From: a virus
IMG/VR virus record: IMGVR_UViG_3300044732_002040
Span: 1-64,000 of that record
Direction: 5' to 3' (one strand)
DNA length: 64,000 nucleotides
In this document: positions 1-64,000 of the stretch, piece by piece
Layout of the letters: each line of letters opens with the position of its first letter
Numbering within the stretch: position 1 is the first letter of the stretch
The notes under the pieces: generated by a model
What the model saw: the letters and a program-made list of their open reading frames with translations, nothing else
The model's database searches: none
Told to the model about the DNA's origin: nothing
Program-made: the position numbers and the translations under genes

Positions 1-50
1 CCGAAGACATGGAGTTATTAAGAGATATGTTTACAAAAGAAAAAGAATAA
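1..50 (+). CDS. C-terminal end of an upstream gene (partial)
   Basis: Only the last 15 codons are inside the window, read from base 3 and ending in DMFTKEKE with TAA at 48-50. The next gene starts two bases later, so the two are probably co-transcribed in the baseplate region. No function can be assigned. Confidence 0.6.
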   Translation, partial: EDMELLRDMFTKEKE

Positions 51-51
51 T

Positions 52-1647
52 ATGAGTTACAAAAATGATAAAAAAAGTGTATTTGAAGAGGTTGGTATCA
101 TTAAGACGCTTAATGATATACCCGATTCAAAAAGTACCTCTTCTTTTGACTCTGCTAATAGCAATTCAAAAAACATATTACCTTTTTTATTAGAGTTGTT
201 GACTATTGTTTCTAATGATAAAAAAGAAAAAAGAGAAGCCGAAAAAGAGGAAAAGGAAAAAGAAAAAAACGTGGAACGTGGTTTTGATTTTAAACTCCCA
301 GGTAACGGAAAACTTTTACAAAAAAAAAAGGAAGAAAAACCCGAAGAAGAACCCGAAGAAGAACCAAAATGGAAAACAATTGTAAAAAAAATATTAATTA
401 AATTTTTACCTGAATTTATTAAAATATTAAAAGAAGCTTTGATTTTGGGTATTAAAGCCACGTTTAATTGTGGTTCTGATTTTGTGATGCCATCAGGAGC
501 TAATATGTTAATGAATTTAGCTGATATAGATTATAATAATCTATTTAAAATGGACCCCAACGCTGGTGGTATGGCATCATTTTTATTGGGTGATTCATCA
601 AAAGATTTTGATAAGTTTATATACGATACAGTAAGAACACCAAACACCCTTAATGTTTGGCAAGGACCTAATGGTCCATTAATAGATTTAACATATTTTT
701 CTGGGGGTACACAAAACAATCAAATAGATTTTAAAGTAAATCAAAATTATGATGATAAAAATTTTGGTGATTTTTTATTAGATTTTTTTGCAAGTGTAGA
801 ATTATTTAGTAAAGAAAAATTTATGGCAACATTATTAGATTTCTTTTTTGGTCTTATTTCTTCACAAACAGACACAACTGTAGAACAATTAATTAATGAA
901 GAAAAAACTAATAAAATTATAGACAAAATTTTAGATACAGACCCATGTTATGATGAAATAGTTTACGATAATTCTTTTTTTAGTTTTAATAATGAAGATT
1001 TAGAAGAAATAGAAAGAAGAGCAAGAGAAAGAAAATTGGGTGTAACGAACATAGATTTAGGTTGTGGTATTTTTGAATTTGATTTAAATGACAACACACC
1101 TTTATTAGTGGGTTTTTTAGACGATATAAAAAATAACAACAACAACGCACAATTACAAGAAAGAAAAACAATACAATTATTAAATTCAATAGAAGATATT
1201 GCTGCAAAGAATTCACCAAGAAATAGTGAAGCAATTAAGAAAAAATTTAATTGGGACATCTTATTAGAATTACCAAAAATTCTTGTAAAAAATTCTGTTA
1301 TGAAACCAACCGTTGTGGGGATTTATAACCTTTCGGGGTATATAACAACAGCGGTAAATACTACACAAAATACTAGTTTTGATTTTGTTATAAATAATAG
1401 AGTATTTGTTGAATACATAGCTAGAGAATCTTTAGCTGTTTTAGTAAAAATAACTTTTCAGGTATGGTTAAAACCTGAAATATTAAAACTTATTGCTAAA
1501 ATGGTTAAAAAAATACTTAAGAAAATAGCAGAAAAGAAAATAAAAATAATCAAAAGTTACGCTAAAGCTAAATTAGCTGCTTCAGAAGACTCAGGGTTAA
1601 TAAGTGGTGTACCTGAACCACAAATAAGTGGTGCTAATAACGTTTAA
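52..1647 (+). CDS. Virion structural protein of unknown function, baseplate region
   Basis: I do not recognise this 531-residue protein. Residues about 57-106 are a Lys/Glu-rich charged segment that could be coiled coil, followed by an amphipathic hydrophobic helix at about 108-135. The C-terminus (about 490-515) is another strongly basic amphipathic helix. The middle is Asp/Asn-rich and looks globular. No signal peptide or catalytic motif is visible. It sits 5 bases upstream of the next gene and in one run with the spike gene at 2271, so a baseplate or tail-hub role is inferred from context only. Confidence 0.5.
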   Translation: MSYKNDKKSVFEEVGIIKTLNDIPDSKSTSSFDSANSNSKNILPFLLELLTIVSNDKKEKREAEKEEKEKEKNVERGFDFKLPGNGKLLQKKKEEKPEEEPEEEPKWKTIVKKILIKFLPEFIKILKEALILGIKATFNCGSDFVMPSGANMLMNLADIDYNNLFKMDPNAGGMASFLLGDSSKDFDKFIYDTVRTPNTLNVWQGPNGPLIDLTYFSGGTQNNQIDFKVNQNYDDKNFGDFLLDFFASVELFSKEKFMATLLDFFFGLISSQTDTTVEQLINEEKTNKIIDKILDTDPCYDEIVYDNSFFSFNNEDLEEIERRARERKLGVTNIDLGCGIFEFDLNDNTPLLVGFLDDIKNNNNNAQLQERKTIQLLNSIEDIAAKNSPRNSEAIKKKFNWDILLELPKILVKNSVMKPTVVGIYNLSGYITTAVNTTQNTSFDFVINNRVFVEYIARESLAVLVKITFQVWLKPEILKLIAKMVKKILKKIAEKKIKIIKSYAKAKLAASEDSGLISGVPEPQISGANNV

Positions 1648-1652
1648 ATTGT

Positions 1653-2099
1653 ATGAGTAATAAAAATAAATGTAGGGAATCAGAAAAAATTGGTCAAATA
1701 AATTTTAAAAGTTCACGTTCTGTTTTAAATGCAATAAAAAATTTATTTAAAGTACCGAATATACCAACAACAAATTTAATTGATTCAAATATATTAGCGT
1801 ACACGGGTAGTTTAAAACCTGGCATGAGTCCCGATAAAATTGCGGCAAGAATCATCCAAAGAAAATCTGAAGCAGGTTTACCTGTTGGTCCATTACCTGG
1901 GGGTCAAGTATCACCTGATGAGGTAATGGAAAAAATAAGGATGGAAGAAATTGTTAAAGCTTTAACTGAAGACGCTAGAATTGATGTGTGTACAAAAGCT
2001 GGTACACAATTACAGGCTACTGGTGGTAATGCGGGAGGTCCTATACAAGTTTTTGGTACTACAATAAACACTTCATGTGGTCATGGGCAAATGTTTTAA
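1653..2099 (+). CDS. Small protein of the baseplate/spike operon, unknown function
   Basis: This 148-residue protein is not recognised. It has a Lys-rich N-terminal third, a central segment with two copies of an SPD motif (MSPDKIAAR, VSPDEVMEK), and a Gly/Thr-rich C-terminus ending CGHGQMF. It lies between the 531-residue protein and the spike gene with gaps of 5 and 2 bases, so it is translated from the same message. Its position suggests a baseplate component or spike partner, but the sequence does not prove this. Confidence 0.5.
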   Translation: MSNKNKCRESEKIGQINFKSSRSVLNAIKNLFKVPNIPTTNLIDSNILAYTGSLKPGMSPDKIAARIIQRKSEAGLPVGPLPGGQVSPDEVMEKIRMEEIVKALTEDARIDVCTKAGTQLQATGGNAGGPIQVFGTTINTSCGHGQMF

Positions 2100-2101
2100 T
2101 T

Positions 2102-2278
2102 ATGAAGGGGTTGGATAAAAAGAGTAATACACAACTATTGGAACTTAGATTTAAATTGGGTCAGGATTTTTATAGAGTTAAGGAAGAAACTATAAAAAAA
2201 TATGACCATATGAAAAATATAGAAAAGGTTTATAACTCAATTAATGAGGAATTAAAAAATAGAGGTGTAGATGTCTGA
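2102..2278 (+). CDS. Short charged protein preceding the spike gene
   Basis: A 58-residue protein (MKGLDKKSN...). The ATG at 2102 is chosen because an in-frame upstream ATG at 2075 would lie inside the preceding gene. The sequence is nearly all helix-forming and charged (LLELRFKLGQDFYRVKEE). Its stop overlaps the start of the spike gene by 8 bases, a sign of translational coupling. Function is unknown; a chaperone-like or assembly role is only a guess from the overlap. Confidence 0.5.
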   Translation: MKGLDKKSNTQLLELRFKLGQDFYRVKEETIKKYDHMKNIEKVYNSINEELKNRGVDV

Positions 2279-3620
2279 AAGAAATGAATCCCTAGGAGAA
2301 GGGGCACGTGGTGACGGTTCGATAAAATCAAGAAATCAACAGAAAATAATACACTTAGGTATTGTTATTGATGTTAATGACCCTGTAGCTGCGGGTAGAA
2401 TTAGGGTGAAGATAAAAGGTTTTGATGATAAACCTGAAGATACCCCACCCACACCATGGTCAAAGTTTGACCCTTTAGTCTGTTTTCCTTTTTTACCTTT
2501 ACATATAAACATAATCCCAAAAGTAGGTGAAACGGCTAAAATAATTTTATACGATAGTAAAAATGACCAAGCTGTCAGAGAATATGTCGGACCTTTAATA
2601 CCACAATTAGGTGATAAGTTAAAAGAATCATTAGATTTTCCCGATGCTAAAAGAGGTAGACCTGATTTTCCATTAACTTATGAGAAATCAATAAAAAAAA
2701 TTGTTACCGCTCAAGGTGTTTACCCTAATGTAGATGAGATTGCAATACAAGGACGTGACAACTCTGATATAATTTTTAAACCTTCAGAAGTTTTGATTAG
2801 AGCAGCAAAGTTCCTACCAGACCAACCTACGGTTAGAAATGAAGTGAACCCTGCCTATATACAATTAAAAACAATAAATCCGGGTAAATACAGTACTAAT
2901 ATAGATATAAATGCTACTACTGATACTTTTTTTAAAAAAATATTACAACAAGAAAAATTTTCAGAGACTAGGACTGATATTAATATGGTTAGTAATAAGA
3001 TTTATTTAATTGGTAGAGACAATAACTCATCAATTGTTAATCCTTATTTTACTGATGAAGAAGAATTTTCTTTAGAAGATAAATTACACCCATTAGTTTA
3101 TGGTGATATATTAAAAGATTTTATTGAAAAGTTATTTAATTGGGCTAAATCACACACCCACTCTTATCATAAATTACCGCAATATCCAGAAGAACCCGCT
3201 TATATTGAATTACAAAGATGGATGACCGAAGAATTACCTAGATTAAATAGTAGAAATATTTTTGCTGGTGGTGATTTTGAAAATAATAAAACAAAATCAA
3301 CGGTAAATAAACAAGCAACCATATTACCTAATGAAGCTGAAGTTAGGGTTAATTCTGAAATACAAAGGGTTGACGAAATTAATTCACCTTTAATTAGTAT
3401 AAATGCAGTCAGGAATTGTGATGATAATGAATGTTTAGTTGAATTTGATATTATTAATAATGCGTCTGGTGAAATAATAACTAAACTAGAAGGTAGGGGA
3501 GGAAATCAATTATTAGCTTATCAACAAGTTGTGACAGCATTATTATCTTATCTTGTTGCTAATGGTATTAATAATAGTGATGTTGAAATACCTCCTATTA
3601 ACAAAATAAAAGTTTTCTAA
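2271..3620 (+). CDS. Baseplate spike/hub protein with N-terminal gp5/VgrG-like OB fold
   Basis: This 449-residue protein is probably the central spike of the contractile tail. Residues about 27-125 (IHLGIVIDVNDPVAAGRIRV, then a PW/PLVCFPFLP stretch and a PKVGE turn) match the OB-fold domain of T4 gp5 and VgrG-type spikes. The middle has the short repeating Ile/Asp pattern seen in spike beta-helices. Residues about 350-449 form a separate domain I cannot name. No lysozyme domain like that of T4 gp5 is visible. It is the last gene of the spike operon; a late-type promoter motif follows before the next gene. Confidence 0.75.
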   Translation: MSERNESLGEGARGDGSIKSRNQQKIIHLGIVIDVNDPVAAGRIRVKIKGFDDKPEDTPPTPWSKFDPLVCFPFLPLHINIIPKVGETAKIILYDSKNDQAVREYVGPLIPQLGDKLKESLDFPDAKRGRPDFPLTYEKSIKKIVTAQGVYPNVDEIAIQGRDNSDIIFKPSEVLIRAAKFLPDQPTVRNEVNPAYIQLKTINPGKYSTNIDINATTDTFFKKILQQEKFSETRTDINMVSNKIYLIGRDNNSSIVNPYFTDEEEFSLEDKLHPLVYGDILKDFIEKLFNWAKSHTHSYHKLPQYPEEPAYIELQRWMTEELPRLNSRNIFAGGDFENNKTKSTVNKQATILPNEAEVRVNSEIQRVDEINSPLISINAVRNCDDNECLVEFDIINNASGEIITKLEGRGGNQLLAYQQVVTALLSYLVANGINNSDVEIPPINKIKVF

Positions 3621-3639
3621 AATTATATCTTTTTTTTAG

Positions 3640-3647
3640 ATATTTAT
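3640..3647 (+). promoter_or_regulatory. Candidate late promoter motif ATATTTAT
   Basis: Exact ATATTTAT in the extended form GATATTTATTA, 16 bases upstream of the ATG at 3664, in the intergenic gap after the spike gene. Confidence 0.5.
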
Positions 3648-3663
3648 TAGTAAATAAAAACTA

Positions 3664-5166
3664 ATGAGTATATACAGAACTTACTTTGATAAAGATACTG
3701 TAATTATAAGAAATTCTTGTGTCAATACAGGCAGAAACCCAATAGTAGAGTTATTTCATGGGGGGTCTAATAATGTAAATGACTTAATTTATACTAGATA
3801 TATTTTTAATTTGGATTTGACTGAATTAATATCTAAAGTTGCGAGTGGTGAGTATAATTTATCTAATCTAACACATAAAATTAATTTAACAAATACATCT
3901 TGTTTTGACAGGGAATTGTATTGTAAAACAGTTTCAAGTTCTTGTGGTGAAGTATCTAGAGCTACAAGTTTTGATTTAATACTTTTTGAAGTACCTGAAT
4001 TTTGGGATGAGGGTAATGGATATGATTATGTACCAACAACTTACCTAACTTGTGATACGGGTGACCAAGTATATTGTGAATCACCAGCAAACTGGGTTGA
4101 ACGTGTAGGGTTTACATCTTGGTACCAACAAGGTGTTTATATAGACCCTACTATGTGGTGGCCAGGTTCATCAACAGGATACACAGGAACAACAACCAAC
4201 TTAGTTAAAGGTGAACAACACTTTGATAAGGGAAATGAAAACTTTTGTGTAGACGTTACTAACTATGTTAATGGTTTAATTTTAAATAGTGTTACTGCTT
4301 GTACAATGGGTGTAGCTTTTTCACCAGGTTTAGAATCAGCTCCACAAGAATCTTTTTGTTATGTAGGATTTTTCTCTAGAGAAACCCAAACAGTTTATGA
4401 ACCTTTTATGGAGAGTGTATATAATGATTTAATAAAAGATGATAGATGTGAATTTTATTTAGATAAAACAAACAGACTTTATCTATTTGTTAATGCTGGT
4501 GGTGAAAGAGTTAACGCTACCATAGATTCTGTTAGTATATACGACCAAAATGATAACGTATATCAGATAATACCGGCTATAGATATAAAACAAACAACTA
4601 CAGGTGTTTATTATGTTGAATTAAACGTATCTAGTGACCCTGTTAATGGTTACTGTGGTAATGTTCAGTTTAGAGATGTTTGGGAAAATGTAACTATAAA
4701 CGGTAATAACGTAGGTGATATTGAGTTAGACTTCATTATTCAAGAAAAAAATTCTTATTATAATATTGGTTCTAATGATAGAAGTGGTAGAGGCGTTGGT
4801 AATGGTAAAAACATATCAATATATGACTATCATTTTTCTTTTAATGGAATACAACGTAAAGAAAAAATAAAACGTGGTGATACTAGAAGAGTTGAGGTTC
4901 AGGCTACAATACCTTATACATCTGATTATAAACCTGTTGATAAAATGTATTATAGAATATACATTAAAGAAGGTGAAACACAAATAGAATATCTTCCTTG
5001 GGGTGAATTAAATAGAACTGAAGATAGTAACTTCTTTTTAATTGATACTTCTTGGTTTATACCTAATGATTATTATTTAGAGTTTAAATTAGAATCAGGT
5101 AGTGAAATTAGAACTTACCACGATATCATACAATTTGAAATTGTTTCTGAAAAAGATTGGTGTTAA
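3664..5166 (+). CDS. Virion structural protein, beta-rich, possible baseplate or fibre component
   Basis: This 500-residue protein is not recognised. It is rich in Tyr, Asn, Thr and Cys with alternating hydrophobic pattern, as in beta-sandwich virion proteins. Residues about 60-260 have several Cys and aromatic residues (TMWWPGSSTGYTG). Residues about 265-345 and 395-500 look like two further beta domains (RLYLFVNAGGERV; FSFNGIQRKEKIKRGDTRRV). It has its own late-type promoter motif and a terminator directly after the stop, so it is a single-gene unit next to the spike operon. Confidence 0.5.
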   Translation: MSIYRTYFDKDTVIIRNSCVNTGRNPIVELFHGGSNNVNDLIYTRYIFNLDLTELISKVASGEYNLSNLTHKINLTNTSCFDRELYCKTVSSSCGEVSRATSFDLILFEVPEFWDEGNGYDYVPTTYLTCDTGDQVYCESPANWVERVGFTSWYQQGVYIDPTMWWPGSSTGYTGTTTNLVKGEQHFDKGNENFCVDVTNYVNGLILNSVTACTMGVAFSPGLESAPQESFCYVGFFSRETQTVYEPFMESVYNDLIKDDRCEFYLDKTNRLYLFVNAGGERVNATIDSVSIYDQNDNVYQIIPAIDIKQTTTGVYYVELNVSSDPVNGYCGNVQFRDVWENVTINGNNVGDIELDFIIQEKNSYYNIGSNDRSGRGVGNGKNISIYDYHFSFNGIQRKEKIKRGDTRRVEVQATIPYTSDYKPVDKMYYRIYIKEGETQIEYLPWGELNRTEDSNFFLIDTSWFIPNDYYLEFKLESGSEIRTYHDIIQFEIVSEKDWC

Positions 5167-5170
5167 ATAA

Positions 5171-5200
5171 AAAAGGTCTGAGAAATCAGACCTTTTTTTT
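5171..5200. terminator. Bidirectional Rho-independent terminator
   Basis: Stem AAGGTCTGA / TCAGACCTT with loop GAAA, flanked by an A-run on the left and eight T on the right, between convergent genes ending at 5166 (+) and 5202 (-). Confidence 0.9.
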
Positions 5201-5201
5201 A

Positions 5202-5594
5202 TTAATTTAATTTATTAACTTCTTTAGTGATATCCTCTATGTCATAGTCACCATTTTCCCAAGAGAATTTAAACCCAACCTTAGAACTTTTTTCACCAAG
5301 GTTTTTTGTACTTATCCCGTATTTTTTAGCTAAGTCATTAAGTTTTTTCATAGCGGTATCTTTTTCACCAGATTCACCTTTTTCAGCCATAGCTTTTAAT
5401 TTAATCATTAAACTAATGATTTTATCTTCAAGGTCTTTAGATGGTTTAAATCCTAATTTACCTCTTTCTGAATTTGTGTCCTTATCTCTATTATCACCAG
5501 CAGTTTGAAAACCTATAGCTTTTTCATTTAAAAACTTTTCTTCCAATCTTTGATTAGCTTCCTGAATTACTTTTAGTTTATCTCGTCTTTTCAT
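5202..5594 (-). CDS. Small protein with DUF2786-like segment and candidate capsid-targeting leader
   Basis: A 130-residue lysine-rich protein. The N-terminus MKRRDKLKVIQEANQ contains I10-Q-E-A13, matching the [I/L]xE|A cleavage pattern of T4-type prohead proteases. Residues about 55-95 (KLKAMAEKGESGEKDTAMKK then LNDLAKKYGIS) resemble the DUF2786 motif with its small repeated helix pattern. A downstream segment has FSWENGDYDIEDITKEV. The start overlaps the stop of the upstream gene (TAATG), so the two are translationally coupled. Packaging in the head is inference; the DUF2786 likeness is by eye. Confidence 0.55.
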   Translation of the reverse strand: MKRRDKLKVIQEANQRLEEKFLNEKAIGFQTAGDNRDKDTNSERGKLGFKPSKDLEDKIISLMIKLKAMAEKGESGEKDTAMKKLNDLAKKYGISTKNLGEKSSKVGFKFSWENGDYDIEDITKEVNKLN

Positions 5595-6022
5595 TAGTAA
5601 GAATAATTTGAACCATTTCTTCCGGCTTCTCTTACCCTCATATGCTGTTGGTACTTATCCTGTTGTTTTTGTTTTTCTTTCATTTCTTTATGTCTGGCAT
5701 TATCAATAACTTGGTAATCATTAATTTTTTTCTTTAAATCCTCAAGTTTACCAATGAATTTTGTAAAGTCACTAGAAAATGTATCTATTTCACTATGATA
5801 ACCGTCAGAACCAGAAACAGCATCAGCGATACCATCTTTAAATTCTGTTTTTAAAGATTCCAAATCTCTACCTAATTTATCAATAACACTATAAGCTGGG
5901 TGTTTTGTCATTGTTGTCTTCTTTTCAGGAGTTTTACCTTGTGAAGAATTCTCTTCTTCAGCAATAACTTTTTTAACTAACCTCTCTAAATCTTGCTCGT
6001 TAAGTTTGATTATTTTTTTCAT
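5594..6022 (-). CDS. Small coiled-coil protein with long candidate capsid-targeting leader
   Basis: A 142-residue protein whose first 23 residues (MKKIIKLNEQDLERLVKK, then VIAEE) are nearly the same as those of the 92-residue protein at 15281-15559 (MKKVIKLNEADLEKLVQK, then IIREE). In both, the candidate [I]xE site is at residues 20-22. The rest is charged and helical, with a Gln/Lys/Tyr/Arg-rich tail ending NGSNYSY. A late-type motif lies 14 bases upstream. An internal head protein is the best inference; no enzyme motif is seen. Confidence 0.55.
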   Translation of the reverse strand: MKKIIKLNEQDLERLVKKVIAEEENSSQGKTPEKKTTMTKHPAYSVIDKLGRDLESLKTEFKDGIADAVSGSDGYHSEIDTFSSDFTKFIGKLEDLKKKINDYQVIDNARHKEMKEKQKQQDKYQQHMRVREAGRNGSNYSY

Positions 6023-6036
6023 TTTAATGTTTTTAT

Positions 6037-6044
6037 ATAAATAT
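6037..6044 (-). promoter_or_regulatory. Candidate late promoter motif ATATTTAT
   Basis: GATATTTATA on the minus strand, 14 bases before the start of the leader-bearing protein that begins at 6022. Confidence 0.5.
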
Positions 6045-6076
6045 CCCAGAAAAAAGAAAAATTTTAGGTTTACCCT

Positions 6077-6107
6077 TTGATTGATTAAAAAAAGATACTT
6101 ATATTTG
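6077..6107 (+). promoter_or_regulatory. Host-type (Bacteroidota) promoter
   Basis: TTG at 6077-6079, then exactly 20 bases, then TATATTTG at 6100-6107, matching the Bacteroidota TTG/TAnnTTTG promoter. The ATG of the driven gene is 34 bases downstream at 6142. No late-type motif precedes that gene. Confidence 0.7.
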
Positions 6108-6141
6108 TAGTGTTAACGTTTAAGAAAAAAAAACAATTTAT

Positions 6142-6882
6142 ATGGCAAGAGTTAAAGATTTAAAAGTACAAAATCCAAGTTACGTAGTAGACGTTATCGA
6201 GGTTTTGTCTTCAATGGACCCAAGTAAGTCCAACAAGTACCTACCATTCATGATTAAATGTACCGCTGAATGGGTAGACTGGATTAATAATGAATTACGT
6301 AATGAAACATTTAAAGAAATGTTTGAGGTAATCAAAGATTTTGAGGACCTTTCACAACGTAATTTACTGGATAATAAAGATATCTATTCTTACGAATCAA
6401 ATCAAGATATTATCGAAGCTGTAAAAACGGCTAAAGAAAAAATAACTCGTTCTGAGGTTAAGAAAAAAGAAACCGAAGTTCTTTATGAAGATGACCGTTG
6501 GTTGGTTATATTCCCACTTTCAACACGTAGTTCAAACCTTTATGGTAAAGCAACTAAGTGGTGTGTGGCAAGTGAAGACCAAAACTACGGTAGATACTTC
6601 AAACAATATACTGAGAACGGTGTTCTAGTGTATTTGATTGATAAAAATGTCAAAGATAGTGAAGCTCGTAATAACATTTTCTCAAAAGTAGCATTTCACA
6701 ATGACCGTAACAAACAAGACGGTATTACATTGTGGGATGTTGTTGACACACAAATGAACGTTAGCAACGCCATGAAAGTTTATAGTTTGGTCGGAAGTGA
6801 GATTATGACCATTATCAATGACAAATTGGAGAACGGACCTACCAACAAAGAGGCCGCATCTAAAAAAGGTATTAAAGAATGA
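6142..6882 (+). CDS. Phage protein with TKWC domain, likely expressed early
   Basis: This 246-residue protein has an N-terminal helical part and a C-terminal domain from about residue 113: LYEDDRWLVI, a conserved YGKATKWC ending at Cys141, a Y..G.LVYLIDK strand, then KVAFHND and LWDVVD. The same domain occurs in the 898-residue protein at 55988-58684. I know the TKWC pattern from phage hypothetical proteins but not its activity. It is one of few plus-strand genes in this region, has a host-type promoter and its own terminator, and its last 110 bases are duplicated at 8792. Confidence 0.55.
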   Translation: MARVKDLKVQNPSYVVDVIEVLSSMDPSKSNKYLPFMIKCTAEWVDWINNELRNETFKEMFEVIKDFEDLSQRNLLDNKDIYSYESNQDIIEAVKTAKEKITRSEVKKKETEVLYEDDRWLVIFPLSTRSSNLYGKATKWCVASEDQNYGRYFKQYTENGVLVYLIDKNVKDSEARNNIFSKVAFHNDRNKQDGITLWDVVDTQMNVSNAMKVYSLVGSEIMTIINDKLENGPTNKEAASKKGIKE

Positions 6883-6890
6883 TACCAAAA

Positions 6891-6918
6891 AAAAGGGACT
6901 TTTTATAAGTCCCTTTTT
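6891..6918 (+). terminator. Rho-independent terminator of the 6142 gene
   Basis: AAAAGGGACT / AGTCCCTTTTT stem with an AT loop, starting 8 bases after the TGA; a T-run follows. A related hairpin follows the duplicated 3' fragment near 8920. Confidence 0.85.
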
Positions 6919-6942
6919 TATTTTTAATTAAATAATATTAAA

Positions 6943-7785
6943 TTATATATTAATAAAATTAGCTTTAACGTTACTAAAATCTTTTGTTAATGTTGAAATA
7001 GTAAATTCTTGGTCAATAGTCACAACCGTACTACCAATAGAGAAACTAATTGACGCAACTACTAGGTATAACTCATAATCATTTGGACCTAAAGAGGTAT
7101 TATCAGCAAATATGAAAGCAATAGGAGCCACTTCAAAATCACCACTAGATGAGTCAGTAACAAAACAACCAGGAGCTAAAGGTGTTACAACGTTATCAAA
7201 AAGTGTGTCTTGTGCTGACACAGTGTTTTTACCAGAAGAAAGACTGGCCCCAATATAATCACCTTCTATAGTAATTAAACCTAAAGGTAAAACATAAAAT
7301 CCGGTACTGTCATCTAAATATGCACTACCAACTAACCTGTAACTTTTAACAGCAACGTCACCACTAAATGCAATAGTATCTTGGATTAAAGCAGATTCTT
7401 TTGATTCTAATAAAGTTGTGTATACATAAGTCCCACCACTATAACCAAAAGCTTCAACATCGTTTGCTAAAAGTGAAAACTTATTTTCTTCTGTGTAAAG
7501 AGAATTGACTTCAACTACCTTTTGGTAAAAATCAGTAGTATCTGTAGCACTAGCCAACGTCAAAGATTTATCTATAAAAGAAAAATATTCAGGTCTAGCT
7601 AATAATGCTTTAATTTGAAGATTACCATTTACACCCCTATCTATTAAATAATTAAAGATTAAACCAGCATTAGAATATTTATTTTCTAATTGGTTTAAAA
7701 ATTCATCTATAGTTAGATTACTGTTACCAGCAACATTATTACCGACTAGTGCGTAAAATTGTTTAGTATTTTTATAAAAGTTCAT
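6943..7785 (-). CDS. Probable virion structural protein, unknown
   Basis: A 280-residue protein I do not recognise. The N-terminal third is helical (IDEFLNQLENKYSNAGLIFN). From about residue 105 on it is Ser/Thr/Val-rich with alternating beta pattern (GGTYVYTTLL, AYLDDSTGFYVLPLGLITIE), typical of virion or decoration proteins. It is transcribed with the paralogous pair upstream (7831 and 8310); no promoter motif was found in the 45-base gap. No leader of the packaged type is present. Confidence 0.5.
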   Translation of the reverse strand: MNFYKNTKQFYALVGNNVAGNSNLTIDEFLNQLENKYSNAGLIFNYLIDRGVNGNLQIKALLARPEYFSFIDKSLTLASATDTTDFYQKVVEVNSLYTEENKFSLLANDVEAFGYSGGTYVYTTLLESKESALIQDTIAFSGDVAVKSYRLVGSAYLDDSTGFYVLPLGLITIEGDYIGASLSSGKNTVSAQDTLFDNVVTPLAPGCFVTDSSSGDFEVAPIAFIFADNTSLGPNDYELYLVVASISFSIGSTVVTIDQEFTISTLTKDFSNVKANFINI

Positions 7786-7830
7786 TTTTTTTTATTTTAT
7801 TAAATTATTATTTTTTATTGTTTTTAAAAA

Positions 7831-8307
7831 TTATTGAGTTGCTTGTGTTGCTTCCCCTAATGACGGTTTAAAACGTGTCTCTAAAGCTTTTACTACTTTT
7901 TCTTTTAGTGCTTTAGCGTTTTTAATTATTAAATCAACCTTTTCTTCGGGTGTATAAGATTTAATTGTTAAAACAATTTTTAAATTTTTTGAATCAAAAT
8001 TTTCTTTAGTCACTATATTTATACTATCCTCATAACCAAAAATACTTGATGTATTAAAAGTTACTGTTTCTTTTTTTAACACCTCACTAACTTTTTTAAT
8101 TTCATCTTCGTTATTAAGGTATATAAAACCATCTTTATCTGTGGTCGCTTTTACAATCTCACTGTAAGTAGTTTTTTCTTTGATTACTTTAACCCCATTA
8201 AAGGTTAAAACTACATTCTCAAAATTTGAACTTATTTCAATAGGTTTATTATTTTTATCTAATAATTGACCTATTTTTATCTTTTCTTTTATTGTTTCTA
8301 CTGCCAT
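7831..8307 (-). CDS. Small structural protein, paralogue of the adjacent 8310 gene
   Basis: A 158-residue beta-then-helix protein. Its C-terminal segment (YTPEEKVDLIIKNAKALKEK, then TRF) aligns with that of the neighbouring protein (LTPQQKVDVIKRNARRIKDN, then NRF). The N-terminal regions differ. The two genes are 2 bases apart and co-transcribed. The shared helix may be an assembly or docking element for a common partner. No family recognised. Confidence 0.5.
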   Translation of the reverse strand: MAVETIKEKIKIGQLLDKNNKPIEISSNFENVVLTFNGVKVIKEKTTYSEIVKATTDKDGFIYLNNEDEIKKVSEVLKKETVTFNTSSIFGYEDSINIVTKENFDSKNLKIVLTIKSYTPEEKVDLIIKNAKALKEKVVKALETRFKPSLGEATQATQ

Positions 8308-8309
8308 AA

Positions 8310-8726
8310 TTAAGTATTTGTGTTATTAATTACTGATGTTTGGCTACCAAAACGGTTTTGTAAAGTTCGTTGGAAATTATCTTTTATTCTTCTAGCATTT
8401 CGTTTAATAACATCTACTTTTTGTTGTGGTGTTAACTGTCTAATTTCAACAGGTAAAGGTAATTTATCTGGTGTGTCTAAAACACTACCAGGGTATTTAA
8501 TAAGCTCATTTTCGTACCCACCAGGTTTAACAGCCAAATTAAATTCAGGCTTGTCCTTTACAGACATTGATTGTTCACCAGTAAATTGAATTTTACCACT
8601 CTGAACGGAACCAGAAAAACTAACATCCGCTGCCGTAACAAACCATTCACCACCAACTCGTGTTTGTGCTTTATCTCCCTCAAAACATAAACATACATCT
8701 TGTATTTCTTGCATTTCTTCTGCCAT
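8310..8726 (-). CDS. Small structural protein, first gene of a three-gene minus-strand unit
   Basis: A 138-residue protein with an acidic N-terminus (MAEEMQEIQDVCLCFEG), a beta-rich middle (VSFSGSVQSGKIQFTGEQSM) and the helical C-terminal module shared with the 7831 gene. A late-type motif lies 31 bases upstream. The beta-rich centre and its position downstream of the capsid region fit a minor virion protein, but the family is unknown. Confidence 0.5.
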   Translation of the reverse strand: MAEEMQEIQDVCLCFEGDKAQTRVGGEWFVTAADVSFSGSVQSGKIQFTGEQSMSVKDKPEFNLAVKPGGYENELIKYPGSVLDTPDKLPLPVEIRQLTPQQKVDVIKRNARRIKDNFQRTLQNRFGSQTSVINNTNT

Positions 8727-8757
8727 TTTTTTATTTTTTAAAAAATATTATTTATAT

Positions 8758-8765
8758 ATAAATAT
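8758..8765 (-). promoter_or_regulatory. Candidate late promoter motif ATATTTAT
   Basis: Exact motif on the minus strand 31 bases before the start at 8726, in an AT-only stretch. It heads the 8310-7831-6943 unit. Confidence 0.45.
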
Positions 8766-8791
8766 GTGTTGTCCCTAAGAAAAACGTAAAT

Positions 8792-8899
8792 AAAGTTTAT
8801 AGTTTGGTTGGAAGTGAGATTATGACCATTATCAATGACAAATTGGAGAACGGCCCTACAAACAAAGAGGCGGCAACCAAAAAAGGTATTAAAGAATAA
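8792..8899 (+). pseudogene. Orphan 3' fragment of a paralogue of the 6142 gene
   Basis: This stretch matches 6775-6882 with seven differences over about 110 bases, no gaps, and the frame stays open to a TAA at the same place. Five of the six changed sense codons are silent (Val, Gly, Thr, Ala and one Ser-to-Thr change apart) and the stop is TAA instead of TGA. No ATG begins it; a stop lies upstream at 8759. It is therefore the tail of a once-functional second copy, not a fresh copying error. It ends in its own hairpin. Confidence 0.8.
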
Positions 8900-8919
8900 T
8901 ACCTATCTATCACAAAATA

Positions 8920-8945
8920 AGGGGGACTGAGAAGTTCCCTTTTTT
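8920..8945 (+). terminator. Terminator-like hairpin after the orphan gene fragment
   Basis: AGGGGGACT / AGTTCCCTT stem with two G-T pairs and a GAGA loop, then a T-run. It is the counterpart of the terminator at 6891 and was probably carried along with the fragment. It may now also serve the minus-strand gene ending at 8949 poorly, as the A-run on that side is short. Confidence 0.65.
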
Positions 8946-8948
8946 GTA

Positions 8949-9593
8949 TTATTTATAAAAATCGTTTAAAATATTACCATTATCATCAAATAAAACCCAT
9001 ACACCTAAATTAACGTATTGTTCTATTTCTTCTATTTTATAATCTAATTCAGTACCATCAGCTAAATTAATAAAAGCATCATCACCTTCTAATCTAGTCA
9101 CCACCCAATAAGAATACTTATCATTATATCTAATGGGACCCAAATCAACGTCACCTCTTTTAAGTTGGGAGATTTCATACTCTTGTTCTAGGTCTACTAA
9201 ATTATTTTCTCTATAAGTACATTTTTTACCAATAATATCATTAATTGTAAAAATAACCTCACCTCTAGCCCATTCAAAATCATCTTCTTTAGATTCACTT
9301 AGAGATTCAAAATAAAGTTCAGTGGCTCTTTTATAAACACCGTTGTTATCTTCATCTTCTTTACCCCATAATATGACATTATCATCATTATGAATGTCGG
9401 GTGTAATTCTATATATAGTATAGACTTTTCCTTCCACATATGCGGCACCCCCATAATAATCTGACATACTATTCCTATTAAAACCATGTTTACAAATAAA
9501 TTTATCACCGACTTGGGGTTCCCATTTTGGTTCTATTTCACGAGCCCAATCAAATTCGTCAACCTCTTCTTTTATGATTTTTTTAAGATTCAT
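8949..9593 (-). CDS. Candidate packaged protein with IKEE leader and FDW motifs
   Basis: A 214-residue acidic protein beginning MNLKKIIKEEVDEFDWARE; the IKE site is at residues 7-9. This leader is almost identical to those of the 9595 and 14757 genes, and the following FDWxRExEP element recurs in the 29927 gene. A second DDFEWARGE occurs near residue 105, so the protein looks like two related halves. Segments such as VGDKFICKHGF and GKVYTIYRI suggest SH3-like beta barrels. The start lies 1 base after the upstream stop. Function unknown. Confidence 0.55.
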   Translation of the reverse strand: MNLKKIIKEEVDEFDWAREIEPKWEPQVGDKFICKHGFNRNSMSDYYGGAAYVEGKVYTIYRITPDIHNDDNVILWGKEDEDNNGVYKRATELYFESLSESKEDDFEWARGEVIFTINDIIGKKCTYRENNLVDLEQEYEISQLKRGDVDLGPIRYNDKYSYWVVTRLEGDDAFINLADGTELDYKIEEIEQYVNLGVWVLFDDNGNILNDFYK

Positions 9594-9594
9594 A

Positions 9595-9942
9595 TTAATA
9601 ATATTTTATTAAAGATAATACGTTATCTTTATCTTTCCTAGAGTATTTAACAACCCCAAGATATAAATCCATGCCACCCCAATAAGGGTCGTTTAAACTA
9701 TCAATATATCTTAAAACTTGTTTTATATAGAATACAGGTCCATAAGCTATTATTGTTTCAGGAGATTCCTTACCCTTTGGTGTTGAAATAGCATAATACC
9801 CATTAACTTCATTCTTAAAATTTTGATTAGCCTCGTCAGTATTTAACTCCCCATCAAAATCAAACTCATTGGTTATAATACTTTTTTTGGGAATCCAATC
9901 AAAATCATTAATCTCTTCTTTTATAATCTTACGTAGATTCAT
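9595..9942 (-). CDS. Small candidate packaged protein with IKEE leader
   Basis: A 115-residue protein. I place the start at the ATG at 9942 (MNLRKIIKEEINDFDW) because it reproduces the shared leader; an upstream in-frame ATG at 9987 would add 15 unrelated residues inside the HNH gene. The start overlaps the HNH stop as ATGA. A late-type motif lies only 4 bases upstream, inside the 3' end of the HNH gene. The remainder (KNEVNGYYAISTPKGKESPE) is unknown. Confidence 0.55.
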   Translation of the reverse strand: MNLRKIIKEEINDFDWIPKKSIITNEFDFDGELNTDEANQNFKNEVNGYYAISTPKGKESPETIIAYGPVFYIKQVLRYIDSLNDPYWGGMDLYLGVVKYSRKDKDNVLSLIKYY

Positions 9943-10637
9943 ATTAATAAATATCTTGAACCTTTGGAAAGATTTTCCACACCCCATAGAGGTTGTAAAT
10001 TATTTAACGACCAACACTCTTGAAAAGATTTATCTTCAGGTGATTGGATATTAAATGAAGTCATAGGTTTAATATGGTCAACATGCCACTCACCATAGTT
10101 ATCCCATGTCATATCTTCTTTAAATTGGGATTCCAAATGGGTGATTAATTCCTCCAAAGAATAAGGTAATAAATCAAAAGTACTTTTATATTTTGTTACA
10201 TCTCTTTCTTTTAAACAAGTGTAAACAGCTGTTCTTGTATAACATGCCAATCGATATGATGGGTCGGAATCTTTTTTTGTTTTTTCGTAGATACGTTTGT
10301 ACTCATTTAAGTCTTCACGATTTTCTTCTCTCCATTTGGTGTGGTATTCTCGTAGATGTTCACGGTTTTTTTCTGACCATATTTTGTGGTTATCACTTTT
10401 TCTTTTTTTAACTTCAGGTTTAGAGTGATATTTTTTAGCTGCCTCTTCTTTACCACCAGTCCATTTACGGCCAGATGGACCTAGTTGTACACCTTTATCT
10501 TTAAAACTTCTTAAAATAATAGATTTATGATAACCAAATCTATCAGATAATGAAGGTGTACCAATATAGTCTTCATTATATAATCTTATCATTTCTGATA
10601 AAACATCTTCAGGTATTTCAATTTTCTTTTTTCCCAT
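9939..10637 (-). CDS. HNH homing-type endonuclease
   Basis: A 232-residue protein. The N-terminus (residues about 8-60) reads as a helix-turn-helix (EMIRLYNEDYIGTPSLSDRF), followed by a highly charged Lys/Arg linker. The C-terminal HNH nuclease is clear: EWHVDHIKPMTSF, then FQECWSLNNLQPLWGVENLS. The DH of WHVDH and the N of SLNNLQPL are the usual metal and catalytic residues. It sits directly downstream of the major capsid gene and its terminator, a typical place for a free-standing mobile nuclease, and is translationally coupled to the next gene by ATGA. Confidence 0.85.
   Translation of the reverse strand: MGKKKIEIPEDVLSEMIRLYNEDYIGTPSLSDRFGYHKSIILRSFKDKGVQLGPSGRKWTGGKEEAAKKYHSKPEVKKRKSDNHKIWSEKNREHLREYHTKWREENREDLNEYKRIYEKTKKDSDPSYRLACYTRTAVYTCLKERDVTKYKSTFDLLPYSLEELITHLESQFKEDMTWDNYGEWHVDHIKPMTSFNIQSPEDKSFQECWSLNNLQPLWGVENLSKGSRYLLI
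9947..9954 (-). promoter_or_regulatory. Candidate late promoter motif ATATTTAT
   Basis: GATATTTATTAATATG on the minus strand, 4 bases before the ATG at 9942 and within the last codons of the HNH gene. The same flank with ATATTATT precedes the 9593 start. Confidence 0.45.
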
Positions 10638-10642
10638 ATAAT

Positions 10643-10650
10643 ATAAATAT
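10643..10650 (-). promoter_or_regulatory. Candidate late promoter motif ATATTTAT
   Basis: Exact motif on the minus strand 5 bases before the HNH start at 10637, downstream of the capsid-gene terminator. Confidence 0.45.
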
Positions 10651-10679
10651 ACCCATAAAATATATTATTGTAAATAATA

Positions 10680-10709
10680 CAAAAAAAAAGAGGGACCGAA
10701 GTCCCTCTT
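10680..10709 (-). terminator. Rho-independent terminator after the major capsid gene
   Basis: Nine-pair stem AAGAGGGAC / GTCCCTCTT. On the minus strand the loop is TTCG closed by C-G, the very stable UUCG tetraloop, followed by about ten T. It lies 23 bases beyond the capsid stop. Confidence 0.92.
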
Positions 10710-10732
10710 AGTATTATAGTTTTAAGAATTTA

Positions 10733-12532
10733 TTATCTTAATTCTCTTACGTCAAATGTACGTAAACCGTCTACACGGATATGGCCGTAAAACCTGTTGT
10801 TCACCATTTTTTTGGCGTAACGAGTCATGATACCTTTAACAGGTACAAAGTTAAACGGATTGTACATTGTAGGTGTTAATTGTAGAGGTACATACGGTGC
10901 GTAGATGTAACCTGTGTCTAACAATGATTTTCCTTTGTGTCCAATCAATACAGAGTATGCTGGTGCGTAAGGGTCACGGTAGATAGTATATCTTCCTGAA
11001 AGTGAACCTACTCTTTCGATACCCATGTTATATTGGTCTTGCTCAGGAGAAGCGTTAGATACGTGGAAGTATTCTAAATCATCAAAAACAGCAGATACTT
11101 CAGAAGATACAACTACGAAGTTAGCTCCACCTCTCAATGTAGCTTTGTGAATTTGTGCTGAGATTTGGTTGATAGCTGTTACTAACGTTTGGTTCCAGTC
11201 TTTTTGAGTGTAACCGTTGTTGTTAGGTAGTCTCTTCCATCCGTTGTAATCCCAACGTAATTGCCATGCTGCACCTGTACGTAAGTCACGTAAGATTTCA
11301 CGGTCAATTTCTGCCGCAACTTGCTCAGAAAGTAATGCTGTCAATTCAGCTTCAGCGTCGATGTTGTGGAATGCACTAACATCTTGTGCTAATTCAGGAG
11401 TCCAAGTAGCTCTTAGTTTTCTTTCAGTTACAGATACCGTTACAGAATCTAATTCGAAAGAAACTTCACCCATTTGAGATTCCATTTCTAAGTCAGCGTA
11501 TTGTCTATAAGTGATAACAAAACTAACACCACCTAATGTAGATACACCAACTCCAGGTACGATAGATGTATTACCAGATTGAGCTCCGATATAACCATCA
11601 AATGTACCTGATGAACAAGTAATACACTTAGGGTGAGTTAAATCTACTTCAAGATACATAATACCTTCACCAGTACAAATATCACCATAATTAACAATAC
11701 CTTTACCATATCTTTGTGTTACAACTCTTACAGGAACTTCATCACCTGGAGCGTAAATAACTTCACCATCTTTATCTTTAAGACTACCACCACCGACAGT
11801 AACAGCTAAAGAAGCTAAGAAAGCCTCAGTATCCATTTCATTTCCATCAGGACCTAAAAGTCTACCTTGACCATTATTGTTAAATCCTGTTAATTCAAGG
11901 ATTTGAGTTCTAACAGAACCGTCACCAGCAAAAGCTGATACACCATCTGTAAATTCGTTACCTGTTGTACAAGATGTCCAAATAACTGGTACACCGTTAG
12001 TAACAACTAAAGTGATTTTACCTTTTGATTGGTCATATAAACCATCATTGTAAAATCTATCGTAAAGATTTTTAGCACATTCTACATATGTAGTCTCAGG
12101 ACAAGTTGCGTTATCTACAGAAAGACAAGGTGTAACGATTGGTTCACCGTGCTTATAAACTGTGCTTTCACCTTCAGTAGCTTCGATTCTTTCAGAAATC
12201 TTAGGTACAAAGTAGAACAATTTACCGATAGGTAAGTTCAACGCTTGTACAGACACGATGTCGTTAGCTAATAATTTAGAGAATACACGTCTTACGATAG
12301 GGAAAACTACAGTTTCAAAAGAACCAGTAGATGCACCACCCGATGTGTCAGTCTCATTGATAAGAACAGATGCTTGGTTTTCATACAACAAAGCCATATT
12401 CTCACGTACATGTCCTGTAAGTCCTTCTAAGAACCCAAGGTCATTCCATTTGTTTACAGTTGCCTCACGGATAGCTTTTTGGTGCTTTAATCCGATATTA
12501 CCAACCTCTCCAGATTTTAATAAATATCCCAT
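10733..12532 (-). CDS. Major capsid protein (T4 gp23-like)
   Basis: A 599-residue protein forming the head shell. Residues about 45-110 (GHVRENMALLYENQASVLIN, then VVFPIVRRVFSKLLANDIVS and QALNLPIGKLFYF) match the gp23 signature of T4-like phages. The mid-region (about 140-340) is an Ala/Gly/Thr-rich insertion, and the C-terminus returns to conserved gp23-like sequence (ERVGSLSGRYTIYRDPYAP). Near the N-terminus A20-I-R-E-A24 is a candidate gp21-type processing site. It directly follows the scaffold gene and ends in a strong terminator, as expected for the most expressed late gene. Confidence 0.93.
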   Translation of the reverse strand: MGYLLKSGEVGNIGLKHQKAIREATVNKWNDLGFLEGLTGHVRENMALLYENQASVLINETDTSGGASTGSFETVVFPIVRRVFSKLLANDIVSVQALNLPIGKLFYFVPKISERIEATEGESTVYKHGEPIVTPCLSVDNATCPETTYVECAKNLYDRFYNDGLYDQSKGKITLVVTNGVPVIWTSCTTGNEFTDGVSAFAGDGSVRTQILELTGFNNNGQGRLLGPDGNEMDTEAFLASLAVTVGGGSLKDKDGEVIYAPGDEVPVRVVTQRYGKGIVNYGDICTGEGIMYLEVDLTHPKCITCSSGTFDGYIGAQSGNTSIVPGVGVSTLGGVSFVITYRQYADLEMESQMGEVSFELDSVTVSVTERKLRATWTPELAQDVSAFHNIDAEAELTALLSEQVAAEIDREILRDLRTGAAWQLRWDYNGWKRLPNNNGYTQKDWNQTLVTAINQISAQIHKATLRGGANFVVVSSEVSAVFDDLEYFHVSNASPEQDQYNMGIERVGSLSGRYTIYRDPYAPAYSVLIGHKGKSLLDTGYIYAPYVPLQLTPTMYNPFNFVPVKGIMTRYAKKMVNNRFYGHIRVDGLRTFDVRELR

Positions 12533-12562
12533 TTTTTTTTTGTTTTTTATTTTATTATTATT

Positions 12563-13840
12563 TTAGTGTTTATATTCGTATTCCCACAATCTTTTCATAT
12601 TTTCTAGTTGGGGGTCTACATAAACTTTTGATTCAGTAATTTGTGTTGATGAACCACTACTTTTAGTATCATTGAATTTATTTTCAATAGATTCTTTGAT
12701 TGGAGCTTTAGTTTTAGAAATTTCTTTAACTAAATTTTTGTAGATATTTTTAGATTCTTTAAGAGTTTTTGCCTCATCAAATCTTTTGATGATATCCACC
12801 TTCTCGTCTTTAGTAGTTGAGTGTTCAGTAAACAATCTTACTGTGTATGTAAGGTTGCTATTAAAGATAGCTACCTCATTTAATTTATTTCTGAACTCTT
12901 TAAGAGCGTCGACCATTTTGTTATAGTCTTCTGTTAAACTCTTATTTTCAGAATTGATAGAACTAACTTTGTTTTTTAGAACTTTGTTTTCAGTCATTAA
13001 CTGTGTAACTCTTGGTGTTGTTGATTCTCTCATACCTAATTTTTCACGGTTTGAGTTCATGTCAGATGATTTACGATTCCCAACTTTTCCAGCTTTAGAT
13101 AATGTACGAGGCATTCTACCTTCTTCCATTTCACCATCTTCATCCTTAGATTTATCAGACATGTATTTATCAGACATGTATTCATCATCATCACCTTCTT
13201 CATCTTCAGATAAATGAATTTCGTAGATAACTTCTTCACCCATTCTATTAAAGGCTTCATCATCTTCGTTTTCTTCATCATCAAACATATCTTCTTCATC
13301 ATCAAACATGTCTTCTTCATCATCAAACATTTCAGTGTCGTCAGAACCACCAAGTTCTATTCTGTACTCAGCACCAGTTGCGTTATCTTTGATTTCAATG
13401 TTACCTCCGTCTTGAACAACCTCGATTTCATCTTCTGGGCTCATTTTTTTGAACACATTAACTACTTTCTCGATATCTTCCTCACCCGTAAGGTCTACAA
13501 CATCTACATCATCATCGTCCTCGTCATCTAAATCTAAACCATCAAGGTCGTCATCATCGTCCTCGTCATCTAAATCTAAACTGTCAAAGTCGAATTCTTC
13601 ATCGTTACCAGCACCTAAGCCGGCTACATCAGAGTCATTGTCTAACTCTAAATCCACATTCTCTTCATCTTCGTCTTCTGTTAAGCCACTCCAATCTCCT
13701 AGAGATTCTTTTACCATTTCCTCAATTTCTAGACTCATTGTATGAGCTAGTATTTCTTTCGCGTTGGCTTTGAAAGCATTGTCTATGTGCTCCGCTTCCA
13801 TAAAAGCTTCATCGATGATAGACTTTCTTGTTTCAGCCAT
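12563..13840 (-). CDS. Prohead scaffold/core protein (gp22-like)
   Basis: A 425-residue very acidic protein immediately upstream of the capsid gene, the T4 gp22 position. The N-terminus MAETRKSIIDEAFMEAEHID has I9-D-E-A12, a candidate gp21 cleavage site. Residues about 85-125 and 170-195 are Asp/Glu repeats (LDLDDEDDDDDLDG twice; MFDDEED three times), and YMSDKYMSDK follows near 225. Residues about 270-345 form a coiled coil (LMTENKVLKNKVSSINSENK). The C-terminus ends RLWEYEYKH. Its mRNA leader carries a hairpin at 13876. Degradation by the protease at 15630 is expected by analogy. Confidence 0.85.
   Translation of the reverse strand: MAETRKSIIDEAFMEAEHIDNAFKANAKEILAHTMSLEIEEMVKESLGDWSGLTEDEDEENVDLELDNDSDVAGLGAGNDEEFDFDSLDLDDEDDDDDLDGLDLDDEDDDDVDVVDLTGEEDIEKVVNVFKKMSPEDEIEVVQDGGNIEIKDNATGAEYRIELGGSDDTEMFDDEEDMFDDEEDMFDDEENEDDEAFNRMGEEVIYEIHLSEDEEGDDDEYMSDKYMSDKSKDEDGEMEEGRMPRTLSKAGKVGNRKSSDMNSNREKLGMRESTTPRVTQLMTENKVLKNKVSSINSENKSLTEDYNKMVDALKEFRNKLNEVAIFNSNLTYTVRLFTEHSTTKDEKVDIIKRFDEAKTLKESKNIYKNLVKEISKTKAPIKESIENKFNDTKSSGSSTQITESKVYVDPQLENMKRLWEYEYKH
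13269..13331. repeat. 21-bp tandem repeat, three units, in the scaffold gene
   Basis: Unit TCTTCTTCATCATCAAACAT plus one variable base; the first unit has two mismatches. Encodes MFDDEED repeats. Confidence 0.9.
13509..13592. repeat. 42-bp tandem repeat, two units, in the scaffold gene
   Basis: A 30-base core beginning TCATCATCGTCCTCGTCATC recurs with a period of 42 bases, encoding LDLDDEDDDD twice. Confidence 0.85.
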
Positions 13841-13875
13841 TTTTTTTGTTTTTTTAAACTGTTATTATGAAAAAA

Positions 13876-13893
13876 TAGCGCTTTAAAACGCTA
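13876..13893 (-). promoter_or_regulatory. Hairpin in the scaffold gene leader
   Basis: TAGCG / CGCTA stem around an 8-base loop, between the late motif at 13903 and the start at 13840, so it would lie in the 5' leader of the scaffold-capsid message. Possible mRNA stabiliser; function inferred. Confidence 0.4.
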
Positions 13894-13902
13894 GTTTCTC
13901 AA

Positions 13903-13910
13903 ATAAATAT
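13903..13910 (-). promoter_or_regulatory. Candidate late promoter motif ATATTTAT for scaffold and capsid
   Basis: Exact motif on the minus strand, 62 bases upstream of the scaffold start, the longest leader found for this motif here. Confidence 0.5.
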
Positions 13911-13964
13911 GTATTAAATGTGGAAAAGATTGATTTTTTTAAAAAGATTATTTAAAAACAATTG

Positions 13965-13972
13965 ATATTTAT
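13965..13972 (+). promoter_or_regulatory. Candidate late promoter motif ATATTTAT
   Basis: GATATTTATTA on the plus strand, 6 bases before the ATG at 13979. The divergent partner is the motif at 13903. Confidence 0.5.
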
Positions 13973-13978
13973 TATTGT

Positions 13979-14407
13979 ATGAAGTATCTTATGTCCGACA
14001 TTGTAAATCAAATTCTAAGTGAAAGAATTGAAAAACCTCATTTAACAGAAAAAAATGGGGATTTAGAAGAAATCAAATTCTTAAAATCTTCTATAGAAAA
14101 AAAATTAAAAAATGTTTATCGGGAGATAACAGGCAAAGAATTAACCCTACCTAACATAGAGATTAATATAGATAACTCTATTAAAAAAGGGAAAATAGCT
14201 GGTTTTAATCATCCTAAAAATGGTGAAAACGCAGAGATGGGTATTAAAGAAAAGGCTTTAAAAGATAAGGAATATCTAAAATGGATTATAGTACATGAAT
14301 TAATACATGCGTCCGTTGGGGAAGATTTACCACAAAGTGATGAACATTCGGGTTTATTTAAAAAATTAGCTGATAGAATGGGATTACCTAAAGAATACCA
14401 AGATTAA
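13979..14407 (+). CDS. SprT-like zinc metallopeptidase, candidate packaged protein
   Basis: A 142-residue protein with a zinc protease motif H106-ELIH110 (IIVHELIHASVGED) and a likely third ligand in DEHSGLFKKLADRMGLP (His123), the SprT-like arrangement. The N-terminus MKYLMSDIVNQILSER has an L-S-E candidate targeting site at residues 13-15. It is the only plus-strand gene in the head module and has its own late-type motif, so it would be made with the head proteins. A role in maturation, or in the new host after injection, is possible; the substrate is unknown. A start at Met5 is an alternative. Confidence 0.7.
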   Translation: MKYLMSDIVNQILSERIEKPHLTEKNGDLEEIKFLKSSIEKKLKNVYREITGKELTLPNIEINIDNSIKKGKIAGFNHPKNGENAEMGIKEKALKDKEYLKWIIVHELIHASVGEDLPQSDEHSGLFKKLADRMGLPKEYQD

Positions 14408-14420
14408 ATACTAGGTACAA

Positions 14421-14447
14421 AAAAAAGACCCATTTCTGAGTCTTTAT
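14421..14447. terminator. Weak bidirectional terminator
   Basis: AAAGAC / GTCTTT stem with a 10-base loop between convergent genes ending at 14407 and 14452; A-run on one side, T-rich on the other. Confidence 0.55.
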
Positions 14448-14451
14448 TTAA

Positions 14452-14685
14452 TTAAGCTGTAACTTCTACCCGAATTACATCCTCAATTGATGATTTAACA
14501 GCCGATACAATCTCGTAGTCTAATACCGTACCATCTAGGTACTTGTGAGTTCTTGCTTCAGCTTCAGTACAAGTCATTGCATCAACAAGATACTGTGTTT
14601 TGATTTTTTTTATTTTTCCTGTTTCTTCGTTTACATCTTCGAATTCAACCTTGATAAGGAAAAAATTTGTTACTTGGTCTCCCAT
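14452..14685 (-). CDS. DUF4494-like small protein
   Basis: A 77-residue protein. The pattern FFLIKVEFEDVNEETGKIKK, then TQYLVDAMTCTEAEAR and a C-terminal VSAVKSSIEDVIR resembles DUF4494, a small family known mainly from Bacteroidota and their phages (it also has the usual Lys-rich turn and the LVDA..TEAEAR core). It has no known biochemical activity. It lies between the metallopeptidase and the candidate packaged protein at 14757 and supports the host assignment. Confidence 0.65.
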   Translation of the reverse strand: MGDQVTNFFLIKVEFEDVNEETGKIKKIKTQYLVDAMTCTEAEARTHKYLDGTVLDYEIVSAVKSSIEDVIRVEVTA

Positions 14686-14756
14686 TTTTAATACTTTTTA
14701 AATTAATAATTTATTTACGTATTAATGATAAGGATAATAAATTAAATAGTGAAGTA

Positions 14757-15281
14757 TTAATTATCACTAAATCCTGAACCAAAAGAACTTCTACCATGAC
14801 CAGCCAATCTATGTTTAAACTCATGACCAGTAATTTGTAATTGTTCACCAAACTTATGTAAAGAAGGTAATAAATCAATTAATAATTGTTTTATTTTTTC
14901 GGTGAAAACTTCATCATTACCCATAGCGTCTGAAAAATTAGAAAGAACATCTACTCTTCTCTTGAAAGTGTTTAGTTTTTTAATCATGCTTCTAGCATCT
15001 CTAATTAAATCGTCTTCAGTAAATTCGTTTATAACGGTTTCAACCTCTTTGATAAGAGAACCAATAACTTCAGAAGTTTCACTTAAATAACTTATAAAAT
15101 CATTCTTTGAATGTCCATCCACCACAGCATTAGCTAAACCTTCGATAACGAGTGTTAAGTCATTATATACGTTAGCTAAAGTAGTCATAGAAACTCCGGC
15201 ATGAATAGACATGATATTTTTATCATCATACCCACCAACTTCCTTAAGTAATTCTTCTTTTATAATTTTACGAATATTCAT
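14757..15281 (-). CDS. Helical candidate internal head protein with IKEE leader
   Basis: A 174-residue, mainly helical protein beginning MNIRKIIKEELLKEVGG. Leader and site (I7-K-E9) match those of the 8949 and 9595 genes. The rest (TTLANVYNDLTLVIEGLANA; FSDAMGNDEVFTEKIKQLLI) suggests a helical bundle, ending in a Gly/Ser/His-rich tail. Its start overlaps the stop of the 92-residue gene as TAATG. It lies between protease and scaffold genes, where T4 has small prohead core proteins (gp67/gp68), so a core or internal protein role is plausible. Confidence 0.6.
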   Translation of the reverse strand: MNIRKIIKEELLKEVGGYDDKNIMSIHAGVSMTTLANVYNDLTLVIEGLANAVVDGHSKNDFISYLSETSEVIGSLIKEVETVINEFTEDDLIRDARSMIKKLNTFKRRVDVLSNFSDAMGNDEVFTEKIKQLLIDLLPSLHKFGEQLQITGHEFKHRLAGHGRSSFGSGFSDN

Positions 15282-15559
15282 TAACTTAAAGTTTTTAAAG
15301 CTTGTTTAAATTTCACACCAAAACCACCTTTTAAATCCATTTGTTTTAATAATGTCATTATAATATTAACTTGTTCGTCAGCTGATTTAGATTTTAATGT
15401 TGTAAGCAACTGATTAAAAACTGTTGAGTCTAACACTTTTCCAGTTTTTGCTTCTGAACCTTGTGACATTTCCTGACCTCCTTGTTCACCTTCTTCTCTA
15501 ATAATTTTTTGAACTAATTTTTCCAAATCAGCTTCGTTTAATTTAATTACTTTTTTCAT
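15281..15559 (-). CDS. Small candidate prohead core protein
   Basis: A 92-residue protein. The 23-residue leader (MKKVIKLNEADLEKLVQK then IIREE) is shared with the 5594 gene, with the candidate cut after E22. A Gly/Gln-rich linker follows, then a helical domain (LNQLL-type, STVFNQLLTTLKSKSADEQV). Position next to the protease gene and small size resemble T4 gp67/gp68. If cleaved, only about 70 residues would stay in the head. Direct similarity to gp67 or gp68 cannot be judged by eye. Confidence 0.55.
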   Translation of the reverse strand: MKKVIKLNEADLEKLVQKIIREEGEQGGQEMSQGSEAKTGKVLDSTVFNQLLTTLKSKSADEQVNIIMTLLKQMDLKGGFGVKFKQALKTLS

Positions 15560-15596
15560 ATTAATTTTATTTTATTTATTTTTGCTGCTTTGCTTT

Positions 15597-15608
15597 TAGC
15601 TTAAGCTA
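15597..15608. other. GC-rich palindromic intergenic element
   Basis: Perfect 12-base palindrome TAGCTTAAGCTA flanked by GCTGCTTTGC and GCTGCTGCGCGC, in the 70-base gap between protease and core genes. It is the most GC-rich intergenic spot nearby and lacks a following T-run, so an operator or processing site is more likely than a terminator. Confidence 0.4.
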
Positions 15609-15629
15609 GCTGCTGCGCGCTTTTATTTT

Positions 15630-16397
15630 TTATAGTAAAAATTTATTTAAATTGTTTAATAATTTAGATTCATTTTCAGATAAATATAGGTTATCTGCTA
15701 TTATATTTGAACTACTATTTAATAAATCCATTTTTTTATTAGTAGATTCCGTATAAGGTTTAAGGTCATTCTTATCAGAAGAAATCCAAGAACCTGGAGT
15801 TGATGGTGAAGTTACAATATCCCAACAGATTAACTCAAAGTCATCTTGAACTACATTCTTACCACCTTCATTTTTAAGTGAACCTACACCTCTAGATGAG
15901 ATACCTACGGTCCAACCTTTTCTAATCATATTAAGAACTTTATCACCAACTGATGAAATAATTCCCATTTTATGATATCCTGGTGTTGTATCTAATTCTA
16001 ATGTACCCATTAGAGTTTTGCCTTCCCACCATAATTCAGTTACCATATGTGATACCCTTTCACCATCAATAATAGATGATTCTGGGTGGTTTAATTCACC
16101 CAAAGAAGTACCCATTTTGATAAACTCTTGGTATCTTTTAGCTTCTCTTTCTAAGATATCTTTAGGGTAGACCCTACCGTTTTTATTTTCTACACCCCAC
16201 TTTTGTAGTACGGCATATATTTCAATTTTTTCAGGTAAAGGCCCGTCCATAGTGAAATTCATTCCAGACTTAAATTCTCTAATTAAATTAACGTTTGAAC
16301 AAACGCCATCTTTGCAAGTTAATTCAGGTTTAATATACCCTGAATCATATTCAACTAAAAAACCTGTACCTTCTTCACCTGGTTTTAATATTTTCAT
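15630..16397 (-). CDS. Prohead protease (T4 gp21-like)
   Basis: A 255-residue serine protease that matures the prohead. Visible family features are LQKWGVENKNGRVYPKDILE (residues about 64-83), SLGELNHPE with the catalytic His104, a GWTVGISSRG segment with the nucleophile Ser at 167 or 168, and WDIVTSPSTPG at about 192-202. This is the herpesvirus/T4-type prohead protease arrangement. The enzyme in T4 cuts after [I/L]xE, which is the pattern found in the leaders of many genes here. It has a late-type motif 16 bases upstream. Confidence 0.9.
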   Translation of the reverse strand: MKILKPGEEGTGFLVEYDSGYIKPELTCKDGVCSNVNLIREFKSGMNFTMDGPLPEKIEIYAVLQKWGVENKNGRVYPKDILEREAKRYQEFIKMGTSLGELNHPESSIIDGERVSHMVTELWWEGKTLMGTLELDTTPGYHKMGIISSVGDKVLNMIRKGWTVGISSRGVGSLKNEGGKNVVQDDFELICWDIVTSPSTPGSWISSDKNDLKPYTESTNKKMDLLNSSSNIIADNLYLSENESKLLNNLNKFLL

Positions 16398-16413
16398 ATT
16401 TATACTTTTTCTT

Positions 16414-16421
16414 ATAAATAT
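16414..16421 (-). promoter_or_regulatory. Candidate late promoter motif ATATTTAT
   Basis: Exact motif on the minus strand, 16 bases upstream of the protease start and just downstream of the terminator at 16442. Confidence 0.5.
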
Positions 16422-16441
16422 GCTATATTAATCTTTGGAGC

Positions 16442-16470
16442 AAAAAAAGAGGGGTTACTACCCCTCCTTT
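16442..16470 (-). terminator. Rho-independent terminator
   Basis: GAGGGGT / ACCCCTC stem with a four-base loop and seven T on the minus strand, closing the glutamine synthetase-16471 unit. Confidence 0.88.
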
Positions 16471-16908
16471 TTATTTTTTTGTTTTATAAAATTCAAAAGT
16501 TTCGTCTTTTTCAAAGACATCTGATATTATTTTTTGAGATATGGACTCAATCATTGGTTTCATCTCATCTGAATTTATAGGTAAAAATGGTTCTTTTTTA
16601 AATAAAGTTATTTCAACCGACATAAAACTTCTTTTATCAAAATTAATACCTGATGAAGCCATATTAAAATCTACTATTGATTTTGTTTTGTGGAATTCGG
16701 TATCGTTTAAAATTTCAAACAACTTACTTTTTACTCTTTTTGATTTTTTCTTAATGATATTATCGTAATTTTCTAAACCATACTCTTTAGGTTTTCCCCA
16801 CGCGGATATTTGGATATAAATAGATTTAGGTTCTTTGTTATCTACTGTACCCGATATTACGTTATATTGGTATGGGGTTTCTACTCTCATTTCTTTACCT
16901 CTTTTCAT
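16471..16908 (-). CDS. Unknown protein translationally coupled to glutamine synthetase
   Basis: A 145-residue protein not recognised. It has a beta-rich N-terminus (YQYNVISGTVDNKEPKSIYI), a basic helix (KKKSKRVKSKLFEILND) and a C-terminal helical part. Its start overlaps the glutamine synthetase stop (TAATG), and the pair ends in a terminator, so the two are expressed together. Whether it acts with the synthetase or is a virion protein is unknown; no PII or GlnB-like motif is visible. Confidence 0.5.
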   Translation of the reverse strand: MKRGKEMRVETPYQYNVISGTVDNKEPKSIYIQISAWGKPKEYGLENYDNIIKKKSKRVKSKLFEILNDTEFHKTKSIVDFNMASSGINFDKRSFMSVEITLFKKEPFLPINSDEMKPMIESISQKIISDVFEKDETFEFYKTKK

Positions 16909-17987
16909 TATTGAATTGTTTCTGCCACTGTGTTATACACGGTATCTAACATTCTTAAAGAAACCATATAAGGGTCACAATTTGACGCCGGTCTTCTATC
17001 TTCAAAATAACCACATCCGTCAATTATTGCTTGAGCTGGAATTCTAATACTTGTGTCTCTTGTACTATATCCATAACTAAAATCGTGAATACTAGATGTT
17101 TCGTGTTCACCACTTAATCTTTCATTGTTATGTAAACCATAAACTTTAATGTGTTCTTCATGATTATTTTTGAGTTTTTCCATGGTATCCTCAATTATCT
17201 TCAAACCACCTTCTTCACGCATTTCTTTTGTTGAAAAATTAACATGACATCCTGAACCGTTCCAATCACCTTTTAGTGGTTTTGGGTGTAAAGATACGTT
17301 TACATCGTTTTCTTCTGCCACACGGTCTAAAATATATCTAGAAACCCACAATTGGTCTGAACCATTTAATGGTGCCACAGGTCCGATTTGATACTCCCAT
17401 TGACCTAAAAGAACTTCGGCATTAATACCAGAAACCTCTAAACCTATTTCTAAACATTTTTCCATGTGTTCCTCAACAATTTTACGACCAACAACTGTAT
17501 CTGAACCGATACCACAATAATAGTCCCCCTGTGGTCTAGGTAATCTAGAGAGGTCACTAGTAAAACCTAGAGGTAACCCTACACCTTCCCCAAAAGGCAT
17601 TGATGGTTTATGGGTTAACGTATATTCTTGTTCCCAACCAAACCAAACATTACTCTCAATGTTTTTATTTTCCAAAATAAACTGACTTAATTTATACCTA
17701 GTATTACTTTTATGTGGTGTACCATCAGGATTCATTACCTCACAAAAAACCAATAAATGGTTTCCACCTCTAAAGGGGTCTTGTTTTACAAAAACTGGTT
17801 TAAGTATACAATCTGTATTTTTACCTTTACCTGCTTCTGCTTGATTTGTTGAGCTACCGTCAAAAGACCACAATGGGTACTCTGACGCTTTTAATGTATC
17901 AGCTTTAGAAACTACTTTTGTTTTACTCCGTAATTGTTGTGGTTGATTACCATCCAACCAAATGTATTCTAATAAAATTTTATTCAT
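16908..17987 (-). CDS. glnII: Glutamine synthetase, class II (eukaryotic type)
   Basis: A 359-residue enzyme of the family that makes glutamine from glutamate, ammonia and ATP. Hallmarks of the class II form are present: WSFDGSST at 40-47, GWEQEY at 117-122, NAEVLLGQWEYQIGP at 189-203, NGSGCHVNFST at 243-253 with the active-site His248, R315-IP, and EDRRPASNCDPY at 329-340. Length is normal for GSII and no key motif is lost, so activity is likely. It lies between holin and protease genes in the late head block, not with nucleotide metabolism genes. No promoter motif is evident in its short upstream gap, so it may rely on readthrough. Confidence 0.93.
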   Translation of the reverse strand: MNKILLEYIWLDGNQPQQLRSKTKVVSKADTLKASEYPLWSFDGSSTNQAEAGKGKNTDCILKPVFVKQDPFRGGNHLLVFCEVMNPDGTPHKSNTRYKLSQFILENKNIESNVWFGWEQEYTLTHKPSMPFGEGVGLPLGFTSDLSRLPRPQGDYYCGIGSDTVVGRKIVEEHMEKCLEIGLEVSGINAEVLLGQWEYQIGPVAPLNGSDQLWVSRYILDRVAEENDVNVSLHPKPLKGDWNGSGCHVNFSTKEMREEGGLKIIEDTMEKLKNNHEEHIKVYGLHNNERLSGEHETSSIHDFSYGYSTRDTSIRIPAQAIIDGCGYFEDRRPASNCDPYMVSLRMLDTVYNTVAETIQ

Positions 17988-18026
17988 ATATAATTTTTTT
18001 CTTAATTATACTAATTTTTTAACATA

Positions 18027-18057
18027 AAAAAAAGCCCCCCTAAAATAGGGAGGCTTT
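18027..18057 (-). terminator. Rho-independent terminator after the holin gene
   Basis: AAAGCCCCCCTA / TAGGGAGGCTTT hairpin with an A-rich loop; eight T follow on the minus strand. It separates holin from glutamine synthetase. Confidence 0.88.
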
Positions 18058-18086
18058 ATCATATTTTTTAATAATAATATTAAATT

Positions 18087-18641
18087 TTATTTATTTTCTT
18101 CATTATTTTTTTGGTATCTTTCTATACCCAAGACACTATTTAATTTTTCAATTATTTTTGTGATTAATGTTTTTTTATTTTTTTCACCAGTCAGAGAACC
18201 CAAATTTTCTAAAACAGAAATTAAATATTCTAGTGTAACATAAATAAATAAAGTACCATGTAACCAAACAAAAAACCCTTTAGCCATTGTAGATAATACA
18301 TCATCCTGACCACTGTACTCTAAACCAATACTATTGGTTATAAACAATAAGGACATCCATACAAAAACTTTTAAACCAAACCTACTAAATTTGTGTGATT
18401 GTATTTTTTCTCCTCTTGCTCTTGATGCTGCTATACCAGTAATTAATTCTAATATTACAAGTACAACAAAGGCTAAAACAGTTAAACCTTGTAATCCCAT
18501 TGAAGTTTCTATGATACTAGATATTCCTGCTATAGGTAGTGTTATTGTTAGTAAATTAGAATGTACTATTGAATTATTAAAATCGTGTGTACAGTTAAAA
18601 CCAAAATTGTTAACAATGTAATTAAAAAATCGACTAATCAT
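18087..18641 (-). CDS. Holin (toxin-secretion/phage-lysis type)
   Basis: A 184-residue membrane protein with about four hydrophobic segments (roughly 30-46, 50-72, 89-106, 120-143). The core VILELITGIAASRARGEKIQ followed by SHKFSRFGLKVFVW matches the phage_holin_4 type, with the D/E-x-x-TG and the basic loop plus S-K element. The C-terminus is a charged cytoplasmic tail. Its start overlaps the preceding gene by 8 bases. A holin inside the portal-protease block is unusual for a T4-like phage; no lysozyme lies next to it. Confidence 0.8.
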   Translation of the reverse strand: MISRFFNYIVNNFGFNCTHDFNNSIVHSNLLTITLPIAGISSIIETSMGLQGLTVLAFVVLVILELITGIAASRARGEKIQSHKFSRFGLKVFVWMSLLFITNSIGLEYSGQDDVLSTMAKGFFVWLHGTLFIYVTLEYLISVLENLGSLTGEKNKKTLITKIIEKLNSVLGIERYQKNNEENK

Positions 18642-19434
18642 TTTTAAGATTCTTTTTCAATTCATACAGCCTTAAAACTTTTTCGTTAAAACTGTCGTTA
18701 TTTTCACTCATCTTGTAAATAACATCTTTAGTTTCTAGTAGTTTTGATTTTACTGTTACATTGTCCCCGTAATCATCTAAATGTTGATTAACTAGTTGGA
18801 TTGTTTCCTTCACCAAATCAGACACTAAAGTTTTTGTTTTTTCTTCGTTATTTTCACGCAAAACCTTTAAAATCTTTTTTTCTTCCTCAGTTAAGGAATC
18901 ATTATATTTTTCATTAAATTTATTTACAGCTACTTCTAGAAATTTCCTAGGGTCAATATTTTTTCTAACATAAGATTTATCTTCTGATTCTGAAATAGTT
19001 TCTTTATCAGACATTAACCAAGAAATAACATTAGTTCTAGATTCATGTAGTTTGTCTATTGTAGAAACACTTTTCTTGGTTGTTAGTAAATTTTGTAAAG
19101 ATTCGTGTAACCCTTTTGTTTTAACCCCACTCAAATCAATATTATATTTTTCTAATAAAGAAATTAATTTTTCTGATTCTGTAGATATGGATTTTTCACC
19201 TCTAAAATTTTCTAATAAAGAAATAGATTCTTTTAAATATTCATTAGCCGCTGTTTCACTTTTTATTGTTTTACCCTCGATATTCTTGTAAACAATAAAG
19301 GTTGTTCTAAGAGTTTCGTTTTCTTTAAGTATTTTTAAGAAGTTTTTATATAAGTCTTTTCCTGATTTATCTTCAGAAATGTAAGATTCTATTAACTTCT
19401 CAACGAATATATCTTTTAATGTACCAAAGTTCAT
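18634..19434 (-). CDS. Helical head-module protein, unknown, candidate targeting leader
   Basis: A 266-residue charged, mainly helical protein between portal and holin genes. The N-terminus MNFGTLKDIFVEKLIESYIS followed by EDKSG carries an I19-S-E21 candidate cleavage site. No domain is recognised; several heptad-like stretches suggest coiled coil (EKLISLLEKYNIDL; EEEKKILKVLRENNEEKTKT). A late-type motif lies 15 bases upstream. The place after the portal gene suggests a head core or head-completion protein. Confidence 0.5.
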   Translation of the reverse strand: MNFGTLKDIFVEKLIESYISEDKSGKDLYKNFLKILKENETLRTTFIVYKNIEGKTIKSETAANEYLKESISLLENFRGEKSISTESEKLISLLEKYNIDLSGVKTKGLHESLQNLLTTKKSVSTIDKLHESRTNVISWLMSDKETISESEDKSYVRKNIDPRKFLEVAVNKFNEKYNDSLTEEEKKILKVLRENNEEKTKTLVSDLVKETIQLVNQHLDDYGDNVTVKSKLLETKDVIYKMSENNDSFNEKVLRLYELKKNLKND

Positions 19435-19449
19435 AATTTTATTTTTAAA

Positions 19450-19457
19450 ATAAATAT
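19450..19457 (-). promoter_or_regulatory. Candidate late promoter motif ATATTTAT
   Basis: Exact motif on the minus strand in the 26-base gap between portal and the 18634 gene. Confidence 0.45.
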
Positions 19458-19460
19458 GCT

Positions 19461-21365
19461 TTAGCTACCAAGTATTTCATCATCACCTTCATTAAGTAAC
19501 AAATCTATACCCTTAGTCATCATTAAAATATCTTCATTTTTCTTTCTACCTTCAAGTAATAATTTATTAATTACATTCTCATCACCTCTAAAGCTTTCAC
19601 CAAAACCACCAACTTCTTCACCTCCTCCAGCTTCTTCACCGCCTCCAGCTTCTTCACCGCCTCCGAAACCTCCAAAGCCTCCAGCTTCTTCACCACCTCC
19701 TAAACCTCCAAAGCCTCCAGCTTCTTCACCGCCTCCAAAGCCTCCAGTTTCTTCACCACCAGTTTCAGTCCCAGCCGTTTCATCTGATTTAACAGGAATT
19801 TCACCATAAAGTTTATCAACGTTCTTAAAGAATCCTGTGTTTTTGATAATTTCAGCAGTATTTTCAAGTTCCTTAGCTGCCGCTCTTTCAAGTCTTTGTT
19901 GTTCTAAATCTTCTAAGATTTCATCATTAGACCAATTAAAGATATTTTTTTTAGCCCATGTGTGTGATGTTGGAGCAATTCCACCATCAACAGCACTAAC
20001 AAGGTCTTTATACAACAAAACTTTTTCTTTCCATTGTTCAACTTTAAGAACTTCACCTTGAGTAGATGGATTGTTAAGGACTAGTTTAAAATTATTTAAC
20101 TCATCGTGGAAACCTAAAATATATAAATGGATAATAGCTATTTTATTTAACTCTTGAACCATAGCCTGTTGAATTCTATTTATGGTCCTAGCAAATCTAA
20201 TATCTAACATAGCTAAATTACCACCCTCACCAACGACATCATCAAAACCTAGGAAAGTTTTTGGTACTCTTAATGCTGTAACCATTTTTCTTTGGATAAA
20301 TTGAATATCTGCAATTTGGTCTAGGTTAGACGCACCCGCCAACGTTTCAATTGGACTAGAAGCGTTAGCATCTCTTACAGGTACAAAGTAATCTTGGTCA
20401 ACTGCCAAAGTATTATATCTTAAATCTACCTGACCTGTTTGACTATCAGCTTTTTGTGTTCTTTTAAATTTATTAGCAACTTTTTGTACGTAAGCTTCAA
20501 CATCATTATCATCAATGTTACCTACATAAACTTTAAATACTCTTCTTTCAGGTGCTCTAGTTACACGATAAACTAACATAGCGTCTTCTGCTAAAAGAAG
20601 TTGTTTCCATATTCTCCTTACTTTCTCTAATACCGAAGTACCATAAGGTAATTTTCTATCATCACCTAAAAGTCTAAAATGAGCTATTTCCCAAGCGTTA
20701 AACTCCATGGTTTTATCTCTCCAAAAGAATTTAACTTGTTTTTTCTGTGTTTCTTCTTTTGTTTCTTCTTTTTGAGCTTGAAAAGGGAATACGCCTGTTT
20801 CTTTTCTTTCAATATCAATATTTGTTAATTGAGAAGAACCAACAATACCATCCCTGTAATCTATTTTTAAATAAAGAAAGTTATCACCGTATTTACATGT
20901 ATTTCTAGTCCACATCGGTAAATTTGAGTGGATGTCCATTACATTAAAGAATAAATCTTCTAAAACTTTTTTAATTCTAGATGAATCAGAATAAACACTT
21001 AAAATTTTACCTTGTTCGTTTAATGTACAAGATTCTTCTGACATAATATCTAAAGCGACAGCAATTTCAGGGGTAAACTCCATTGCCTCGTAATCCATAT
21101 AAGAGGCAACCCTAGAAGTTTCATAGTAAATCGCTTTTTGATATAATTCACTATCTACTTTAGCCCATTGACCTTCTAAGTATTTTTGTTGTTGTCTTTG
21201 TAATTTTTCTTTCTCAAACTCCTCTCTGGACTTTGTAACAATTAAATCTCTATCACCTAAAGCGTATTTGTTATATATGGTATTGGCTTTTATACCACCA
21301 TTACCTTGACCAAAAAGGTAAAAGAGTTTTTGATATACCGTTAAATTTTTATTTTCTTCTGCCAT
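19461..21365 (-). CDS. Portal vertex protein (T4 gp20-like)
   Basis: A 634-residue portal protein, dodecameric in relatives. Family sequence includes MDYEAMEFTPEIAVALDIMS, EILAHF-type AWEIAHFRLLGDDRKLPYGT, VLEKVRRIWKQLLLAEDAML with YRVTRAPERRVFKV, and QIADIQFIQRKMVTALRVPK. T4 gp20 is about 524 residues; the extra length is largely a C-terminal Gly/Glu-rich repeat region (about 540-600, units such as GGGEEAGGFGG). It sits downstream of the terminase, as in T4, and has its own late-type motif. Confidence 0.9.
   Translation of the reverse strand: MAEENKNLTVYQKLFYLFGQGNGGIKANTIYNKYALGDRDLIVTKSREEFEKEKLQRQQQKYLEGQWAKVDSELYQKAIYYETSRVASYMDYEAMEFTPEIAVALDIMSEESCTLNEQGKILSVYSDSSRIKKVLEDLFFNVMDIHSNLPMWTRNTCKYGDNFLYLKIDYRDGIVGSSQLTNIDIERKETGVFPFQAQKEETKEETQKKQVKFFWRDKTMEFNAWEIAHFRLLGDDRKLPYGTSVLEKVRRIWKQLLLAEDAMLVYRVTRAPERRVFKVYVGNIDDNDVEAYVQKVANKFKRTQKADSQTGQVDLRYNTLAVDQDYFVPVRDANASSPIETLAGASNLDQIADIQFIQRKMVTALRVPKTFLGFDDVVGEGGNLAMLDIRFARTINRIQQAMVQELNKIAIIHLYILGFHDELNNFKLVLNNPSTQGEVLKVEQWKEKVLLYKDLVSAVDGGIAPTSHTWAKKNIFNWSNDEILEDLEQQRLERAAAKELENTAEIIKNTGFFKNVDKLYGEIPVKSDETAGTETGGEETGGFGGGEEAGGFGGLGGGEEAGGFGGFGGGEEAGGGEEAGGGEEVGGFGESFRGDENVINKLLLEGRKKNEDILMMTKGIDLLLNEGDDEILGS
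19609..19762. repeat. Imperfect tandem repeats in the portal gene
   Basis: Units built on CCTCCAGCTTCTTCACC with variable spacing encode the Gly-Gly-Glu-Glu-Ala-Gly-Gly-Phe tract near the portal C-terminus. Confidence 0.85.
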
Positions 21366-21387
21366 TTAAAAAAATGTTTTTTATATT

Positions 21388-21395
21388 ATAAATAT
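21388..21395 (-). promoter_or_regulatory. Candidate late promoter motif ATATTTAT
   Basis: AATATTTATAATAT on the minus strand, 22 bases before the portal start. Confidence 0.5.
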
Positions 21396-21448
21396 TATTA
21401 ATAAAGTTAACCGACACTTTATTAATGTGAATGTTATTCGTATTAAAC

Positions 21449-21685
21449 TTACTCTACATAGTCACAATCTACATAACCTAAATGACCTGTAAGGTCTATT
21501 TCGTACACATATTGAACTAAGTTATCGTATTCCCCAAAACAGGGTTCTTTTACAACTTTAACATTAACTTTAGTGTTGTTGTTATTAGCTCTATCTGTTG
21601 GAGGACAAAACTTATTATAAACTGGACCAGCACCTTTTCTTACATTACATTGTCTATTAAAAGGTTTGTTTGACGATATTCCCAT
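21449..21685 (-). CDS. Small cysteine-containing protein, unknown
   Basis: A 78-residue protein between terminase and portal, 4 bases after the terminase stop. It has four Cys (RQCNVRKG, NKFCPPTD, EPCFGEYD, VDCDYVE), spaced too widely for a classical zinc ribbon. The middle is Asn-rich. Position suggests a head assembly or packaging accessory; no family recognised. Confidence 0.5.
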   Translation of the reverse strand: MGISSNKPFNRQCNVRKGAGPVYNKFCPPTDRANNNNTKVNVKVVKEPCFGEYDNLVQYVYEIDLTGHLGYVDCDYVE

Positions 21686-21689
21686 AATA

Positions 21690-23528
21690 TTATTTTTTAA
21701 ATCCTTTCATCCCACTAAATAACCAAGAGTATTCCTTAGTTTGTTCAGTAGTTATTCTATTATTATCTTTATTTCTACTATCTGTATAAAAACCTGTACC
21801 AATAACTTCATTTAAAATTGGATTCTCTTCTATAGTACCAGTCTCAACAGACCAACTGTTAATCATTGCCTTTGCCTGACCTTTAGATTTTTCCAAATCT
21901 TTAAAAGAGGTCATAGCCACAAAACAACACATACCAATACACATTAATAAGTCATCGTGATAACCTCTCATGTGGTCTGGTCTACCATTAATATAGACAA
22001 ACGTCTCTATTTCAGCTAACATTCTTTTAGAACGAATCTTAAACGAATCCAATCTAATAGCCTCTTCTAATTTAGAGATTATGGTATTTCTATTTTTTTG
22101 AAAGTTTAACCCAGGTAGTTTACCCCTATCCATGTGTTTTTGTAAGGCTCTGTTATTTTCAACAGAATCAATACCAACGGTAACATCGTAATACAGTCTT
22201 TTTTTAGGGTAACCTAATTCAATTAATTTTAATACAACAGAAGCACCCCATCCACCTGTAATATCCACAACCACAAATGCGTCATATGAACCACCATAAT
22301 AGTTAGCTATCTCACCTAAAACATCGGGTGCTACTTTACCGTGGTATTCAGCTACTTGATTACCTGTTGTATAATCCCATACACAAATACCTGCAAAGTC
22401 ATCAGAAGAACCTGAAGAAGGGTCAGCAGACAAAATATATTCATGTTCAGGTATAGGGTCTTCCCATATCCACATGTTACCATCAACCCACTCTTTTCTT
22501 ATTGGTTCTCTAACATTATCTCTTTCTTGTCTAGATTTGTATTTATCATCAATTACACTATCACCTGAACCAACAAAAGAACATAATAACTCTTGTGCTA
22601 TTGACCTTGCGTTGTGATTAAGTTGTGCACACATATCGTCAAACCATTTTGACCTTGGTACATACCCCTTTTCAGCCATTTCAGGCCATTTTTCTTGTGG
22701 GACAACAGCATCAGGGCCAAATCCACTTTTTGGGTCCTCAATATTTTCTATAATATCGTTATTCTTCTCATCCCTAAGAACCCAAGACATCCCAGAACCA
22801 TCATTTTTACCATTATAACGAGGGTCTTCATACCACTTCATCGAAATTATGTTAAAATTATTTTTACCTCTTTCAGCCGTTACATAAGCTTTATGGTATA
22901 AAGGGTCATGTCCGTTTGGTGTTGAAATAAGAATTGACCTACCACCAGTTGAAAGTGACGGTTGTGCGGCAGTATAAAATTCCTCACCCCTATGACCTTC
23001 GATAAAGGCGGCTTCATCGACAACAATGAATGACGGTGTATAACCTCTAAGTGCATCTTTTGAAGAAGCAACAGCTTTTACTTCAGAACCATTCCATAAT
23101 TTGTAATGTGAACTAGAGTTCTTTTCGGGGTTAAACCAACTATCAGAACCCGCTGGTCTGTGAACATCCATCCAACCAGGTAACTGCATTGTAAAATCTT
23201 TAATCTTTTTTAAGAATTCTTTCGCTGTTTCTTGTTTATTTGCCGCAATAAGAATTTTTTGGGTACTTTTACTTGACGCTAAAGCGGTTACAATTGCTAA
23301 ATAAGCCGCGGTTGTAGTTGATATACCTGCCTGTCTTGGTTTCATCACTATATTGTGATGATGATTTTTATATGCCTCAATTAACTCCTTTTGTCTAGGA
23401 AATAATTTAAAGGCAACAAATCCCTTTTGTGTTCTATCCTCTGTCTCAAGGTAATTTTCTATAGCATAAATAGGGTCTGTTAAACACTTACCTATTTCAT
23501 ACATCATTTGTCCTTTACTTAAACTCAT
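21690..23528 (-). CDS. Terminase large subunit (T4 gp17-like)
   Basis: A 612-residue DNA-packaging motor. The ATPase has NIVMKPRQAGISTT (Walker A, about residues 60-73) and SFIVVDEAAFIEG (Walker B), then the coupling motif LISTPNGHD. The C-terminal RNase H-like nuclease has ILSADPSSGSSDD, FVVVDITGGWG and GYHDDLLMCIG, giving the three acidic sites. I start at the ATG at 23528 (MSLSKGQMM); the ATG at 23543 would place the late-type motif inside the coding sequence as MIFIG. The following small gene and portal are co-directional. Confidence 0.94.
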   Translation of the reverse strand: MSLSKGQMMYEIGKCLTDPIYAIENYLETEDRTQKGFVAFKLFPRQKELIEAYKNHHHNIVMKPRQAGISTTTAAYLAIVTALASSKSTQKILIAANKQETAKEFLKKIKDFTMQLPGWMDVHRPAGSDSWFNPEKNSSSHYKLWNGSEVKAVASSKDALRGYTPSFIVVDEAAFIEGHRGEEFYTAAQPSLSTGGRSILISTPNGHDPLYHKAYVTAERGKNNFNIISMKWYEDPRYNGKNDGSGMSWVLRDEKNNDIIENIEDPKSGFGPDAVVPQEKWPEMAEKGYVPRSKWFDDMCAQLNHNARSIAQELLCSFVGSGDSVIDDKYKSRQERDNVREPIRKEWVDGNMWIWEDPIPEHEYILSADPSSGSSDDFAGICVWDYTTGNQVAEYHGKVAPDVLGEIANYYGGSYDAFVVVDITGGWGASVVLKLIELGYPKKRLYYDVTVGIDSVENNRALQKHMDRGKLPGLNFQKNRNTIISKLEEAIRLDSFKIRSKRMLAEIETFVYINGRPDHMRGYHDDLLMCIGMCCFVAMTSFKDLEKSKGQAKAMINSWSVETGTIEENPILNEVIGTGFYTDSRNKDNNRITTEQTKEYSWLFSGMKGFKK

Positions 23529-23532
23529 GCCA

Positions 23533-23540
23533 ATAAATAT
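23533..23540 (-). promoter_or_regulatory. Candidate late promoter motif ATATTTAT
   Basis: GATATTTATTGGCATG on the minus strand, 4 bases before the chosen terminase start. It decides the start against the ATG at 23543. Confidence 0.5.
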
Positions 23541-23551
23541 CATCAGGCATG

Positions 23552-23587
23552 AAAAAACCCACCATAGTAGCGAACTTGGTGGGTTTT
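23552..23587 (-). terminator. Rho-independent terminator upstream of terminase
   Basis: AAAACCCACCA / TGGTGGGTTTT stem with a 12-base loop; T-run on the minus strand. It ends the 25973-23626 unit. Confidence 0.85.
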
Positions 23588-23588
23588 A

Positions 23589-23621
23589 ATAGTCCGTAGA
23601 CTATAACGGTCCTAATCCGTT
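23589..23621 (-). other. Two further small hairpins next to the terminator
   Basis: ATAGTC-CGTA-GACTAT (23589-23604) and AACGG-TCCTAAT-CCGTT (23605-23621) follow each other directly, right after the stop of the 23626 gene. With the terminator they make three hairpins in 70 bases. Confidence 0.5.
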
Positions 23622-23625
23622 CTCT

Positions 23626-25569
23626 TTATCTATTTTTTAAGATATCTCTAATTTCTGAAGCAAATTCATAGTCCTCATCTTCAATAGCTGACTTCATTAA
23701 ACCTCTAAGTTCATCATCAGTCATATCATTAAGGTCTTTAGGTTCTTCAGGACCCTCTTTTTCACCACCTAAAACAGTAGGGTTAGTTTCTTCTTCATCC
23801 TCATCAGGAGTTTCTACATCACCACCATCTTTATCATCATCATCACCGTACATACCAAAAGTATCGTCGGAAGCTTCACGTCTTAACTCTTCAGCCGCTT
23901 CTTCAGCTATTCTTTGAACTTTCATTTGTGAATCTGTTCTATCATTTGATAATCCCTCAATAATACTATTAAACTCATCATCTGAAAGTTCTTGCATCAT
24001 ATTCCATGTCAAAGAAATAACTTCTTGATTATCAGTTGGTATTTGTCTTACAAATTTTTCCCAAAAGATAGTACCTAATCTAATATCATTAGTTTCATTA
24101 TCTAAATTATCAGTTTTATCTAGGACATATTTTCTTTCTTCAGCATCAACAGGTAGGGACCATAAAGACATTAATTCAATAACACCTTTAGCCAATTCAT
24201 GTAAAAGTACTGGGAATACCACACCTTGTGCAATAATTTTAGGAACTCCATTAGGTTGGTCAGATAATTTAACTCTAACATTACCTGCGTGAATACCTTG
24301 TCTACCCTGTGTTTTAATGTCTTCATCATTCATCATCCAGTAAGAAGCGTCATTTGCAGCCATAAGATTAGCGTAGTTTTGACTCAATCTAGGATTCTCC
24401 TGTCTTAATTGGTCGTCCATGTGGTGAATGTTTTGTGACTTTCTAGCCGCACCGTGCATCATAGCGTTAGTGTACTTTCTTCTTTTAATTTTAGGTTTCA
24501 TTTGTACCTCAGTTTTTCCTTGTGGAACAGGACTAGTACCTTTATCAAATTTAAGACCTTCTCTTTGTATATCACCAATCTTAACACCCAATTGTCTAGA
24601 CATTTGGTTTATAGTTGCCTGTGGGGTACCACTAGGTAAACCTAACGCTTTTTGTGGGACACCTGTTATGGTCGCATCAAATTCAACAGCACCTTCAGGG
24701 ATGTTGAATTGTTTACGAATCATTTCAACAGCCTTTGTTTCTAATCTGTCGATACCGTAAGCGTATTCTTCTTTAGCCGCATTCATCAATGAACTAGACA
24801 TTAATTGTTGAACATCATCAAAAGTAACTCTTTCTTTACCTGTTTTTTGTCTAATAGCTCTAGCTATTTCTTCAAAAGATTGATTAGCCATTTGTTTAGC
24901 TAAATCTGAACCTAACAATTCAGAATACTCATTTGTACCACCTTCAAAACTACTGTTTACGTCTCTATTCATATCCGCTTCAAATATTAATTTATTTTGT
25001 ATCGACTCAACAATCTTAGCTTTTGTCATTATTGGATTTTGAGTCTCTACAATGATATTAATAATATCTGATTCAGACAAATCAATTTTGGAATAGTTTT
25101 CAACAATAGATTTAAAATCTTTTGCTTTTATAATTCTACTTTCACGCATACCACTTTCCATGTCTTTTATATAATCTTCTTTTTGTTTAATATAATCTTC
25201 TTGGTTTTTTATAGATTCTTCCTGATTTTTTATGGCTTGTTCTTTTTCTTTATTTTGTTGTTTTAAACCATTCACTTGTTTTGTAAGAACTGGTTTTTGT
25301 CTTGTTAAAGCATCTGCTTGTGTTTTTGGGTCGGTAACGTCTTCTGCTTTATTACCTTGTGCTATTACTTTATTATTACCCTGAATTGCTGATAATTTAG
25401 TATCTACGTCAACTTCAGATGCCTTTAAAGTTTCTTTATTTACCTCTAAAGATTTTTTATTATTTTCTAAATTTTGTTTCTCTTGTTCCAAACTTTCTTC
25501 GGCAGATTTAAGTACAGCTTCCTTATCCATCTCATCAGCTTCTCGTAAAAAATATTTTTTTCTCATCAT
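23626..25569 (-). CDS. Large candidate packaged protein with coiled coil and C-terminal UVR-like motif
   Basis: A 647-residue protein. The N-terminus MMRKKYFLREADEMDK has L8-R-E-A11, a candidate cleavage site. Residues about 18-140 are a long Lys/Glu/Gln coiled coil (KNQEESIKNQEDYIKQKEDY). The middle is unrecognised, with GVVFPVLLHELAKGVIELMS near 450. An Asp/Glu-rich linker near 580-610 is followed by DDELRGLMKSAIEDEDYEFA, then SEIRDIL, which resembles the UVR motif of UvrB/UvrC and ClpC. Upstream of the terminase gene; its start overlaps the previous stop by 4 bases. Confidence 0.55.
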   Translation of the reverse strand: MMRKKYFLREADEMDKEAVLKSAEESLEQEKQNLENNKKSLEVNKETLKASEVDVDTKLSAIQGNNKVIAQGNKAEDVTDPKTQADALTRQKPVLTKQVNGLKQQNKEKEQAIKNQEESIKNQEDYIKQKEDYIKDMESGMRESRIIKAKDFKSIVENYSKIDLSESDIINIIVETQNPIMTKAKIVESIQNKLIFEADMNRDVNSSFEGGTNEYSELLGSDLAKQMANQSFEEIARAIRQKTGKERVTFDDVQQLMSSSLMNAAKEEYAYGIDRLETKAVEMIRKQFNIPEGAVEFDATITGVPQKALGLPSGTPQATINQMSRQLGVKIGDIQREGLKFDKGTSPVPQGKTEVQMKPKIKRRKYTNAMMHGAARKSQNIHHMDDQLRQENPRLSQNYANLMAANDASYWMMNDEDIKTQGRQGIHAGNVRVKLSDQPNGVPKIIAQGVVFPVLLHELAKGVIELMSLWSLPVDAEERKYVLDKTDNLDNETNDIRLGTIFWEKFVRQIPTDNQEVISLTWNMMQELSDDEFNSIIEGLSNDRTDSQMKVQRIAEEAAEELRREASDDTFGMYGDDDDKDGGDVETPDEDEEETNPTVLGGEKEGPEEPKDLNDMTDDELRGLMKSAIEDEDYEFASEIRDILKNR

Positions 25570-25973
25570 TTTGTTACTTTGTTTTCTTTATATTTTAATA
25601 CAAGGTCATACTCGTATAGTTGTTCATCAACAGATTTTTTTGTGTCCCCAAAACGGAATATTCTTCTTTGTTCTGGATAATCTTCATCATCTTGTAGTTT
25701 TTCCCAACCTAAAGCTATAATACCTTCTACAGCATTATAAATATCACGTACACCATCTTCTTGAACTAATTCCAAATCAAATTCGTCAGTTTTAAGTGAA
25801 CCAACTAGTTTAATGATATTTTCGTCGGGGGCTAATTCTCTTGTTTCGGTAATAACAGACGATTCATACCAAGATTCATCCCATTCCCATTCAGTTGAGT
25901 CTGAGAATAAAAATTCAAACATATGTTCACCTTTAAATGTTTTACCAATTCTGTTTATATAAATTAAATACAT
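25566..25973 (-). CDS. Small acidic protein, unknown
   Basis: A 135-residue acidic protein (HMFEFLFSDSTEWEWDESWY, then VITETRELAPDENIIKLVGS). No family recognised. The ATG at 25973 is 5 bases after a late-type motif. An internal ATG at 25922 (MFEFLFSD) is preceded by AAAGGTGA and is a reasonable alternative start. The stop overlaps the start of the 647-residue gene, so the two are coupled. Confidence 0.5.
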   Translation of the reverse strand: MYLIYINRIGKTFKGEHMFEFLFSDSTEWEWDESWYESSVITETRELAPDENIIKLVGSLKTDEFDLELVQEDGVRDIYNAVEGIIALGWEKLQDDEDYPEQRRIFRFGDTKKSVDEQLYEYDLVLKYKENKVTK

Positions 25974-25978
25974 ATACT

Positions 25979-25986
25979 ATAAATAT
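25979..25986 (-). promoter_or_regulatory. Candidate late promoter motif ATATTTAT
   Basis: AATATTTATAG on the minus strand, 5 bases before the ATG at 25973. Confidence 0.45.
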
Positions 25987-26001
25987 TAGTCTTGAGCATA
26001 A

Positions 26002-26032
26002 AAAAACATAGCCTTTTTAGACTATGTTTTTT
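26002..26032 (-). terminator. Rho-independent terminator
   Basis: AAAAACATAG / CTATGTTTTT hairpin with T-run on the minus strand, 18 bases beyond the stop of the 758-residue gene. Confidence 0.85.
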
Positions 26033-26049
26033 ATTATTTTATTTCTTAT

Positions 26050-28326
26050 TTATGAGAACTTAACGTCACCTTCATTATTATTAGGCCTTTTGAATGGATT
26101 ACTGTCAGGTCTTTGAGGTTTTTCAAATGGATTACGGCCAGGTCTTCGAGGTTTGGGATGAGATGGCTTAGATGTTTTATCTTCATCCCCCATAGGTTTT
26201 TCAAATGGATTACGGCCAGGTCTTCGAGGTTTGTCATGAGATGGCTTAGATGTTTTATCTTCATCCCCCATATAACTCATATAACTTCTTCTACCTCTAG
26301 CTTTTGGACCTGGTTCTTCTCCTGGCGTAATGTGAGGAGGTGGATTAAAAGGCCTTCTAGATGGTCTATCCTTATCAGGCGTTTTAGTCGGCGTTCCAGG
26401 AACTGTCTCAGTTCCACGGTCAGGTTTTTCAGGTTGTTTTGCTGGAGCCGGAGCCATTGTAGGGTCATAATTATTTAATCTTCTACCTCTAGCTTTTGGA
26501 CCTGGTTCCTCACCTGGCGTAATATGTGGGGGAGGATTAAACGGTCTTCTAGAAGGACGTTCTCTATCAGGTGTTTTAGTAGGTGTTCCGGGAATTGTTT
26601 CAGTTCCACGGTCAGGTTTTTCAGGTGCTTTTTCTCTTTGGGGTCCCATATCTTTTAATTTTCCTTCTTCGTCAAAAGTTTCGTCAAAATCTGATAAAGA
26701 GTCAACTGGTTCACCAATAAAATGTCTACCTCTCATTGTACCAATTTCAAGACTACCAATAGAGTTAATTCTAGCCTTTAATAATTTTTTACTACCGTCT
26801 TTGATATCAAAATAGATTGTAGATTCTTCAGGGTCTTCTGTTTTATCAGCGTGACAAAGACTTAGTGTAAAACCATATTCCGATGCCATATCCGACAAAT
26901 CTTGGTAAGCAATTTCTTGTTCATATGTCTCAAATTTATCTGTTACATCAGACATATAATTACCATATCCACGATTCATGTTATTATTTTCTGAATACTC
27001 TAAATTAGGATTATTTCTCATATTTAGGTTTAAACCATATAAATTTTCATCATCATAATCTAATAATAATTCACCATCAACCATATTCTCATCACCACCA
27101 ATATGAGGGTTGTCTTCTCCCATGTATGATTCGTAAGAAGGTGTTGAAACAAATCCAGCCATTTCCATATCCAGCAACCAATTATCTAATTCTGAATCTG
27201 AATAACTTTCTTTTTTCTCTTTCATGTAAGAATCGTGTGTACCATCACCCATATATCTACGATAATTACTTGTGTCATTAGGATTTATAAATTTTCCTTC
27301 ACCCTCACACCATTCACAAGTTTCATCAGTGAATTCATCATAACCCGAACCATTACAATGTGTACATGATTTATCGTCCATATAAGACATATAAGAAGAT
27401 TCCTCTACAGGTTCCTCATCACCAAAATCAAAAGACTCTTCATCAGATTCTTCAGGTTCTTCTTGTGATTTCTTTTTTATTGTACGAATAATATCTTTTT
27501 TATCTTCAGAATCCATATTTTCTAAATCCATAGCAGATAAAACTGATTTAGCAACCCATTTTTGCATATCAGAAGATAAATCCTCGACATCTCTAATTTG
27601 TTGACCCAATTTACCTGTGGTACTTTGAATATCTTTGATATCATCATCACCAAATTCTTCTACATCAGTATCGTCTTCTTCGGAATCAACTCCCTCATCG
27701 TCTCCACCAAAATCAAATTCACCGTCTCCTGTATCTTCAGTATCATCACCGAAGTCAAATGAATCATCACCAGTATCTTCAGTATCTTCATCTCCACCGA
27801 AGTCAAATTCACTATCCCCCGTATCTTCAGTATCATCACCTCCACCAAAGTCAAAACCACCTTTATCAGAAGTTTCCTTTTCTTCAGAGTCTCCACCAAA
27901 GTCAAAACCACCTTTATCAACTTTTGGTTCAGCTTTTGGTTCAGTTTTTTTGTTTTTTAATTTTAAAATAAATTTTTTCTCATTTAAAACATCTGATTCT
28001 AACAAATTAACATTATCTACATTATAGTGATTATTAATTTCTTCAAACATTAAATTTAAATGTTTAACCGCCTCTTCATAAGAATAAAAAGATTTTTTTC
28101 CCTTATTAACTATACCACCAATGTAATCAAAATCAGATTCATTGATATTATTTTTAGAATCAGCGTTCTTTATATAATATTTATTTTGTTCTCTTACAAC
28201 AGCATATATTTTACCGTTTACAGATTCTTTAACCAATTCAAAATTAGATAGACTCATCTTTTCTTCTTTAATCACTGGTTTAATGTTAGAGAGTTCCAAC
28301 ATTCTATTTAATAATTTTTTATTCAT
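26050..28326 (-). CDS. Large mosaic low-complexity protein with zinc-finger motif, candidate packaged protein
   Basis: A 758-residue protein. The leader MNKKLLNRMLELSNIKPVIK followed by EE has a candidate IxE site at 19-21. Residues about 137-212 are acidic repeats of FDFGGD/DTEDTGD type. Around 318-337 CTHCNGSGYDEF then CEWCEGEGKF is a DnaJ-like CxxCxGxG zinc-finger pair. The C-terminal third holds two copies of a 64-residue Pro/Arg unit (PSRRPFNPPPHITPGEEPGP) and two of a 26-residue unit (GDEDKTSKPSH, RRPGRNPFEKP). A motif SYMSYM recurs. No enzyme domain seen; a flexible virion or core protein that binds DNA or protein is inferred. Confidence 0.55.
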   Translation of the reverse strand: MNKKLLNRMLELSNIKPVIKEEKMSLSNFELVKESVNGKIYAVVREQNKYYIKNADSKNNINESDFDYIGGIVNKGKKSFYSYEEAVKHLNLMFEEINNHYNVDNVNLLESDVLNEKKFILKLKNKKTEPKAEPKVDKGGFDFGGDSEEKETSDKGGFDFGGGDDTEDTGDSEFDFGGDEDTEDTGDDSFDFGDDTEDTGDGEFDFGGDDEGVDSEEDDTDVEEFGDDDIKDIQSTTGKLGQQIRDVEDLSSDMQKWVAKSVLSAMDLENMDSEDKKDIIRTIKKKSQEEPEESDEESFDFGDEEPVEESSYMSYMDDKSCTHCNGSGYDEFTDETCEWCEGEGKFINPNDTSNYRRYMGDGTHDSYMKEKKESYSDSELDNWLLDMEMAGFVSTPSYESYMGEDNPHIGGDENMVDGELLLDYDDENLYGLNLNMRNNPNLEYSENNNMNRGYGNYMSDVTDKFETYEQEIAYQDLSDMASEYGFTLSLCHADKTEDPEESTIYFDIKDGSKKLLKARINSIGSLEIGTMRGRHFIGEPVDSLSDFDETFDEEGKLKDMGPQREKAPEKPDRGTETIPGTPTKTPDRERPSRRPFNPPPHITPGEEPGPKARGRRLNNYDPTMAPAPAKQPEKPDRGTETVPGTPTKTPDKDRPSRRPFNPPPHITPGEEPGPKARGRRSYMSYMGDEDKTSKPSHDKPRRPGRNPFEKPMGDEDKTSKPSHPKPRRPGRNPFEKPQRPDSNPFKRPNNNEGDVKFS
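26117..26272. repeat. 78-bp direct repeat, two units
   Basis: Two adjacent 78-base units differing at about two bases (GGG versus GTC in the middle), encoding the 26-residue NPFEKPMGDEDKTSKPSH-type unit. Confidence 0.92.
26288..26638. repeat. 192-bp-period direct repeat, two diverged units
   Basis: The sequence starting CTTCTACCTCTAGCTTTTGG at 26288 recurs at 26480 with scattered, mostly third-position changes, encoding the 64-residue Pro/Arg-rich unit twice. Confidence 0.9.
27690..27915. repeat. Imperfect tandem repeats encoding acidic FDFGGD units
   Basis: Units built from CCGTCTCCTGTATCTTCAGT and CCACCAAAGTCAAA recur four to six times and encode GGFDFGG / DTEDTGD. Confidence 0.85.
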
Positions 28327-28339
28327 CTTCTATTTTTTT

Positions 28340-28627
28340 TTATCCTCTTATATTCCAAGTACCATCCGTGTTAAGACCGTTTTGTCCAGCAGGTCCTTCT
28401 GCAAAAGCTTCTGGTTTTTTCTTACCTAATAAAGCAATTCCCGAACTACCAGCTATATCTGTAGTAGAATTAACAGTTAGATTTAATACTATAGGTCCAG
28501 CCGAAGGTGAGGGTAATGTAACACCTTTATATACTAAAGTAGCTCCAGCGTTAACATATATTTGATAATACGTGTATGCTGTATATGTAGCTCCCGAAGG
28601 TAAGTGTAATGCATAATAACTATCCAT
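28340..28627 (-). CDS. Small beta-rich protein, possible capsid or tail decoration
   Basis: A 95-residue protein (YYALHLPSGATYTAYTYYQI, GATLVYKGVTLPSPSAG, then STTDIAGSSGIALLGKKK). The alternating Thr/Tyr/Val/Gly pattern suggests a small beta barrel. It ends in a Gly-rich tail (GPAGQNGLNTDGTWNIRG) that could be collagen-like or flexible. It has its own late motif 16 bases upstream. No family recognised. Confidence 0.5.
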   Translation of the reverse strand: MDSYYALHLPSGATYTAYTYYQIYVNAGATLVYKGVTLPSPSAGPIVLNLTVNSTTDIAGSSGIALLGKKKPEAFAEGPAGQNGLNTDGTWNIRG

Positions 28628-28643
28628 AATTTTCTTTTTCTAT

Positions 28644-28651
28644 ATAAATAT
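28644..28651 (-). promoter_or_regulatory. Candidate late promoter motif ATATTTAT
   Basis: Exact motif on the minus strand 16 bases before the 28627 start. Confidence 0.45.
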
Positions 28652-28675
28652 GTTTAATCTTCAATAAACCACCAA

Positions 28676-29893
28676 TTACCGTTTAAAATCTTCTACTGAT
28701 TCGACTAAAGGGCCCGTATAATCTATAATTAATTTATACACCCCTTTAAAATAATCGTTTTCTATCCAATTGATTAAGTCTTCTTTATACTCAAATTCAG
28801 GAATACTTACAAATCCTAAATGTCCGTAATCATCACCGTAATTTTCATCATAATTTACTGGTACATTATCAGCACCATCCCAATAAGGTGTTGCAAAAAT
28901 AAATAAATGTGGTACATCTTGATTTCTCCATTCAACAACTCCTTGAAAACCGTCCCAAATAACAGACCAACCCTTATAAACGGGTTTTTCTTTTTTAAAA
29001 TATTCACCAACTATATCATATTCAGCACTTCTATATGGTTGTTTTTCTATTAATGTTTTTGTTTCTACATCTTTTATCCATTTAAATGGGTCATCTTCAA
29101 TTGATTCTAAAAGGGAATCAATTTTTTTTGACTCACGCATTGATTCTAGTGTTACCGATTTATCGTAAGCAACTGTCTTAATATCATACAATCTATCCAA
29201 CATTCCATTTCTACGTAAAACTTTGAAAACAATATTTTCTACTGAAAATTCACCACCAGACTCTAAACCTGATTGACGCATTTTTTTAATTTTTTCCGTT
29301 AATTTTTCAACACCTTTAACAGCAACATCATAATCACCATCATTTAACTCATCATATAAATCTTCAATACGGTCCATAATTCCGTTAGCCTTATCTTTTA
29401 CAGATTTATCGTTAAAATTAATTTTCTTGTTTTGTGGTTTTGTTACCCATTCATTATTTAATATTGAATAAACTCCTGTTGAGTGGTGTGATTCATTTAT
29501 ATCTTGTACATATAATTCAACGTCATAATCATAAATTTTAACGTCATGTTCCTTATTCCAATTAGAGCTTTTAGATTTAAAAAAATCTTGTACTAAATCT
29601 TCATCAACAGGGACATCTTTATAATCGATTATAATATGTAAATCAACGTCAGAGTATTTTGACCAATTATAATTAGCCAAACTACCTGTAATACAAACAT
29701 CTTCAATGTCAACCCCAGGTATTTTTAAACTCTCAAAATAATCATCAGCTATTTTTAAAAGATTTTTTTTAACTTCGGGTTTCATTTTTTGATTTTCATC
29801 CCAAATTTTAGGATTTAATTCATCATTCATTGTAAAACCACCCAAGTCAATTTTTCTATTAGCTTTTTCGACTTCTTTTTCATTTATATTCAT
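28676..29893 (-). CDS. Nucleotidyltransferase-domain protein
   Basis: A 405-residue protein. VCITGSLANYNWSKYSDVDL followed by HIII is the GS-x10-DxD signature of the Pol-beta/MNT nucleotidyltransferase fold, with a later acidic strand (YDVELYVQD) giving the third Asp/Glu. A helical middle follows, then a C-terminal domain (YKGWSVIWDGFQGVVEWRNQ). Relatives transfer nucleotides to proteins, RNA or antibiotics; the target is unknown. I start at the ATG at 29893; the ATGs at 29908 and 29899 lie in the palindromic promoter element (read as MIFM). Confidence 0.72.
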   Translation of the reverse strand: MNINEKEVEKANRKIDLGGFTMNDELNPKIWDENQKMKPEVKKNLLKIADDYFESLKIPGVDIEDVCITGSLANYNWSKYSDVDLHIIIDYKDVPVDEDLVQDFFKSKSSNWNKEHDVKIYDYDVELYVQDINESHHSTGVYSILNNEWVTKPQNKKINFNDKSVKDKANGIMDRIEDLYDELNDGDYDVAVKGVEKLTEKIKKMRQSGLESGGEFSVENIVFKVLRRNGMLDRLYDIKTVAYDKSVTLESMRESKKIDSLLESIEDDPFKWIKDVETKTLIEKQPYRSAEYDIVGEYFKKEKPVYKGWSVIWDGFQGVVEWRNQDVPHLFIFATPYWDGADNVPVNYDENYGDDYGHLGFVSIPEFEYKEDLINWIENDYFKGVYKLIIDYTGPLVESVEDFKR

Positions 29894-29897
29894 ATTC

Positions 29898-29917
29898 ATA
29901 AATATCATGATATTTAT
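29898..29917. promoter_or_regulatory. Bidirectional candidate late promoter, 20-base perfect palindrome
   Basis: ATAAATATCATGATATTTAT is its own reverse complement and contains ATATTTAT once on each strand (29898-29905 minus, 29910-29917 plus), between divergent genes starting at 29893 (-) and 29921 or 29927 (+). Confidence 0.6.
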
Positions 29918-29926
29918 TAAATGATA

Positions 29927-30508
29927 ATGAGAAATACAATTAAGAAAATATTAAAAGAAGACAACGATTTTGATTGGGTTAGGGAATCTGAACCAACCTC
30001 AAAATCTGAAATAGCTAATAAACTATCTAGATTTGATGATTTTGGTTTTTATATTTTTAATACCGAAACTAGTCCTTTAGTTAATTCTATTTATAATCTT
30101 GGTTTAAACACTATACAATTAGATAGTTTAATTAAATCATTATATGAATTTGGTTATAATGCTTATGAAAGGGGTATAGATACAGGGAGTCAAAATGGTT
30201 ATAGTGAAGGTGAATCCCAAGGGTATGATATGGGTCATCGTGATGGATATTCTGAAGCTAAACGGGATATGGAAGATAAGTTAGAAGAAAAATACGAGAA
30301 AGGTTATGACGAAGGTTATGACGAAGCTATCCAAGACGGATATCAAAAAGGTTACGAAGAGGGGGTTGAAGCAACTTATTATAAAGCCTTTGAAGAAGGT
30401 AGAGCTTATGAAGCTGGGTTAGATGTAGAAGATTTTGAAAGAAGAGAATCTGGATTTGACCCTTCTGACTATGATGAAGATTATGATGAAGACTACAATG
30501 AAAATTAA
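29927..30508 (+). CDS. Candidate packaged protein with FDW element and GYxxGY repeats
   Basis: A 193-residue protein beginning MRNTIKKILKEDNDFDWVRE with L9-K-E11 as candidate site; the FDWxRExEP element is shared with the 8949 gene. The ATG at 29921 would add two residues. The middle to C-terminus holds Gly-Tyr periodic repeats (SEGESQGYDMGHRDGYSEAK; EKGYDEGYDEAIQDGYQKGY) like the glycine-zipper repeats of FliH-type helices, then an Asp/Tyr-rich tail. It overlaps nothing and is 4 bases before the next gene. Confidence 0.55.
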   Translation: MRNTIKKILKEDNDFDWVRESEPTSKSEIANKLSRFDDFGFYIFNTETSPLVNSIYNLGLNTIQLDSLIKSLYEFGYNAYERGIDTGSQNGYSEGESQGYDMGHRDGYSEAKRDMEDKLEEKYEKGYDEGYDEAIQDGYQKGYEEGVEATYYKAFEEGRAYEAGLDVEDFERRESGFDPSDYDEDYDEDYNEN

Positions 30509-30512
30509 TAAT

Positions 30513-30845
30513 ATGAGAAGAAAAAATATTATACTAACAGAATCACAGTTACAAAGATTAACTGAAATAAGAATTCAGGAATATACTGCAAATGAAATTG
30601 TAAATATTTTAAGTTCCATTGATTGTACGGGGGAAAGTGTAAAAACCCTAGTATCAAGAAAATTATCCGAACTAGGGTTTGAAGAGATTACAATTAAATT
30701 TTTAGGTTACGGTGGTATATCAGATGAACTTAAATATATTGTTTACACTGAAGGACCTGTTTTTGTTTTTATTGCGAAAAGTAAGTCAGATGTTAACCCT
30801 CCATGTATGGATATTGTAGATGTAGTATCTTACACAAAAAATTAA
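30513..30845 (+). CDS. Small protein with candidate targeting leader
   Basis: A 110-residue protein. I start at the ATG at 30513 (MRRKNIILTESQLQRLTEIR) because it lies just after the upstream stop and has a leader like MKKxIKLNExDLExLV of the 5594 and 15281 genes, with L8-T-E10. The remainder (TANEIVNILSSIDCTGESVK; ITIKFLGYGGISDELKYIVY) is an alpha/beta domain I do not recognise. Convergent with the 30842 gene, overlapping by 4 bases. Confidence 0.5.
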   Translation: MRRKNIILTESQLQRLTEIRIQEYTANEIVNILSSIDCTGESVKTLVSRKLSELGFEEITIKFLGYGGISDELKYIVYTEGPVFVFIAKSKSDVNPPCMDIVDVVSYTKN

Positions 30846-31141
30846 ACAATACCTTTTATTTCCTTAATTTGTTCTTTTAAAGGAGAAACGTCTATATTAT
30901 CTAATTTTTCGTATACATATTTACGTAAAGTTTTATTAAAAACTTCTCCTTGGCTTTCAGAAACTTCAAAACGAACATAATCCCTTTTTAAAACTTCTTT
31001 ATAAAGGTATTTTGTACCCGCTTTAAATGTAATAGCTAAAGTACTTTTAGTTTCGTCGTATTCAGACATTATAATGTTTGATGAGTCAATTAAACACTCA
31101 ACAACACCATCTTCTTTTTCTATTTTTTTTACTACCGCCAT
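30842..31141 (-). CDS. KTSC-domain protein
   Basis: A 99-residue protein. CLIDSSNIIMSEYDETKSTL, then ITFKAGTKYLYKEVLKRDY and FEVSESQGEVFNKTLRKYVY match the KTSC domain, with the SSNI..YD core, the Y-x-Y-x-x-V strand and the SxGxxFN motif. KTSC domains are common in phages and have no firmly known biochemical role. It is followed upstream by a 71-residue gene one base apart. Confidence 0.75.
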   Translation of the reverse strand: MAVVKKIEKEDGVVECLIDSSNIIMSEYDETKSTLAITFKAGTKYLYKEVLKRDYVRFEVSESQGEVFNKTLRKYVYEKLDNIDVSPLKEQIKEIKGIV

Positions 31142-31142
31142 A

Positions 31143-31358
31143 TTAAACCCCTTTATAAGATTTAATTGAATTTATTGGTAATATGTGGCCTTCTACATAA
31201 CCATTTCCAGCATCATCTTCTTTTTGTAAATGTAATACCATATAATCACCTACTAATTGAAAAGCTGCCTTTTCGTAGGTTACTGAATGTGTACCCCCAT
31301 CAAAATCATCATCACTATTGGGGTTATTTTTAAAAATAATTGTTAATTCTTTATACAT
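31143..31358 (-). CDS. Small protein of unknown function
   Basis: A 71-residue protein with a plain beta-like pattern (YKELTIIFKNNPNSDDDFDG; AFQLVGDYMVLHLQKEDDAG). No family recognised. It is co-transcribed with the KTSC gene. The 126-base divergent gap upstream contains the host-type promoter of ClpC on the other strand; no exact late-type motif was seen for this gene. Confidence 0.5.
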   Translation of the reverse strand: MYKELTIIFKNNPNSDDDFDGGTHSVTYEKAAFQLVGDYMVLHLQKEDDAGNGYVEGHILPINSIKSYKGV

Positions 31359-31445
31359 ACTTTAAATATAATAAATAAATTGTTATAATTCTTTTATTGA
31401 GAACTGTGTTAACTTTAATTATCTTGTTAAAAAAAGTCAATTCAG

Positions 31446-31476
31446 TTGTCTATTTTAAAAAAAGTAATTATACTTG
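31446..31476 (+). promoter_or_regulatory. Host-type (Bacteroidota) promoter
   Basis: TTG at 31446-31448, exactly 20 bases, then TATACTTG at 31469-31476 (one mismatch to TAnnTTTG). The ClpC ATG at 31485 is 8 bases downstream, so the transcript would be almost leaderless. Confidence 0.65.
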
Positions 31477-31484
31477 TTGTGTGA

Positions 31485-33968
31485 ATGAAACCCATAGGAG
31501 AAAAAATTAGATTAATAATACAGGAATCATTTAGAGAGTCCGTTAGATTAGGTGGGAGTGATATTAGTCCAGACCATATAGTTTTAGCTCTTTTTTTTGA
31601 TAACAACAATAGTGTTACTGATGTTATAAGAAATATGGGTTTAGATGTTGACGAATTAACTTCAAAAGTCGAATCTTACATAAGATTAAAAATTAAAAAC
31701 CCGAAATATGAAATAAAATTACTACCTTTGAGTAAAAGTTCTAAATCTGTCTTAAACATAGCAGAACTGGAATCAGATAAATTAGGGGATAAACACATTG
31801 GGGAAGAACACCTAATGTTAGCAATTTTAAAAAATAGAGAACTTGATTGTACTAAAGTTTTGGAACATCAGGGTCTTGATTATAAAAGTTTTAAACAAAG
31901 ATTAATAGAAATAAAAAAACAAATTAACATGAGTGGAATTACAGACGATTACGATGAAATGGATGGTTTAAAAGGTAAGAAGGGCAGTACTAAATCCAAC
32001 ACACCTATTCTGGATAATTTTGGTAGAGATATTACCGATATTGCTGCAAAAGGTGGGATTGACCCAATTATTGGTAGAGACGATGAAGTTGAAAGAGTTG
32101 CTCAGGTATTGAGTAGAAGAAAGAAAAACAACCCAATCTTGATTGGTGAACCAGGTGTTGGTAAAACAGCGATTGTAGAAGGGTTAGCTCTAAAAATTGT
32201 TCAGAAAAAATGTCCTAGAATTTTGTTCAATACGAGAGTAGTATCCCTTGACATGGCTCTATTAGTTGCAGGTACTAAATACCGTGGCCAATTTGAGGAA
32301 CGTTTAAAAGGTATTATGCAAGAATTGGAAAAGGTTGATGACGTTATTCTTTTCATTGATGAAATCCATACTATGGTTGGTGCTGGTAACGCTTCTGGTT
32401 CTCTTGACGCATCAAACATCTTGAAGCCAGCTTTAGCACGTGGTGAAATTCAATGTATTGGGGCAACAACTCTTGATGAGTATCGTGAAAACTTTGAGAA
32501 AGACGGTGCATTAACTAGAAGATTCCAAACTGTAATGGTTGAACCACCATCTTCTGAGGAAACATTAATTATTCTTAAAAACATTAAGGATAAGTATGAG
32601 GACCACCACAAAGTAAGATATACTGATGAGGCAATTGAAGCTTGTGTTAAATTAGCTGATAGATATATCAGTGACCGTGAACAACCTGATAAAGCTATCG
32701 ATATCATGGATGAGGTAGGTGCTAGGTCACAAGTTCACGCAAAACCACCACAAGTTATTTTAGACTTAGAGAACAAGATTGTTGATATCGATAAGGCTAA
32801 AATTGATGTGGTTAAAGCTCAAAGATATGAAGAAGCTGCACGTCTTCGTGATGAAGAAAGAAAACTAAAAGAAAGTTTGGATATAGAGACAAGCGTTTGG
32901 ACTAGTAATCTCAATTCAGAAAGAAAAGAAATTACTGAAGAAGATGTTGCTAAAGTTGTTTCATTGATTACAGGTATTCCTGTGACTAAGGTTGGTCAGG
33001 ACGAGTTGATAAGACTCAAAAACATGTCCAAAGAAATAACAAGTAAGGTAATCGGTCAAGATTCTGCTGTTGAGCAAATCTCAAAAGCTATTCGTAGAAA
33101 TAGAATGGGGATTAAACAACAAGGAAAACCAATCGGTTCATTTATTTTCTTAGGACCAACTGGTGTAGGTAAAACTCACTTAGCTAAAATGTTGGCCAAA
33201 GAAATGTTTGGTACTGCAGATTCTATGATTAGAGTGGATATGTCTGAATACATGGAAAAACACGCAATCTCTAAATTAGTGGGAGCTCCTCCAGGGTATG
33301 TTGGTTATGAAGAAGGTGGTCAGTTGACTGAGAAAGTTAGAAGAAAACCTTATTCAGTTATCTTGTTAGATGAGATTGAGAAGGCACACCCTGATGTATT
33401 CAACATCCTACTCCAAGTATTGGATGAGGGTCACTTAACGGATGGTCTTGGTAGAAAAGTAGACTTTAAGAATACTTTAATTATCATGACATCTAACGTA
33501 GGGGCTAGAAAACTACAGGATTTTGGTACAGGTGTTGGTTTTGGTACAAAAGCTAAAATTGAAAACTTGGAAGATATCCGTAACAACGTAATCGAAGAGT
33601 CAGTTAAGAAAGCTTTTTCACCTGAATTTTTGAACCGTCTTGATGATATCATCATCTTCCAATCTTTAGGAAAAGAAGATATCAAGAATATTGTTGAGTT
33701 ACCTCTTAACGATTTAAGAGATAGAATGGCTGAAATGGGTTACAACATCAAGATTTCTACAAAAATGAGAGACCATTTAGTTGAAATTGGTTACGATGAG
33801 AAGTATGGAGCTAGACCTCTTAACAGAGCAATCCAAAAGTACGTTGAAGACCCTATCGCTGAAAGAATGATGGAGGGTGATGTCAAAGAAGGGGATACCA
33901 TTAAAATTGGTTATGCTAAAAATGACGTTACTGTTGAAATAATCAGTGGTACTGAAAGTAAGTCCTAA
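31485..33968 (+). CDS. clpC: ClpC-type AAA+ unfoldase
   Basis: An 827-residue, full-length HSP100 protein. It has an N-terminal Clp repeat domain (residues about 1-150), AAA-1 with GEPGVGKT at about 220 and FIDEIH at about 290, a UVR segment [20 protein letters not shown] at about 443-463, and AAA-2 with GPTGVGKT at about 557 and [15 protein letters not shown] at about 625. The loop [13 protein letters not shown] near 683 contains VGF, the tripeptide that docks ClpC on ClpP. No phage ClpP is seen here, so it may load the host protease. Both ATPase sites look intact. Host-type promoter and own terminator. Confidence 0.95.
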
Positions 33969-33973
33969 AAAAG

Positions 33974-34003
33974 AAAATCCCCCAAGTGATTGGGGGATTC
34001 TTT
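33974..34003. terminator. Bidirectional Rho-independent terminator
   Basis: AATCCCCCAA / TTGGGGGATT perfect stem with loop GTGA, between convergent ClpC and the 34007 gene, with A-run left and T-rich right. Confidence 0.9.
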
Positions 34004-34006
34004 ATT

Positions 34007-34402
34007 TTAACATACTATTTTTGAATTTACAAAACTGTCGGCTATTGTTACATATAAATCTTCGTATATGGGAACAATTAAGGAACAACCATCATCTAAA
34101 AAATCTATTTTAAATTCTGCTTTAAATGTTCCTGCCATATTAGTTTCATTTTTACTAAACTTATAACCAATATAATATTCTGTCACTCCACAAGCCTCAT
34201 TTTCTACTGGTATGATTAAAGCAGGTTTGTTGAATACTTTAAATTTACAAGTACTACAATCAACTTCCTTCATAGAAAAAGTAATCGCAGCATTCTCAAG
34301 ATTATCAAATATCTTTTTGTAATCATTACGACCATCATTAATTACCTTCATTTGTAAAATCGGTAATTCTGAATTTTTCTTTATGAAGAAATTTTGTGCC
34401 AT
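34007..34402 (-). CDS. Structural protein downstream of the fibre genes, possible baseplate/fibre adaptor
   Basis: A 131-residue protein. NLENAAITFSMKEVDCSTCK, then YYIGYKFSKNETNMAGTFKA and EFKIDF resembles the N-terminal beta-sandwich of baseplate upper (BppU-like) proteins, but only weakly. It contains five Cys. It is the last gene of the beta-helix fibre unit, so an adaptor or fibre-linked role fits. Confidence in the function is low. Confidence 0.4.
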   Translation of the reverse strand: MAQNFFIKKNSELPILQMKVINDGRNDYKKIFDNLENAAITFSMKEVDCSTCKFKVFNKPALIIPVENEACGVTEYYIGYKFSKNETNMAGTFKAEFKIDFLDDGCSLIVPIYEDLYVTIADSFVNSKIVC

Positions 34403-34418
34403 AAATAATTAAAATAAT

Positions 34419-34805
34419 TTAAGCAGGTTCTTGACCATTAATTATTGAAGTCCAATTATTTTTAGTGTCAGTTACTTTTTGAGTTATTCCTGGATTGTCC
34501 AATAGAATTTCCACCTCTTTAGCATAATCTTTTGTGGTGTCAATAGTTACGTTTGTTGTCGCTATAGCAGATGTAGGGTTATTTTCATCTCCAGCATTTA
34601 CTGTTATTGACAAAACAAAAGTTAATCTTTCTGCTATTGTTAACATATCTCCGTCTAATGTTACACCGTTAGGGACTTCATTAGTAAAACTATACGAATA
34701 AGGACCGTTAAAACCTTTTGTTATTACATCATCTAAAAAATATTCAGTATTTTGTTTTTCATAATTTGATGAAAGTATTTTTGTATTAAAATTTGCACTT
34801 GCCAT
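34419..34805 (-). CDS. Putative Ig-like fold virion protein
   Basis: A 128-residue protein. FNGPYSYSFTNEVPNGVTLD then GDMLTIAERLTFVLSITVNA resembles the putative-Ig/cadherin-like pattern (x-G-x-L-P-x-G-x-x-L-x-G-T) that is common in phage tail and adhesin proteins. The C-terminus is helical. It lies between the large beta-helix protein and the 34007 gene and probably belongs to the same fibre. Confidence 0.5.
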   Translation of the reverse strand: MASANFNTKILSSNYEKQNTEYFLDDVITKGFNGPYSYSFTNEVPNGVTLDGDMLTIAERLTFVLSITVNAGDENNPTSAIATTNVTIDTTKDYAKEVEILLDNPGITQKVTDTKNNWTSIINGQEPA

Positions 34806-34834
34806 TTTATTTTTATTTTTTAATTTTCTTATTA

Positions 34835-37800
34835 TTATGCGTCAATGTTTGTTATGTTTAACACATCTGAGTTATCGTAGTAAGATAATCTTAATGTACT
34901 ATCAGGTCTTTTGAATATTATACAGTTATAATCACCGTATACGTGAGTTGCCCCCGTTGTGAAATCTATACTATTTGGTGAGTAGTCTATTTGATTTATT
35001 TTGAAGTCATTCCCCACTGTGTTTTCGAAGAAACCGTTACCCACTGTGTTGTTGTTAAAGTCATCACCAATAGTGTTGGAATAGAAAAGAGAATCAATTT
35101 CATTCAATGTAAAGTTAATCCCAATATTATTACCCCCACTAGTTTGAGAACCGTCATCACCAAAGTAATTACCGATGTTGTTATTGTTAAATCCATTAGA
35201 AATAATGTTTTGTGTTCCACTACCAGCGTTACCAAAGAAATGACCAACCTTGTTATATTGGAAATCAGTACCAATTTCGTTAAACGCTGAGTAGTTACCC
35301 AAATTATTAGATATAAAGTTATCACCAATTTCAATTGGGAGTCCACCAATACCTGAGTTACCGACAAATAAATTCCCTATTGTATTATTGTTGTTGTTTG
35401 ACCCAAAAACGTTAAACCAAAAGACGTTTCCAATTTTATTATTGGTGAAGTTTAAGTTTAGTGCGTTAAATATTACATTATCACCAATCACGTTAAATTG
35501 GAATCCAGTGTTTATGATGTTTCCACCATCCCCATTTGAACCACCACCAACAGTAGGGTAGTTAGTGTCATTACCAAAGAAATTACCAATCTTATTGTAT
35601 TTAAAATCATCAAAAATAATATTTTGAACTGGTGAACCAGGACCCGAACCATCATTCCCAAAGTAGTTACCTATTTCATTACCTTCAAAACCATCAACTA
35701 CTGTATTTCCAACAAAGAAATTTTCAATATCGTTACCTGTAAATGTATTACCTATAGTATTATTTTCGAAGTTATTTTTTATTGAGTTAGTCTCAAAGTT
35801 ATCACCGATAATATTGTTGGTAAAGTAATTACCTATAACATTATCGTACATAAATTGTCCAATAGTATTATTTTCAAACACATCGTTTATTACATTACCA
35901 TGGTCGTCACTACCTCCGAAACCAAAATCATTTCCTATTGTGTTATTTTGAAACTCATTTCCTATTTTATTATATGCGAATCTTTCACCATTATTAGGCT
36001 CAGTATATATAGAGTTCCATGATGTACCACTTGGTGAAACTGAACTATCCCAACCAGGTTCAGCAAAAGAATTATAAATAGGGTCAGTACCACTTCTTGT
36101 TATTTCTACATCACCTGGAACAATGTAATCCACGTCAGTTCCACCATTAACTAAAGTGAATGCTATAACAGGACCTAAACTATTACCAGAAGAATCAATT
36201 TCTTCTCTTGTGTATTGAAATCCATTGTCGTTAGTTGACCATTGTGTAAATTTAATCTTGAAATATTGTGATGTTGATGTAACCTCCATCACAAGTTCTT
36301 TACCTAAAATTTTCCCAAAATCACCATTAAGTGAATTATAAAAAGTATCATATGTTCTTGTTGATACTGTTGATAAGTCGTTCCACCCAAATAAATCTAA
36401 ATTAGATGGGTTGTTATTATAAAAGTTTGTACCTATATCGTTGGTAAAAAATTCATTACTAATAATATTACCATTAAAATAATTTTTAGTTTCATTATTA
36501 TAAAAACTATCATTAACTGTATTATTATTAAAACCATTACCAATAAGATTGTGATTAAAATAACTACCAATTTGATTATTATTAAACCCATTAAGTATTG
36601 TGTTACCTTGAGAATCGCCATTAATAGTATTCTCTTGGTAGTTTGTACCAATTTGATTGTTTTGGAAATTTTGTCTTATGATATTTTCGTTAAAATTATT
36701 ACGAATATAATTTCTATAAAATTCAAAATTATCTAAGTTACCGAAGTCACCAATTACATTATCGTTAAAATTATCTAATATTTCATTTTTATAAAACCCA
36801 GAATAAATAAGATTGTTACTAAAACCATTACCAATAATGTTGTCTTCAAAATCAGTACCATTCTCATTCAATAATCGGTTATTATTAAAATCATTACCAA
36901 TATGGTTAGAGTATAAATTTGCATTTATTAAGTTACGATTAAAATAATGACCTATAATACAATCATCAATATCGTTTACTGATACGTTTTCATAACACCA
37001 ATCCCCCCAAACGTTATTTTGATTGTCGGTTCCAAATGTGTTGTTATAACAATAATCACCAAATTTATTACTTTCATATTGTCCTTCTAATAATACATTA
37101 TTTGCTAATATAAAAGTTCCAGAACCTAAATTTGTATAGTTATTAGCGTAATTACCTACATAATTATTTTTTGCGTATTCTTGATTAAGAGCATCTCCAA
37201 ATGTTGTGTATTCAATAAAATCAGATGTTTTAACATTTGTTCTTTTAAAGCTAAAATAACCATTACTATCATTAGTTTCTTCTATTGTTTTGTAAATTAC
37301 TGTACCTAGACCTACTGAACCTATTGTATCACCTGAAACTGACATTAATGTGTCACCAGAAATACTTACAATCTCGTAATAACTAGGGTCAGCATTAGGG
37401 ATATAAATAACATCACCAATAGTTAAACCAGTAAAAGATGTATCAATACCATTCACAGTACCACCACTAAGTAATTCGATTGTACCATTTATTCTTAAAC
37501 CTTCTCTTTGAGTAAATAATCTATATCTTTTAAATAAAATATTTCTATGGTCATAATCAGTTCTGTTATTGAACTCATCGATTCTTTCAGTAATTCTACC
37601 AAAAGTAACACCACTAGTAACCTCCGTTTGATTAAATGTCCAATCATATAATATTCTATCTTTAGGATAAGCTGGTTGATAAGCTATCTCACTGATTGTG
37701 TTTGCACTAGTAGCTAAAACTAAAATAGGCTCAACAGGACCTTGTTTGTAATTACCACTTGTAATAGGATTATTGTTATAATCAAAATCAGGCTGGTCAT

Positions 37801-38086
37801 AACAAGTTTTAAAATCTGTGATTAGATAAAAAGAACCTGAATCTAATGTACCACTCGTAATATGATTTACCAATCCTGAATAAGTTACACCATAAGTATT
37901 TGTACTACCTGTAATATCTTGGTCAAAGTTTATGATTGTACCGTCAGGGTTTAGTTTTTCAAAATAACCAGTAACAAGGTCAACACCAACAGAGTAAACA
38001 CCATTTTGTGGCGTTATTGTAGTAAAGTCAACACCATTAATATATTGCGTCTCAACGCCACCTTTTTTTAAAATTAATTTTCCCAT
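34835..38086 (-). CDS. Large beta-helix tail fibre with FxxNxIG repeats
   Basis: A 1083-residue protein. The N-terminal ~200 residues (MGKLILKKGGVETQYINGVD; TFNQTEVTSGVTFGRITERI) are shared with the fibre at 40500. From about residue 310 to 1030 it is a long series of short repeats of the form F-x-x-N-x-I-G-x-x-F (for example NTIGNTFTGNDIENFFVGNT), interrupted by one unique domain at about 560-680. This spacing fits a parallel beta-helix with an Asn ladder. The C-terminus ends RPDSTLRLSYYDNSDVLNIT, also shared. The ATG at 38086 is chosen; the one at 38113 puts the promoter motif in the coding frame (MIFINK). Confidence 0.7.
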   Translation of the reverse strand: MGKLILKKGGVETQYINGVDFTTITPQNGVYSVGVDLVTGYFEKLNPDGTIINFDQDITGSTNTYGVTYSGLVNHITSGTLDSGSFYLITDFKTCYDQPDFDYNNNPITSGNYKQGPVEPILVLATSANTISEIAYQPAYPKDRILYDWTFNQTEVTSGVTFGRITERIDEFNNRTDYDHRNILFKRYRLFTQREGLRINGTIELLSGGTVNGIDTSFTGLTIGDVIYIPNADPSYYEIVSISGDTLMSVSGDTIGSVGLGTVIYKTIEETNDSNGYFSFKRTNVKTSDFIEYTTFGDALNQEYAKNNYVGNYANNYTNLGSGTFILANNVLLEGQYESNKFGDYCYNNTFGTDNQNNVWGDWCYENVSVNDIDDCIIGHYFNRNLINANLYSNHIGNDFNNNRLLNENGTDFEDNIIGNGFSNNLIYSGFYKNEILDNFNDNVIGDFGNLDNFEFYRNYIRNNFNENIIRQNFQNNQIGTNYQENTINGDSQGNTILNGFNNNQIGSYFNHNLIGNGFNNNTVNDSFYNNETKNYFNGNIISNEFFTNDIGTNFYNNNPSNLDLFGWNDLSTVSTRTYDTFYNSLNGDFGKILGKELVMEVTSTSQYFKIKFTQWSTNDNGFQYTREEIDSSGNSLGPVIAFTLVNGGTDVDYIVPGDVEITRSGTDPIYNSFAEPGWDSSVSPSGTSWNSIYTEPNNGERFAYNKIGNEFQNNTIGNDFGFGGSDDHGNVINDVFENNTIGQFMYDNVIGNYFTNNIIGDNFETNSIKNNFENNTIGNTFTGNDIENFFVGNTVVDGFEGNEIGNYFGNDGSGPGSPVQNIIFDDFKYNKIGNFFGNDTNYPTVGGGSNGDGGNIINTGFQFNVIGDNVIFNALNLNFTNNKIGNVFWFNVFGSNNNNNTIGNLFVGNSGIGGLPIEIGDNFISNNLGNYSAFNEIGTDFQYNKVGHFFGNAGSGTQNIISNGFNNNNIGNYFGDDGSQTSGGNNIGINFTLNEIDSLFYSNTIGDDFNNNTVGNGFFENTVGNDFKINQIDYSPNSIDFTTGATHVYGDYNCIIFKRPDSTLRLSYYDNSDVLNITNIDA
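37581..37649. repeat. 69-bp identical tract shared with 42085-42153
   Basis: Every base from ATTCTTTCAGTAATTCTACC to CAATCATAT is identical to the same region of the paralogous fibre gene, while the flanks differ at about every tenth base. Confidence 0.88.
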
Positions 38087-38102
38087 TTTTTTGTTTTTAT
38101 TT

Positions 38103-38110
38103 ATAAATAT
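38103..38110 (-). promoter_or_regulatory. Candidate late promoter motif ATATTTAT
   Basis: GATATTTATAAAT on the minus strand, 16 bases before the chosen start at 38086; it lies inside the longer reading frame, deciding the start. Confidence 0.5.
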
Positions 38111-38139
38111 CACACTAAACCAATAGCATAATAATTATT

Positions 38140-38775
38140 TTAATTATTTTGTTGAAAGTATCTCCCAATCCTTTTACTTAATCTTACTCTTGGTTCATTT
38201 TCAGTTCTATTTAAAACCTCATAAGGCAAAACAAACCCAAAACTTAAAAGTATTCTTCTTGAATTAAATTCGTTTGTCCAATGTTTATAAAGAGACGCTT
38301 CAAACGCATAAAGGTCCGTTTTTTCAATATTAATTGATTCATCACCCACAAAAAAATCATAATTTTCAGACAACACAGATATATTACATTTGTAGTTAAT
38401 ATACCCATCAATTGACGCGTCGTAATGTGGATTTATTTTCCCACCCTTATCCATGTCAACTGCTTGTAAGAAAATGTTATCTTTTGGAAAATTAAACTCT
38501 TCTGATATCCTATCTATAATTTTATAAATAAAATCAGGTAAAGGTTCTTTTGAAACATCAGATATTGCTTGAAATTTTGTGATGTAGTTAGTTAAGGGGG
38601 TGTTAGATATGTCGAATATACAAGATTTACCATTAAGTGTTTTAGATAATTCTGTAAGATGATGATTACTACCATTACCATTGTGATTAACAGAATCAAG
38701 CCAAGTTACTATTTGGTCTACCACGTCTTTTGTGATAAATTTTTTTATTATCTTATATGTTTCCGTATTTCCCAA
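38140..38775 (-). CDS. 2-oxoglutarate/Fe(II)-dependent oxygenase
   Basis: A 211-residue protein of the 2OG-Fe(II) oxygenase fold. GGKINPHYDASIDGYINYKC holds the iron-binding H117-x-D119, SLYKHWTNEFNSRRILLSFG holds the distal His165 and the 2-oxoglutarate-binding Arg at 173 or 174. Such phage enzymes hydroxylate proteins or nucleotides. Here it is embedded in the fibre cluster, so modification of a fibre or host surface component is one possibility. Its start lies inside the end of the next gene. Confidence 0.78.
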   Translation of the reverse strand: MGNTETYKIIKKFITKDVVDQIVTWLDSVNHNGNGSNHHLTELSKTLNGKSCIFDISNTPLTNYITKFQAISDVSKEPLPDFIYKIIDRISEEFNFPKDNIFLQAVDMDKGGKINPHYDASIDGYINYKCNISVLSENYDFFVGDESINIEKTDLYAFEASLYKHWTNEFNSRRILLSFGFVLPYEVLNRTENEPRVRLSKRIGRYFQQNN

Positions 38776-39013
38776 TTTTTTTTAAGTTGTGCTTTTTCAA
38801 AAATTCTCTTGGGTTCATTGCCTCAATTATTGTTAATTCAGCAGAATCCATAAGTTGTTTTGCCTTTTCTTCGGTTACTGCCATAACACATAATTTATGT
38901 GTTGCTGGTAATTCTCCTGTTGGTGATAAATCTATTTTTAAGATATTATCATTTTTCATTTTTTCTCTTGCCTGTGAAACCTTAGATTCTTCACATAATA
39001 TACAGATTCTCAT
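38753..39013 (-). CDS. Small alpha/beta protein, unknown
   Basis: An 86-residue protein. RICILCEESKVSQAREKMKN, DLSPTGELPATHKLCVMAVT and EEKAKQLMDSAELTIIEAMN suggest a compact alpha/beta fold. No family recognised. It overlaps the oxygenase gene by 23 bases and is 1 base from the next gene, so it is coupled to both; it might be a partner or a fibre chaperone. Confidence 0.5.
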   Translation of the reverse strand: MRICILCEESKVSQAREKMKNDNILKIDLSPTGELPATHKLCVMAVTEEKAKQLMDSAELTIIEAMNPREFLKKHNLKKIGKYGNI

Positions 39014-39014
39014 A

Positions 39015-39257
39015 TTATTTATTTTTTAATAAATTAAGTAGTTCTTTTTTTTCTTCTCTTGACATTGGTTTACTCTTAAACATATTAACAACTTCGGTAA
39101 TTTCTTCAGAAGTATATGTGTTAAGTAATGTGGTTTTTGTTTCCTCACATTCTTTATATGTCATTTCATAAGCATCCTTTGAGTTATCAACCCAAACATC
39201 ATTTTCTAAAGATTGTAGAAACTTATTGTCACTTTTTCTTTTAATATATTTTATCAT
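39015..39257 (-). CDS. Small charged protein, unknown
   Basis: An 80-residue protein (MIKYIKRKSDNKFLQSLEND). The ATG at 39257 is used, since the first possible ATG at 39296 lies inside the preceding fibre gene. KFLQSLENDVWVDNSKDAYE followed by a helical C-terminus resembles small phage proteins found beside fibre genes. Function unknown. Confidence 0.45.
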   Translation of the reverse strand: MIKYIKRKSDNKFLQSLENDVWVDNSKDAYEMTYKECEETKTTLLNTYTSEEITEVVNMFKSKPMSREEKKELLNLLKNK

Positions 39258-39276
39258 TTTTTTAATTTTTATAAAG

Positions 39277-40497
39277 TTAGTTGTTGAAGACCTCAAACGT
39301 TAATGTTCCACTAGAACAGAATTGATATACTAAGTTGGTTGGCATTTCTAAATTTACAGAACCATCTCCAGCGTCAGAATATGTCCCCAAATAACTCATA
39401 TTTGGTTCAGAGTTTAAGTAAGTTATAAGTTCTGACATATCAGTTACGGTACCATTCCCGTAAAGTGTTTGAATGTAATTTCCATTACAAAACAAAGAAA
39501 TACTAGTAAAATTAATAGGAAATAATGATTCTACAGTTCCGTTTATTGAAACTGGTGTGGTATCTAAATCTTGTTTAATTTGAATCTCTACTGGAAAATA
39601 ATACAAATTATCAGCAACTGTGTCAAATATTTCCGTATCAACAACCGCAACAAAAATTATGTCATCTTTCTCGTTTACAAAACTTACAGGACCTATAAAA
39701 GTCTCTAATAAGTTAGGCTCAAGTCCAAAAAACGATATTGAATTTCCACCACCTAAAACAAATGTTGTGTTTCTATTAAAAGTATTATACAATGGTCCTG
39801 TGATTGAATTAAATCCTAAATAAACTCCTGCTCCAATCTCACCAGTAACCCACTCAATATCATAACCTAAATTATTTTCTAATACTTTCACCACTAAATT
39901 ACCGCTAGACACTAAAGTAGAACCGTTACTCCAATTTGTTGGTATTTCTCCTGTTGCAATGAAAACACATCCCGTTTGATTAGGATTAAAACCAGTAACT
40001 GTAATTGTTATATCATTTGTAGGCGTACTACCACTAAGATCAGTTCCTAATATTGTTATTGTGTCTCCCACAACATAATCAACTCCACTTGTTACAACGG
40101 TAATTGAATTATATGTCGTTCCACATATATAAACATCAAAAGATGCCCCACTACCCAAACCACTTGTTGTTCCTGTAAGACCGTTAAAGACTCCAGAACC
40201 ATTTGTTGCGGTACCAACATAATCAATATTAAGAATTCCTCCACTTGTTACATCGGCAATATTACTAAAATCATCATCACTAATATAATCAGTTATCGTG
40301 TAAGTCTCACCTATAATTAAACCATCATTAAAATCATTTAAGGTTGTACCGGTCTGAGAACCTAACTGAGTTAGTAGTGCTTTGTAAGTTGCTAAACCAC
40401 TTGTTGTTCCTGTAACATTTAAATTACCGTTTATAGTTACGTTACCTGATATAGTTTGATTTGCTACGTTATCTACAATATATTTTGTTTTTGCCAT
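39277..40497 (-). CDS. Tail fibre-type protein
   Basis: A 406-residue beta-rich protein. The N-terminus (NQTISGNVTINGNLNVTGTT) has the repeating short strand pattern of fibre shafts, then YKALLTQLGSQTG, a module also in the fibres at 42638 and 51194. The middle is Thr/Gly/Ser-rich (YVVGDTITILGTDLSGSTPT), and the C-terminus is a further beta domain. It directly follows the beta-helix fibre at 40500 (2-base gap), so they are made together. Confidence 0.62.
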   Translation of the reverse strand: MAKTKYIVDNVANQTISGNVTINGNLNVTGTTSGLATYKALLTQLGSQTGTTLNDFNDGLIIGETYTITDYISDDDFSNIADVTSGGILNIDYVGTATNGSGVFNGLTGTTSGLGSGASFDVYICGTTYNSITVVTSGVDYVVGDTITILGTDLSGSTPTNDITITVTGFNPNQTGCVFIATGEIPTNWSNGSTLVSSGNLVVKVLENNLGYDIEWVTGEIGAGVYLGFNSITGPLYNTFNRNTTFVLGGGNSISFFGLEPNLLETFIGPVSFVNEKDDIIFVAVVDTEIFDTVADNLYYFPVEIQIKQDLDTTPVSINGTVESLFPINFTSISLFCNGNYIQTLYGNGTVTDMSELITYLNSEPNMSYLGTYSDAGDGSVNLEMPTNLVYQFCSSGTLTFEVFNN

Positions 40498-40499
40498 TA

Positions 40500-42581
40500 T
40501 TACTCGTTTATATTTGTTATTATTAATGTGTCTAAACTATCATAATATGATAATCTATTATCACCACCCTGTCTTTCAAAAATTTGACAACTGTAGGTTT
40601 CATAAACAGACGGATTTATACTAATTCCTGTTACTGTAATTTGAGTTGTCCCATAATCATATCCAGATATCGTTATGGTATCATTAACTATATATTGTTG
40701 ACCTTGAGAATTACCGCTAACACCAACTACGTCACCCCCTAATACCTCAATATCAAAAGTTGCATTAACCCCAGTACCACTTGTTGTACCACTCACACCT
40801 AAATAGATGTTATCTGTTGCACCTGTAGCTGTGGGTGTATATGTGAATGCTGTTACATTCCCATAATTAATCGTAAAATCAGTATTATCTATATTTGTGT
40901 TAACTACATTCCATTGAAAATAATCCCCAACCGCATTATCACTAAAATTATCAGCAATCGTATTGTTATAGAAATACTCACCTATTACGTTATTAGTAAA
41001 ACCGACACCGATATTGTTATTAGCAAAATTATTACCAATAGTGTTTCCTAAAACGGCACCTTTAAATGTATTTGAGTACACATCACCCAAAAAGTCATTA
41101 CTAGATATATATCCACCAAAGGTATTACCGAAACAATACCCACTAAATTCATTTGACCCAAAACCCCAATCTGTTCTATTTTCACTAAAATCCTGATATG
41201 TTATATTAGCTTTAAATTCGTTGAAAATTTGGTTATCATTAAAATTACCATATATTGTATTCTCTTCAAATCTTTCACCGATTCTATTGTTATATATTTC
41301 TCCACTTATTTTGTTATCATAAAAATCAGGACCAATTTCATTCTTATAGAAATTATTAGTAATTGTATTACTTTGGAATCCATTTCCAATCACATTTTCA
41401 TAAACTGACGATTTAATAATGTTATTGTTAAAATATTCTCCAATACTATTACTATAAAAACCATTTTGATTAATGGTGTTGTTATAAAATCTACCCGCGA
41501 TTGTATTTCTTACAAACCAATATCTTCCAGTGTTATTATAAGACCTGTCACCAATAGTATTTGAATATATATCATTACCATAAAACACATTGTTAGCCAA
41601 TAAAAATCCTGAATTACTAACATTGTTTTCAATATAAAATCTAGAGTAATCACCAACATAGTTGTGTATTGCACTTCCATCTAAATTAAAAGTTAGAAAG
41701 TTATCCCAATCTTCTTCATTTTTTTGTCCAACATAAACTTCTTTATATTCGTAATAATTACCTGTTGATGTTGATGAGTATAAATCAATAAGGCCACCAG
41801 TAAAGTTTATTGAACTTCCAAATGATTGGTCAACAACAACCACTAGTTCAGTATTTGTAGTTGCACTAACAACCTTAAAACCTCTTGGCCCTTGATAGTC
41901 AAATAACAATACGTCATTTGTTGAAACTTCACCTGAAAATAACGTTCCATTACCTGTAACAATACCTGTTCCACTATCATAACTATCTAAAAATCCAGTT
42001 AATTTTGAATCTTTGTTATATGATTGAAATCTATTAAAAAGTATGGTTCTGTGGTCATAGTCAGTTCTATTGTTAAATTCATCAATTCTTTCAGTAATTC
42101 TACCAAAAGTAACACCACTAGTAACCTCCGTTTGATTAAATGTCCAATCATATTGGATTCTATCATTTGGATATAATGGTTGATATGCAGTTGAACTAAT
42201 TGTGCTAACACTTGTTGCTAAAACAATAATAGGTTCAACATTACCTTGACTATAATCAATAACATTACTCCCTTTAGGGTCACCATCAACATAATATTCA
42301 GGAACGTCATAACAAGTTTGGAAATCTGTTATTAAATAAAATGAACCAGCAGTTAAACCACTAGTTAATATTAAGGAAGTTAATCCAGAATAATCAGTGT
42401 TAGTTAAACCACCTTCATCATATTGAATAATATTACCATTAGGGTCTAAACCTTCTAGACCACCAGTAACAGAATCAAAACCTAATATATATGTGTCAGC
42501 TTGTGGCACAAGTGTTGAGAAATCTTCACCATTTACGAGTTGCGTCTCAAAACCATTCTGTCTTAAAATTAATTTTCCCAT
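40500..42581 (-). CDS. Beta-helix tail fibre, paralogue of the 34835 protein
   Basis: A 693-residue protein. The N-terminal ~200 residues (MGKLILRQNGFETQLVNGED; TFNQTEVTSGVTFGRITERI) align with those of the larger fibre. Residues about 310-560 are FxxNxIG-type repeats (NTIGNNFANNNIGVGFTNNV), fewer than in the paralogue. The C-terminus ends in RLSYYDSLDTLIITNINE, again matching the paralogue. The common ends and different repeat number suggest duplication followed by repeat-length change. It has its own late motif. Confidence 0.7.
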   Translation of the reverse strand: MGKLILRQNGFETQLVNGEDFSTLVPQADTYILGFDSVTGGLEGLDPNGNIIQYDEGGLTNTDYSGLTSLILTSGLTAGSFYLITDFQTCYDVPEYYVDGDPKGSNVIDYSQGNVEPIIVLATSVSTISSTAYQPLYPNDRIQYDWTFNQTEVTSGVTFGRITERIDEFNNRTDYDHRTILFNRFQSYNKDSKLTGFLDSYDSGTGIVTGNGTLFSGEVSTNDVLLFDYQGPRGFKVVSATTNTELVVVVDQSFGSSINFTGGLIDLYSSTSTGNYYEYKEVYVGQKNEEDWDNFLTFNLDGSAIHNYVGDYSRFYIENNVSNSGFLLANNVFYGNDIYSNTIGDRSYNNTGRYWFVRNTIAGRFYNNTINQNGFYSNSIGEYFNNNIIKSSVYENVIGNGFQSNTITNNFYKNEIGPDFYDNKISGEIYNNRIGERFEENTIYGNFNDNQIFNEFKANITYQDFSENRTDWGFGSNEFSGYCFGNTFGGYISSNDFLGDVYSNTFKGAVLGNTIGNNFANNNIGVGFTNNVIGEYFYNNTIADNFSDNAVGDYFQWNVVNTNIDNTDFTINYGNVTAFTYTPTATGATDNIYLGVSGTTSGTGVNATFDIEVLGGDVVGVSGNSQGQQYIVNDTITISGYDYGTTQITVTGISINPSVYETYSCQIFERQGGDNRLSYYDSLDTLIITNINE
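42085..42153. repeat. 69-bp identical tract shared with 37581-37649
   Basis: Counterpart of the tract in the larger beta-helix gene, in the same reading frame position of the shared N-terminal domain. Confidence 0.88.
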
Positions 42582-42590
42582 TTTTTATTT

Positions 42591-42598
42591 ATAAATAT
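42591..42598 (-). promoter_or_regulatory. Candidate late promoter motif ATATTTAT
   Basis: AAATATTTATAAAT on the minus strand, 9 bases before the 42581 start. Confidence 0.5.
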
Positions 42599-42637
42599 TT
42601 TCTTTTTATTTAAAGGGACTAATTCCCCATATTTTAT

Positions 42638-43915
42638 TTAATTGTATACTCTTATTTCTATTGGAGTTTTCCAATTCAATACATTATCATAACTCGTTGA
42701 TATATCTCCTGTGACAATTCCGCAACTGTTAGGTTCTTGTGTATACCCTTTACATAAATATCCATTTCCTAAATCATCTCCCATCAGAATAATACTAAAA
42801 GTAGTTTTATTTTCTGTAAATAAACTATCTGACCAAATACTATAACCACCCACAACATCATAAGTAAACCAAATATTCCCAATAGTGTTTTCTAATACTG
42901 TTACTACTGGAGCTCCTGTGTTGTATTCAAGTTCAACATTTAGATTATCACCCCAAGAATTAGGGGTTGTGCCTGTTGCAACAAAAGAAGTCCCTACGTT
43001 GTTATTTGGTGCACCTACATTTGTGAAATCACCACCAACATCATTTACATTTATCAAATAAGTTACACCAATAGTTAATAAACCAGTATAAATATATTGC
43101 ACATCAGCTCCACCACTCTGTGTTAATAGAGCTGTATATACCTTGTAGGGTCTAGTATTAGTTAAATTAGAACCGTCACCATAATATGTTGTAGCGTTAA
43201 TAGTGTTAGCACTTATAACACCATTTGTCACATCAATAGTGACACCACTAGTTGACCCAAAATAAACATCACCCTCATCATTAGGGTTTATGTGTAGAGG
43301 TGAACAAGAATGAACGTTAGAAACATATATATCTGAAATACATTCTGATATGGTGTTTCCCGTAAAAATTAAAGGTGATAAGTCTACGTTGAATGGGGTA
43401 AACCCATAATTACCTGTAAAATTTATTTGTTTTGTTGTGTTATTAAAAATACCGTTTGTTACAAATGTGTTAAATTCTGGTAAATCAATAGAATATGTTG
43501 TACCAGAACCAATAATTGTACCGCCACTAAGGATAATATCACCATTTAACACAACAAGTTGAGCATTTTCTTGTAAATTGACAATCCCCTCAACTATAAA
43601 ATCACCGTAAATAAAACTTTGGAAGTTGTTAGGTATTGTTAAAGTTTGTCCAGAAGGTACGTACCATCTATTATACCTATTTATTGTTGTAGATAGATTA
43701 GTTCCGTCGTTTCTATAAAGTGTTAATAAATCAGTAGAATTATTAAAACCAACAGAATTAATAAAGGTATCATTAATACTATCAATATAAGCACCTAAAG
43801 TATCGATAGTAATCTTTTCTGTAGTATTACTACTTAAATCAAATATAGGAATCAACTCATTACCCGTTAAAGAGTTTAAGTTAGGATTCAGTTGGTCTAT
43901 TCTTTTATTTGGCAT
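42638..43915 (-). CDS. Tail fibre protein with shared surface modules
   Basis: A 425-residue fibre protein (MPNKRIDQLNPNLNSLTGNE). The ATG at 43915 is used; it overlaps the upstream stop (TAATG), and the longer frame has no support. Modules in order: a RWYVPSGQTLTIPNNFQSFI block found twice in the 54244 protein; CISDIYVSNVHSCSPLHINP with VYFGSTSGVTIDV; YYGDGSNLT; and YTALLTQSGGADV. These show it was built by shuffling with neighbouring fibre genes. The C-terminal ~150 residues are unique. Confidence 0.65.
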   Translation of the reverse strand: MPNKRIDQLNPNLNSLTGNELIPIFDLSSNTTEKITIDTLGAYIDSINDTFINSVGFNNSTDLLTLYRNDGTNLSTTINRYNRWYVPSGQTLTIPNNFQSFIYGDFIVEGIVNLQENAQLVVLNGDIILSGGTIIGSGTTYSIDLPEFNTFVTNGIFNNTTKQINFTGNYGFTPFNVDLSPLIFTGNTISECISDIYVSNVHSCSPLHINPNDEGDVYFGSTSGVTIDVTNGVISANTINATTYYGDGSNLTNTRPYKVYTALLTQSGGADVQYIYTGLLTIGVTYLINVNDVGGDFTNVGAPNNNVGTSFVATGTTPNSWGDNLNVELEYNTGAPVVTVLENTIGNIWFTYDVVGGYSIWSDSLFTENKTTFSIILMGDDLGNGYLCKGYTQEPNSCGIVTGDISTSYDNVLNWKTPIEIRVYN

Positions 43916-45609
43916 TATAATATAATTTTTTCTCCGTATTCTGTTATTATGTAACAATAATCACTATGTAATAAATAGTTAGCTGGTGAGCCAGATTTAC
44001 ATACACCACAGAAATTTGAGTTTGGCTGTACAATTTGTGCTCCACCATAAGTTACTTTAACACAATACCTAGGGCAATCAACGTAAAGATTATTTCTAAT
44101 TTCTAATAAGTTTAATGGTTTTTCATAAAATCTTAATTGGGACAGCCTACCATCAAAGGTACCAGCAAAATATTTAGCAATATCTAGGTTTTGGTCTTCG
44201 GGGTCAGGACCACCAAAAGTTTGGGATTCTAATAATCCTTGTGAACCACCACCCCAAGACATATTGAATGGTACACCTAATTGTTTGTTACTCCACTCAT
44301 CTAAGGCTCTAAGTTGTAGACCAATAAAGTCCTCAACTCTATAAATGACTCTACCATTAACCCAAAACTTTAATGTTCCTGCCGGTAAACCATGTTTAAC
44401 ACTATTCTGTGTATATGTAACAACAATATGAACCCAGTTATCACCTGATAAAATTACCGGTGTTTCTGAGTAACCTTCTTCCATTGTTGTACCAGTGATT
44501 CTATCTTTAAAATTGTAACAACCCGTACTAACAGTCATTTTTCTATAACCGATTCTACCATCGGGTGTTATTCTAAAACCTAAAGCATTTTCAGATAATT
44601 GGTCACAATATGTTGTAGCCGTTGTTGTTCCAGTAGTAACAGTAGTACAACCTGTAAAACAACCACAACTTCTATTAATAAAATTATAATTACTCTTAAG
44701 AAACCAATTCTCAAAACCATTTATTACGTTAACTTTAATATCAGGTTGAAGAGGTAATGAACCGTCACATGTATATAACCCAGATTCACCCGAAAATACA
44801 TTTTGGAATTTATTTTCAGCTCTTGTACCGATATAAAAGAAAAATCCTGTATTACCTGTAAAATCTTTGTTAAGGGTTGGTTCGTTATAAGTATCGCAAA
44901 CAGTGTTACTAGGGTTAACCCAAGTTTCCATAGACCACCCCTCATCAAACGTTGTTGGCATTAAATCATAAACTGTTGCATTGGGGTCTGTAGGTTGTAA
45001 CTCAGTTTTAATGTCATTAACACAACTAGGTGTCCCACCAGTCACTGTAACCTCAACAGGGTTAGGTTCTAAAAAATCTAATTTAAAATACCCTTGATAA
45101 AAACCTCCATCTAGACAAACATTTTTACCGACTTGACAACCGTCTGTTGTTACATCACCATTTCTAAAATGCCAATCATAGTTGTATTTTCCATTTGTTG
45201 TTACACCTGTTACCGAATTTATTGTATACCCTGTGACAGGATATAAAACTACTTTTGTATCAGCAGAAGTTATATTAACAGTAATACCCGATAATTGGTC
45301 GTATCTACCATTATCAACACCCGTTAAACCAAAATCACATAAAGTAATACCAGAACTAGGTTTTACTGTTGCTTCACTCCATGTAGTTAAAGAAGTTAAT
45401 GAAGAACCATCTACAGTAGTTCCAGTCTGATTAACATCAAACCAAACAACCAAACCATCTTCTATAATAGGGTAAGTACACTTATCATTACATTTAGTAG
45501 CATAATCTACTTTACACCCTTGATTATCACTAGATAAATAAAAGTCCCAATATTCGTTTTGAATTAATTTAGCTTCAACGTTTTTAAAGTAATAACTACT
45601 TATTCCCAT
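43915..45609 (-). CDS. LamG/concanavalin A-like fibre protein, large
   Basis: A 564-residue, Cys-rich protein. Residues about 370-530 form a laminin-G/ConA-like domain (NWVHIVVTYTQNS, GTLKFWVNGRVIYRVEDF, FAGTFDGRLSQLRFYEKPLN). The preceding part is another beta domain with many Thr and Cys (VEVTVTGGTPSC). Such domains bind glycans, so it is a candidate receptor-binding or fibre-tip protein. The ATG at 45609 is used; a TTG at 45615 would overlap the late motif. Confidence 0.65.
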   Translation of the reverse strand: MGISSYYFKNVEAKLIQNEYWDFYLSSDNQGCKVDYATKCNDKCTYPIIEDGLVVWFDVNQTGTTVDGSSLTSLTTWSEATVKPSSGITLCDFGLTGVDNGRYDQLSGITVNITSADTKVVLYPVTGYTINSVTGVTTNGKYNYDWHFRNGDVTTDGCQVGKNVCLDGGFYQGYFKLDFLEPNPVEVTVTGGTPSCVNDIKTELQPTDPNATVYDLMPTTFDEGWSMETWVNPSNTVCDTYNEPTLNKDFTGNTGFFFYIGTRAENKFQNVFSGESGLYTCDGSLPLQPDIKVNVINGFENWFLKSNYNFINRSCGCFTGCTTVTTGTTTATTYCDQLSENALGFRITPDGRIGYRKMTVSTGCYNFKDRITGTTMEEGYSETPVILSGDNWVHIVVTYTQNSVKHGLPAGTLKFWVNGRVIYRVEDFIGLQLRALDEWSNKQLGVPFNMSWGGGSQGLLESQTFGGPDPEDQNLDIAKYFAGTFDGRLSQLRFYEKPLNLLEIRNNLYVDCPRYCVKVTYGGAQIVQPNSNFCGVCKSGSPANYLLHSDYCYIITEYGEKIIL

Positions 45610-45614
45610 ATTCA

Positions 45615-45622
45615 ATAAATAT
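45615..45622 (-). promoter_or_regulatory. Candidate late promoter motif ATATTTAT
   Basis: GATATTTATTGAATATG on the minus strand, 5 bases before the ATG at 45609. Confidence 0.45.
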
Positions 45623-45648
45623 CTAACATAGTTATTATGTTGAATTAT

Positions 45649-47178
45649 TTATAAAATAATTGTCCAATTGGCTGTGGCACCAGTTAAATAGTTTATTGAG
45701 GAAATACCGTCATAACCTCCTGTTGAGGTATCAGGTGCCGAATTTCCACTTATATCGAGAGTAACACCGGACCATCTATTTAAATTATTGGAAGTTATAC
45801 CACTAAAATCATATAAAATATGATTAATATTTGTAGTAGACATACCATTACCATCTAAATAAATTGATGCCCCATAAGTAGAATTAACGTCCATGGTGAT
45901 TCCAGATAAGGGTTTAAAATCTACATACCCTAAACTAGTACAAGCGTACATAGCAAAAGCACTATTTGGTGGGTCTGAGGCTATATTTTTAAATGTTTTT
46001 GTTGTGTAAGGAAAATTAATAGAGGTTAAGTTATTATTTATATATATAGAAAAGTTACCACCGAGACCACTCAACATAGAAACATCATGTATACCTGTTA
46101 TATTACAAAGACTTAATGCATATGAAGTAAAATTTTGTGTTGAGCCGGTGTGTAAAATAGATGTTAAATTATTATTATTACCTAAATTAAATGAACCACC
46201 TAAACCAGGAAACATACGCATATCATAAGTTCCTGTTAAATTACAAGAACCAACATCATAAACTATAAATGGTAGGGTCGAGGTTGTATGTGTTATTCCC
46301 GTTAAATTTGTGTTTTGACTAACTCTAAACAGACCACCTAAATTAGGGAACATTGATACATCGTGGTTACCAATTAAATTACACGAATCTGCTCTATACG
46401 TATAAAAAGTTTGTGTAGAAGCAGTATGTAAAATTTTTGTTAAAAGGGGATTATTTCGTAAATCAAAAGTTCCCCCCAAACCAGACAACATACTCACATT
46501 ATGAGTACCTGTTAAATTACAATTATAGGCCCAATAAGAACCAAAATTTTGTGTTGAAGTGGTATGTGTTATTCCTGTTAAATTAAAATTATTGTAAATT
46601 AGGAATGAACCGCCCAAACCAGGAAACATAGATAAATTATAATTACCCAGTAAATTACAACTGTGTACAATATAAGATATATTATTATATGTGTAAGAAT
46701 GTGTTATTCCTGTTAAGTTTCCATTTGAATGTGCTAAAAATATAGAATTTAAATTAACGTTACTCATATCATGGTTCCCAATTAAACCACAATTATTAAG
46801 GTCAACAGAACTAGTAATATTTGGGTATGTGACCCCGGTTAATTGAGGGTTAAAATTTAGGCTTACACCAGTTAAAAACTCTAAAGGACTTAAATCAACA
46901 TTACCCACAATTAAATCTGAATTTGAAGTTATGAAGTATACATCGGTAAAGGTATCACCGATAATTTTAACTTTTTTAAGTGTACCACCATCAGAATATA
47001 CTTTACTAAAAGATAAACCAGTATCGTAACTAGAATTATCTCCGTAATCTATATGGAGGCTTTTTTGAAAAAGATTTCTAAAAAAAGAGGGGTTAAAAGT
47101 TGTTGCACTACTAGCATTAGTGTAGTAGGTAAAAACTTTGTTTTCTTTATTATTTGGTTGGAATAACCCTCTACTCAT
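45649..47178 (-). CDS. Fibre/adhesin with six 46-residue leucine-rich-like repeats
   Basis: A 509-residue protein. From about residue 125 to 400 it has six 46-residue repeats, each like CNLTGTHNVSMLSGLGGTFD, then a NNxxLTxIxHTxSTQxF strand pair. The Asn/Leu/Gly layout resembles solenoid LRR-type (BspA-like) folds. A C-terminal part (LGYVDFKPLSGITMDVNSTY) continues the theme. No nuclease or protease motif is visible. It is coupled to the YadA-like gene (its start overlaps the stop of the gene before) and ends 33 bases before the 45615 promoter. Confidence 0.6.
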   Translation of the reverse strand: MSRGLFQPNNKENKVFTYYTNASSATTFNPSFFRNLFQKSLHIDYGDNSSYDTGLSFSKVYSDGGTLKKVKIIGDTFTDVYFITSNSDLIVGNVDLSPLEFLTGVSLNFNPQLTGVTYPNITSSVDLNNCGLIGNHDMSNVNLNSIFLAHSNGNLTGITHSYTYNNISYIVHSCNLLGNYNLSMFPGLGGSFLIYNNFNLTGITHTTSTQNFGSYWAYNCNLTGTHNVSMLSGLGGTFDLRNNPLLTKILHTASTQTFYTYRADSCNLIGNHDVSMFPNLGGLFRVSQNTNLTGITHTTSTLPFIVYDVGSCNLTGTYDMRMFPGLGGSFNLGNNNNLTSILHTGSTQNFTSYALSLCNITGIHDVSMLSGLGGNFSIYINNNLTSINFPYTTKTFKNIASDPPNSAFAMYACTSLGYVDFKPLSGITMDVNSTYGASIYLDGNGMSTTNINHILYDFSGITSNNLNRWSGVTLDISGNSAPDTSTGGYDGISSINYLTGATANWTIIL

Positions 47179-49673
47179 TATGTATAGTCATTACCGACAG
47201 TCCAAAACATTTTAGAACCGTTATAAGTGAAAGATAGTATATCTACAGCTAAAGGTGTAGCTGTTAGGGTTGGTGAACCACCCCCACCATTTACAACTAA
47301 ATGTGTTGTAGCAGAACCATTGACAGTACCAAAAGTAGCTGTTCTTGAACCAACAATATCCTGATTAACTATAACAGTACCATATTCACCATCTCTAACA
47401 TTTATTAAGTCAAGTGTGGTATTTGCTGTTATTGTGATATCGTAATTTGTACTTTTACCTGAAATATTTAAAGTAATAGACGGACCTGTCACATAAAATT
47501 CGTATGGGTCAATTGATACACCGCCACCACCACCAGATGTACCAACAACTACATTACCATTAGAATCTATACCTAAATTATTTATTGATGTACCTGCACC
47601 TAAATTATCTATATTAAGATAGGGAACATAAACTGTATCATCAGTTGTACCAGTTAAATTCAACCCACCCAAAAGAACACTTCTATTACCTGTAAGTAAT
47701 GAACCTACTGAATGGATGAATGATGTTTCACCAGAAACAGTTGACCCAGAACCACCAGCGTGTGAAAAATTACCATAGGCGTTGGTGTAATAACCCTCAG
47801 CATGAGAACCCTCACCTATAGCAAATGTACCACTTCCTTGTGCGTGTGAAAAATTACCATAAGCAGTTGTACCTTGACCTTCAGAGTGTGAATCAGAACC
47901 AAAAGCAGTTGTAAAATTATTTTGTGCGTGTGAATATTGACCGTAAGAAACACTACCATAACCTTCTGCGTGTGAATACACACCATAAGACAATGTTTGA
48001 TAACCTTCAGCGTGTGAAATGTCACCTATAGCTTGTGTAGTCATACCTTCAGCGTGTGAAGCTGCACCTAAAGCGACAGTCGATAGACCTTCAGAGTGTG
48101 CGTTATCACCCACAGAAATATAAGCTAAAGGACTATTATAATTGTTATAATCAACTACATTTACTGAAACTAACGGTATAATAACACTGTTATTACTTAA
48201 ATTAATAAAGAAATTAGGTGCCGAATAACTTGTACCAGTATAAGTATAGAATTGATTATTAAGTAATACCGTACCACTAGTAAATTCAGCAGAATAATCA
48301 ACATTATCACCAATAGTAACAACACCAGAGACAATAGATGTTGCTGTTAAAGCTCTATAACCAGCAATAGTTTGATATCCCTCAGCGTGGGTTGAATCAC
48401 CTAAAGCTAAAGTTTGGTAACCTTCAGCGAATGACGCTGAACCGAGAGCTAATGTACCACCACCAAAAGCAGAAGAACTTACACCATCGGCGGTATTACT
48501 TATACCTAAAGCAATAGAACTTAAACCGTTTGCTGACGACCCAATTGTTTGTAAACTATCCCAAAAGGTTATTGGTGAACATCCGTGGACATTTGTCACA
48601 TATAAATCGGTAATACAAGATGCTGACGTGTTTCCAGTAAAAATTGTTGATGAAACTAAATTATCTACATATTCTTTATCTACTAGGGAACGATTGGAAT
48701 AGTTAGGTGAGTAATCTGAACCATATTTAATTCCTTGGAAAGTTGGTATTGTTGAGTTAGCTAACATAGCACTCTTATTCACATAAAATTCATTTACAGT
48801 ACCACCTGAGTCGGAATAATCTAATGCAATACCTTTTGATGAGATAGCGTAAATAGAGAATGTTTCTAGGTTAGTTAGTCTTCTATTGAATAACGTTGCA
48901 TAATCTTTACTAATAACAGTACCGTTTATATACTCTAAAGAATTCCCATAATTAACATAATTAATTATTGAGGAACCGGTAAAACCCGAAAAATATAAAT
49001 CTACATTATCAGCAACACTAACTACAGTATTACCAGTAATTCTAAGGGGTAGATAATCTAGTAAGGCTGGTTTTATATCAACATTATATGCGTTAGATAA
49101 ATCAGTTCTATTAAATTCTATTATAGTTCCATTAAGAGTGGCCCCAGTTGTATAATTATCAACGGGTGGTAACCAACTACCATTACCACTTACATCAGAA
49201 GTGAATACATAACCATTTACTTGTGAACCATCATTAATTCTAACAGTATTATTGATTTCTAAATCACCCGCATTAAAGTAAATGGTACCACCAGGAGTAC
49301 AAGGAACAATATTTGTTACATTTAAAGGCGATGTACAAGCAGAAACGGACCAACTTATACCACTAATAGGTGACCAACCTACTGAACCATAAGGGTCTAA
49401 GGCTTTAAGGACATAATTTTCAACATTAACAGTTGTTGTTCCTGTTGAACCACTTTGTTTTAGTTCCGGTGGTAATATCTTTAAACCTGATATTCTACCA
49501 CCATTTAAATAACCTGTTAAATCTGTTATTGTGACCGAAGTTTCGGCTGTTGTTGTTCCAGTAAAATCTAAAACCGTTGGTGCAATAGAGGTGATACCCG
49601 AAAGTTTTATACTTTCATCACCATATTGTACCATTTGTCTATCCTCAAAATGAGGTCTTGTTATAAAATTCAT
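47178..49673 (-). CDS. Trimeric YadA-head-like tail fibre
   Basis: An 831-residue protein. Residues about 385-640 carry about 14-residue repeats of the YadA head type (SHAEGYQTLALG, SHAEGMTTQAIGD, SHAQGSGTFAIGE). In YadA this forms a left-handed beta-roll trimer. Upstream, CITDLYVTNVHGCSPI and VTNIVPCTPGGTIYF are modules shared with other fibres. The C-terminal ~150 residues (SIDPYEFYVTGPSITLNIS) are a separate beta domain. A long fibre shaft is the most likely role. Confidence 0.7.
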   Translation of the reverse strand: MNFITRPHFEDRQMVQYGDESIKLSGITSIAPTVLDFTGTTTAETSVTITDLTGYLNGGRISGLKILPPELKQSGSTGTTTVNVENYVLKALDPYGSVGWSPISGISWSVSACTSPLNVTNIVPCTPGGTIYFNAGDLEINNTVRINDGSQVNGYVFTSDVSGNGSWLPPVDNYTTGATLNGTIIEFNRTDLSNAYNVDIKPALLDYLPLRITGNTVVSVADNVDLYFSGFTGSSIINYVNYGNSLEYINGTVISKDYATLFNRRLTNLETFSIYAISSKGIALDYSDSGGTVNEFYVNKSAMLANSTIPTFQGIKYGSDYSPNYSNRSLVDKEYVDNLVSSTIFTGNTSASCITDLYVTNVHGCSPITFWDSLQTIGSSANGLSSIALGISNTADGVSSSAFGGGTLALGSASFAEGYQTLALGDSTHAEGYQTIAGYRALTATSIVSGVVTIGDNVDYSAEFTSGTVLLNNQFYTYTGTSYSAPNFFINLSNNSVIIPLVSVNVVDYNNYNSPLAYISVGDNAHSEGLSTVALGAASHAEGMTTQAIGDISHAEGYQTLSYGVYSHAEGYGSVSYGQYSHAQNNFTTAFGSDSHSEGQGTTAYGNFSHAQGSGTFAIGEGSHAEGYYTNAYGNFSHAGGSGSTVSGETSFIHSVGSLLTGNRSVLLGGLNLTGTTDDTVYVPYLNIDNLGAGTSINNLGIDSNGNVVVGTSGGGGGVSIDPYEFYVTGPSITLNISGKSTNYDITITANTTLDLINVRDGEYGTVIVNQDIVGSRTATFGTVNGSATTHLVVNGGGGSPTLTATPLAVDILSFTYNGSKMFWTVGNDYT

Positions 49674-49678
49674 TTATA

Positions 49679-50827
49679 TTATATTACATTCCAATGATGA
49701 CCAAGAGGTCTGTATTGTAGTGATTTATTAAGTTGTTCTGCTTCAACAGCCTTACGAGTCAACATTGCGTCAGGAGTTAATCTTATAAGACGTTCTTTTA
49801 ATCTTTCCCATAAAGCTGCTTTATCGTCTTTAGCTTCACTTAAAAGAGAATCATAATCCATTGTTACTTCAGCATCAGTTATACCTAGAACACCACCAAA
49901 TTTACCTCTAACTCTACCTAATGTTTCTTTACACATTGCTGTAAAATAATCTCTTACCCATTGTTTAGAAGGTGTATTTAATTCATCAAAATTAACCACA
50001 TCTACAGGTACGTCTGAAGGTAATTTAATTATATCTTTATTTTCATTAAGACATCTTTGTCTTTCTTCATCGTCAGCTACTTCATAATAGTGATACCAAA
50101 CCTTTCTACCTGTAACATTCATACCATTTGAAGAAGCGTTGGCCAAACCAAATATAGCTCTAGAACCTGGAGGTGGAATTAAATGTAATAATTTTGTTCC
50201 ATTAGGTCCTGCGGTAATTTTATAAACCAAATCAGAAGAGAATATTCTTTGTTTAAGGTTGTAATCAGCGTTTCTAGATAAGATATCGTAAGCAGGTGAA
50301 ATATAAAATCCACCAGAACCATATCCACCGCCACCGCCACCAAAGGGAAGTTGACCATATCCACCACCATATCCATAGTCACCAAATCCGTATGTAGAGT
50401 AAAGTGCGTTATCAATTGTTGGGTTTGATACCCATAAAACTTCATTAATCTCACGTCCAGCAGGAATCTCATAAACTTGTTGGTGACTCACGATTGTAAC
50501 GTAATCTTTTTTTAATTCCCAAGGACCCCTAGCTTGTAAACCAACAATTTTAGAGTAAGCGTAAGTAAAAGTATCTTCGTAATTTTGTTCCCTAAGAGTT
50601 AAAGATTTGGCGATATCAGTTATTGTAATATCTTTACCATATAAAGAAGACCATTGTGATTCAATTAACCATTCATTAATATAAGCCGAATAATCTTCAA
50701 TAGAAATCTCAAGTAAAGTACATAACATCTCGTCCTCCAATTCAATTTTTCTAATTGGAGCACCTAGTCTATGTTTAATCTGTCTAAATAATTTAGACTT
50801 TTCTGCTTCGTTTATTATTAATGACAT
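49679..50827 (-). CDS. Structural protein, possible neck/connector
   Basis: A 382-residue protein. The N-terminal ~60 residues (FRQIKHRLGAPIRKIELEDE, then MLCTLLEISIEDYSAYINEW) are helical, like gp6-type connector adaptors. A Gly/Tyr-rich segment (YGFGDYGYGGGYGQLPFGGG) interrupts the middle, and the C-terminus is helical with LTPDAMLTRKAVEAEQLN. It is the first gene of a unit that continues into the YadA-like fibre. A neck or head-tail joining role is a guess; the family is not certain. Confidence 0.45.
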   Translation of the reverse strand: MSLIINEAEKSKLFRQIKHRLGAPIRKIELEDEMLCTLLEISIEDYSAYINEWLIESQWSSLYGKDITITDIAKSLTLREQNYEDTFTYAYSKIVGLQARGPWELKKDYVTIVSHQQVYEIPAGREINEVLWVSNPTIDNALYSTYGFGDYGYGGGYGQLPFGGGGGGYGSGGFYISPAYDILSRNADYNLKQRIFSSDLVYKITAGPNGTKLLHLIPPPGSRAIFGLANASSNGMNVTGRKVWYHYYEVADDEERQRCLNENKDIIKLPSDVPVDVVNFDELNTPSKQWVRDYFTAMCKETLGRVRGKFGGVLGITDAEVTMDYDSLLSEAKDDKAALWERLKERLIRLTPDAMLTRKAVEAEQLNKSLQYRPLGHHWNVI

Positions 50828-50840
50828 AATCCTTTTATTG

Positions 50841-50848
50841 ATAAATAT
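50841..50848 (-). promoter_or_regulatory. Candidate late promoter motif ATATTTAT
   Basis: AATATTTATCAATA on the minus strand, 13 bases before the 50827 start. Confidence 0.5.
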
Positions 50849-50891
50849 TCAGCAAGAGCAATAATCACTTATTATTTTTTAGAATTAACTT

Positions 50892-51203
50892 TTATTCATA
50901 TATACCGTATCCCAAAAACAATTCTTCACCCTCGTTAATATCAGAAATTACCTCAAAATAACTAATCTTAGATTCGATATCTACTTTTAAATGCTTTACG
51001 TTATAGTTTTTACTACTATTTAAAAAAGAACCAAACCCGATATGTATATATTTAATATCGGGTTTATAGTAAAATACGTATTTATTTATTAGATTATGTG
51101 GTACTACCTCTAAAATATCACAAGTTAATATAGTATCTTTTGGTATAAAATTTTTAGCAAAAACACTCTTACCGTGTATATCACTTTTTTTTATTACAAC
51201 CAC
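50892..51203 (-). CDS. Minimal SET-domain protein (putative lysine methyltransferase)
   Basis: A 103-residue protein that is almost only a SET domain. HGKSVFAKNFIPKDTIL corresponds to the opening GxG-V-A element, IGFGSFLNSSKNYNVKHLKV to the R-F-x-N-H-S-x-x-P-N region (here F60-LNSS and N68), and SYFEVISDINEGEELFLGYG to the IxxGEEL-x-x-Y element, with Tyr99 in place of the usual DY. The His of NHS is Ser here. Size recalls the chlorella-virus vSET enzyme. The substrate is unknown. It overlaps the fibre gene 51194 by 10 bases, implying coupled synthesis. Confidence 0.78.
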   Translation of the reverse strand: MVVIKKSDIHGKSVFAKNFIPKDTILTCDILEVVPHNLINKYVFYYKPDIKYIHIGFGSFLNSSKNYNVKHLKVDIESKISYFEVISDINEGEELFLGYGIYE

Positions 51204-51751
51204 ACTCTTATAGAAACTAAAGTATTACTCAATAAATCATTTGACATTGCGTCACTAACACTTGATGCTCCAGGAGGTGCTACAAGTAGACTAGAACCTT
51301 CAATATCAGTAGTCCAAGTACTGGTTCTAACCTCTATTAAATCATCAGAAACTCTATTTATACTATAAATATTAAAAGCTGCGTTTGACATAGTATAAGA
51401 TAAAACAATAGTATTATTCATATAAACCTCAACTTTTGATACGGCACTAAAAGCACCAGTTTTACTGAAATAGTAAGACCCGACATCAGTGTAAGACCAA
51501 GAACCACCACTTATTGTATTAACTAGTACACTTTCCATAGGTGCCGATGTACCAGTTTGGGTTAATAAAGCTCTATACTCTAAATAATTAACTTTAGGTT
51601 GCCATGTAACATTACCTGAATCGTTAGAGGTTAATACATAACCATTTGTGGCCCCAGAAGTTATTGTTAAAGTCTGTGCGGTTAAACTACCATTAATTAA
51701 TCCATCTCCCTTAGAGATAAACCCATTTTTTATATTAAATTCATTACTCAT
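51194..51751 (-). CDS. Short tail fibre protein
   Basis: A 185-residue fibre protein. The N-terminus FNIKNGFISKGDGLINGSLT, with NGYVLTSNDSGNVTWQPKV, is a typical shaft-attachment sequence. YRALLTQTGTSAP is the module also present at 39277 and 42638. The C-terminal ~100 residues are a beta domain (YMNNTIVLSYTMSNAAFNIY). A late-type motif is 29 bases upstream. It is the likely first gene of the fibre-SET unit. Confidence 0.6.
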   Translation of the reverse strand: MSNEFNIKNGFISKGDGLINGSLTAQTLTITSGATNGYVLTSNDSGNVTWQPKVNYLEYRALLTQTGTSAPMESVLVNTISGGSWSYTDVGSYYFSKTGAFSAVSKVEVYMNNTIVLSYTMSNAAFNIYSINRVSDDLIEVRTSTWTTDIEGSSLLVAPPGASSVSDAMSNDLLSNTLVSIRVWL

Positions 51752-51780
51752 ACCTTTTCCCTATCCAAGATGTTATAGTA

Positions 51781-51788
51781 ATAAATAT
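51781..51788 (-). promoter_or_regulatory. Candidate late promoter motif ATATTTAT
   Basis: GATATTTATTACTATAAC on the minus strand, 29 bases before the 51751 start and 5 bases after the stop of the LamG gene 51794 on the same strand. Confidence 0.45.
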
Positions 51789-51793
51789 CTGTA

Positions 51794-52513
51794 TTAACTA
51801 AAACGTATCTTTAAAGTGTTATAATTTTGTAAAACTTCTGAAGAAGATAAGGTTTTTGTGTAAACCATAAAATTATTTACCCTAGCTGGTAAAAACCATG
51901 TTTTTGCTGGTGCAGAATAAGCACCTATATTAAAATAGGTATTTGTGTTAAAATAACAATTTAAACTAGTCGTAGTACCTTCTAAAATACCATTAACATA
52001 TAATGACATAGTACTTGTTAAAATATTGTAGGTACCAACAACATTATACCAAGTATTTGTTTTCCAATTATTTGTTGTTGAATAAATTATAGCGAATGGG
52101 TTAAATGTTTGAAAACTAACCCTACCAGAGGAAGCACTAAGTAAACTAATATAGTTATCAACACCTCCTAATAATGTGTTTTGTGCCTCGACAAACATAT
52201 AATTATTTGTATTAGCAGAAGTAATATTAATAGTTGGGTTAAACCATATACTAAAAGAATAGTTGCCAAATGTCTGATTAGAAGTTATTTGTGGTAAACC
52301 GATATAATCATTTGTACCATCAAGAACTAAACAACCTTTATTTGTTTCAGAAAATGTTACACCATTAATTAATGTACCACTATTTTTTTGTTGTGTACTA
52401 ATATCACCCCAAGAAGTACTACCGCTAACATAAGATTTATTATTTGAAGCATCTAAATAATAAATTAAATTATCTAAAGTAATATTTGTACCACCTTTTA
52501 ACGTACTCATCAC
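51794..52513 (-). CDS. LamG/ConA-like adhesin 1
   Basis: A 239-residue protein made of one laminin-G-like domain. YYLDASNNKSYVSGSTSWGD, then LVLDGTNDYIGLP, FSIWFNPT, NVVGTYNILTSTMSLYVNGI and LSSSEVLQNYNTLKIRF are shared with two sister genes at 52783 and 53526. The family binds glycans or proteins. The set is a candidate receptor-binding array. Its start overlaps the stop of the 85-residue gene by one base. Confidence 0.72.
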   Translation of the reverse strand: MMSTLKGGTNITLDNLIYYLDASNNKSYVSGSTSWGDISTQQKNSGTLINGVTFSETNKGCLVLDGTNDYIGLPQITSNQTFGNYSFSIWFNPTINITSANTNNYMFVEAQNTLLGGVDNYISLLSASSGRVSFQTFNPFAIIYSTTNNWKTNTWYNVVGTYNILTSTMSLYVNGILEGTTTSLNCYFNTNTYFNIGAYSAPAKTWFLPARVNNFMVYTKTLSSSEVLQNYNTLKIRFS

Positions 52514-52770
52514 TAACTAATTTCTTCCGTGGATGTCCACTCAACACCGTTTAATATGACCACAATTTCATCATAAGTATAAGGACCTTCTTTTGTCATT
52601 AACGAATCTATTGAGGATGGTATTATTTCACCGTCCCACTTAACAAATGTTTTTGTTTCATCAACTGATTTTCTAACTGTATCTACTGATGTCTCTAATA
52701 CCTCAGAAAAATCAATGTTAAATAATTCAGATACATTAAAAATCATAAATTGTCTATTGCTGTATTCCAT
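52513..52770 (-). CDS. Small protein between LamG adhesins
   Basis: An 85-residue protein (MEYSNRQFMIFNVSELFNID; TSVDTVRKSVDETKTFVKWD). No family recognised. The length, position between two adhesin genes and charged sequence are consistent with a fibre chaperone or tail-fibre assembly protein, but this is context only. Confidence 0.45.
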   Translation of the reverse strand: MEYSNRQFMIFNVSELFNIDFSEVLETSVDTVRKSVDETKTFVKWDGEIIPSSIDSLMTKEGPYTYDEIVVILNGVEWTSTEEIS

Positions 52771-52782
52771 AATTTTTATTTT

Positions 52783-53529
52783 TTATAAACCATATCTTTT
52801 TTTGATGGCGTTGTAATTTTGTGAGATTTCACTTACTGATAAAACTTTATTATAAATTTGTATAATTGATAGACTTCCGTTAAAATATGCAATAGGTGTT
52901 ACAGCACCATCACCAAGAAGTGCTCCTAAATAAATTAAATTTGGGTTTGTTAATTTAGGTGTGTGACCAGAAGCAGAAGATACTGTAGTTTTTTTAACAT
53001 TGTTAATATAAATCGCATAACTTGTACTCTCCCAATTAATAACTAAATTATACCAACTACCACCAATAAATGACCCACCGTCAGTAACACCAGTTCTTTT
53101 ATTAGATGGTAAACTCAAATCAGCAATTGTTATATACTCATTTGTTAATTGATTAGTAGCAGCACCAAGTGTTATATAATATGCGGAATCAGGGAAACCT
53201 TGTGCAGTTATATTTCGTCTCAATTGTATTAAAGCGTTATTACTTGATGATGAATTTATTGTAGATGTAGGTTTAAACCATATACTTATACTATTAACGT
53301 CAAAAGAGGTTAAACTACTTTTATTTATATAATCATCTACTCCATCAAGTACAAGGCTACCAACGTTTTCACTATTAAAAGTTGGCCCGTTTTGTAATGT
53401 TCCATTATTACCACCTACACACATATCACCCCAAGTTGTTGACCCACTAACATACGACTTAACGTTTGCCGCATCTAAATACAACACTAAACCATCTGTT
53501 ACCACATTAGGCGCTACATTTCCACTCAT
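52783..53529 (-). CDS. LamG/ConA-like adhesin 2
   Basis: A 248-residue laminin-G-like protein, paralogue of its two neighbours: YLDAANVKSYVSGSTTWGDM, LVLDGVDDYINKSSL, SISIWFKPTS, INNVKKTTVSS and the C-terminal VSEISQNYNAIKKRYGL. Paralogous blocks keep the first 60 residues closely and diverge in the middle, where loops would contact ligands. It overlaps the next gene by 4 bases, so the adhesins are translated together. Confidence 0.72.
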   Translation of the reverse strand: MSGNVAPNVVTDGLVLYLDAANVKSYVSGSTTWGDMCVGGNNGTLQNGPTFNSENVGSLVLDGVDDYINKSSLTSFDVNSISIWFKPTSTINSSSSNNALIQLRRNITAQGFPDSAYYITLGAATNQLTNEYITIADLSLPSNKRTGVTDGGSFIGGSWYNLVINWESTSYAIYINNVKKTTVSSASGHTPKLTNPNLIYLGALLGDGAVTPIAYFNGSLSIIQIYNKVLSVSEISQNYNAIKKRYGL

Positions 53530-54242
53530 AATCCAAACCTAGTTTTTAAAGTATTATAATTTTGTGTTATTTCTATTTCAGATAAAGCTCTATTATATAT
53601 TTTAATTGAGTATATTTTTCCGTTATAAAAATCTGCCGTTGGGTTATTTAATCGTGCGATTCGAATAAAATTTGGATTTAAACTAGATATATTATTGTTT
53701 TGTATAGAACTATTATCAACTACACCATTTATAAATAATTTTGTTATAGTATTAGCTTTAAATGTTGCAACTAAATTATACGTTTTATTAGTTAGTAATG
53801 TAGAAATGGATGCTAGAGATTTAATTGACCCACTATTATTCTGCACATCATCACGATACCCAAATACAAATTTTCCTGAAGTATTTAAATATATACCACA
53901 TGATGTGTTACCACCATTAAAAAATTGTGCATATATAAAACGGTTTCCCACACCAAAAAAACTATTAATATTAACCCAAACATCAATAGTAACTTCACTA
54001 AAATTAGTAAAACTAGAGTTTTGGTTATTTATTAACTCAACATACTCATCAATACCGTCAAACATAATACTTCCTCCGTTTAATGAGTCATATGTTGGGT
54101 TATTTATTAAAGTACCATTAGTATAATTTTTTGTTAAATCATTAAAAGACGTAAACCCACTAATATAAGATTTTGTATTTGCAACATCTAAATACATTAA
54201 TAACCCATCTCTTACTATTTTTGGTGAAAAATTAAAACTCAT
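53526..54242 (-). CDS. LamG/ConA-like adhesin 3
   Basis: A 238-residue laminin-G-like protein, first of the three in translation order. YLDVANTKSYISGFTSFNDL, IMFDGIDEYVELINN, VTIDVWVNIN, KLFINGVVDNSS and LSEIEITQNYNTLKTRFGL show the shared family layout. The strict order of the three genes with small overlaps indicates tandem duplication. It follows the 54244 fibre gene by 1 base. Confidence 0.72.
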   Translation of the reverse strand: MSFNFSPKIVRDGLLMYLDVANTKSYISGFTSFNDLTKNYTNGTLINNPTYDSLNGGSIMFDGIDEYVELINNQNSSFTNFSEVTIDVWVNINSFFGVGNRFIYAQFFNGGNTSCGIYLNTSGKFVFGYRDDVQNNSGSIKSLASISTLLTNKTYNLVATFKANTITKLFINGVVDNSSIQNNNISSLNPNFIRIARLNNPTADFYNGKIYSIKIYNRALSEIEITQNYNTLKTRFGL

Positions 54243-54243
54243 A

Positions 54244-55944
54244 TTATATACTTCTTACAATTGTTTTTAATGTCCATCCTGATGTATTAGCAGAACTACT
54301 AAACATTGCTGTAGTACCTGTAACTGAGACTGAAAATATAACACCACTAGTGTCACCAATATCATTAGTGGATACATCTGTGTATTGTGATGTGGTACCA
54401 CTCCATATTGCCATTACATTACCAGCTCTAGCTCCTGTTGAACTAATTAATGTATAATCAAAGAAAGCACCTGTATAAGCACTTGTAGGTATTGAATAAA
54501 CTGTATTACTTCCTGATGATAATGTTTTTTTAACGGTAGTATTTAATGAAGGTGCTTGATAAGAACCCATTAAAACTGTATTATCACTAAATGTTTCTAA
54601 TATAGGTAATCCTGAAATATCATTAACTGAAAATAGGGAACCAACTAAACTATCCGAAATTGAGAACAATTCCCCACTTGAACCCTGTACACTAAATATT
54701 GGTGTTGTCGTTCCTGAACCATATATTTTAACAACGTCAGTAGTTGCTCCCGAAAAAATTGAATTTCCATTAACATGTAGTTTTGCTGATGGTGTTGTTG
54801 TACCGATACCAACTCTACTATTTAACACGTCAATTGTGACCCCACTTGTGGAACCAAAATAAACATTACCTTCATCTAGAGGATTTATATTTAGTGGTGA
54901 ACAAGCATGAATATTTGACACATGTAAATCTGAAATACAATCTCCCGATGTATTTCCCGTGAATTTTAATGAAGATAAATCAACGGAATAAGCGTTCAAT
55001 AAATCAGTCCTATCAAATTCTATGGTAGTACCATTTAATGTGGCCCCTGTTGTGTAATAATTAGTATATCCTGTTAAAAATCCTGATACATCAAAAGTAC
55101 CACCAGTACTATTTGTAAAAGTTGCTATACCAGTGGTATTATTATAAACACCACTAACCACAGTTATATCATTAGATAATGAAGATAAATCTACACTAAA
55201 GGGATTAAACCCATAATTACCTGATAAATCTATAGATTGTGTAGATATATTATAAGTACCACCTGTAACAAATGAATCATAAGTGGGTAAATCAACTAAA
55301 TAAGTAACACCAGTACCACTAATAGTACCACCACTCATTATAATATCCCCGTTTACAACAACTAATTGACTATCTCCGTTTAATTCTATTAAACCCTCAA
55401 CGTATAAATCACCATAAACAAACCCTTGGTAACCGTCATTTACAACTACGGTAGTACCAACAGGAACATGCCACCTATTATTTAAAGAATTACTTATTAC
55501 TGAGGATAAATCAATACTAAAGGGATTAAACCCATAATTACCTGATAAATCTATAGATTGTGTTGGTGTATTATAAGTACCACCTGTAACAAAAGTATTA
55601 TATGTTGGTAGGTCTACTAGGTATGTTGTACCAGTACCACTAACAGTACCTCCACTCAATATAATATCTCCGTTTACAACAACTAATTGGCTATCACCAT
55701 TTAATTCTATTAAACCCTCTACATACAGGTCACCATAAACAAACCCTTGATACCCATCATCAATAACAACTGTTGTACCAAGAGGGACGTGCCATCTATT
55801 ATTTAAAGAATTATCCCCTAGGGCATCTATCTGACTTTGTAGATTACTAATACAACTATTTAAGGATAAGAAATTTCCGTCTAACTCATTAAACGTTAAT
55901 TTACTCCCTTTTACCGTACGTAATGTTAATGGACAATTTGGCAT
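54244..55944 (-). CDS. Tail fibre protein with tandem 107-residue duplication
   Basis: A 566-residue fibre protein. After MPNCPLTLRTVKGSKLTFNE come two 107-residue copies (NNRWHVPLGTTVVIDDGYQG; NNRWHVPVGTTVVVNDGYQG) with GDLYVEGLIELNGDSQLVVV and SIDLSGNYGFNPFSIDLS. A third relative is in the 42638 protein. Then come CISDLHVSNIHACSPLNINP with VYFGSTSGVTIDVL, RVGIGTTTPSAKLHVNGNSI (a typical fibre-end motif), and a C-terminal beta domain. It has its own late motif. Confidence 0.65.
   Translation of the reverse strand: MPNCPLTLRTVKGSKLTFNELDGNFLSLNSCISNLQSQIDALGDNSLNNRWHVPLGTTVVIDDGYQGFVYGDLYVEGLIELNGDSQLVVVNGDIILSGGTVSGTGTTYLVDLPTYNTFVTGGTYNTPTQSIDLSGNYGFNPFSIDLSSVISNSLNNRWHVPVGTTVVVNDGYQGFVYGDLYVEGLIELNGDSQLVVVNGDIIMSGGTISGTGVTYLVDLPTYDSFVTGGTYNISTQSIDLSGNYGFNPFSVDLSSLSNDITVVSGVYNNTTGIATFTNSTGGTFDVSGFLTGYTNYYTTGATLNGTTIEFDRTDLLNAYSVDLSSLKFTGNTSGDCISDLHVSNIHACSPLNINPLDEGNVYFGSTSGVTIDVLNSRVGIGTTTPSAKLHVNGNSIFSGATTDVVKIYGSGTTTPIFSVQGSSGELFSISDSLVGSLFSVNDISGLPILETFSDNTVLMGSYQAPSLNTTVKKTLSSGSNTVYSIPTSAYTGAFFDYTLISSTGARAGNVMAIWSGTTSQYTDVSTNDIGDTSGVIFSVSVTGTTAMFSSSANTSGWTLKTIVRSI
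55181..55813. repeat. 321-bp tandem duplication in the fibre gene
   Basis: The segment starting GATAAATC...GGGATTAAAC near 55181 recurs 321 bases later with scattered changes, encoding the two 107-residue units. Confidence 0.9.
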
Positions 55945-55961
55945 TATATATTATTTTATTT

Positions 55962-55969
55962 ATAAATAT
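55962..55969 (-). promoter_or_regulatory. Candidate late promoter motif ATATTTAT
   Basis: GATATTTATAAAT on the minus strand, 17 bases before the fibre start at 55944. Confidence 0.5.
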
Positions 55970-55987
55970 CAAATGGCCTCAAAAGAA

Positions 55988-58684
55988 TTAATAATCTATT
56001 TTAAAATAGTACCAATCATTACCATTATCGTCTTCAGAACTTTCATATCCGTATTGTGCAATTGAGTCCCAATCACTATTCCCAACAAGTCCATCTATTA
56101 AATTTTCCCTATCTAATAAAACTAAACCTGAGTTATATAATTCCCCTGCGTTACTAAACCAACCTTTTTCATCGATTAAACAGTCTTTCGCACCACTTCT
56201 AAAACAACGTTCCCAATCACTACGTAAATACCTACTAGTAATTTTATCTGCTTCTTCAATTATCTTATCTAAATCTTTTCTTAATGAATCCAATAAACTT
56301 TCGATTTCTTCAATTTCTTCTTCATCGTAAGTTTCTTCTAATTTACCCGCTAAATGTTCTATTTTAGATTCTATTTTATTATTTTTGTCTAATAAATCAG
56401 CAAATTGTATTCTTTCAATGTCTGAAGTATTACTTAGATAAGAATCAATCTCGTCATCAATAAAACTTTCTTCATCTTCCATCATGAGGTAATAACCTTC
56501 ATTGTCATAATATTCTATTAAATCTTCATCACTATATTCATTATAGCTTTGTCTTAAAGCCTCATCCATTTCATCACCAGTTCCAACAGAATAATGTTCA
56601 CCGTCAACAAGGTATATTGGCATCCCATACGTATAGTCTCCAACATCTTCGATATCTTCATCGCCTAAACCATTAATCAGTGCCTGTGCTCTTGGTGAAA
56701 TCTCTATCCACTCTTCTCTACCTGTGCTTAAAGGAAAGTTTGTTAGATGTTGGGTGTCCACCCTATTTTTTAATTCTTCAGGTAATTCTTGAAAATATCT
56801 TTGTCCTTCATTACTTTGTGATATTTCATAGTCAGGTGCATTCCATAATTCGTACCTACCTTTTCTACCGATTCTTCTATACGCTACTTTATATAATGGG
56901 TCGTCTTGTAATTTAGTTTTGTCTATAATAAAAAAGAAAGAGGCATTTCTACTGTAACGATTCCAATATGTTGAATTATCTTTCATAGTAATACACCATT
57001 TTGTACCTGCCCCATAATAACAAGAAGCCTCCCAAGACTTAGGCGAAATAACTAACCATCTATCATCCTCATAAAGTCTAATACTTTCTTTTTTGGCTTG
57101 TTTTTTCTTTTGTTTTTGTAACAATTTTTCCTTAACATCGTCTATTTCTCTATCTAAAGTGGTTAAATTGTGTCTGTTTATATCTTTTTCAATAAACATG
57201 TTTTGGTGTTGGTGAAAAAATTTAACCATTTCCATAAGTTCTGGTACTAAATTACCCCTGTATCTACCCACAACATTATTTAACATCCAATCTAAATATT
57301 TTTGATTACCTGAAGGGTCATTATCAGCATAATAATTAAAAACATCGTCTTCAACATCCTCATATTTAGCTCTAGCATCTTCTTTCCTACCTTCAAATAA
57401 TAAATCAGATAAATTGGATAAGTTATAAGATTCTTTAACACTAGTTATTATAGGACAAGTAATTAAATCTGAATCTATTTGAACTTTTACTTCTTTCTCT
57501 ATTAAAATATCTTTATTTTTTTCATAGACATAACCTGTAACCTTTTGGTTTTTCATTCTATATCTAATAGATAGTCTATGGTCTTTTGAACAAGAACCAC
57601 GACCTTTATTACTCCAATACAACTGTATATCATCGGATTTTATAAATGTATTTTCATCGTATATAATACCAGCAAAATTATCTGTAATATCTTTTAATAC
57701 ATCTTTACCCGTAGAACTAAATACACCATATAAACTATCTATAAGTGTATTATATGTTTTTAGGAATTGTGGTTCATATGCGTCTTTAGGTAATTTACTG
57801 TCTTTATAGATGGAAAAAAATTCTGAAAGATAACTATCACCAGCGTGGTCTAATTTTTTAACCTCTACCACATCATCAAAACCAATAATTATTTCTCCCC
57901 TTGAATCTAAAAGTTCTTTTTTACAGAGTAAATCACCCTTAATCATATCTACAGAATCATAATTATCTAAGATTAATCCATGTAGTTTACTTACAGATTC
58001 CGTTAAAGTTGTACTACCATTCATTATATCTTTAACGATATTATAGATTGTACGATTTTCTACCTCACCTCGATATTTTAAATAAAGTTTATATTCTTTA
58101 GATTCGAAATGGTCACCAACAAAACTATTTTCATATTCTTTATATGTTGTAAATTTAGCTTTCTTTAAGAATTCCTCAATATCACTTTCAGCAACATCTT
58201 CTTTTCTAAATAAATCCAAACCTTTTCTGATTTCATCAGCACTATAAGTACCATTAATATAATCAGCAATAAGTTTCATGGTGTTATCTGGGTTATCATA
58301 ACCAAAAATAACTTTAATTAAAGCATGGAATTTTCTTCTATTATCCAAACTCAAATCCCTCCTTAAGAAATTATATATTATGTCAATATTTTTATGTAAT
58401 TCATTTTGTTTTCCTGAAGATATAGTATTACTTAATTGTAATAAAGCACAATAAGTTGTGTATACGTTGTTGTTCCATTCTATAGTTGGTTCTGAAGATT
58501 TTTTAGTTTCGTTATAACAAAGATTACCCAATTTTAGGGTATGTGTTTCAATGTCATAAAATTCGGGGTTATATATCTCTGGAGGAGTATTTTCCTCTCT
58601 TAATAAAGAGCCAAAAAGGTCATTAACATTATAAACACCACCTTCTGTTACTATTGTTCGTCTTAATTTTGAAAAGATGTTCAT
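55988..58684 (-). CDS. Large phage protein with TKWC domain, candidate packaged protein
   Basis: An 898-residue protein. The leader MNIFSKLRRTIVTEGG has V12-T-E14-G, a candidate processing site. The N-terminal ~500 residues are helical and unrecognised, with an element TLKLGNLCYNETKKSS. Residues about 535-620 match the TKWC domain of the 6142 protein: LYEDDRWLVISPKSWEAS, YGAGTKWC, WNRYSRNASFFFIIDK, KVAYRRIG, YELWNAPDYE. The rest is acidic with coiled coil (EEEIEEIESLLDSLRKDLDK). Its start overlaps the preceding stop. Confidence 0.55.
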   Translation of the reverse strand: MNIFSKLRRTIVTEGGVYNVNDLFGSLLREENTPPEIYNPEFYDIETHTLKLGNLCYNETKKSSEPTIEWNNNVYTTYCALLQLSNTISSGKQNELHKNIDIIYNFLRRDLSLDNRRKFHALIKVIFGYDNPDNTMKLIADYINGTYSADEIRKGLDLFRKEDVAESDIEEFLKKAKFTTYKEYENSFVGDHFESKEYKLYLKYRGEVENRTIYNIVKDIMNGSTTLTESVSKLHGLILDNYDSVDMIKGDLLCKKELLDSRGEIIIGFDDVVEVKKLDHAGDSYLSEFFSIYKDSKLPKDAYEPQFLKTYNTLIDSLYGVFSSTGKDVLKDITDNFAGIIYDENTFIKSDDIQLYWSNKGRGSCSKDHRLSIRYRMKNQKVTGYVYEKNKDILIEKEVKVQIDSDLITCPIITSVKESYNLSNLSDLLFEGRKEDARAKYEDVEDDVFNYYADNDPSGNQKYLDWMLNNVVGRYRGNLVPELMEMVKFFHQHQNMFIEKDINRHNLTTLDREIDDVKEKLLQKQKKKQAKKESIRLYEDDRWLVISPKSWEASCYYGAGTKWCITMKDNSTYWNRYSRNASFFFIIDKTKLQDDPLYKVAYRRIGRKGRYELWNAPDYEISQSNEGQRYFQELPEELKNRVDTQHLTNFPLSTGREEWIEISPRAQALINGLGDEDIEDVGDYTYGMPIYLVDGEHYSVGTGDEMDEALRQSYNEYSDEDLIEYYDNEGYYLMMEDEESFIDDEIDSYLSNTSDIERIQFADLLDKNNKIESKIEHLAGKLEETYDEEEIEEIESLLDSLRKDLDKIIEEADKITSRYLRSDWERCFRSGAKDCLIDEKGWFSNAGELYNSGLVLLDRENLIDGLVGNSDWDSIAQYGYESSEDDNGNDWYYFKIDY

Positions 58685-59073
58685 TTTTTTTCTTTTGTTA
58701 ATTCGATGATGTCTTCAAGACCCTCAATAAAATCTTTTATATCTTTTAAAGAATATTCTATAATTTCGTCAGCGTATTGTTCTTTATATAATAAGACATC
58801 AGATTCTTTATCTTGTATTATTTCCAAATCGGATTTCATTTCAGTAAGAGTTAAAATCATATCCTCTATGAGCTCAATGGAAGTTGGGCTAAGAGTTCTT
58901 TTTTCTTCGTAAGTATCAATATACGAGTCACCAAGGGATTCAGTACGTTCAGAAAGATATTCTTTAATGATTGAGTCTATTTTATGTTCTGGTAATAAAA
59001 AACTATCATCAGAAAAATGTTCCTTAATATAATTCTTAATGTTTTTAGTACCTATTCTTTTTATTTTTTTCAT
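58681..59073 (-). CDS. Small helical protein upstream of the TKWC-domain protein
   Basis: A 130-residue charged helical protein (MKKIKRIGTKNIKNYIKEHF). The basic start is similar to the packaged-type leaders but a clean [I/L]xE site is only at YIKEH. The remainder (LSPTSIELIEDMILTLTEMK) is coiled-coil-like. It overlaps the large gene by 4 bases. Function unknown. Confidence 0.48.
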   Translation of the reverse strand: MKKIKRIGTKNIKNYIKEHFSDDSFLLPEHKIDSIIKEYLSERTESLGDSYIDTYEEKRTLSPTSIELIEDMILTLTEMKSDLEIIQDKESDVLLYKEQYADEIIEYSLKDIKDFIEGLEDIIELTKEKK

Positions 59074-59082
59074 TTCAATTAG

Positions 59083-59343
59083 TTATTTATTAAATGTAAA
59101 ATTTACAACATCATTAGTTTTTAAAGAATCAAATTCTTCTTTGTCTATAGATTCAATTTTAAAACCGTTATCAAAAAAAGTATCTAACAATTCGGTTAAA
59201 TCCTTATCTGTTATATTTAATTTTATTTTCATAATCTTATCCCCAGTTTTAGGGTCAACCACAGCAATATATTTGTATTTAGTTTCTTTAATCGAATCTA
59301 GTATCAAAAAAACTTTAGATGCACCGTTTAAATATTCTTCCAT
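59083..59343 (-). CDS. Small protein, unknown, first of a minus-strand unit
   Basis: An 86-residue alpha/beta protein (YLNGASKVFLILDSIKETKY; KYIAVVDPKTGDKIMKIKLN). No family recognised. It has a late-type motif 6 bases upstream and lies back-to-back with the UV endonuclease gene and its host-type promoter, so the two divergent units use different promoter classes. Confidence 0.5.
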   Translation of the reverse strand: MEEYLNGASKVFLILDSIKETKYKYIAVVDPKTGDKIMKIKLNITDKDLTELLDTFFDNGFKIESIDKEEFDSLKTNDVVNFTFNK

Positions 59344-59349
59344 ATATTA

Positions 59350-59357
59350 ATAAATAT
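59350..59357 (-). promoter_or_regulatory. Candidate late promoter motif ATATTTAT
   Basis: GATATTTATTAATATATG on the minus strand, 6 bases before the 59343 start. Confidence 0.45.
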
Positions 59358-59374
59358 CTTTGAGTTAATTTAAC

Positions 59375-59405
59375 TTGTTTTTATTTAAAATAAACTTTAT
59401 ATTTG
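59375..59405 (+). promoter_or_regulatory. Host-type (Bacteroidota) promoter
   Basis: TTG at 59375-59377, exactly 20 bases, then TATATTTG at 59398-59405, a perfect consensus match. The ATG at 59410 is 4 bases downstream, so the transcript may be leaderless. Confidence 0.72.
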
Positions 59406-59409
59406 TGTT

Positions 59410-60312
59410 ATGGAAATCGGATATGCTTGCATTAATATGACATTGGGTTCACAGAAACCCAAGATTACTACCAATCGTGGTATGATACGTAAAACTTTTG
59501 ACCAACGTGGTATTGCTTATGTATCAGAATTAGCACTACAAAATGTTCGTGATTTGGTTGAGATTGTTAAATGGAACTACAAAAACGGTATCAATTTCTA
59601 TCGTATGTCTTCTGATATGTTTCCTTGGATGTCAGAGTATGAGTTTTCAGATTTACCTGACTACAACAGAATCAAAACCATCTTAAATGGTTTAGGTACA
59701 TTAGCAGAAAAATACAACCAAAGGTTAACATTTCACCCCGGTCCATTCAATGTTTTGTGTTCACCAACAGAAGATGTGGTAAGACGAACCATCATTGAGT
59801 TAAATAAACATTCACAGATTATGGATATGATTGGTTTATCTACTACGCCATACAACAAAATCAATATCCATGTTGGTGGTGTTTACGGTGACAAACAAAG
59901 TGCTATGGAACGATGGGTAGAAAACTTTCATTTCCTTGATGAGAACACAAAAAAACGTTTGACCATCGAGAACGATGATAAACAATCAGCTTACACTGTT
60001 CGTGATTTATTGTATATCCATGAACATACAGGTATCCCGATTGTTTTTGATTATCATCACCATACATGTCACCCTGATGGGATGTCCCACCAAGAAGCTT
60101 TGTCGATGGCAATGTCCACATGGCCAAAAGACATCACACCAATTGTTCATATATCCGAACCTCGTGATGAAAAAAATTTTAGAGCACACCATGATTATGT
60201 TGTTAACGAAGTAAACACATATGGTTATGACATTGATATTATGATGGAGGCCAAAGCCAAAGAATTAGCGGTATTAGAGTACTCCAAGAGTTTCAAATCA
60301 TTGATATGTTAA
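59410..60312 (+). CDS. uvsE: UV damage endonuclease (UvsE/UVDE)
   Basis: A 300-residue repair nuclease with a TIM-barrel metal site, incising DNA next to UV photoproducts. MEIGYACINMTLGSQKPK, FYRMSSDMFPWMSEYEFSDL, LTFHPGPFNVLCSPTEDVVR, INIHVGGVYGDK, LTIENDD, FDYHHHTCHPDG and PIVHISEPR are the successive UVDE motifs and include the expected His/Glu/Asp ligands. Length is normal. It has a host-type promoter and begins a plus-strand metabolic block ending with thyA and a homing endonuclease. Confidence 0.93.
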   Translation: MEIGYACINMTLGSQKPKITTNRGMIRKTFDQRGIAYVSELALQNVRDLVEIVKWNYKNGINFYRMSSDMFPWMSEYEFSDLPDYNRIKTILNGLGTLAEKYNQRLTFHPGPFNVLCSPTEDVVRRTIIELNKHSQIMDMIGLSTTPYNKINIHVGGVYGDKQSAMERWVENFHFLDENTKKRLTIENDDKQSAYTVRDLLYIHEHTGIPIVFDYHHHTCHPDGMSHQEALSMAMSTWPKDITPIVHISEPRDEKNFRAHHDYVVNEVNTYGYDIDIMMEAKAKELAVLEYSKSFKSLIC

Positions 60313-60335
60313 AATAAAATGTTTATTATTTAACA

Positions 60336-60569
60336 ATGGATGATATAATAAAAATAAGACATTCACATGATTTATGGTGGACAGAAGTTTCCTTAATGGA
60401 AGCTTATGCTTGGCAATATTTTGAAATATCTTATTTAGGTCCTAAAAATTGTTTTGTTATAGTCAATGGGGAAAAAATGGAAATGTCACTTGACAGTTAT
60501 AACAAGATAATGGATAATAAAGCTTTTAAGATTAAATTTGGTCTTAAAAGACATGATTTTAAATTTTAA
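60336..60569 (+). CDS. Small unknown protein
   Basis: A 77-residue protein (HDLWWTEVSLMEAYAWQYFE; GPKNCFVIVNGEKMEMSLDS). No family recognised. It follows the UV endonuclease by 23 bases and precedes the membrane protein by 2 bases, so it is part of the same operon. Confidence 0.5.
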   Translation: MDDIIKIRHSHDLWWTEVSLMEAYAWQYFEISYLGPKNCFVIVNGEKMEMSLDSYNKIMDNKAFKIKFGLKRHDFKF

Positions 60570-60571
60570 TT

Positions 60572-60847
60572 ATGAGACAAAACTTTGTATTTAGGTTCAC
60601 AATAACCTATTTTTTTACTGTAACCTTATTTTGGTTATTAAACTATTTTAAAATGATAAAACTCAACACGGACGAGATATTCCTATTGGGCTTAATCATC
60701 AGCACTTATTACATGATTTTTATTTTGGATAGAAAAATTAAAAATACTGATGAATTGGTAAAGGGTAATTTTTGGCAACTTAAAAATGAACTTAAAAGGA
60801 AATTAAATGGGAAAAATAAAGAAAATAGCGGTAAGCAAGTGTTGTGA
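60572..60847 (+). CDS. Small membrane protein
   Basis: A 91-residue protein with two hydrophobic segments (TITYFFTVTLFWLLNYF at about 10-26 and EIFLLGLIISTYYMIFIL at about 35-52) and a basic cytoplasmic tail. It may act at the host membrane. Its end overlaps the start of the zinc-ribbon gene at 60807 in another frame. Confidence 0.5.
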   Translation: MRQNFVFRFTITYFFTVTLFWLLNYFKMIKLNTDEIFLLGLIISTYYMIFILDRKIKNTDELVKGNFWQLKNELKRKLNGKNKENSGKQVL

Positions 60848-60968
60848 AGCTGGTCTACATATATTTCCGGCAGTTAACACAATGGGTTCTCTCGCTGAAT
60901 ATTATTGTTCTAAATGTTTAAAGGAATGTGAGATTAAACAAATTGAAGAAAAAAAGAAAAATGAATAA
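60807..60968 (+). CDS. Small zinc-ribbon protein
   Basis: A 53-residue protein, MGKIKKIAVSKCCEAGLHIF and later EYYCSKCLKECEIKQ. The CC and CxxC pairs, 21 residues apart, suit a zinc ribbon. It starts inside the membrane protein gene and its stop overlaps the next start by 8 bases, a sign of tight coupling. Such short CC...CSKC proteins are common in phage early regions; function unknown. Confidence 0.6.
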   Translation: MGKIKKIAVSKCCEAGLHIFPAVNTMGSLAEYYCSKCLKECEIKQIEEKKKNE

Positions 60969-61284
60969 AGAACAAGCAAAAGACGAGTTAATTAATGTGT
61001 TATACGGTCAAATGGTAGACCTAACAATGATGTCTAAGATTGAATTGGGTGATGATGTGATTGAGGAAATTAAACGACTCAAAGGTATCATTAATCAAAA
61101 TGAAACAAAATTTAAGGTGGGGGACAAAGTTCACAAACCAAAAGGTTATAAATTTCCTTGCACAATCGTAGGCGTATTTGAAACAATTGCTGGTGAAGTC
61201 CGGGTGATTGGTGAAATGGATGAATACGGATTATTACACATCTTTAACGAGAATCAATTGGAACATTATGAACACACTAGATAA
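60961..61284 (+). CDS. Small SH3-like phage protein upstream of thyA
   Basis: A 107-residue protein. I start at MNKEQAKDELINVLYG (60961); earlier in-frame ATG at 60928 lies inside the zinc-ribbon gene. The C-terminal half FKVGDKVHKPKGYKFPCTIV then GEVRVIGEMDEYGLLHIFNE is a beta-barrel-like segment often seen in phage proteins that flank nucleotide-metabolism genes. Its end overlaps thyA by 17 bases. Confidence 0.5.
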   Translation: MNKEQAKDELINVLYGQMVDLTMMSKIELGDDVIEEIKRLKGIINQNETKFKVGDKVHKPKGYKFPCTIVGVFETIAGEVRVIGEMDEYGLLHIFNENQLEHYEHTR

Positions 61285-62383
61285 AAAATACACAGACTTG
61301 CTCCAAGACATCCTAGACAACGGAGTAAAGAAAGAAACTAGAAATGGAGGTACACTTTCAACGTTCGGCCGACAAATCAGACACAAGATGTCAGAAGGAT
61401 TTCCTTTACTCACAACAAAGAAGATGCCATTCCGTCTTATAGCAACAGAGTTGTTGTGGTTCCTACGTGGCGATACAAACATTAAATACCTTGTTGATAA
61501 TGATTGTCATATTTGGGATGGTGATGCTTATGAGAATTATAAGAAAGACCAAAATGGTATCATTGGTAGTGATTGGACATATAGATTATCTACCCCATCA
61601 GGACATGATTTATTTAGGTTATATACAAAAGAAGAGTTCATCAACAAAATCAAAACAGATGATAAGTTTGCTAAGAAGTGGGGTGAGTTAGGTCCTGTGT
61701 ATGGTAAGCAGTGGAGAAGTTGGGACTATTGGCCTGGATTAAAACTAGGAGATAGAGTATTAAATGATAAAAAATCAATTGACCAAATCCAAAACCTAAT
61801 CAACGACCTTAAAACAAACCCAGACTCAAGACGTTTAATGGTTAATGCTTATAATGTTGGAGAATTGGATTCAATGGTTCTTCCACCTTGTCATTATGGG
61901 TTTCAAGTTTATACAAGAGAGTTGAGTGAGAAAGAAAGATATAGAATATTTGATGAAAGGGGTTATGAATTTATGATGAATAACTGGTCTAAAGAAGAAC
62001 AATATAATAAAGCAGGAATCCCAAACAGAACAATTTCATTAATGTATAATTGTAGAAGCCAAGATTTACCATTGGGAACTCCATTCAATATCAGTTCATA
62101 TGCGTTACTATTAGAAATTATAGGAAAAATGGTTAATATGGTTCCTGACGAATTAATTGCGAATATGGGTGATTGTCACATTTATCTTAATCAAATAGAC
62201 GGAGTTAAGGAACAATTAACAAGAGAACCATATCCACTACCAACATTGAAACATATGAAGACAGATGAATTTTATAAATCACTATCTGAAGATTTGACTT
62301 TATTAACACATTTGGATAATACTGATTTTGTTATTGAAAATTATCAATCACATCCGACAATAAAAATGCCACTTTCTAATTAA
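61268..62383 (+). CDS. thyA: Thymidylate synthase
   Basis: A 371-residue ThyA that methylates dUMP to dTMP using methylene-tetrahydrofolate. FPLLTTKKMPFRLIATELLW, GPVYGKQWRSW, DSRRLMVNAYN, LPPCHYGFQVY with the nucleophile Cys208, RSQDLPLGTPFN at 263-274 and GDCHIYLNQ are intact. It is about 100 residues longer than E. coli ThyA because of inserts near 88-140 and 217-250, which are common in phage and Bacteroidota forms. No intron interrupts it. The start is the ATG at 61268, not the upstream frame. A GIY-YIG nuclease gene lies 46 bases downstream. Confidence 0.95.
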   Translation: MNTLDKKYTDLLQDILDNGVKKETRNGGTLSTFGRQIRHKMSEGFPLLTTKKMPFRLIATELLWFLRGDTNIKYLVDNDCHIWDGDAYENYKKDQNGIIGSDWTYRLSTPSGHDLFRLYTKEEFINKIKTDDKFAKKWGELGPVYGKQWRSWDYWPGLKLGDRVLNDKKSIDQIQNLINDLKTNPDSRRLMVNAYNVGELDSMVLPPCHYGFQVYTRELSEKERYRIFDERGYEFMMNNWSKEEQYNKAGIPNRTISLMYNCRSQDLPLGTPFNISSYALLLEIIGKMVNMVPDELIANMGDCHIYLNQIDGVKEQLTREPYPLPTLKHMKTDEFYKSLSEDLTLLTHLDNTDFVIENYQSHPTIKMPLSN

Positions 62384-62400
62384 CTTTTATGATTTAGTAG

Positions 62401-62408
62401 ATATTTAT
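62401..62408 (+). promoter_or_regulatory. Candidate late promoter motif ATATTTAT of the homing endonuclease
   Basis: GATATTTATA begins at 62400; a start site about 6 bases on would fall after the left arm of the hairpin at 62407. Confidence 0.6.
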
Positions 62409-62431
62409 ATGGTAAGGAGGTAATACCATAT
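62407..62431 (+). promoter_or_regulatory. RBS-sequestering hairpin before the GIY-YIG gene
   Basis: ATATGGTA (62407-62414) pairs perfectly with TACCATAT (62424-62431); two more pairs are possible outside. The loop AGGAGGTAA holds the canonical Shine-Dalgarno AAGGAGG (62414-62420), and the AUG at 62430 is in the right arm. Early readthrough RNA would be folded; RNA started at the late motif would lack most of the left arm. Confidence 0.8.
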
Positions 62432-63182
62432 GATTATTTATAAGACAACAAATTTAGTAAACCAAAAAATTTATATTGGTAAGGACACACATAATAATCC
62501 AAACTATTATGGTTCAGGTAAAAGGTTAAAACTGGCAATTAAAAAATACGGAATTGAAAACTTCAAAAAAGAAACTTTAGAAGTTTGTGATACATTAGAA
62601 TTACTTAATGAAAGAGAAAAATTTTGGATCAAAGAATTGAATGCGATTACTGAAGGTTATAATATTTCTTTAGGTGGGGACGGTGGTGATACTATAAGTA
62701 ATAATCCAAGAAGGGATGACATCAGATTGGAACATAGTAGAAAAATGAAATCACCAAAACACAATAAGAAGAAAGGAACTAAAATTATAAAATTAAAAAA
62801 AAGAGACAATCCAAATTGGGTTAACCCACTAAAAGGTAAAATTAGCCCATTGAAAGGTAAACCAAATGGAAAAAAAGGTATACCAAACCCAGAACACTCA
62901 AAATGGATGAAAGAAAACAACCCCTTTAAAGGAAAAACACATAAACCTGAAGTGATACAAAAATTAAAAGAGGTAAACTCAAAACCTAAAAGTGAAGAAC
63001 ATAAACAAAAAATATCAGAAACATTAAAGGGAAATAAACCAGGTAATATGAGGAAAGTTATTGTTGATGGTATTGAATATGAAAGTTTAAGTTATGCCGC
63101 GAGACAAATTGGTATACCAACATCCACAATGAAAAATAGATTAAAATCTCCAAAATTTGACAATTACAAATATAAAGATTAA
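62430..63182 (+). CDS. GIY-YIG homing endonuclease
   Basis: A 250-residue free-standing endonuclease. The N-terminal nuclease has MIIYKTTNLVNQKIYIGKD (GIY-YIG in the II-Y...YIG form), the Arg/Lys-rich helix YGSGKRLKLAIKKYG, and LLNEREKFWIKEL with the catalytic Glu. The middle holds NUMOD3-like repeats (NPLKGKISPLKGKPNGKKGI; NPEHSKWMKENNPFKGK), and the C-terminus an HTH-like NUMOD1 type DNA-binding segment (YESLSYAARQIGIPTSTMKN). It has the only strong Shine-Dalgarno seen here. Location after thyA parallels T4 td/I-TevI; target site unknown. Confidence 0.9.
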   Translation: MIIYKTTNLVNQKIYIGKDTHNNPNYYGSGKRLKLAIKKYGIENFKKETLEVCDTLELLNEREKFWIKELNAITEGYNISLGGDGGDTISNNPRRDDIRLEHSRKMKSPKHNKKKGTKIIKLKKRDNPNWVNPLKGKISPLKGKPNGKKGIPNPEHSKWMKENNPFKGKTHKPEVIQKLKEVNSKPKSEEHKQKISETLKGNKPGNMRKVIVDGIEYESLSYAARQIGIPTSTMKNRLKSPKFDNYKYKD

Positions 63183-63193
63183 AATTAAAAATT

Positions 63194-63541
63194 ATGAATA
63201 GAGACACGTCGTGGGATGACCCACAATTATCAGATGGTGATATGCCAATCAGACAACAGAACGCACTTAAAAACACATTTCCTGAAGTTGTTGAAAAATG
63301 GGATAAAAAATTAAACGTTTCGGATAAACCCAATGGGCAAGAAATAGCAGAACTTATGGAAAGTGAAGCATCTAAACTTTTAAAAAAAGAATTTAACCAA
63401 CTTGAGGAATTAAACGATTACTTGAAAATGTTGGCTGATATGGATAAGATTGGTATTAGAAGAAAAATTGTGTTACTTGAGGGTTATATAAACAAAATTA
63501 AAAATCATGGAAGACATAAAGGTAGTACACCTCAAGAGTAA
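63194..63541 (+). CDS. Small unknown protein
   Basis: A 115-residue charged helical protein (MNRDTSWDDPQLSDGDMPIR; AELMESEASKLLKKEFNQLE). No family recognised. It is 11 bases after the homing endonuclease and overlaps the GNAT gene by 35 bases, an unusually long overlap that suggests co-translation. Confidence 0.5.
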   Translation: MNRDTSWDDPQLSDGDMPIRQQNALKNTFPEVVEKWDKKLNVSDKPNGQEIAELMESEASKLLKKEFNQLEELNDYLKMLADMDKIGIRRKIVLLEGYINKIKNHGRHKGSTPQE

Positions 63542-63836
63542 CGCTCAAAGACTTGAAACTTGGATTGCCATGAATAAAGGTGAAATTGTTGGTCACATTT
63601 ACATGGAAAGAGAAGACACACAAAAGATTAAATTCTTAGATGCTTGGGTACATGAGGACCACAGACGTAAAGGTGTGTTTCGTATGTTATGGGATGCTCG
63701 TTGGGAATACGTAAAATTAAAGTACCCTAATTGGTTAGTATATGCTTGGTGTAAACCAGCTTCATTGCCTTTATTAATAGAAAAAGGTTTTAGCACTGGT
63801 GAAACTTGTACATACGTTGAGAAAATAATAGAATAG
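63507..63836 (+). CDS. GNAT-family acetyltransferase
   Basis: A 109-residue short GNAT fold protein. The acetyl-CoA pyrophosphate loop is FLDAWVHEDHRRKGVFRMLW (R53-R-K-G-V), after the strand KGEIVGHIYMERED and before a helix and KPASLPLLIEKGFS. It is close to the minimum size for GNAT. The substrate is unknown; phage GNATs often modify host proteins or peptides. Confidence 0.75.
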   Translation: MEDIKVVHLKSNAQRLETWIAMNKGEIVGHIYMEREDTQKIKFLDAWVHEDHRRKGVFRMLWDARWEYVKLKYPNWLVYAWCKPASLPLLIEKGFSTGETCTYVEKIIE

Positions 63837-63851
63837 TGTTTTTTATATAAA

Positions 63852-64000
63852 ATGTCGTTTATTAAGTATTTAATTATTTGGATATCAGAAAATTTATCAA
63901 TCCCGTTTTGGGTTGTAGGCCATATTCATCTATCATTAAACGTATATGAGGACATTTATGAAATAATTGTGTCTTTTGGCATGAATATAATCGTATTTAT
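63852..64000 (+). CDS. Unknown protein, cut by the window end
   Basis: ATG at 63852 opens a frame of at least 49 codons to the window end without a stop: MSFIKYLIIWISENLSIPFW, then VVGHIHLSLNVYEDIYEIIV. The sequence is hydrophobic and may be a membrane protein. It follows the GNAT gene by 15 bases. Confidence 0.5.
   Translation, partial: MSFIKYLIIWISENLSIPFWVVGHIHLSLNVYEDIYEIIVSFGMNIIVF

Follow-up and report, generated by a model that had tools for sequence, protein, structure and literature searches.

To our knowledge, nearly all that is known of SET enzymes concerns the modification of histones and other eukaryotic proteins. A viral member, vSET, is the A612L product of the Paramecium bursaria chlorella virus PBCV-1 (PDB 1n3j, 3kma) and is a histone H3K27 methyltransferase. 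Stand-alone SET domains have also been annotated in phages. Those of Menderavirus (Moby, Yut2, Ps15 ORF62) are about 100 aa in length, and one is listed as a protein of unknown function (PMC9025141). The cyanophages (P-SSM7 PSSM7_204, many IMG/VR contigs) encode stand-alone SET proteins of comparable size, and longer forms of 131-145 aa are found in jumbo phages (LR756501, IMG/VR 317-kb contigs). SET domains are not mentioned in a large review of the jumbo phages (PMC7824862). In the literature found, which covered few subscription journals, the annotated phage SET proteins are assigned no role, and no report links them to fibres or to methylation of the virion.

Small genes located downstream of fibre genes often encode chaperones. 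The tail-fibre assembly proteins Tfa and T4 gp38/gp57A are of this kind: the small gene lies directly downstream of the fibre gene and is transferred together with the tip. We know of no SET fold in these proteins. Methylation of an external filament is represented by FliB, which modifies surface lysines of flagellin and promotes adhesion (PMC7181671). FliB is an unrelated [4Fe-4S] enzyme (PMC8598068), and its likeness to the protein described here lies in the proposed role, the methylation of exposed lysines on an external filament encoded by the same genome. In the present locus a known fold occurs in a genomic association that is new, that with fibre tips.

The SET gene and its fibre cluster

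The window, which is the whole stretch of DNA analysed, covers 64 kb of the virus record, which is 69.8 kb long, and encodes a T4-type portal and a terminase. Some of its proteins resemble those of uncultured 635-735 kb phages, and SET genes are present in two of these three phages as well. Since several proteins of the fibre cluster resemble Flavobacterium phage proteins, the host is likely to belong to the Bacteroidota. Two further genes of the window were noted. The glutamine-synthetase-like protein (16908-17987, minus strand, 359 aa) matches the catalytic domain only at profile positions 4-157 of 344 and is ~70% identical to proteins of the 635-642-kb uncultured phages, the other shared genes being ~25-50% identical. 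A ClpB-type AAA+ protein of 827 aa is encoded by the phage at 31485-33968 (plus strand).

The SET gene and its surroundings are composed of the following features:

50892..51203, minus strand: stand-alone SET protein of 103 aa with a GTG start codon and the NSS motif (translation, Pfam, phmmer, AlphaFold2)
51194..51203, minus strand: overlap of 10 bases between the beginning of SET and the end of the fibre gene (likewise 10 bases in L120, 2732-2741, and in L159, 4028-4037)
51194..51751, minus strand: tail-fibre-like protein of 185 aa, directly upstream of SET (tip 31.5% identical to Flavobacterium phage elemo proteins)
51197..51598, minus strand: tip A, the C-terminal fibre domain of ~130 aa (40-44% identity to L120 and L159, with the SET gene next in each)
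51794..52513, minus strand: Laminin_G_3 (concanavalin-like) fibre-cluster protein (Pfam E=7.7e-18; PHROG virion structural protein)
52513..52770, minus strand: fibre-cluster protein of 85 aa (homologous to gene 222 of phage Immuto, 43% over 44 aa)
52783..53529, minus strand: Laminin_G_3 protein (Pfam)
53526..54242, minus strand: Laminin_G_3 protein (relatives stand before SET in L123 and L136)
54244..55944, minus strand: fibre of 566 aa (resembles a fibre of the SET-bearing L136, 47% over 182 aa)
49679..50827, minus strand: protein of 382 aa whose gene is the first one downstream of SET (a head-tail adaptor PHROG is matched in part)
47178..49673, minus strand: fibre of 831 aa with YadA head repeats (Pfam, PHROG)

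A 509-aa protein of the same cluster (45649-47178, minus strand) contains repeated NNLTxIxHT and SCNLTGxHDVSM units, has the appearance of a leucine-rich-repeat adhesin and has no Pfam match.

The initial annotation had described a stand-alone SET domain of 103 residues, located among fibre genes and overlapping one of them by 10 bases. The position is as described, with Laminin_G_3 proteins upstream and the YadA-head-repeat fibre downstream, and the overlap is exactly 51194-51203. The GTG start is supported by L120 and L159, both of which have an ATG at the aligned position and an overlap of equal length. Translation of 50892-51203 on the minus strand gives 103 aa and a stop codon, and the elements HGKSVFA, GFGSFLNSSKNYNV and GEELFLGYG follow each other in the order reported earlier. 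The complementary strand of this open reading frame is interrupted by stops.

The Pfam SET profile (PF00856) matches the protein from end to end (profile 1-105/105, E=1.6e-6) with a score of 29 bits, the curated cut-off being 22.4 bits, and the virus record of the window gave the same match when it was searched. Among the solved structures of the PDB, the best relative found by phmmer is vSET (E=1.8e-5), which is also the first match of a 67-row SET family profile (E 7.5e-25). An AlphaFold2 model based on a 66-row alignment has a mean pLDDT of 92.2 and a pTM of 0.81. The predicted fold matches vSET (3kma) with a TM-score of 0.83 and a Z of 14.0, 97 of 103 residues being aligned at an rmsd of 1.9, and the putative knot-forming segments (57-68 and 92-99), as judged from the alignment, fall inside the aligned span. 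The structural comparison with vSET that had been proposed as a check thus returned a SET fold, and the resemblance holds in sequence, in profile and in the model. The open reading frame is a complete stand-alone SET domain. It shares with vSET the stand-alone organization, the size (~100-119 aa) and the full-length fold match; unlike that of vSET, its gene is coupled to a tail-fibre tip.

Pairing of the SET gene with fibre tips

Relatives of the window SET were not found in a single-protein scan of viral contigs and were recovered by alignment-based scans. At least 168 candidate stand-alone phage SET genes came from one viral-contig scan and more from further scans. A match in AerS_266 (H12, 401 aa) was discarded as it has no SET motifs. 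Several contexts recur among these genes. The cyanophage SETs have an intact NHS motif and a shorter insert, unlike the window SET, and in most contigs, more than 30 of cyanophage type (L014, L051 and L094 are examples), the gene is directly upstream of those for the baseplate wedge proteins gp25 and gp6. About 12 contigs, L127 and L131 among them, have the SET gene between the genes of the terminase large subunit and the portal. In about 16 jumbo-type contigs it adjoins genes for a 171-aa protein and a helicase; these NHS forms are about 31% identical to the window SET and, unlike it, retain NHS and a YGDxYW-type segment. As the gp25/gp6 and terminase/portal contexts recur, phage SETs accompany virion genes in several lineages. 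The Menderavirus SETs, which are about 30% identical to the window SET and carry the same NSS, are located among small hypothetical genes, away from fibres.

Some features of these loci were recorded separately. A PAAR protein is often encoded two genes before SET in the gp25/gp6 cyanophage contigs. The SET of L020 (18299-18742 of LR756502, a 642-kb phage; also L012) begins with MRYLKTFESF and reads differently at the NHS position; its neighbours start alike (MKHIRQFESY, MKYIKTYENH), which is possibly a shared targeting peptide comparable to the T4 capsid-targeting sequences. Small SETs with NHS or NHD/NHN motifs are present in genome contigs of Flavobacteriales, Alcanivorax and Burkholderiales (L213-L247), where they are either prophage or bacterial.

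The SETs closest to that of the window (55-58% identity) are those of L120 and L159, with which it forms a group in the SET tree (support 100/99). In both, the fibre encoded before SET ends in tip A. The N-terminal stems of the three fibres are mutually different, and so are the genes after SET and the genome backgrounds. A degenerate-pattern search with tip A returned SET-bearing loci only; a distant homologue unaccompanied by SET occurs in the Flavobacterium phage elemo proteins. The model of tip A, built from three sequences, has a pLDDT of 47.8, which is too low for a fold comparison.

The second tip, tip B, is found in the gene before SET in L122, L139, L156, L165, L191 and L201. Used as the sole query, it identified 14 loci; the patterns were again degenerate, and tips too distant for them, accompanied by SET or not, may exist. 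In all 14 loci the next gene downstream encodes a SET of this group, with the NSS motif or, in L306 and L307, NSA; five (L297, L298, L299, L304, L308) had been missed by SET queries. Tip B is present in one copy per contig, on the fibre preceding SET, even where the contig encodes several fibres. Profile comparison detected no relation between tips A and B, and their treatment as one family was abandoned. The SET clades track the tip type, the tip A clade with a support of 100/99. There are exceptions: in L136 SET adjoins a tip of another kind, and in Menderavirus, L130 and L163 it is away from fibres. Immuto, a cultured relative, carries a tail locus of this kind that lacks SET. The pairing of tip and SET has been shown to be conserved across different genome backgrounds.

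Frequent recombination of fibre loci, seen here in the stems that differ between relatives, could carry along a small open reading frame that has no functional link to the tip. Such a passenger would hardly stay with tip B at all 14 loci down to 41-50% tip identity, and pairwise dN/dS values of 0.18-0.31 (five NSS pairs) indicate that the NSS-type SET genes are under purifying selection and are therefore maintained. This explanation is very improbable.

The initial annotation had named two possible substrates, a lysine of the fibre and a host DNA-bound protein. The first proposal is considerably strengthened, at the level of sequence, by the fact that the SET gene is coupled, in different phages, to particular fibre-tip domains. 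For the second no support was found; the NSS subfamily sits with virion genes. The latter belongs to a wider explanation, in which the protein is an active methyltransferase with a target other than the fibre, either in the virion (tail sheath, baseplate, head protein) or in the cell, where it could be a DNA-bound protein of the host, in the manner of vSET and histone H3. The resemblance to vSET is in its favour, as is the fact that the NHS phage SETs have baseplate, terminase/portal or helicase genes, and not fibre tips, in their vicinity, but the tip-linked NSS subfamily follows the fibre tips while the remaining neighbours change. Histone H3 itself is not expected in a bacterial host. Activity on another target is accordingly regarded as quite unlikely.

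Within the tips, a conserved lysine of tip A is retained in the SET-less elemo homologue, and the notion that it is conserved only where SET is present was given up. An invariant lysine of tip B (AGRCVE..K), seen among SET-bearing loci, is, by eye, not retained in the remote tip of L123. For these reasons no particular lysine is singled out; nor is a single substrate motif proposed, because tips A and B lack sequence relation.

Catalytic residues and the role of the SET protein

The window SET carries NSS, within LNSS, in place of the NHS of active SET lysine methyltransferases. NSS is found in 13 rows of the 66-row alignment. S7, F15, N62, E94 and Y99 are invariant across the NSS and NHS classes, so that the catalytic tyrosine (Y99) and the cofactor asparagine (N62) are present in 66/66 rows. 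The putative SAM pocket was judged from residue conservation. Ser13, at the nearly invariant second glycine of GxG, is found in the window SET alone. The residues Tyr50, Asn69 and Tyr105 of vSET correspond to Y42, N62 and Y99, whereas His70 of NHS is replaced by Ser63 and Tyr16 by Lys12. Beyond the counterpart of Tyr105 the protein is reduced to GIYE, its C-terminus being GYGIYE. The aromatic segment next to the lysine channel, a feature of active SET methyltransferases that is represented by the C-terminal aromatic residues in vSET and by YGDxYW in the NHS jumbo-phage forms, is absent. This is common to the NSS members, which often stop right after the catalytic tyrosine, many of them with KYL.

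The LNSS sequence had been taken earlier as casting doubt on activity. Random decay in the window alone does not account for it, as NSS is common to related proteins and the dN/dS values are low. The NSS members cluster in the SET tree, where the label requires three changes and is thus not a single clean clade. The other half of the doubt stands: with the C-terminal segment absent and S13 present, altered or lost catalysis is possible in the window SET.

Loss of catalysis with retention of the fold would suit a chaperone or adaptor of the fibre tip, assisting its trimerisation or folding. Like the genes of Tfa and T4 gp38/gp57A, to which it is likened by description, the SET gene lies directly downstream of a fibre gene and is inherited together with the tip; it serves two unrelated tip types, has NSS in place of NHS and lacks the C-terminal aromatic segment. 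A scaffold, however, need not keep the catalytic tyrosine, the cofactor asparagine and Glu94, which are present in every NSS member, or the GxG motif, which is present in nearly all. The retention of these residues, together with the tyrosine matching Tyr50 of vSET, favours a working methyltransferase. When they are weighed against the NSS change and the missing segment, which argue for altered or lost catalysis, the chaperone, the main rival, appears rather unlikely, and the chance that the window SET is a translationally coupled, SAM-dependent lysine methyltransferase dedicated to the fibre tip and acting on the fibre is put at about even.

The overlap of the genes, the purifying selection and the joint inheritance with the tip type indicate that the SET protein works together with the fibre; its point of action is probably the tip. 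As a methyltransferase, it would be a minimal enzyme of the vSET type, reserved for the fibre encoded by the overlapping gene. Because the start and stop overlap by 10 bases, ribosomes that end the fibre gene would probably start SET beside the new fibre chain. The conserved GxG region would bind SAM together with N62 and the knot, and Y99, with Y42, would transfer the methyl group to a lysine of the neighbouring fibre or of its tip. The tip may in this way be tuned in charge, folding, stability or receptor binding. More tentatively, and at somewhat less than an even chance, the NSS proteins constitute a subfamily of phage SET lysine methyltransferases in which every member serves a single type of receptor-binding tip and is passed on with that tip as a cassette.

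The occurrence of a SET gene after a fibre-tip gene points to a virus that marks its own host-recognition part chemically or assists its folding. From the pairing, a concrete proposal for the substrate can be made for one group of phage SETs. If it is true, the fold of a histone methyltransferase would have a virion-directed use, and the protein would show the minimal size of a working SET domain and whether the histidine of NHS is dispensable. Phages would then modify their own receptor-binding tips post-translationally, a control of host recognition that is hidden from sequence.

Follow-up and report, generated by a model that had tools for sequence, protein, structure and literature searches.

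Endonuclease switches in T4-like phages and the locus behind thyA

The early-silent, late-on switch of I-TevI, the endonuclease of the td intron in phage T4, was reportedly described by Gott in 1988 and Edgell in 2004. On transcripts arriving from upstream a hairpin hides the I-TevI start, late RNA is made without the 5′ arm of that hairpin, and one reason proposed for the switch is that ribosomes are kept out of the intron core (PMC2988022). A free-standing setting for such control is not new, the same logic having been published for mobE of Aeromonas phage Aeh1 and segB of T4, both of which combine a ribosome-binding site (RBS) hairpin with a late promoter (PMC2988022, PMC3014915); these genes differ from the one described here in that mobE encodes an HNH enzyme in nrdA and segB sits among tRNA genes, each in a phage of a host that uses Shine-Dalgarno (SD) sequences. 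The T4 lysozyme gene e and soc likewise have starts that are hidden on long early RNA and free on short late RNA (PMC3014915), but are phage genes rather than mobile endonucleases. The best named match to the protein studied here (37%), gp251 of Yersinia phage fHe-Yen9-01 (NC_055716; L176 2501-3193), is also free-standing, I-TevI-like and placed directly after an uninterrupted td; its start, however, overlaps the td stop codon, and neither a hairpin nor a late promoter was seen when both were looked for there.

We analysed 64,000 nucleotides of viral DNA (the window; positions 1 to 64,000 of IMG/VR record IMGVR_UViG_3300044732_002040, which is itself partial and comprises 69,848 bases). Within it, thyA (61268..62383, + strand; 371 aa, C-terminus PLSN) matches the thymidylate synthase family PF00303 over residues 5-369 (E 3.1e-88) and shares 74% DNA identity with thyA of Flavobacterium phage immuto, in which the gene after thyA is something else. 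The window gene that follows encodes a GIY-YIG homing endonuclease (62430..63182, + strand; 250 aa), its AUG lying 46 nt downstream of the intact thyA. A first-pass annotation of this DNA had described a free-standing nuclease beside an uninterrupted thyA, and this description holds: thyA is uninterrupted, the endonuclease ORF is placed after the stop codon rather than in a group I intron, and neither a group I intron nor any other Rfam RNA was matched in the window at gathering score. The window protein carries NUMOD3 (PF07460; 21.9 bits against a cut-off of 20.4), the I-TevI DNA-binding domain (PF20987; 41 bits against 27) and a GIY-YIG domain that scored above the Pfam cut-off in a six-frame search and slightly below it by hmmscan (18.9 vs 22.6), whilst its only meaningful PDB matches were I-TevI structures 1i3j (5.1e-8) and 1ln0 (8e-5). 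A second GIY-YIG gene, in a 223-kb relative, was considered and set aside as UvrC-like by inspection and without a hairpin, and HNH_3 genes were absent from the four records searched.

The locus resembles I-TevI in its GIY-YIG enzyme, its type of DNA-binding domain, its link to thymidylate synthase and, as predicted here, its hairpin and late promoter. It differs from I-TevI in lacking an intron, in placing the SD in the loop and the AUG in the stem, and in a protein that falls outside the I-TevI clade and shows in alignment no counterparts of the I-TevI linker zinc-finger cysteines. The predicted late promoter element also differs, being ATATTTAT rather than the TATAAATA of T4, which agrees with the earlier suggestion that the late promoter of this phage is another one. 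PHROGs identified genes for the portal, the major head protein and terminase in the window, and Pfam one for a prohead protease. Of the 69 window genes, only 6 have an SD-like 4-mer upstream, which, together with the kinship to a Flavobacterium phage, suggests that the host is probably a member of the Bacteroidota.

Stem-loop over the start codon and the predicted late promoter

Direct reading confirmed that a stem encloses the SD core in its loop and the AUG in its right arm, as first annotated, and refined its extent. The perfect 8-bp stem pairs 62407-62414 (left arm ATATGGTA, + strand) with its exact complement at 62424-62431 (right arm TACCATAT, + strand) around the loop AGGAGGTAA (62415-62423, + strand), and the pairing lengthens to 10 bp (62405-62414/62424-62433), including one U·G. 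The 8-bp stem covers only the A and U of the start codon, and the 10-bp stem pairs the whole AUG (62430-62432). On the basis of sequence and folding, the right arm thus extends over 62424..62433 (+ strand) and includes the entire start codon, whilst the left arm (62405..62414, + strand), predicted to be absent from late RNA, is invariant in 19 of 20 relatives, the exception being L016 with two changes. The AAGGAGG SD (62414..62420, + strand), invariant in 20/20 relatives, has its first A (62414) paired and its other six bases in the loop, such that in the modelled fold the AUG is more hidden than the SD. RNAfold also returned a weaker outer stem, its 5′ half at 62397..62403 (+ strand) forming 7 bp with 62435-62441 in codons 2-4; this stem is less certain, since among 12 distinct relatives 4, 7 and 4 have lost the three outermost pairs, respectively.

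The region from -50 to +21 folds at -15.2 kcal/mol (z about -3.3 against dinucleotide shuffles), compared with -16.4 kcal for the T4 I-TevI start region folded the same way. Opening positions -14 to +6 would cost 13.6 kcal, ranking second among the 69 window genes (mean 4.3, sd 3.2). When the window was pooled with three related contigs, a perfect stem (minimum 8 bp) whose 3′ arm touches the AUG was found in just seven of 482 genes, and three of the seven are this endonuclease gene. Letting the RNA begin 9-13 nt into the ATATTTAT motif lowers the computed cost of opening the start from 13.1 kcal to 2.6 kcal.

The ATATTTAT motif (62401..62408, + strand) overlaps the left arm where the first-pass annotation had placed it, and is predicted to be a late promoter element based on 8-mer enrichment and association with virion genes. 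It occurs 33 times in the window against 18 expected, and is the top-ranked 8-mer in the 60 nt upstream of the 69 window ATGs, where 18 of the 33 copies lie in sense orientation and 3 in antisense. Three related cassette-carrying contigs show the same enrichment (50 seen vs 3.2 expected, 18 vs 0.6 and 11 vs 0.7). Only about one fifth of genes are preceded by the motif, amongst them those for prohead protease, portal and head-tail adaptor, and the median upstream gap of motif-bearing genes is 46 nt, compared with 10 nt for others. From 29910 to the window end, the plus strand carries a single copy, that at 62401, and the thyA cluster is without the motif. The annotated genome of immuto has related TATTTATA-type sites upstream of terminase and other virion genes; a literature search on late promoters of Flavobacterium phages found nothing relevant.

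In four contigs (the window, G001, G002 and G005; loci L178-L196) the distance from ATATTTAT to the AUG is bimodal, with peaks at 12-15 nt (39/96) and 22-24 nt (23/96) and almost no values below 11 nt. The shorter peak implies that RNA starts no further into the motif than about +12 to +13, and in T4-type geometry the late start lies about 12-13 nt past the first motif base. Both place the predicted late start at 62413..62414 (+ strand), where the left arm ends. A start upstream of 62407 had been named at the outset as the case in which both hairpin arms are always present, and the motif-AUG spacing speaks against it. The 12-15 nt peak further predicts that many late mRNAs would be leaderless or nearly so.

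A candidate host-type promoter, TTG-N20-TATATTTG (59375..59405, + strand), matched by pattern ahead of the UvdE-thyA cluster, is a possible source of read-through RNA, but the match is weak, since the window holds 22 of its kind and it is not significant alone. No terminator-like site was found within 58900-63900. Elsewhere in the window, a terminator-like hairpin (AACCCACCA...TGGTGGGTTTTTT) and a copy of ATATTTAT lie at the annotated terminase start (about 23540-23600, - strand), where the true start is probably the ATG downstream of the motif. In immuto (NC_055915.1, 20-80 kb; L095, L355), the motifs TATATTTAGGTA and AATAATTAA are strongly enriched before non-virion genes and probably form the early promoter of that phage.

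Conservation, recurrence and mobility of the leader

A search by protein alone recovered 20 close relatives (62-93% identity over the aligned part), and each of these carries the 30-nt element of motif plus hairpin with 0-2 base differences, in the shared pattern GATATTTATATG[GT/AC]AAGGAGGTAA[T/A]ACCATATG. An exact scan for this pattern across all viral contigs gave matches restricted to these endonuclease loci. The element was identical in six of seven compared genes and changed at one base in the seventh, against differences of 24-58% at 4-fold sites, and by this comparison is under strong constraint. Upstream of GATATTTAT the relatives have unrelated sequences because the cassette stands behind two kinds of thyA; that the element is constant behind both suggests that it belongs to a mobile cassette and travels with the gene. 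The arms show no covariation within the window's own class, the sequence being frozen, so conservation here does not separate an RNA structure from a protein-binding site. Departures from the pattern were few: L016 has two broken pairs and five other relatives lack the terminal pair, with L016 and the L015-type leaders (one pair lost) giving the weakest hiding (7.8 kcal) and L016 only a small predicted relief upon late start. The L020 and L027 leaders fold differently, and L198, a degenerate copy, has lost the right arm.

Further loci were found with other endonucleases and thyA as queries, revealing three more endonuclease leader classes (B, C and D) in the slot after thyA, which place other hairpins around ATATTTAT. 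The motif plus hairpin that was initially proposed as a search target upstream of GIY-YIG genes is present in all 20 close relatives and, with other hairpins, in these three classes. In class D, the largest of these, the layout is AGGACTACC..TTTAA, a loop with ATATTTAT, then TTAAAAGGTAGTCCT-ATG, with the left arm following the thyA stop, the promoter motif in the loop and the right arm adjoining the AUG; 93% of cells pair, and two pairs are changed on both sides. Class B has the promoter motif at the tip and the RBS in the 3′ arm, whilst class C uses the motif as its left arm, paired to the region around the start. In every class, the start is predicted to be freed when RNA begins 13 nt into the motif and hidden only in read-through RNA. 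The median opening cost of 15 endonuclease leaders is 11.5 kcal, compared with 4.3 kcal for 91 other ATATTTAT genes (p=2.7e-9), and the loss of opening cost upon late start is 9.3 vs 3.2 kcal (p=1.6e-7), both p-values being optimistic because the leaders are related to one another; moderate relief upon late start is also common among the other motif genes.

The protein tree, which has several long branches, separates the window class (A) from classes B-D, which group with I-TevI, the linker zinc finger of which is present in the class B and C endonucleases. It follows that the architecture probably arose at least twice. The initial proposal that the I-TevI logic had either evolved or been kept at this locus can be narrowed accordingly, the tree and the unrelated leaders favouring separate evolution over retention.

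The prohead protease gene of the window (15630-16397, - strand; start 16397) has a 10-bp perfect stem (CATATTTATA/TATAAATATG) with ATATTTAT as left arm and the start codon in the right arm, the layout of leader class C. In a further class E (L311-L327), left out of the opening-cost statistics because its three computed values referred to a site 9 nt away from the AUG, ATATTTAT is followed by AAGGATAAACCTT with the AUG about 35 nt from the motif start, and the small hairpin would lie within the late RNA. Locus L251 has a sequence resembling the class D left arm, CTTTTAGGGTTACCTTT, after its thyA stop but no endonuclease, and this is possibly a deletion scar.

Comparison of filled and empty sites marks leader plus ORF as a probable mobile homing-endonuclease cassette. 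Between L005 (filled) and L244 (empty) the flanks match on both sides, with leader and ORF inserted directly after the thyA stop. Downstream flanks match at 91-97% between loci that differ in thyA type, one short (..KLELAI) and the other long (..PLSN), as in L013 vs L197 and in L009 and L010 vs L258 (the flank matches being those of L013/L197 and L009/L258); it thus appears that thyA was exchanged together with the endonuclease. Copies of the ThyA C-terminus (..ENYQSHPTIKAPLSN) also form the ends of several endonucleases or follow their stop as a tail: the copy NYQSHPTIKAPLSN ends the ORFs of L105, L212, L220 and L305, and remnants lie just past the stop in L102, L198, L015 and L017. These tails place the original insertion within the 3′ end of thyA.

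The proposed switch and competing explanations

We consider it probable (about 0.76) that this gene encodes a mobile homing endonuclease restricted to late infection by a hairpin and a late promoter, in the manner of I-TevI and mobE. The hairpin, the motif, their conservation and recurrence and the cassette boundaries are all read from the sequence; the course of events is a prediction built upon them. A cassette of leader and ORF would have inserted behind thyA, where read-through RNA from the thyA cluster should carry both arms, pair the AUG and prevent synthesis of the enzyme. Late RNA would start about 12-13 nt into ATATTTAT, near 62413, and miss the left arm, leaving a leader of about 16 nt with AAGGAGG at its 5′ end from which the gene could be translated. 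The enzyme, to judge from the filled and empty sites, would go on to cleave thyA regions without the cassette and spread by repair, sometimes taking its thyA along, and the same switch would have arisen separately in an endonuclease lineage nearer to I-TevI, in the same slot of related phages. The early-silent, late-on logic of the first-pass annotation accordingly finds support in silico, the element being kept in relatives and the opening cost dropping upon late start.

Part of this evidence could be read differently. A frozen element, loop included and without covariation, would also suit an operator at which the endonuclease or another protein, bound to the DNA across the promoter, would repress the protein's own gene, the hairpin being a by-product; autorepression of I-TevI at its own late promoter is published (PMC2988022), and the window protein has the corresponding DNA-binding domain. 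We regard an operator as unlikely, since the element holds no convincing thyA-like match resembling a homing site (for the window thyA, 288/300 shuffles were as good; L011 likewise gave none; a match in L002, reached by 8/300 shuffles, requires three gaps) and the other leader classes retain a hairpin with a different sequence. The same recurrence bears on whether ATATTTAT might simply confer late expression, with a hairpin that does not influence translation. Support for the promoter motif is good, and many late genes have some AUG-proximal structure that is lost in late RNA, but among motif genes the leaders of the endonucleases stand out, and leader classes of unrelated sequence each set a stem over the start, which leaves a promoter acting by itself rather improbable.

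Were ATATTTAT instead an RNA-level translation element, late RNA would keep both arms, and the fixed AUG spacing, with its peaks at 12-15 and 22-24 nt, would be accounted for. This is very unlikely given that the motif precedes only about one fifth of genes, that the gaps upstream of these are long (median 46 vs 10 nt), that in the window it stands before known virion genes and that the class C motif, as RNA, would pair with the start. It is also conceivable that the strong SD and the hairpin came with the gene from a phage that uses SDs and persist as relics under no selection here, as this SD is the only strong one in each contig and the closest named relative stands behind td in a T4-like phage of Yersinia. 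That the SD is invariant in 20 relatives with 4-fold sites up to 58% diverged, and that hairpin and late promoter are both absent from the Yersinia gene, makes a relic highly improbable.

The SD itself remains a puzzle for the late-restricted switch that we favour. Pairing of AAGGAGG with the 16S tail (-13.1 kcal/mol) is the strongest among the 67, 273, 78 and 66 genes of four phage contigs, across which this endonuclease is the sole gene with a full SD, and the SDs of the other leader classes are weak (-2.9 to -5.9 kcal). Bacteroidota hosts normally ignore SDs, the anti-SD of their ribosomes being buried with bS21, bS18 and bS6. In such a host SD strength should matter little, which counts against the switch. 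The anti-SD is buried in ribosomes of Flavobacteriales, with rpsU as a known exception that requires an SD stronger than about -13 kcal (energies computed differently from ours) and is boosted by ribosomes without bS21 (PMC9976891). Certain freshwater Bacteroidetes phages are described as a group that encodes bS21 (PMC9723584); among seven related records, one that carries this cassette has such a gene (L096, G005:C1:45729-45887), and none was found in the window's partial record. The L096 gene has ATATTTAT in its own upstream region. The SD may act as a second gate, compensate for a very short leader or form part of a protein-binding site. More speculatively, and with little expectation that it is correct, AAGGAGG, with a strength like that of the rpsU SD, could be a regulatory element in its own right, read mainly by ribosomes with an exposed anti-SD, such as those in which bS21 is lacking or exchanged during infection. 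If so, hairpin, late start and specialized ribosomes would together gate a selfish nuclease. Independently of that reading, this SD offers a clean exception to SD-blind translation in the phylum of the probable host.

Overall, the proposed switch would extend the early-silent, late-on control of T4 endonucleases to phages that probably infect Bacteroidota and that use another late promoter, and for these a map of late start sites is now predicted. I-TevI relatives that are free-standing and linked to thyA, with both filled and empty sites to compare, also bear on the origins of intron endonucleases. As there is no intron here, the reason proposed for T4, that ribosomes are kept out of the intron core, must be replaced by another, for example when the cut is made with respect to replication or packaging. 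Ultimately, at least two endonuclease lineages within one slot have assembled the proposed switch out of unrelated sequences, which suggests that the timing of the enzyme is selected, even where there is no intron to protect.
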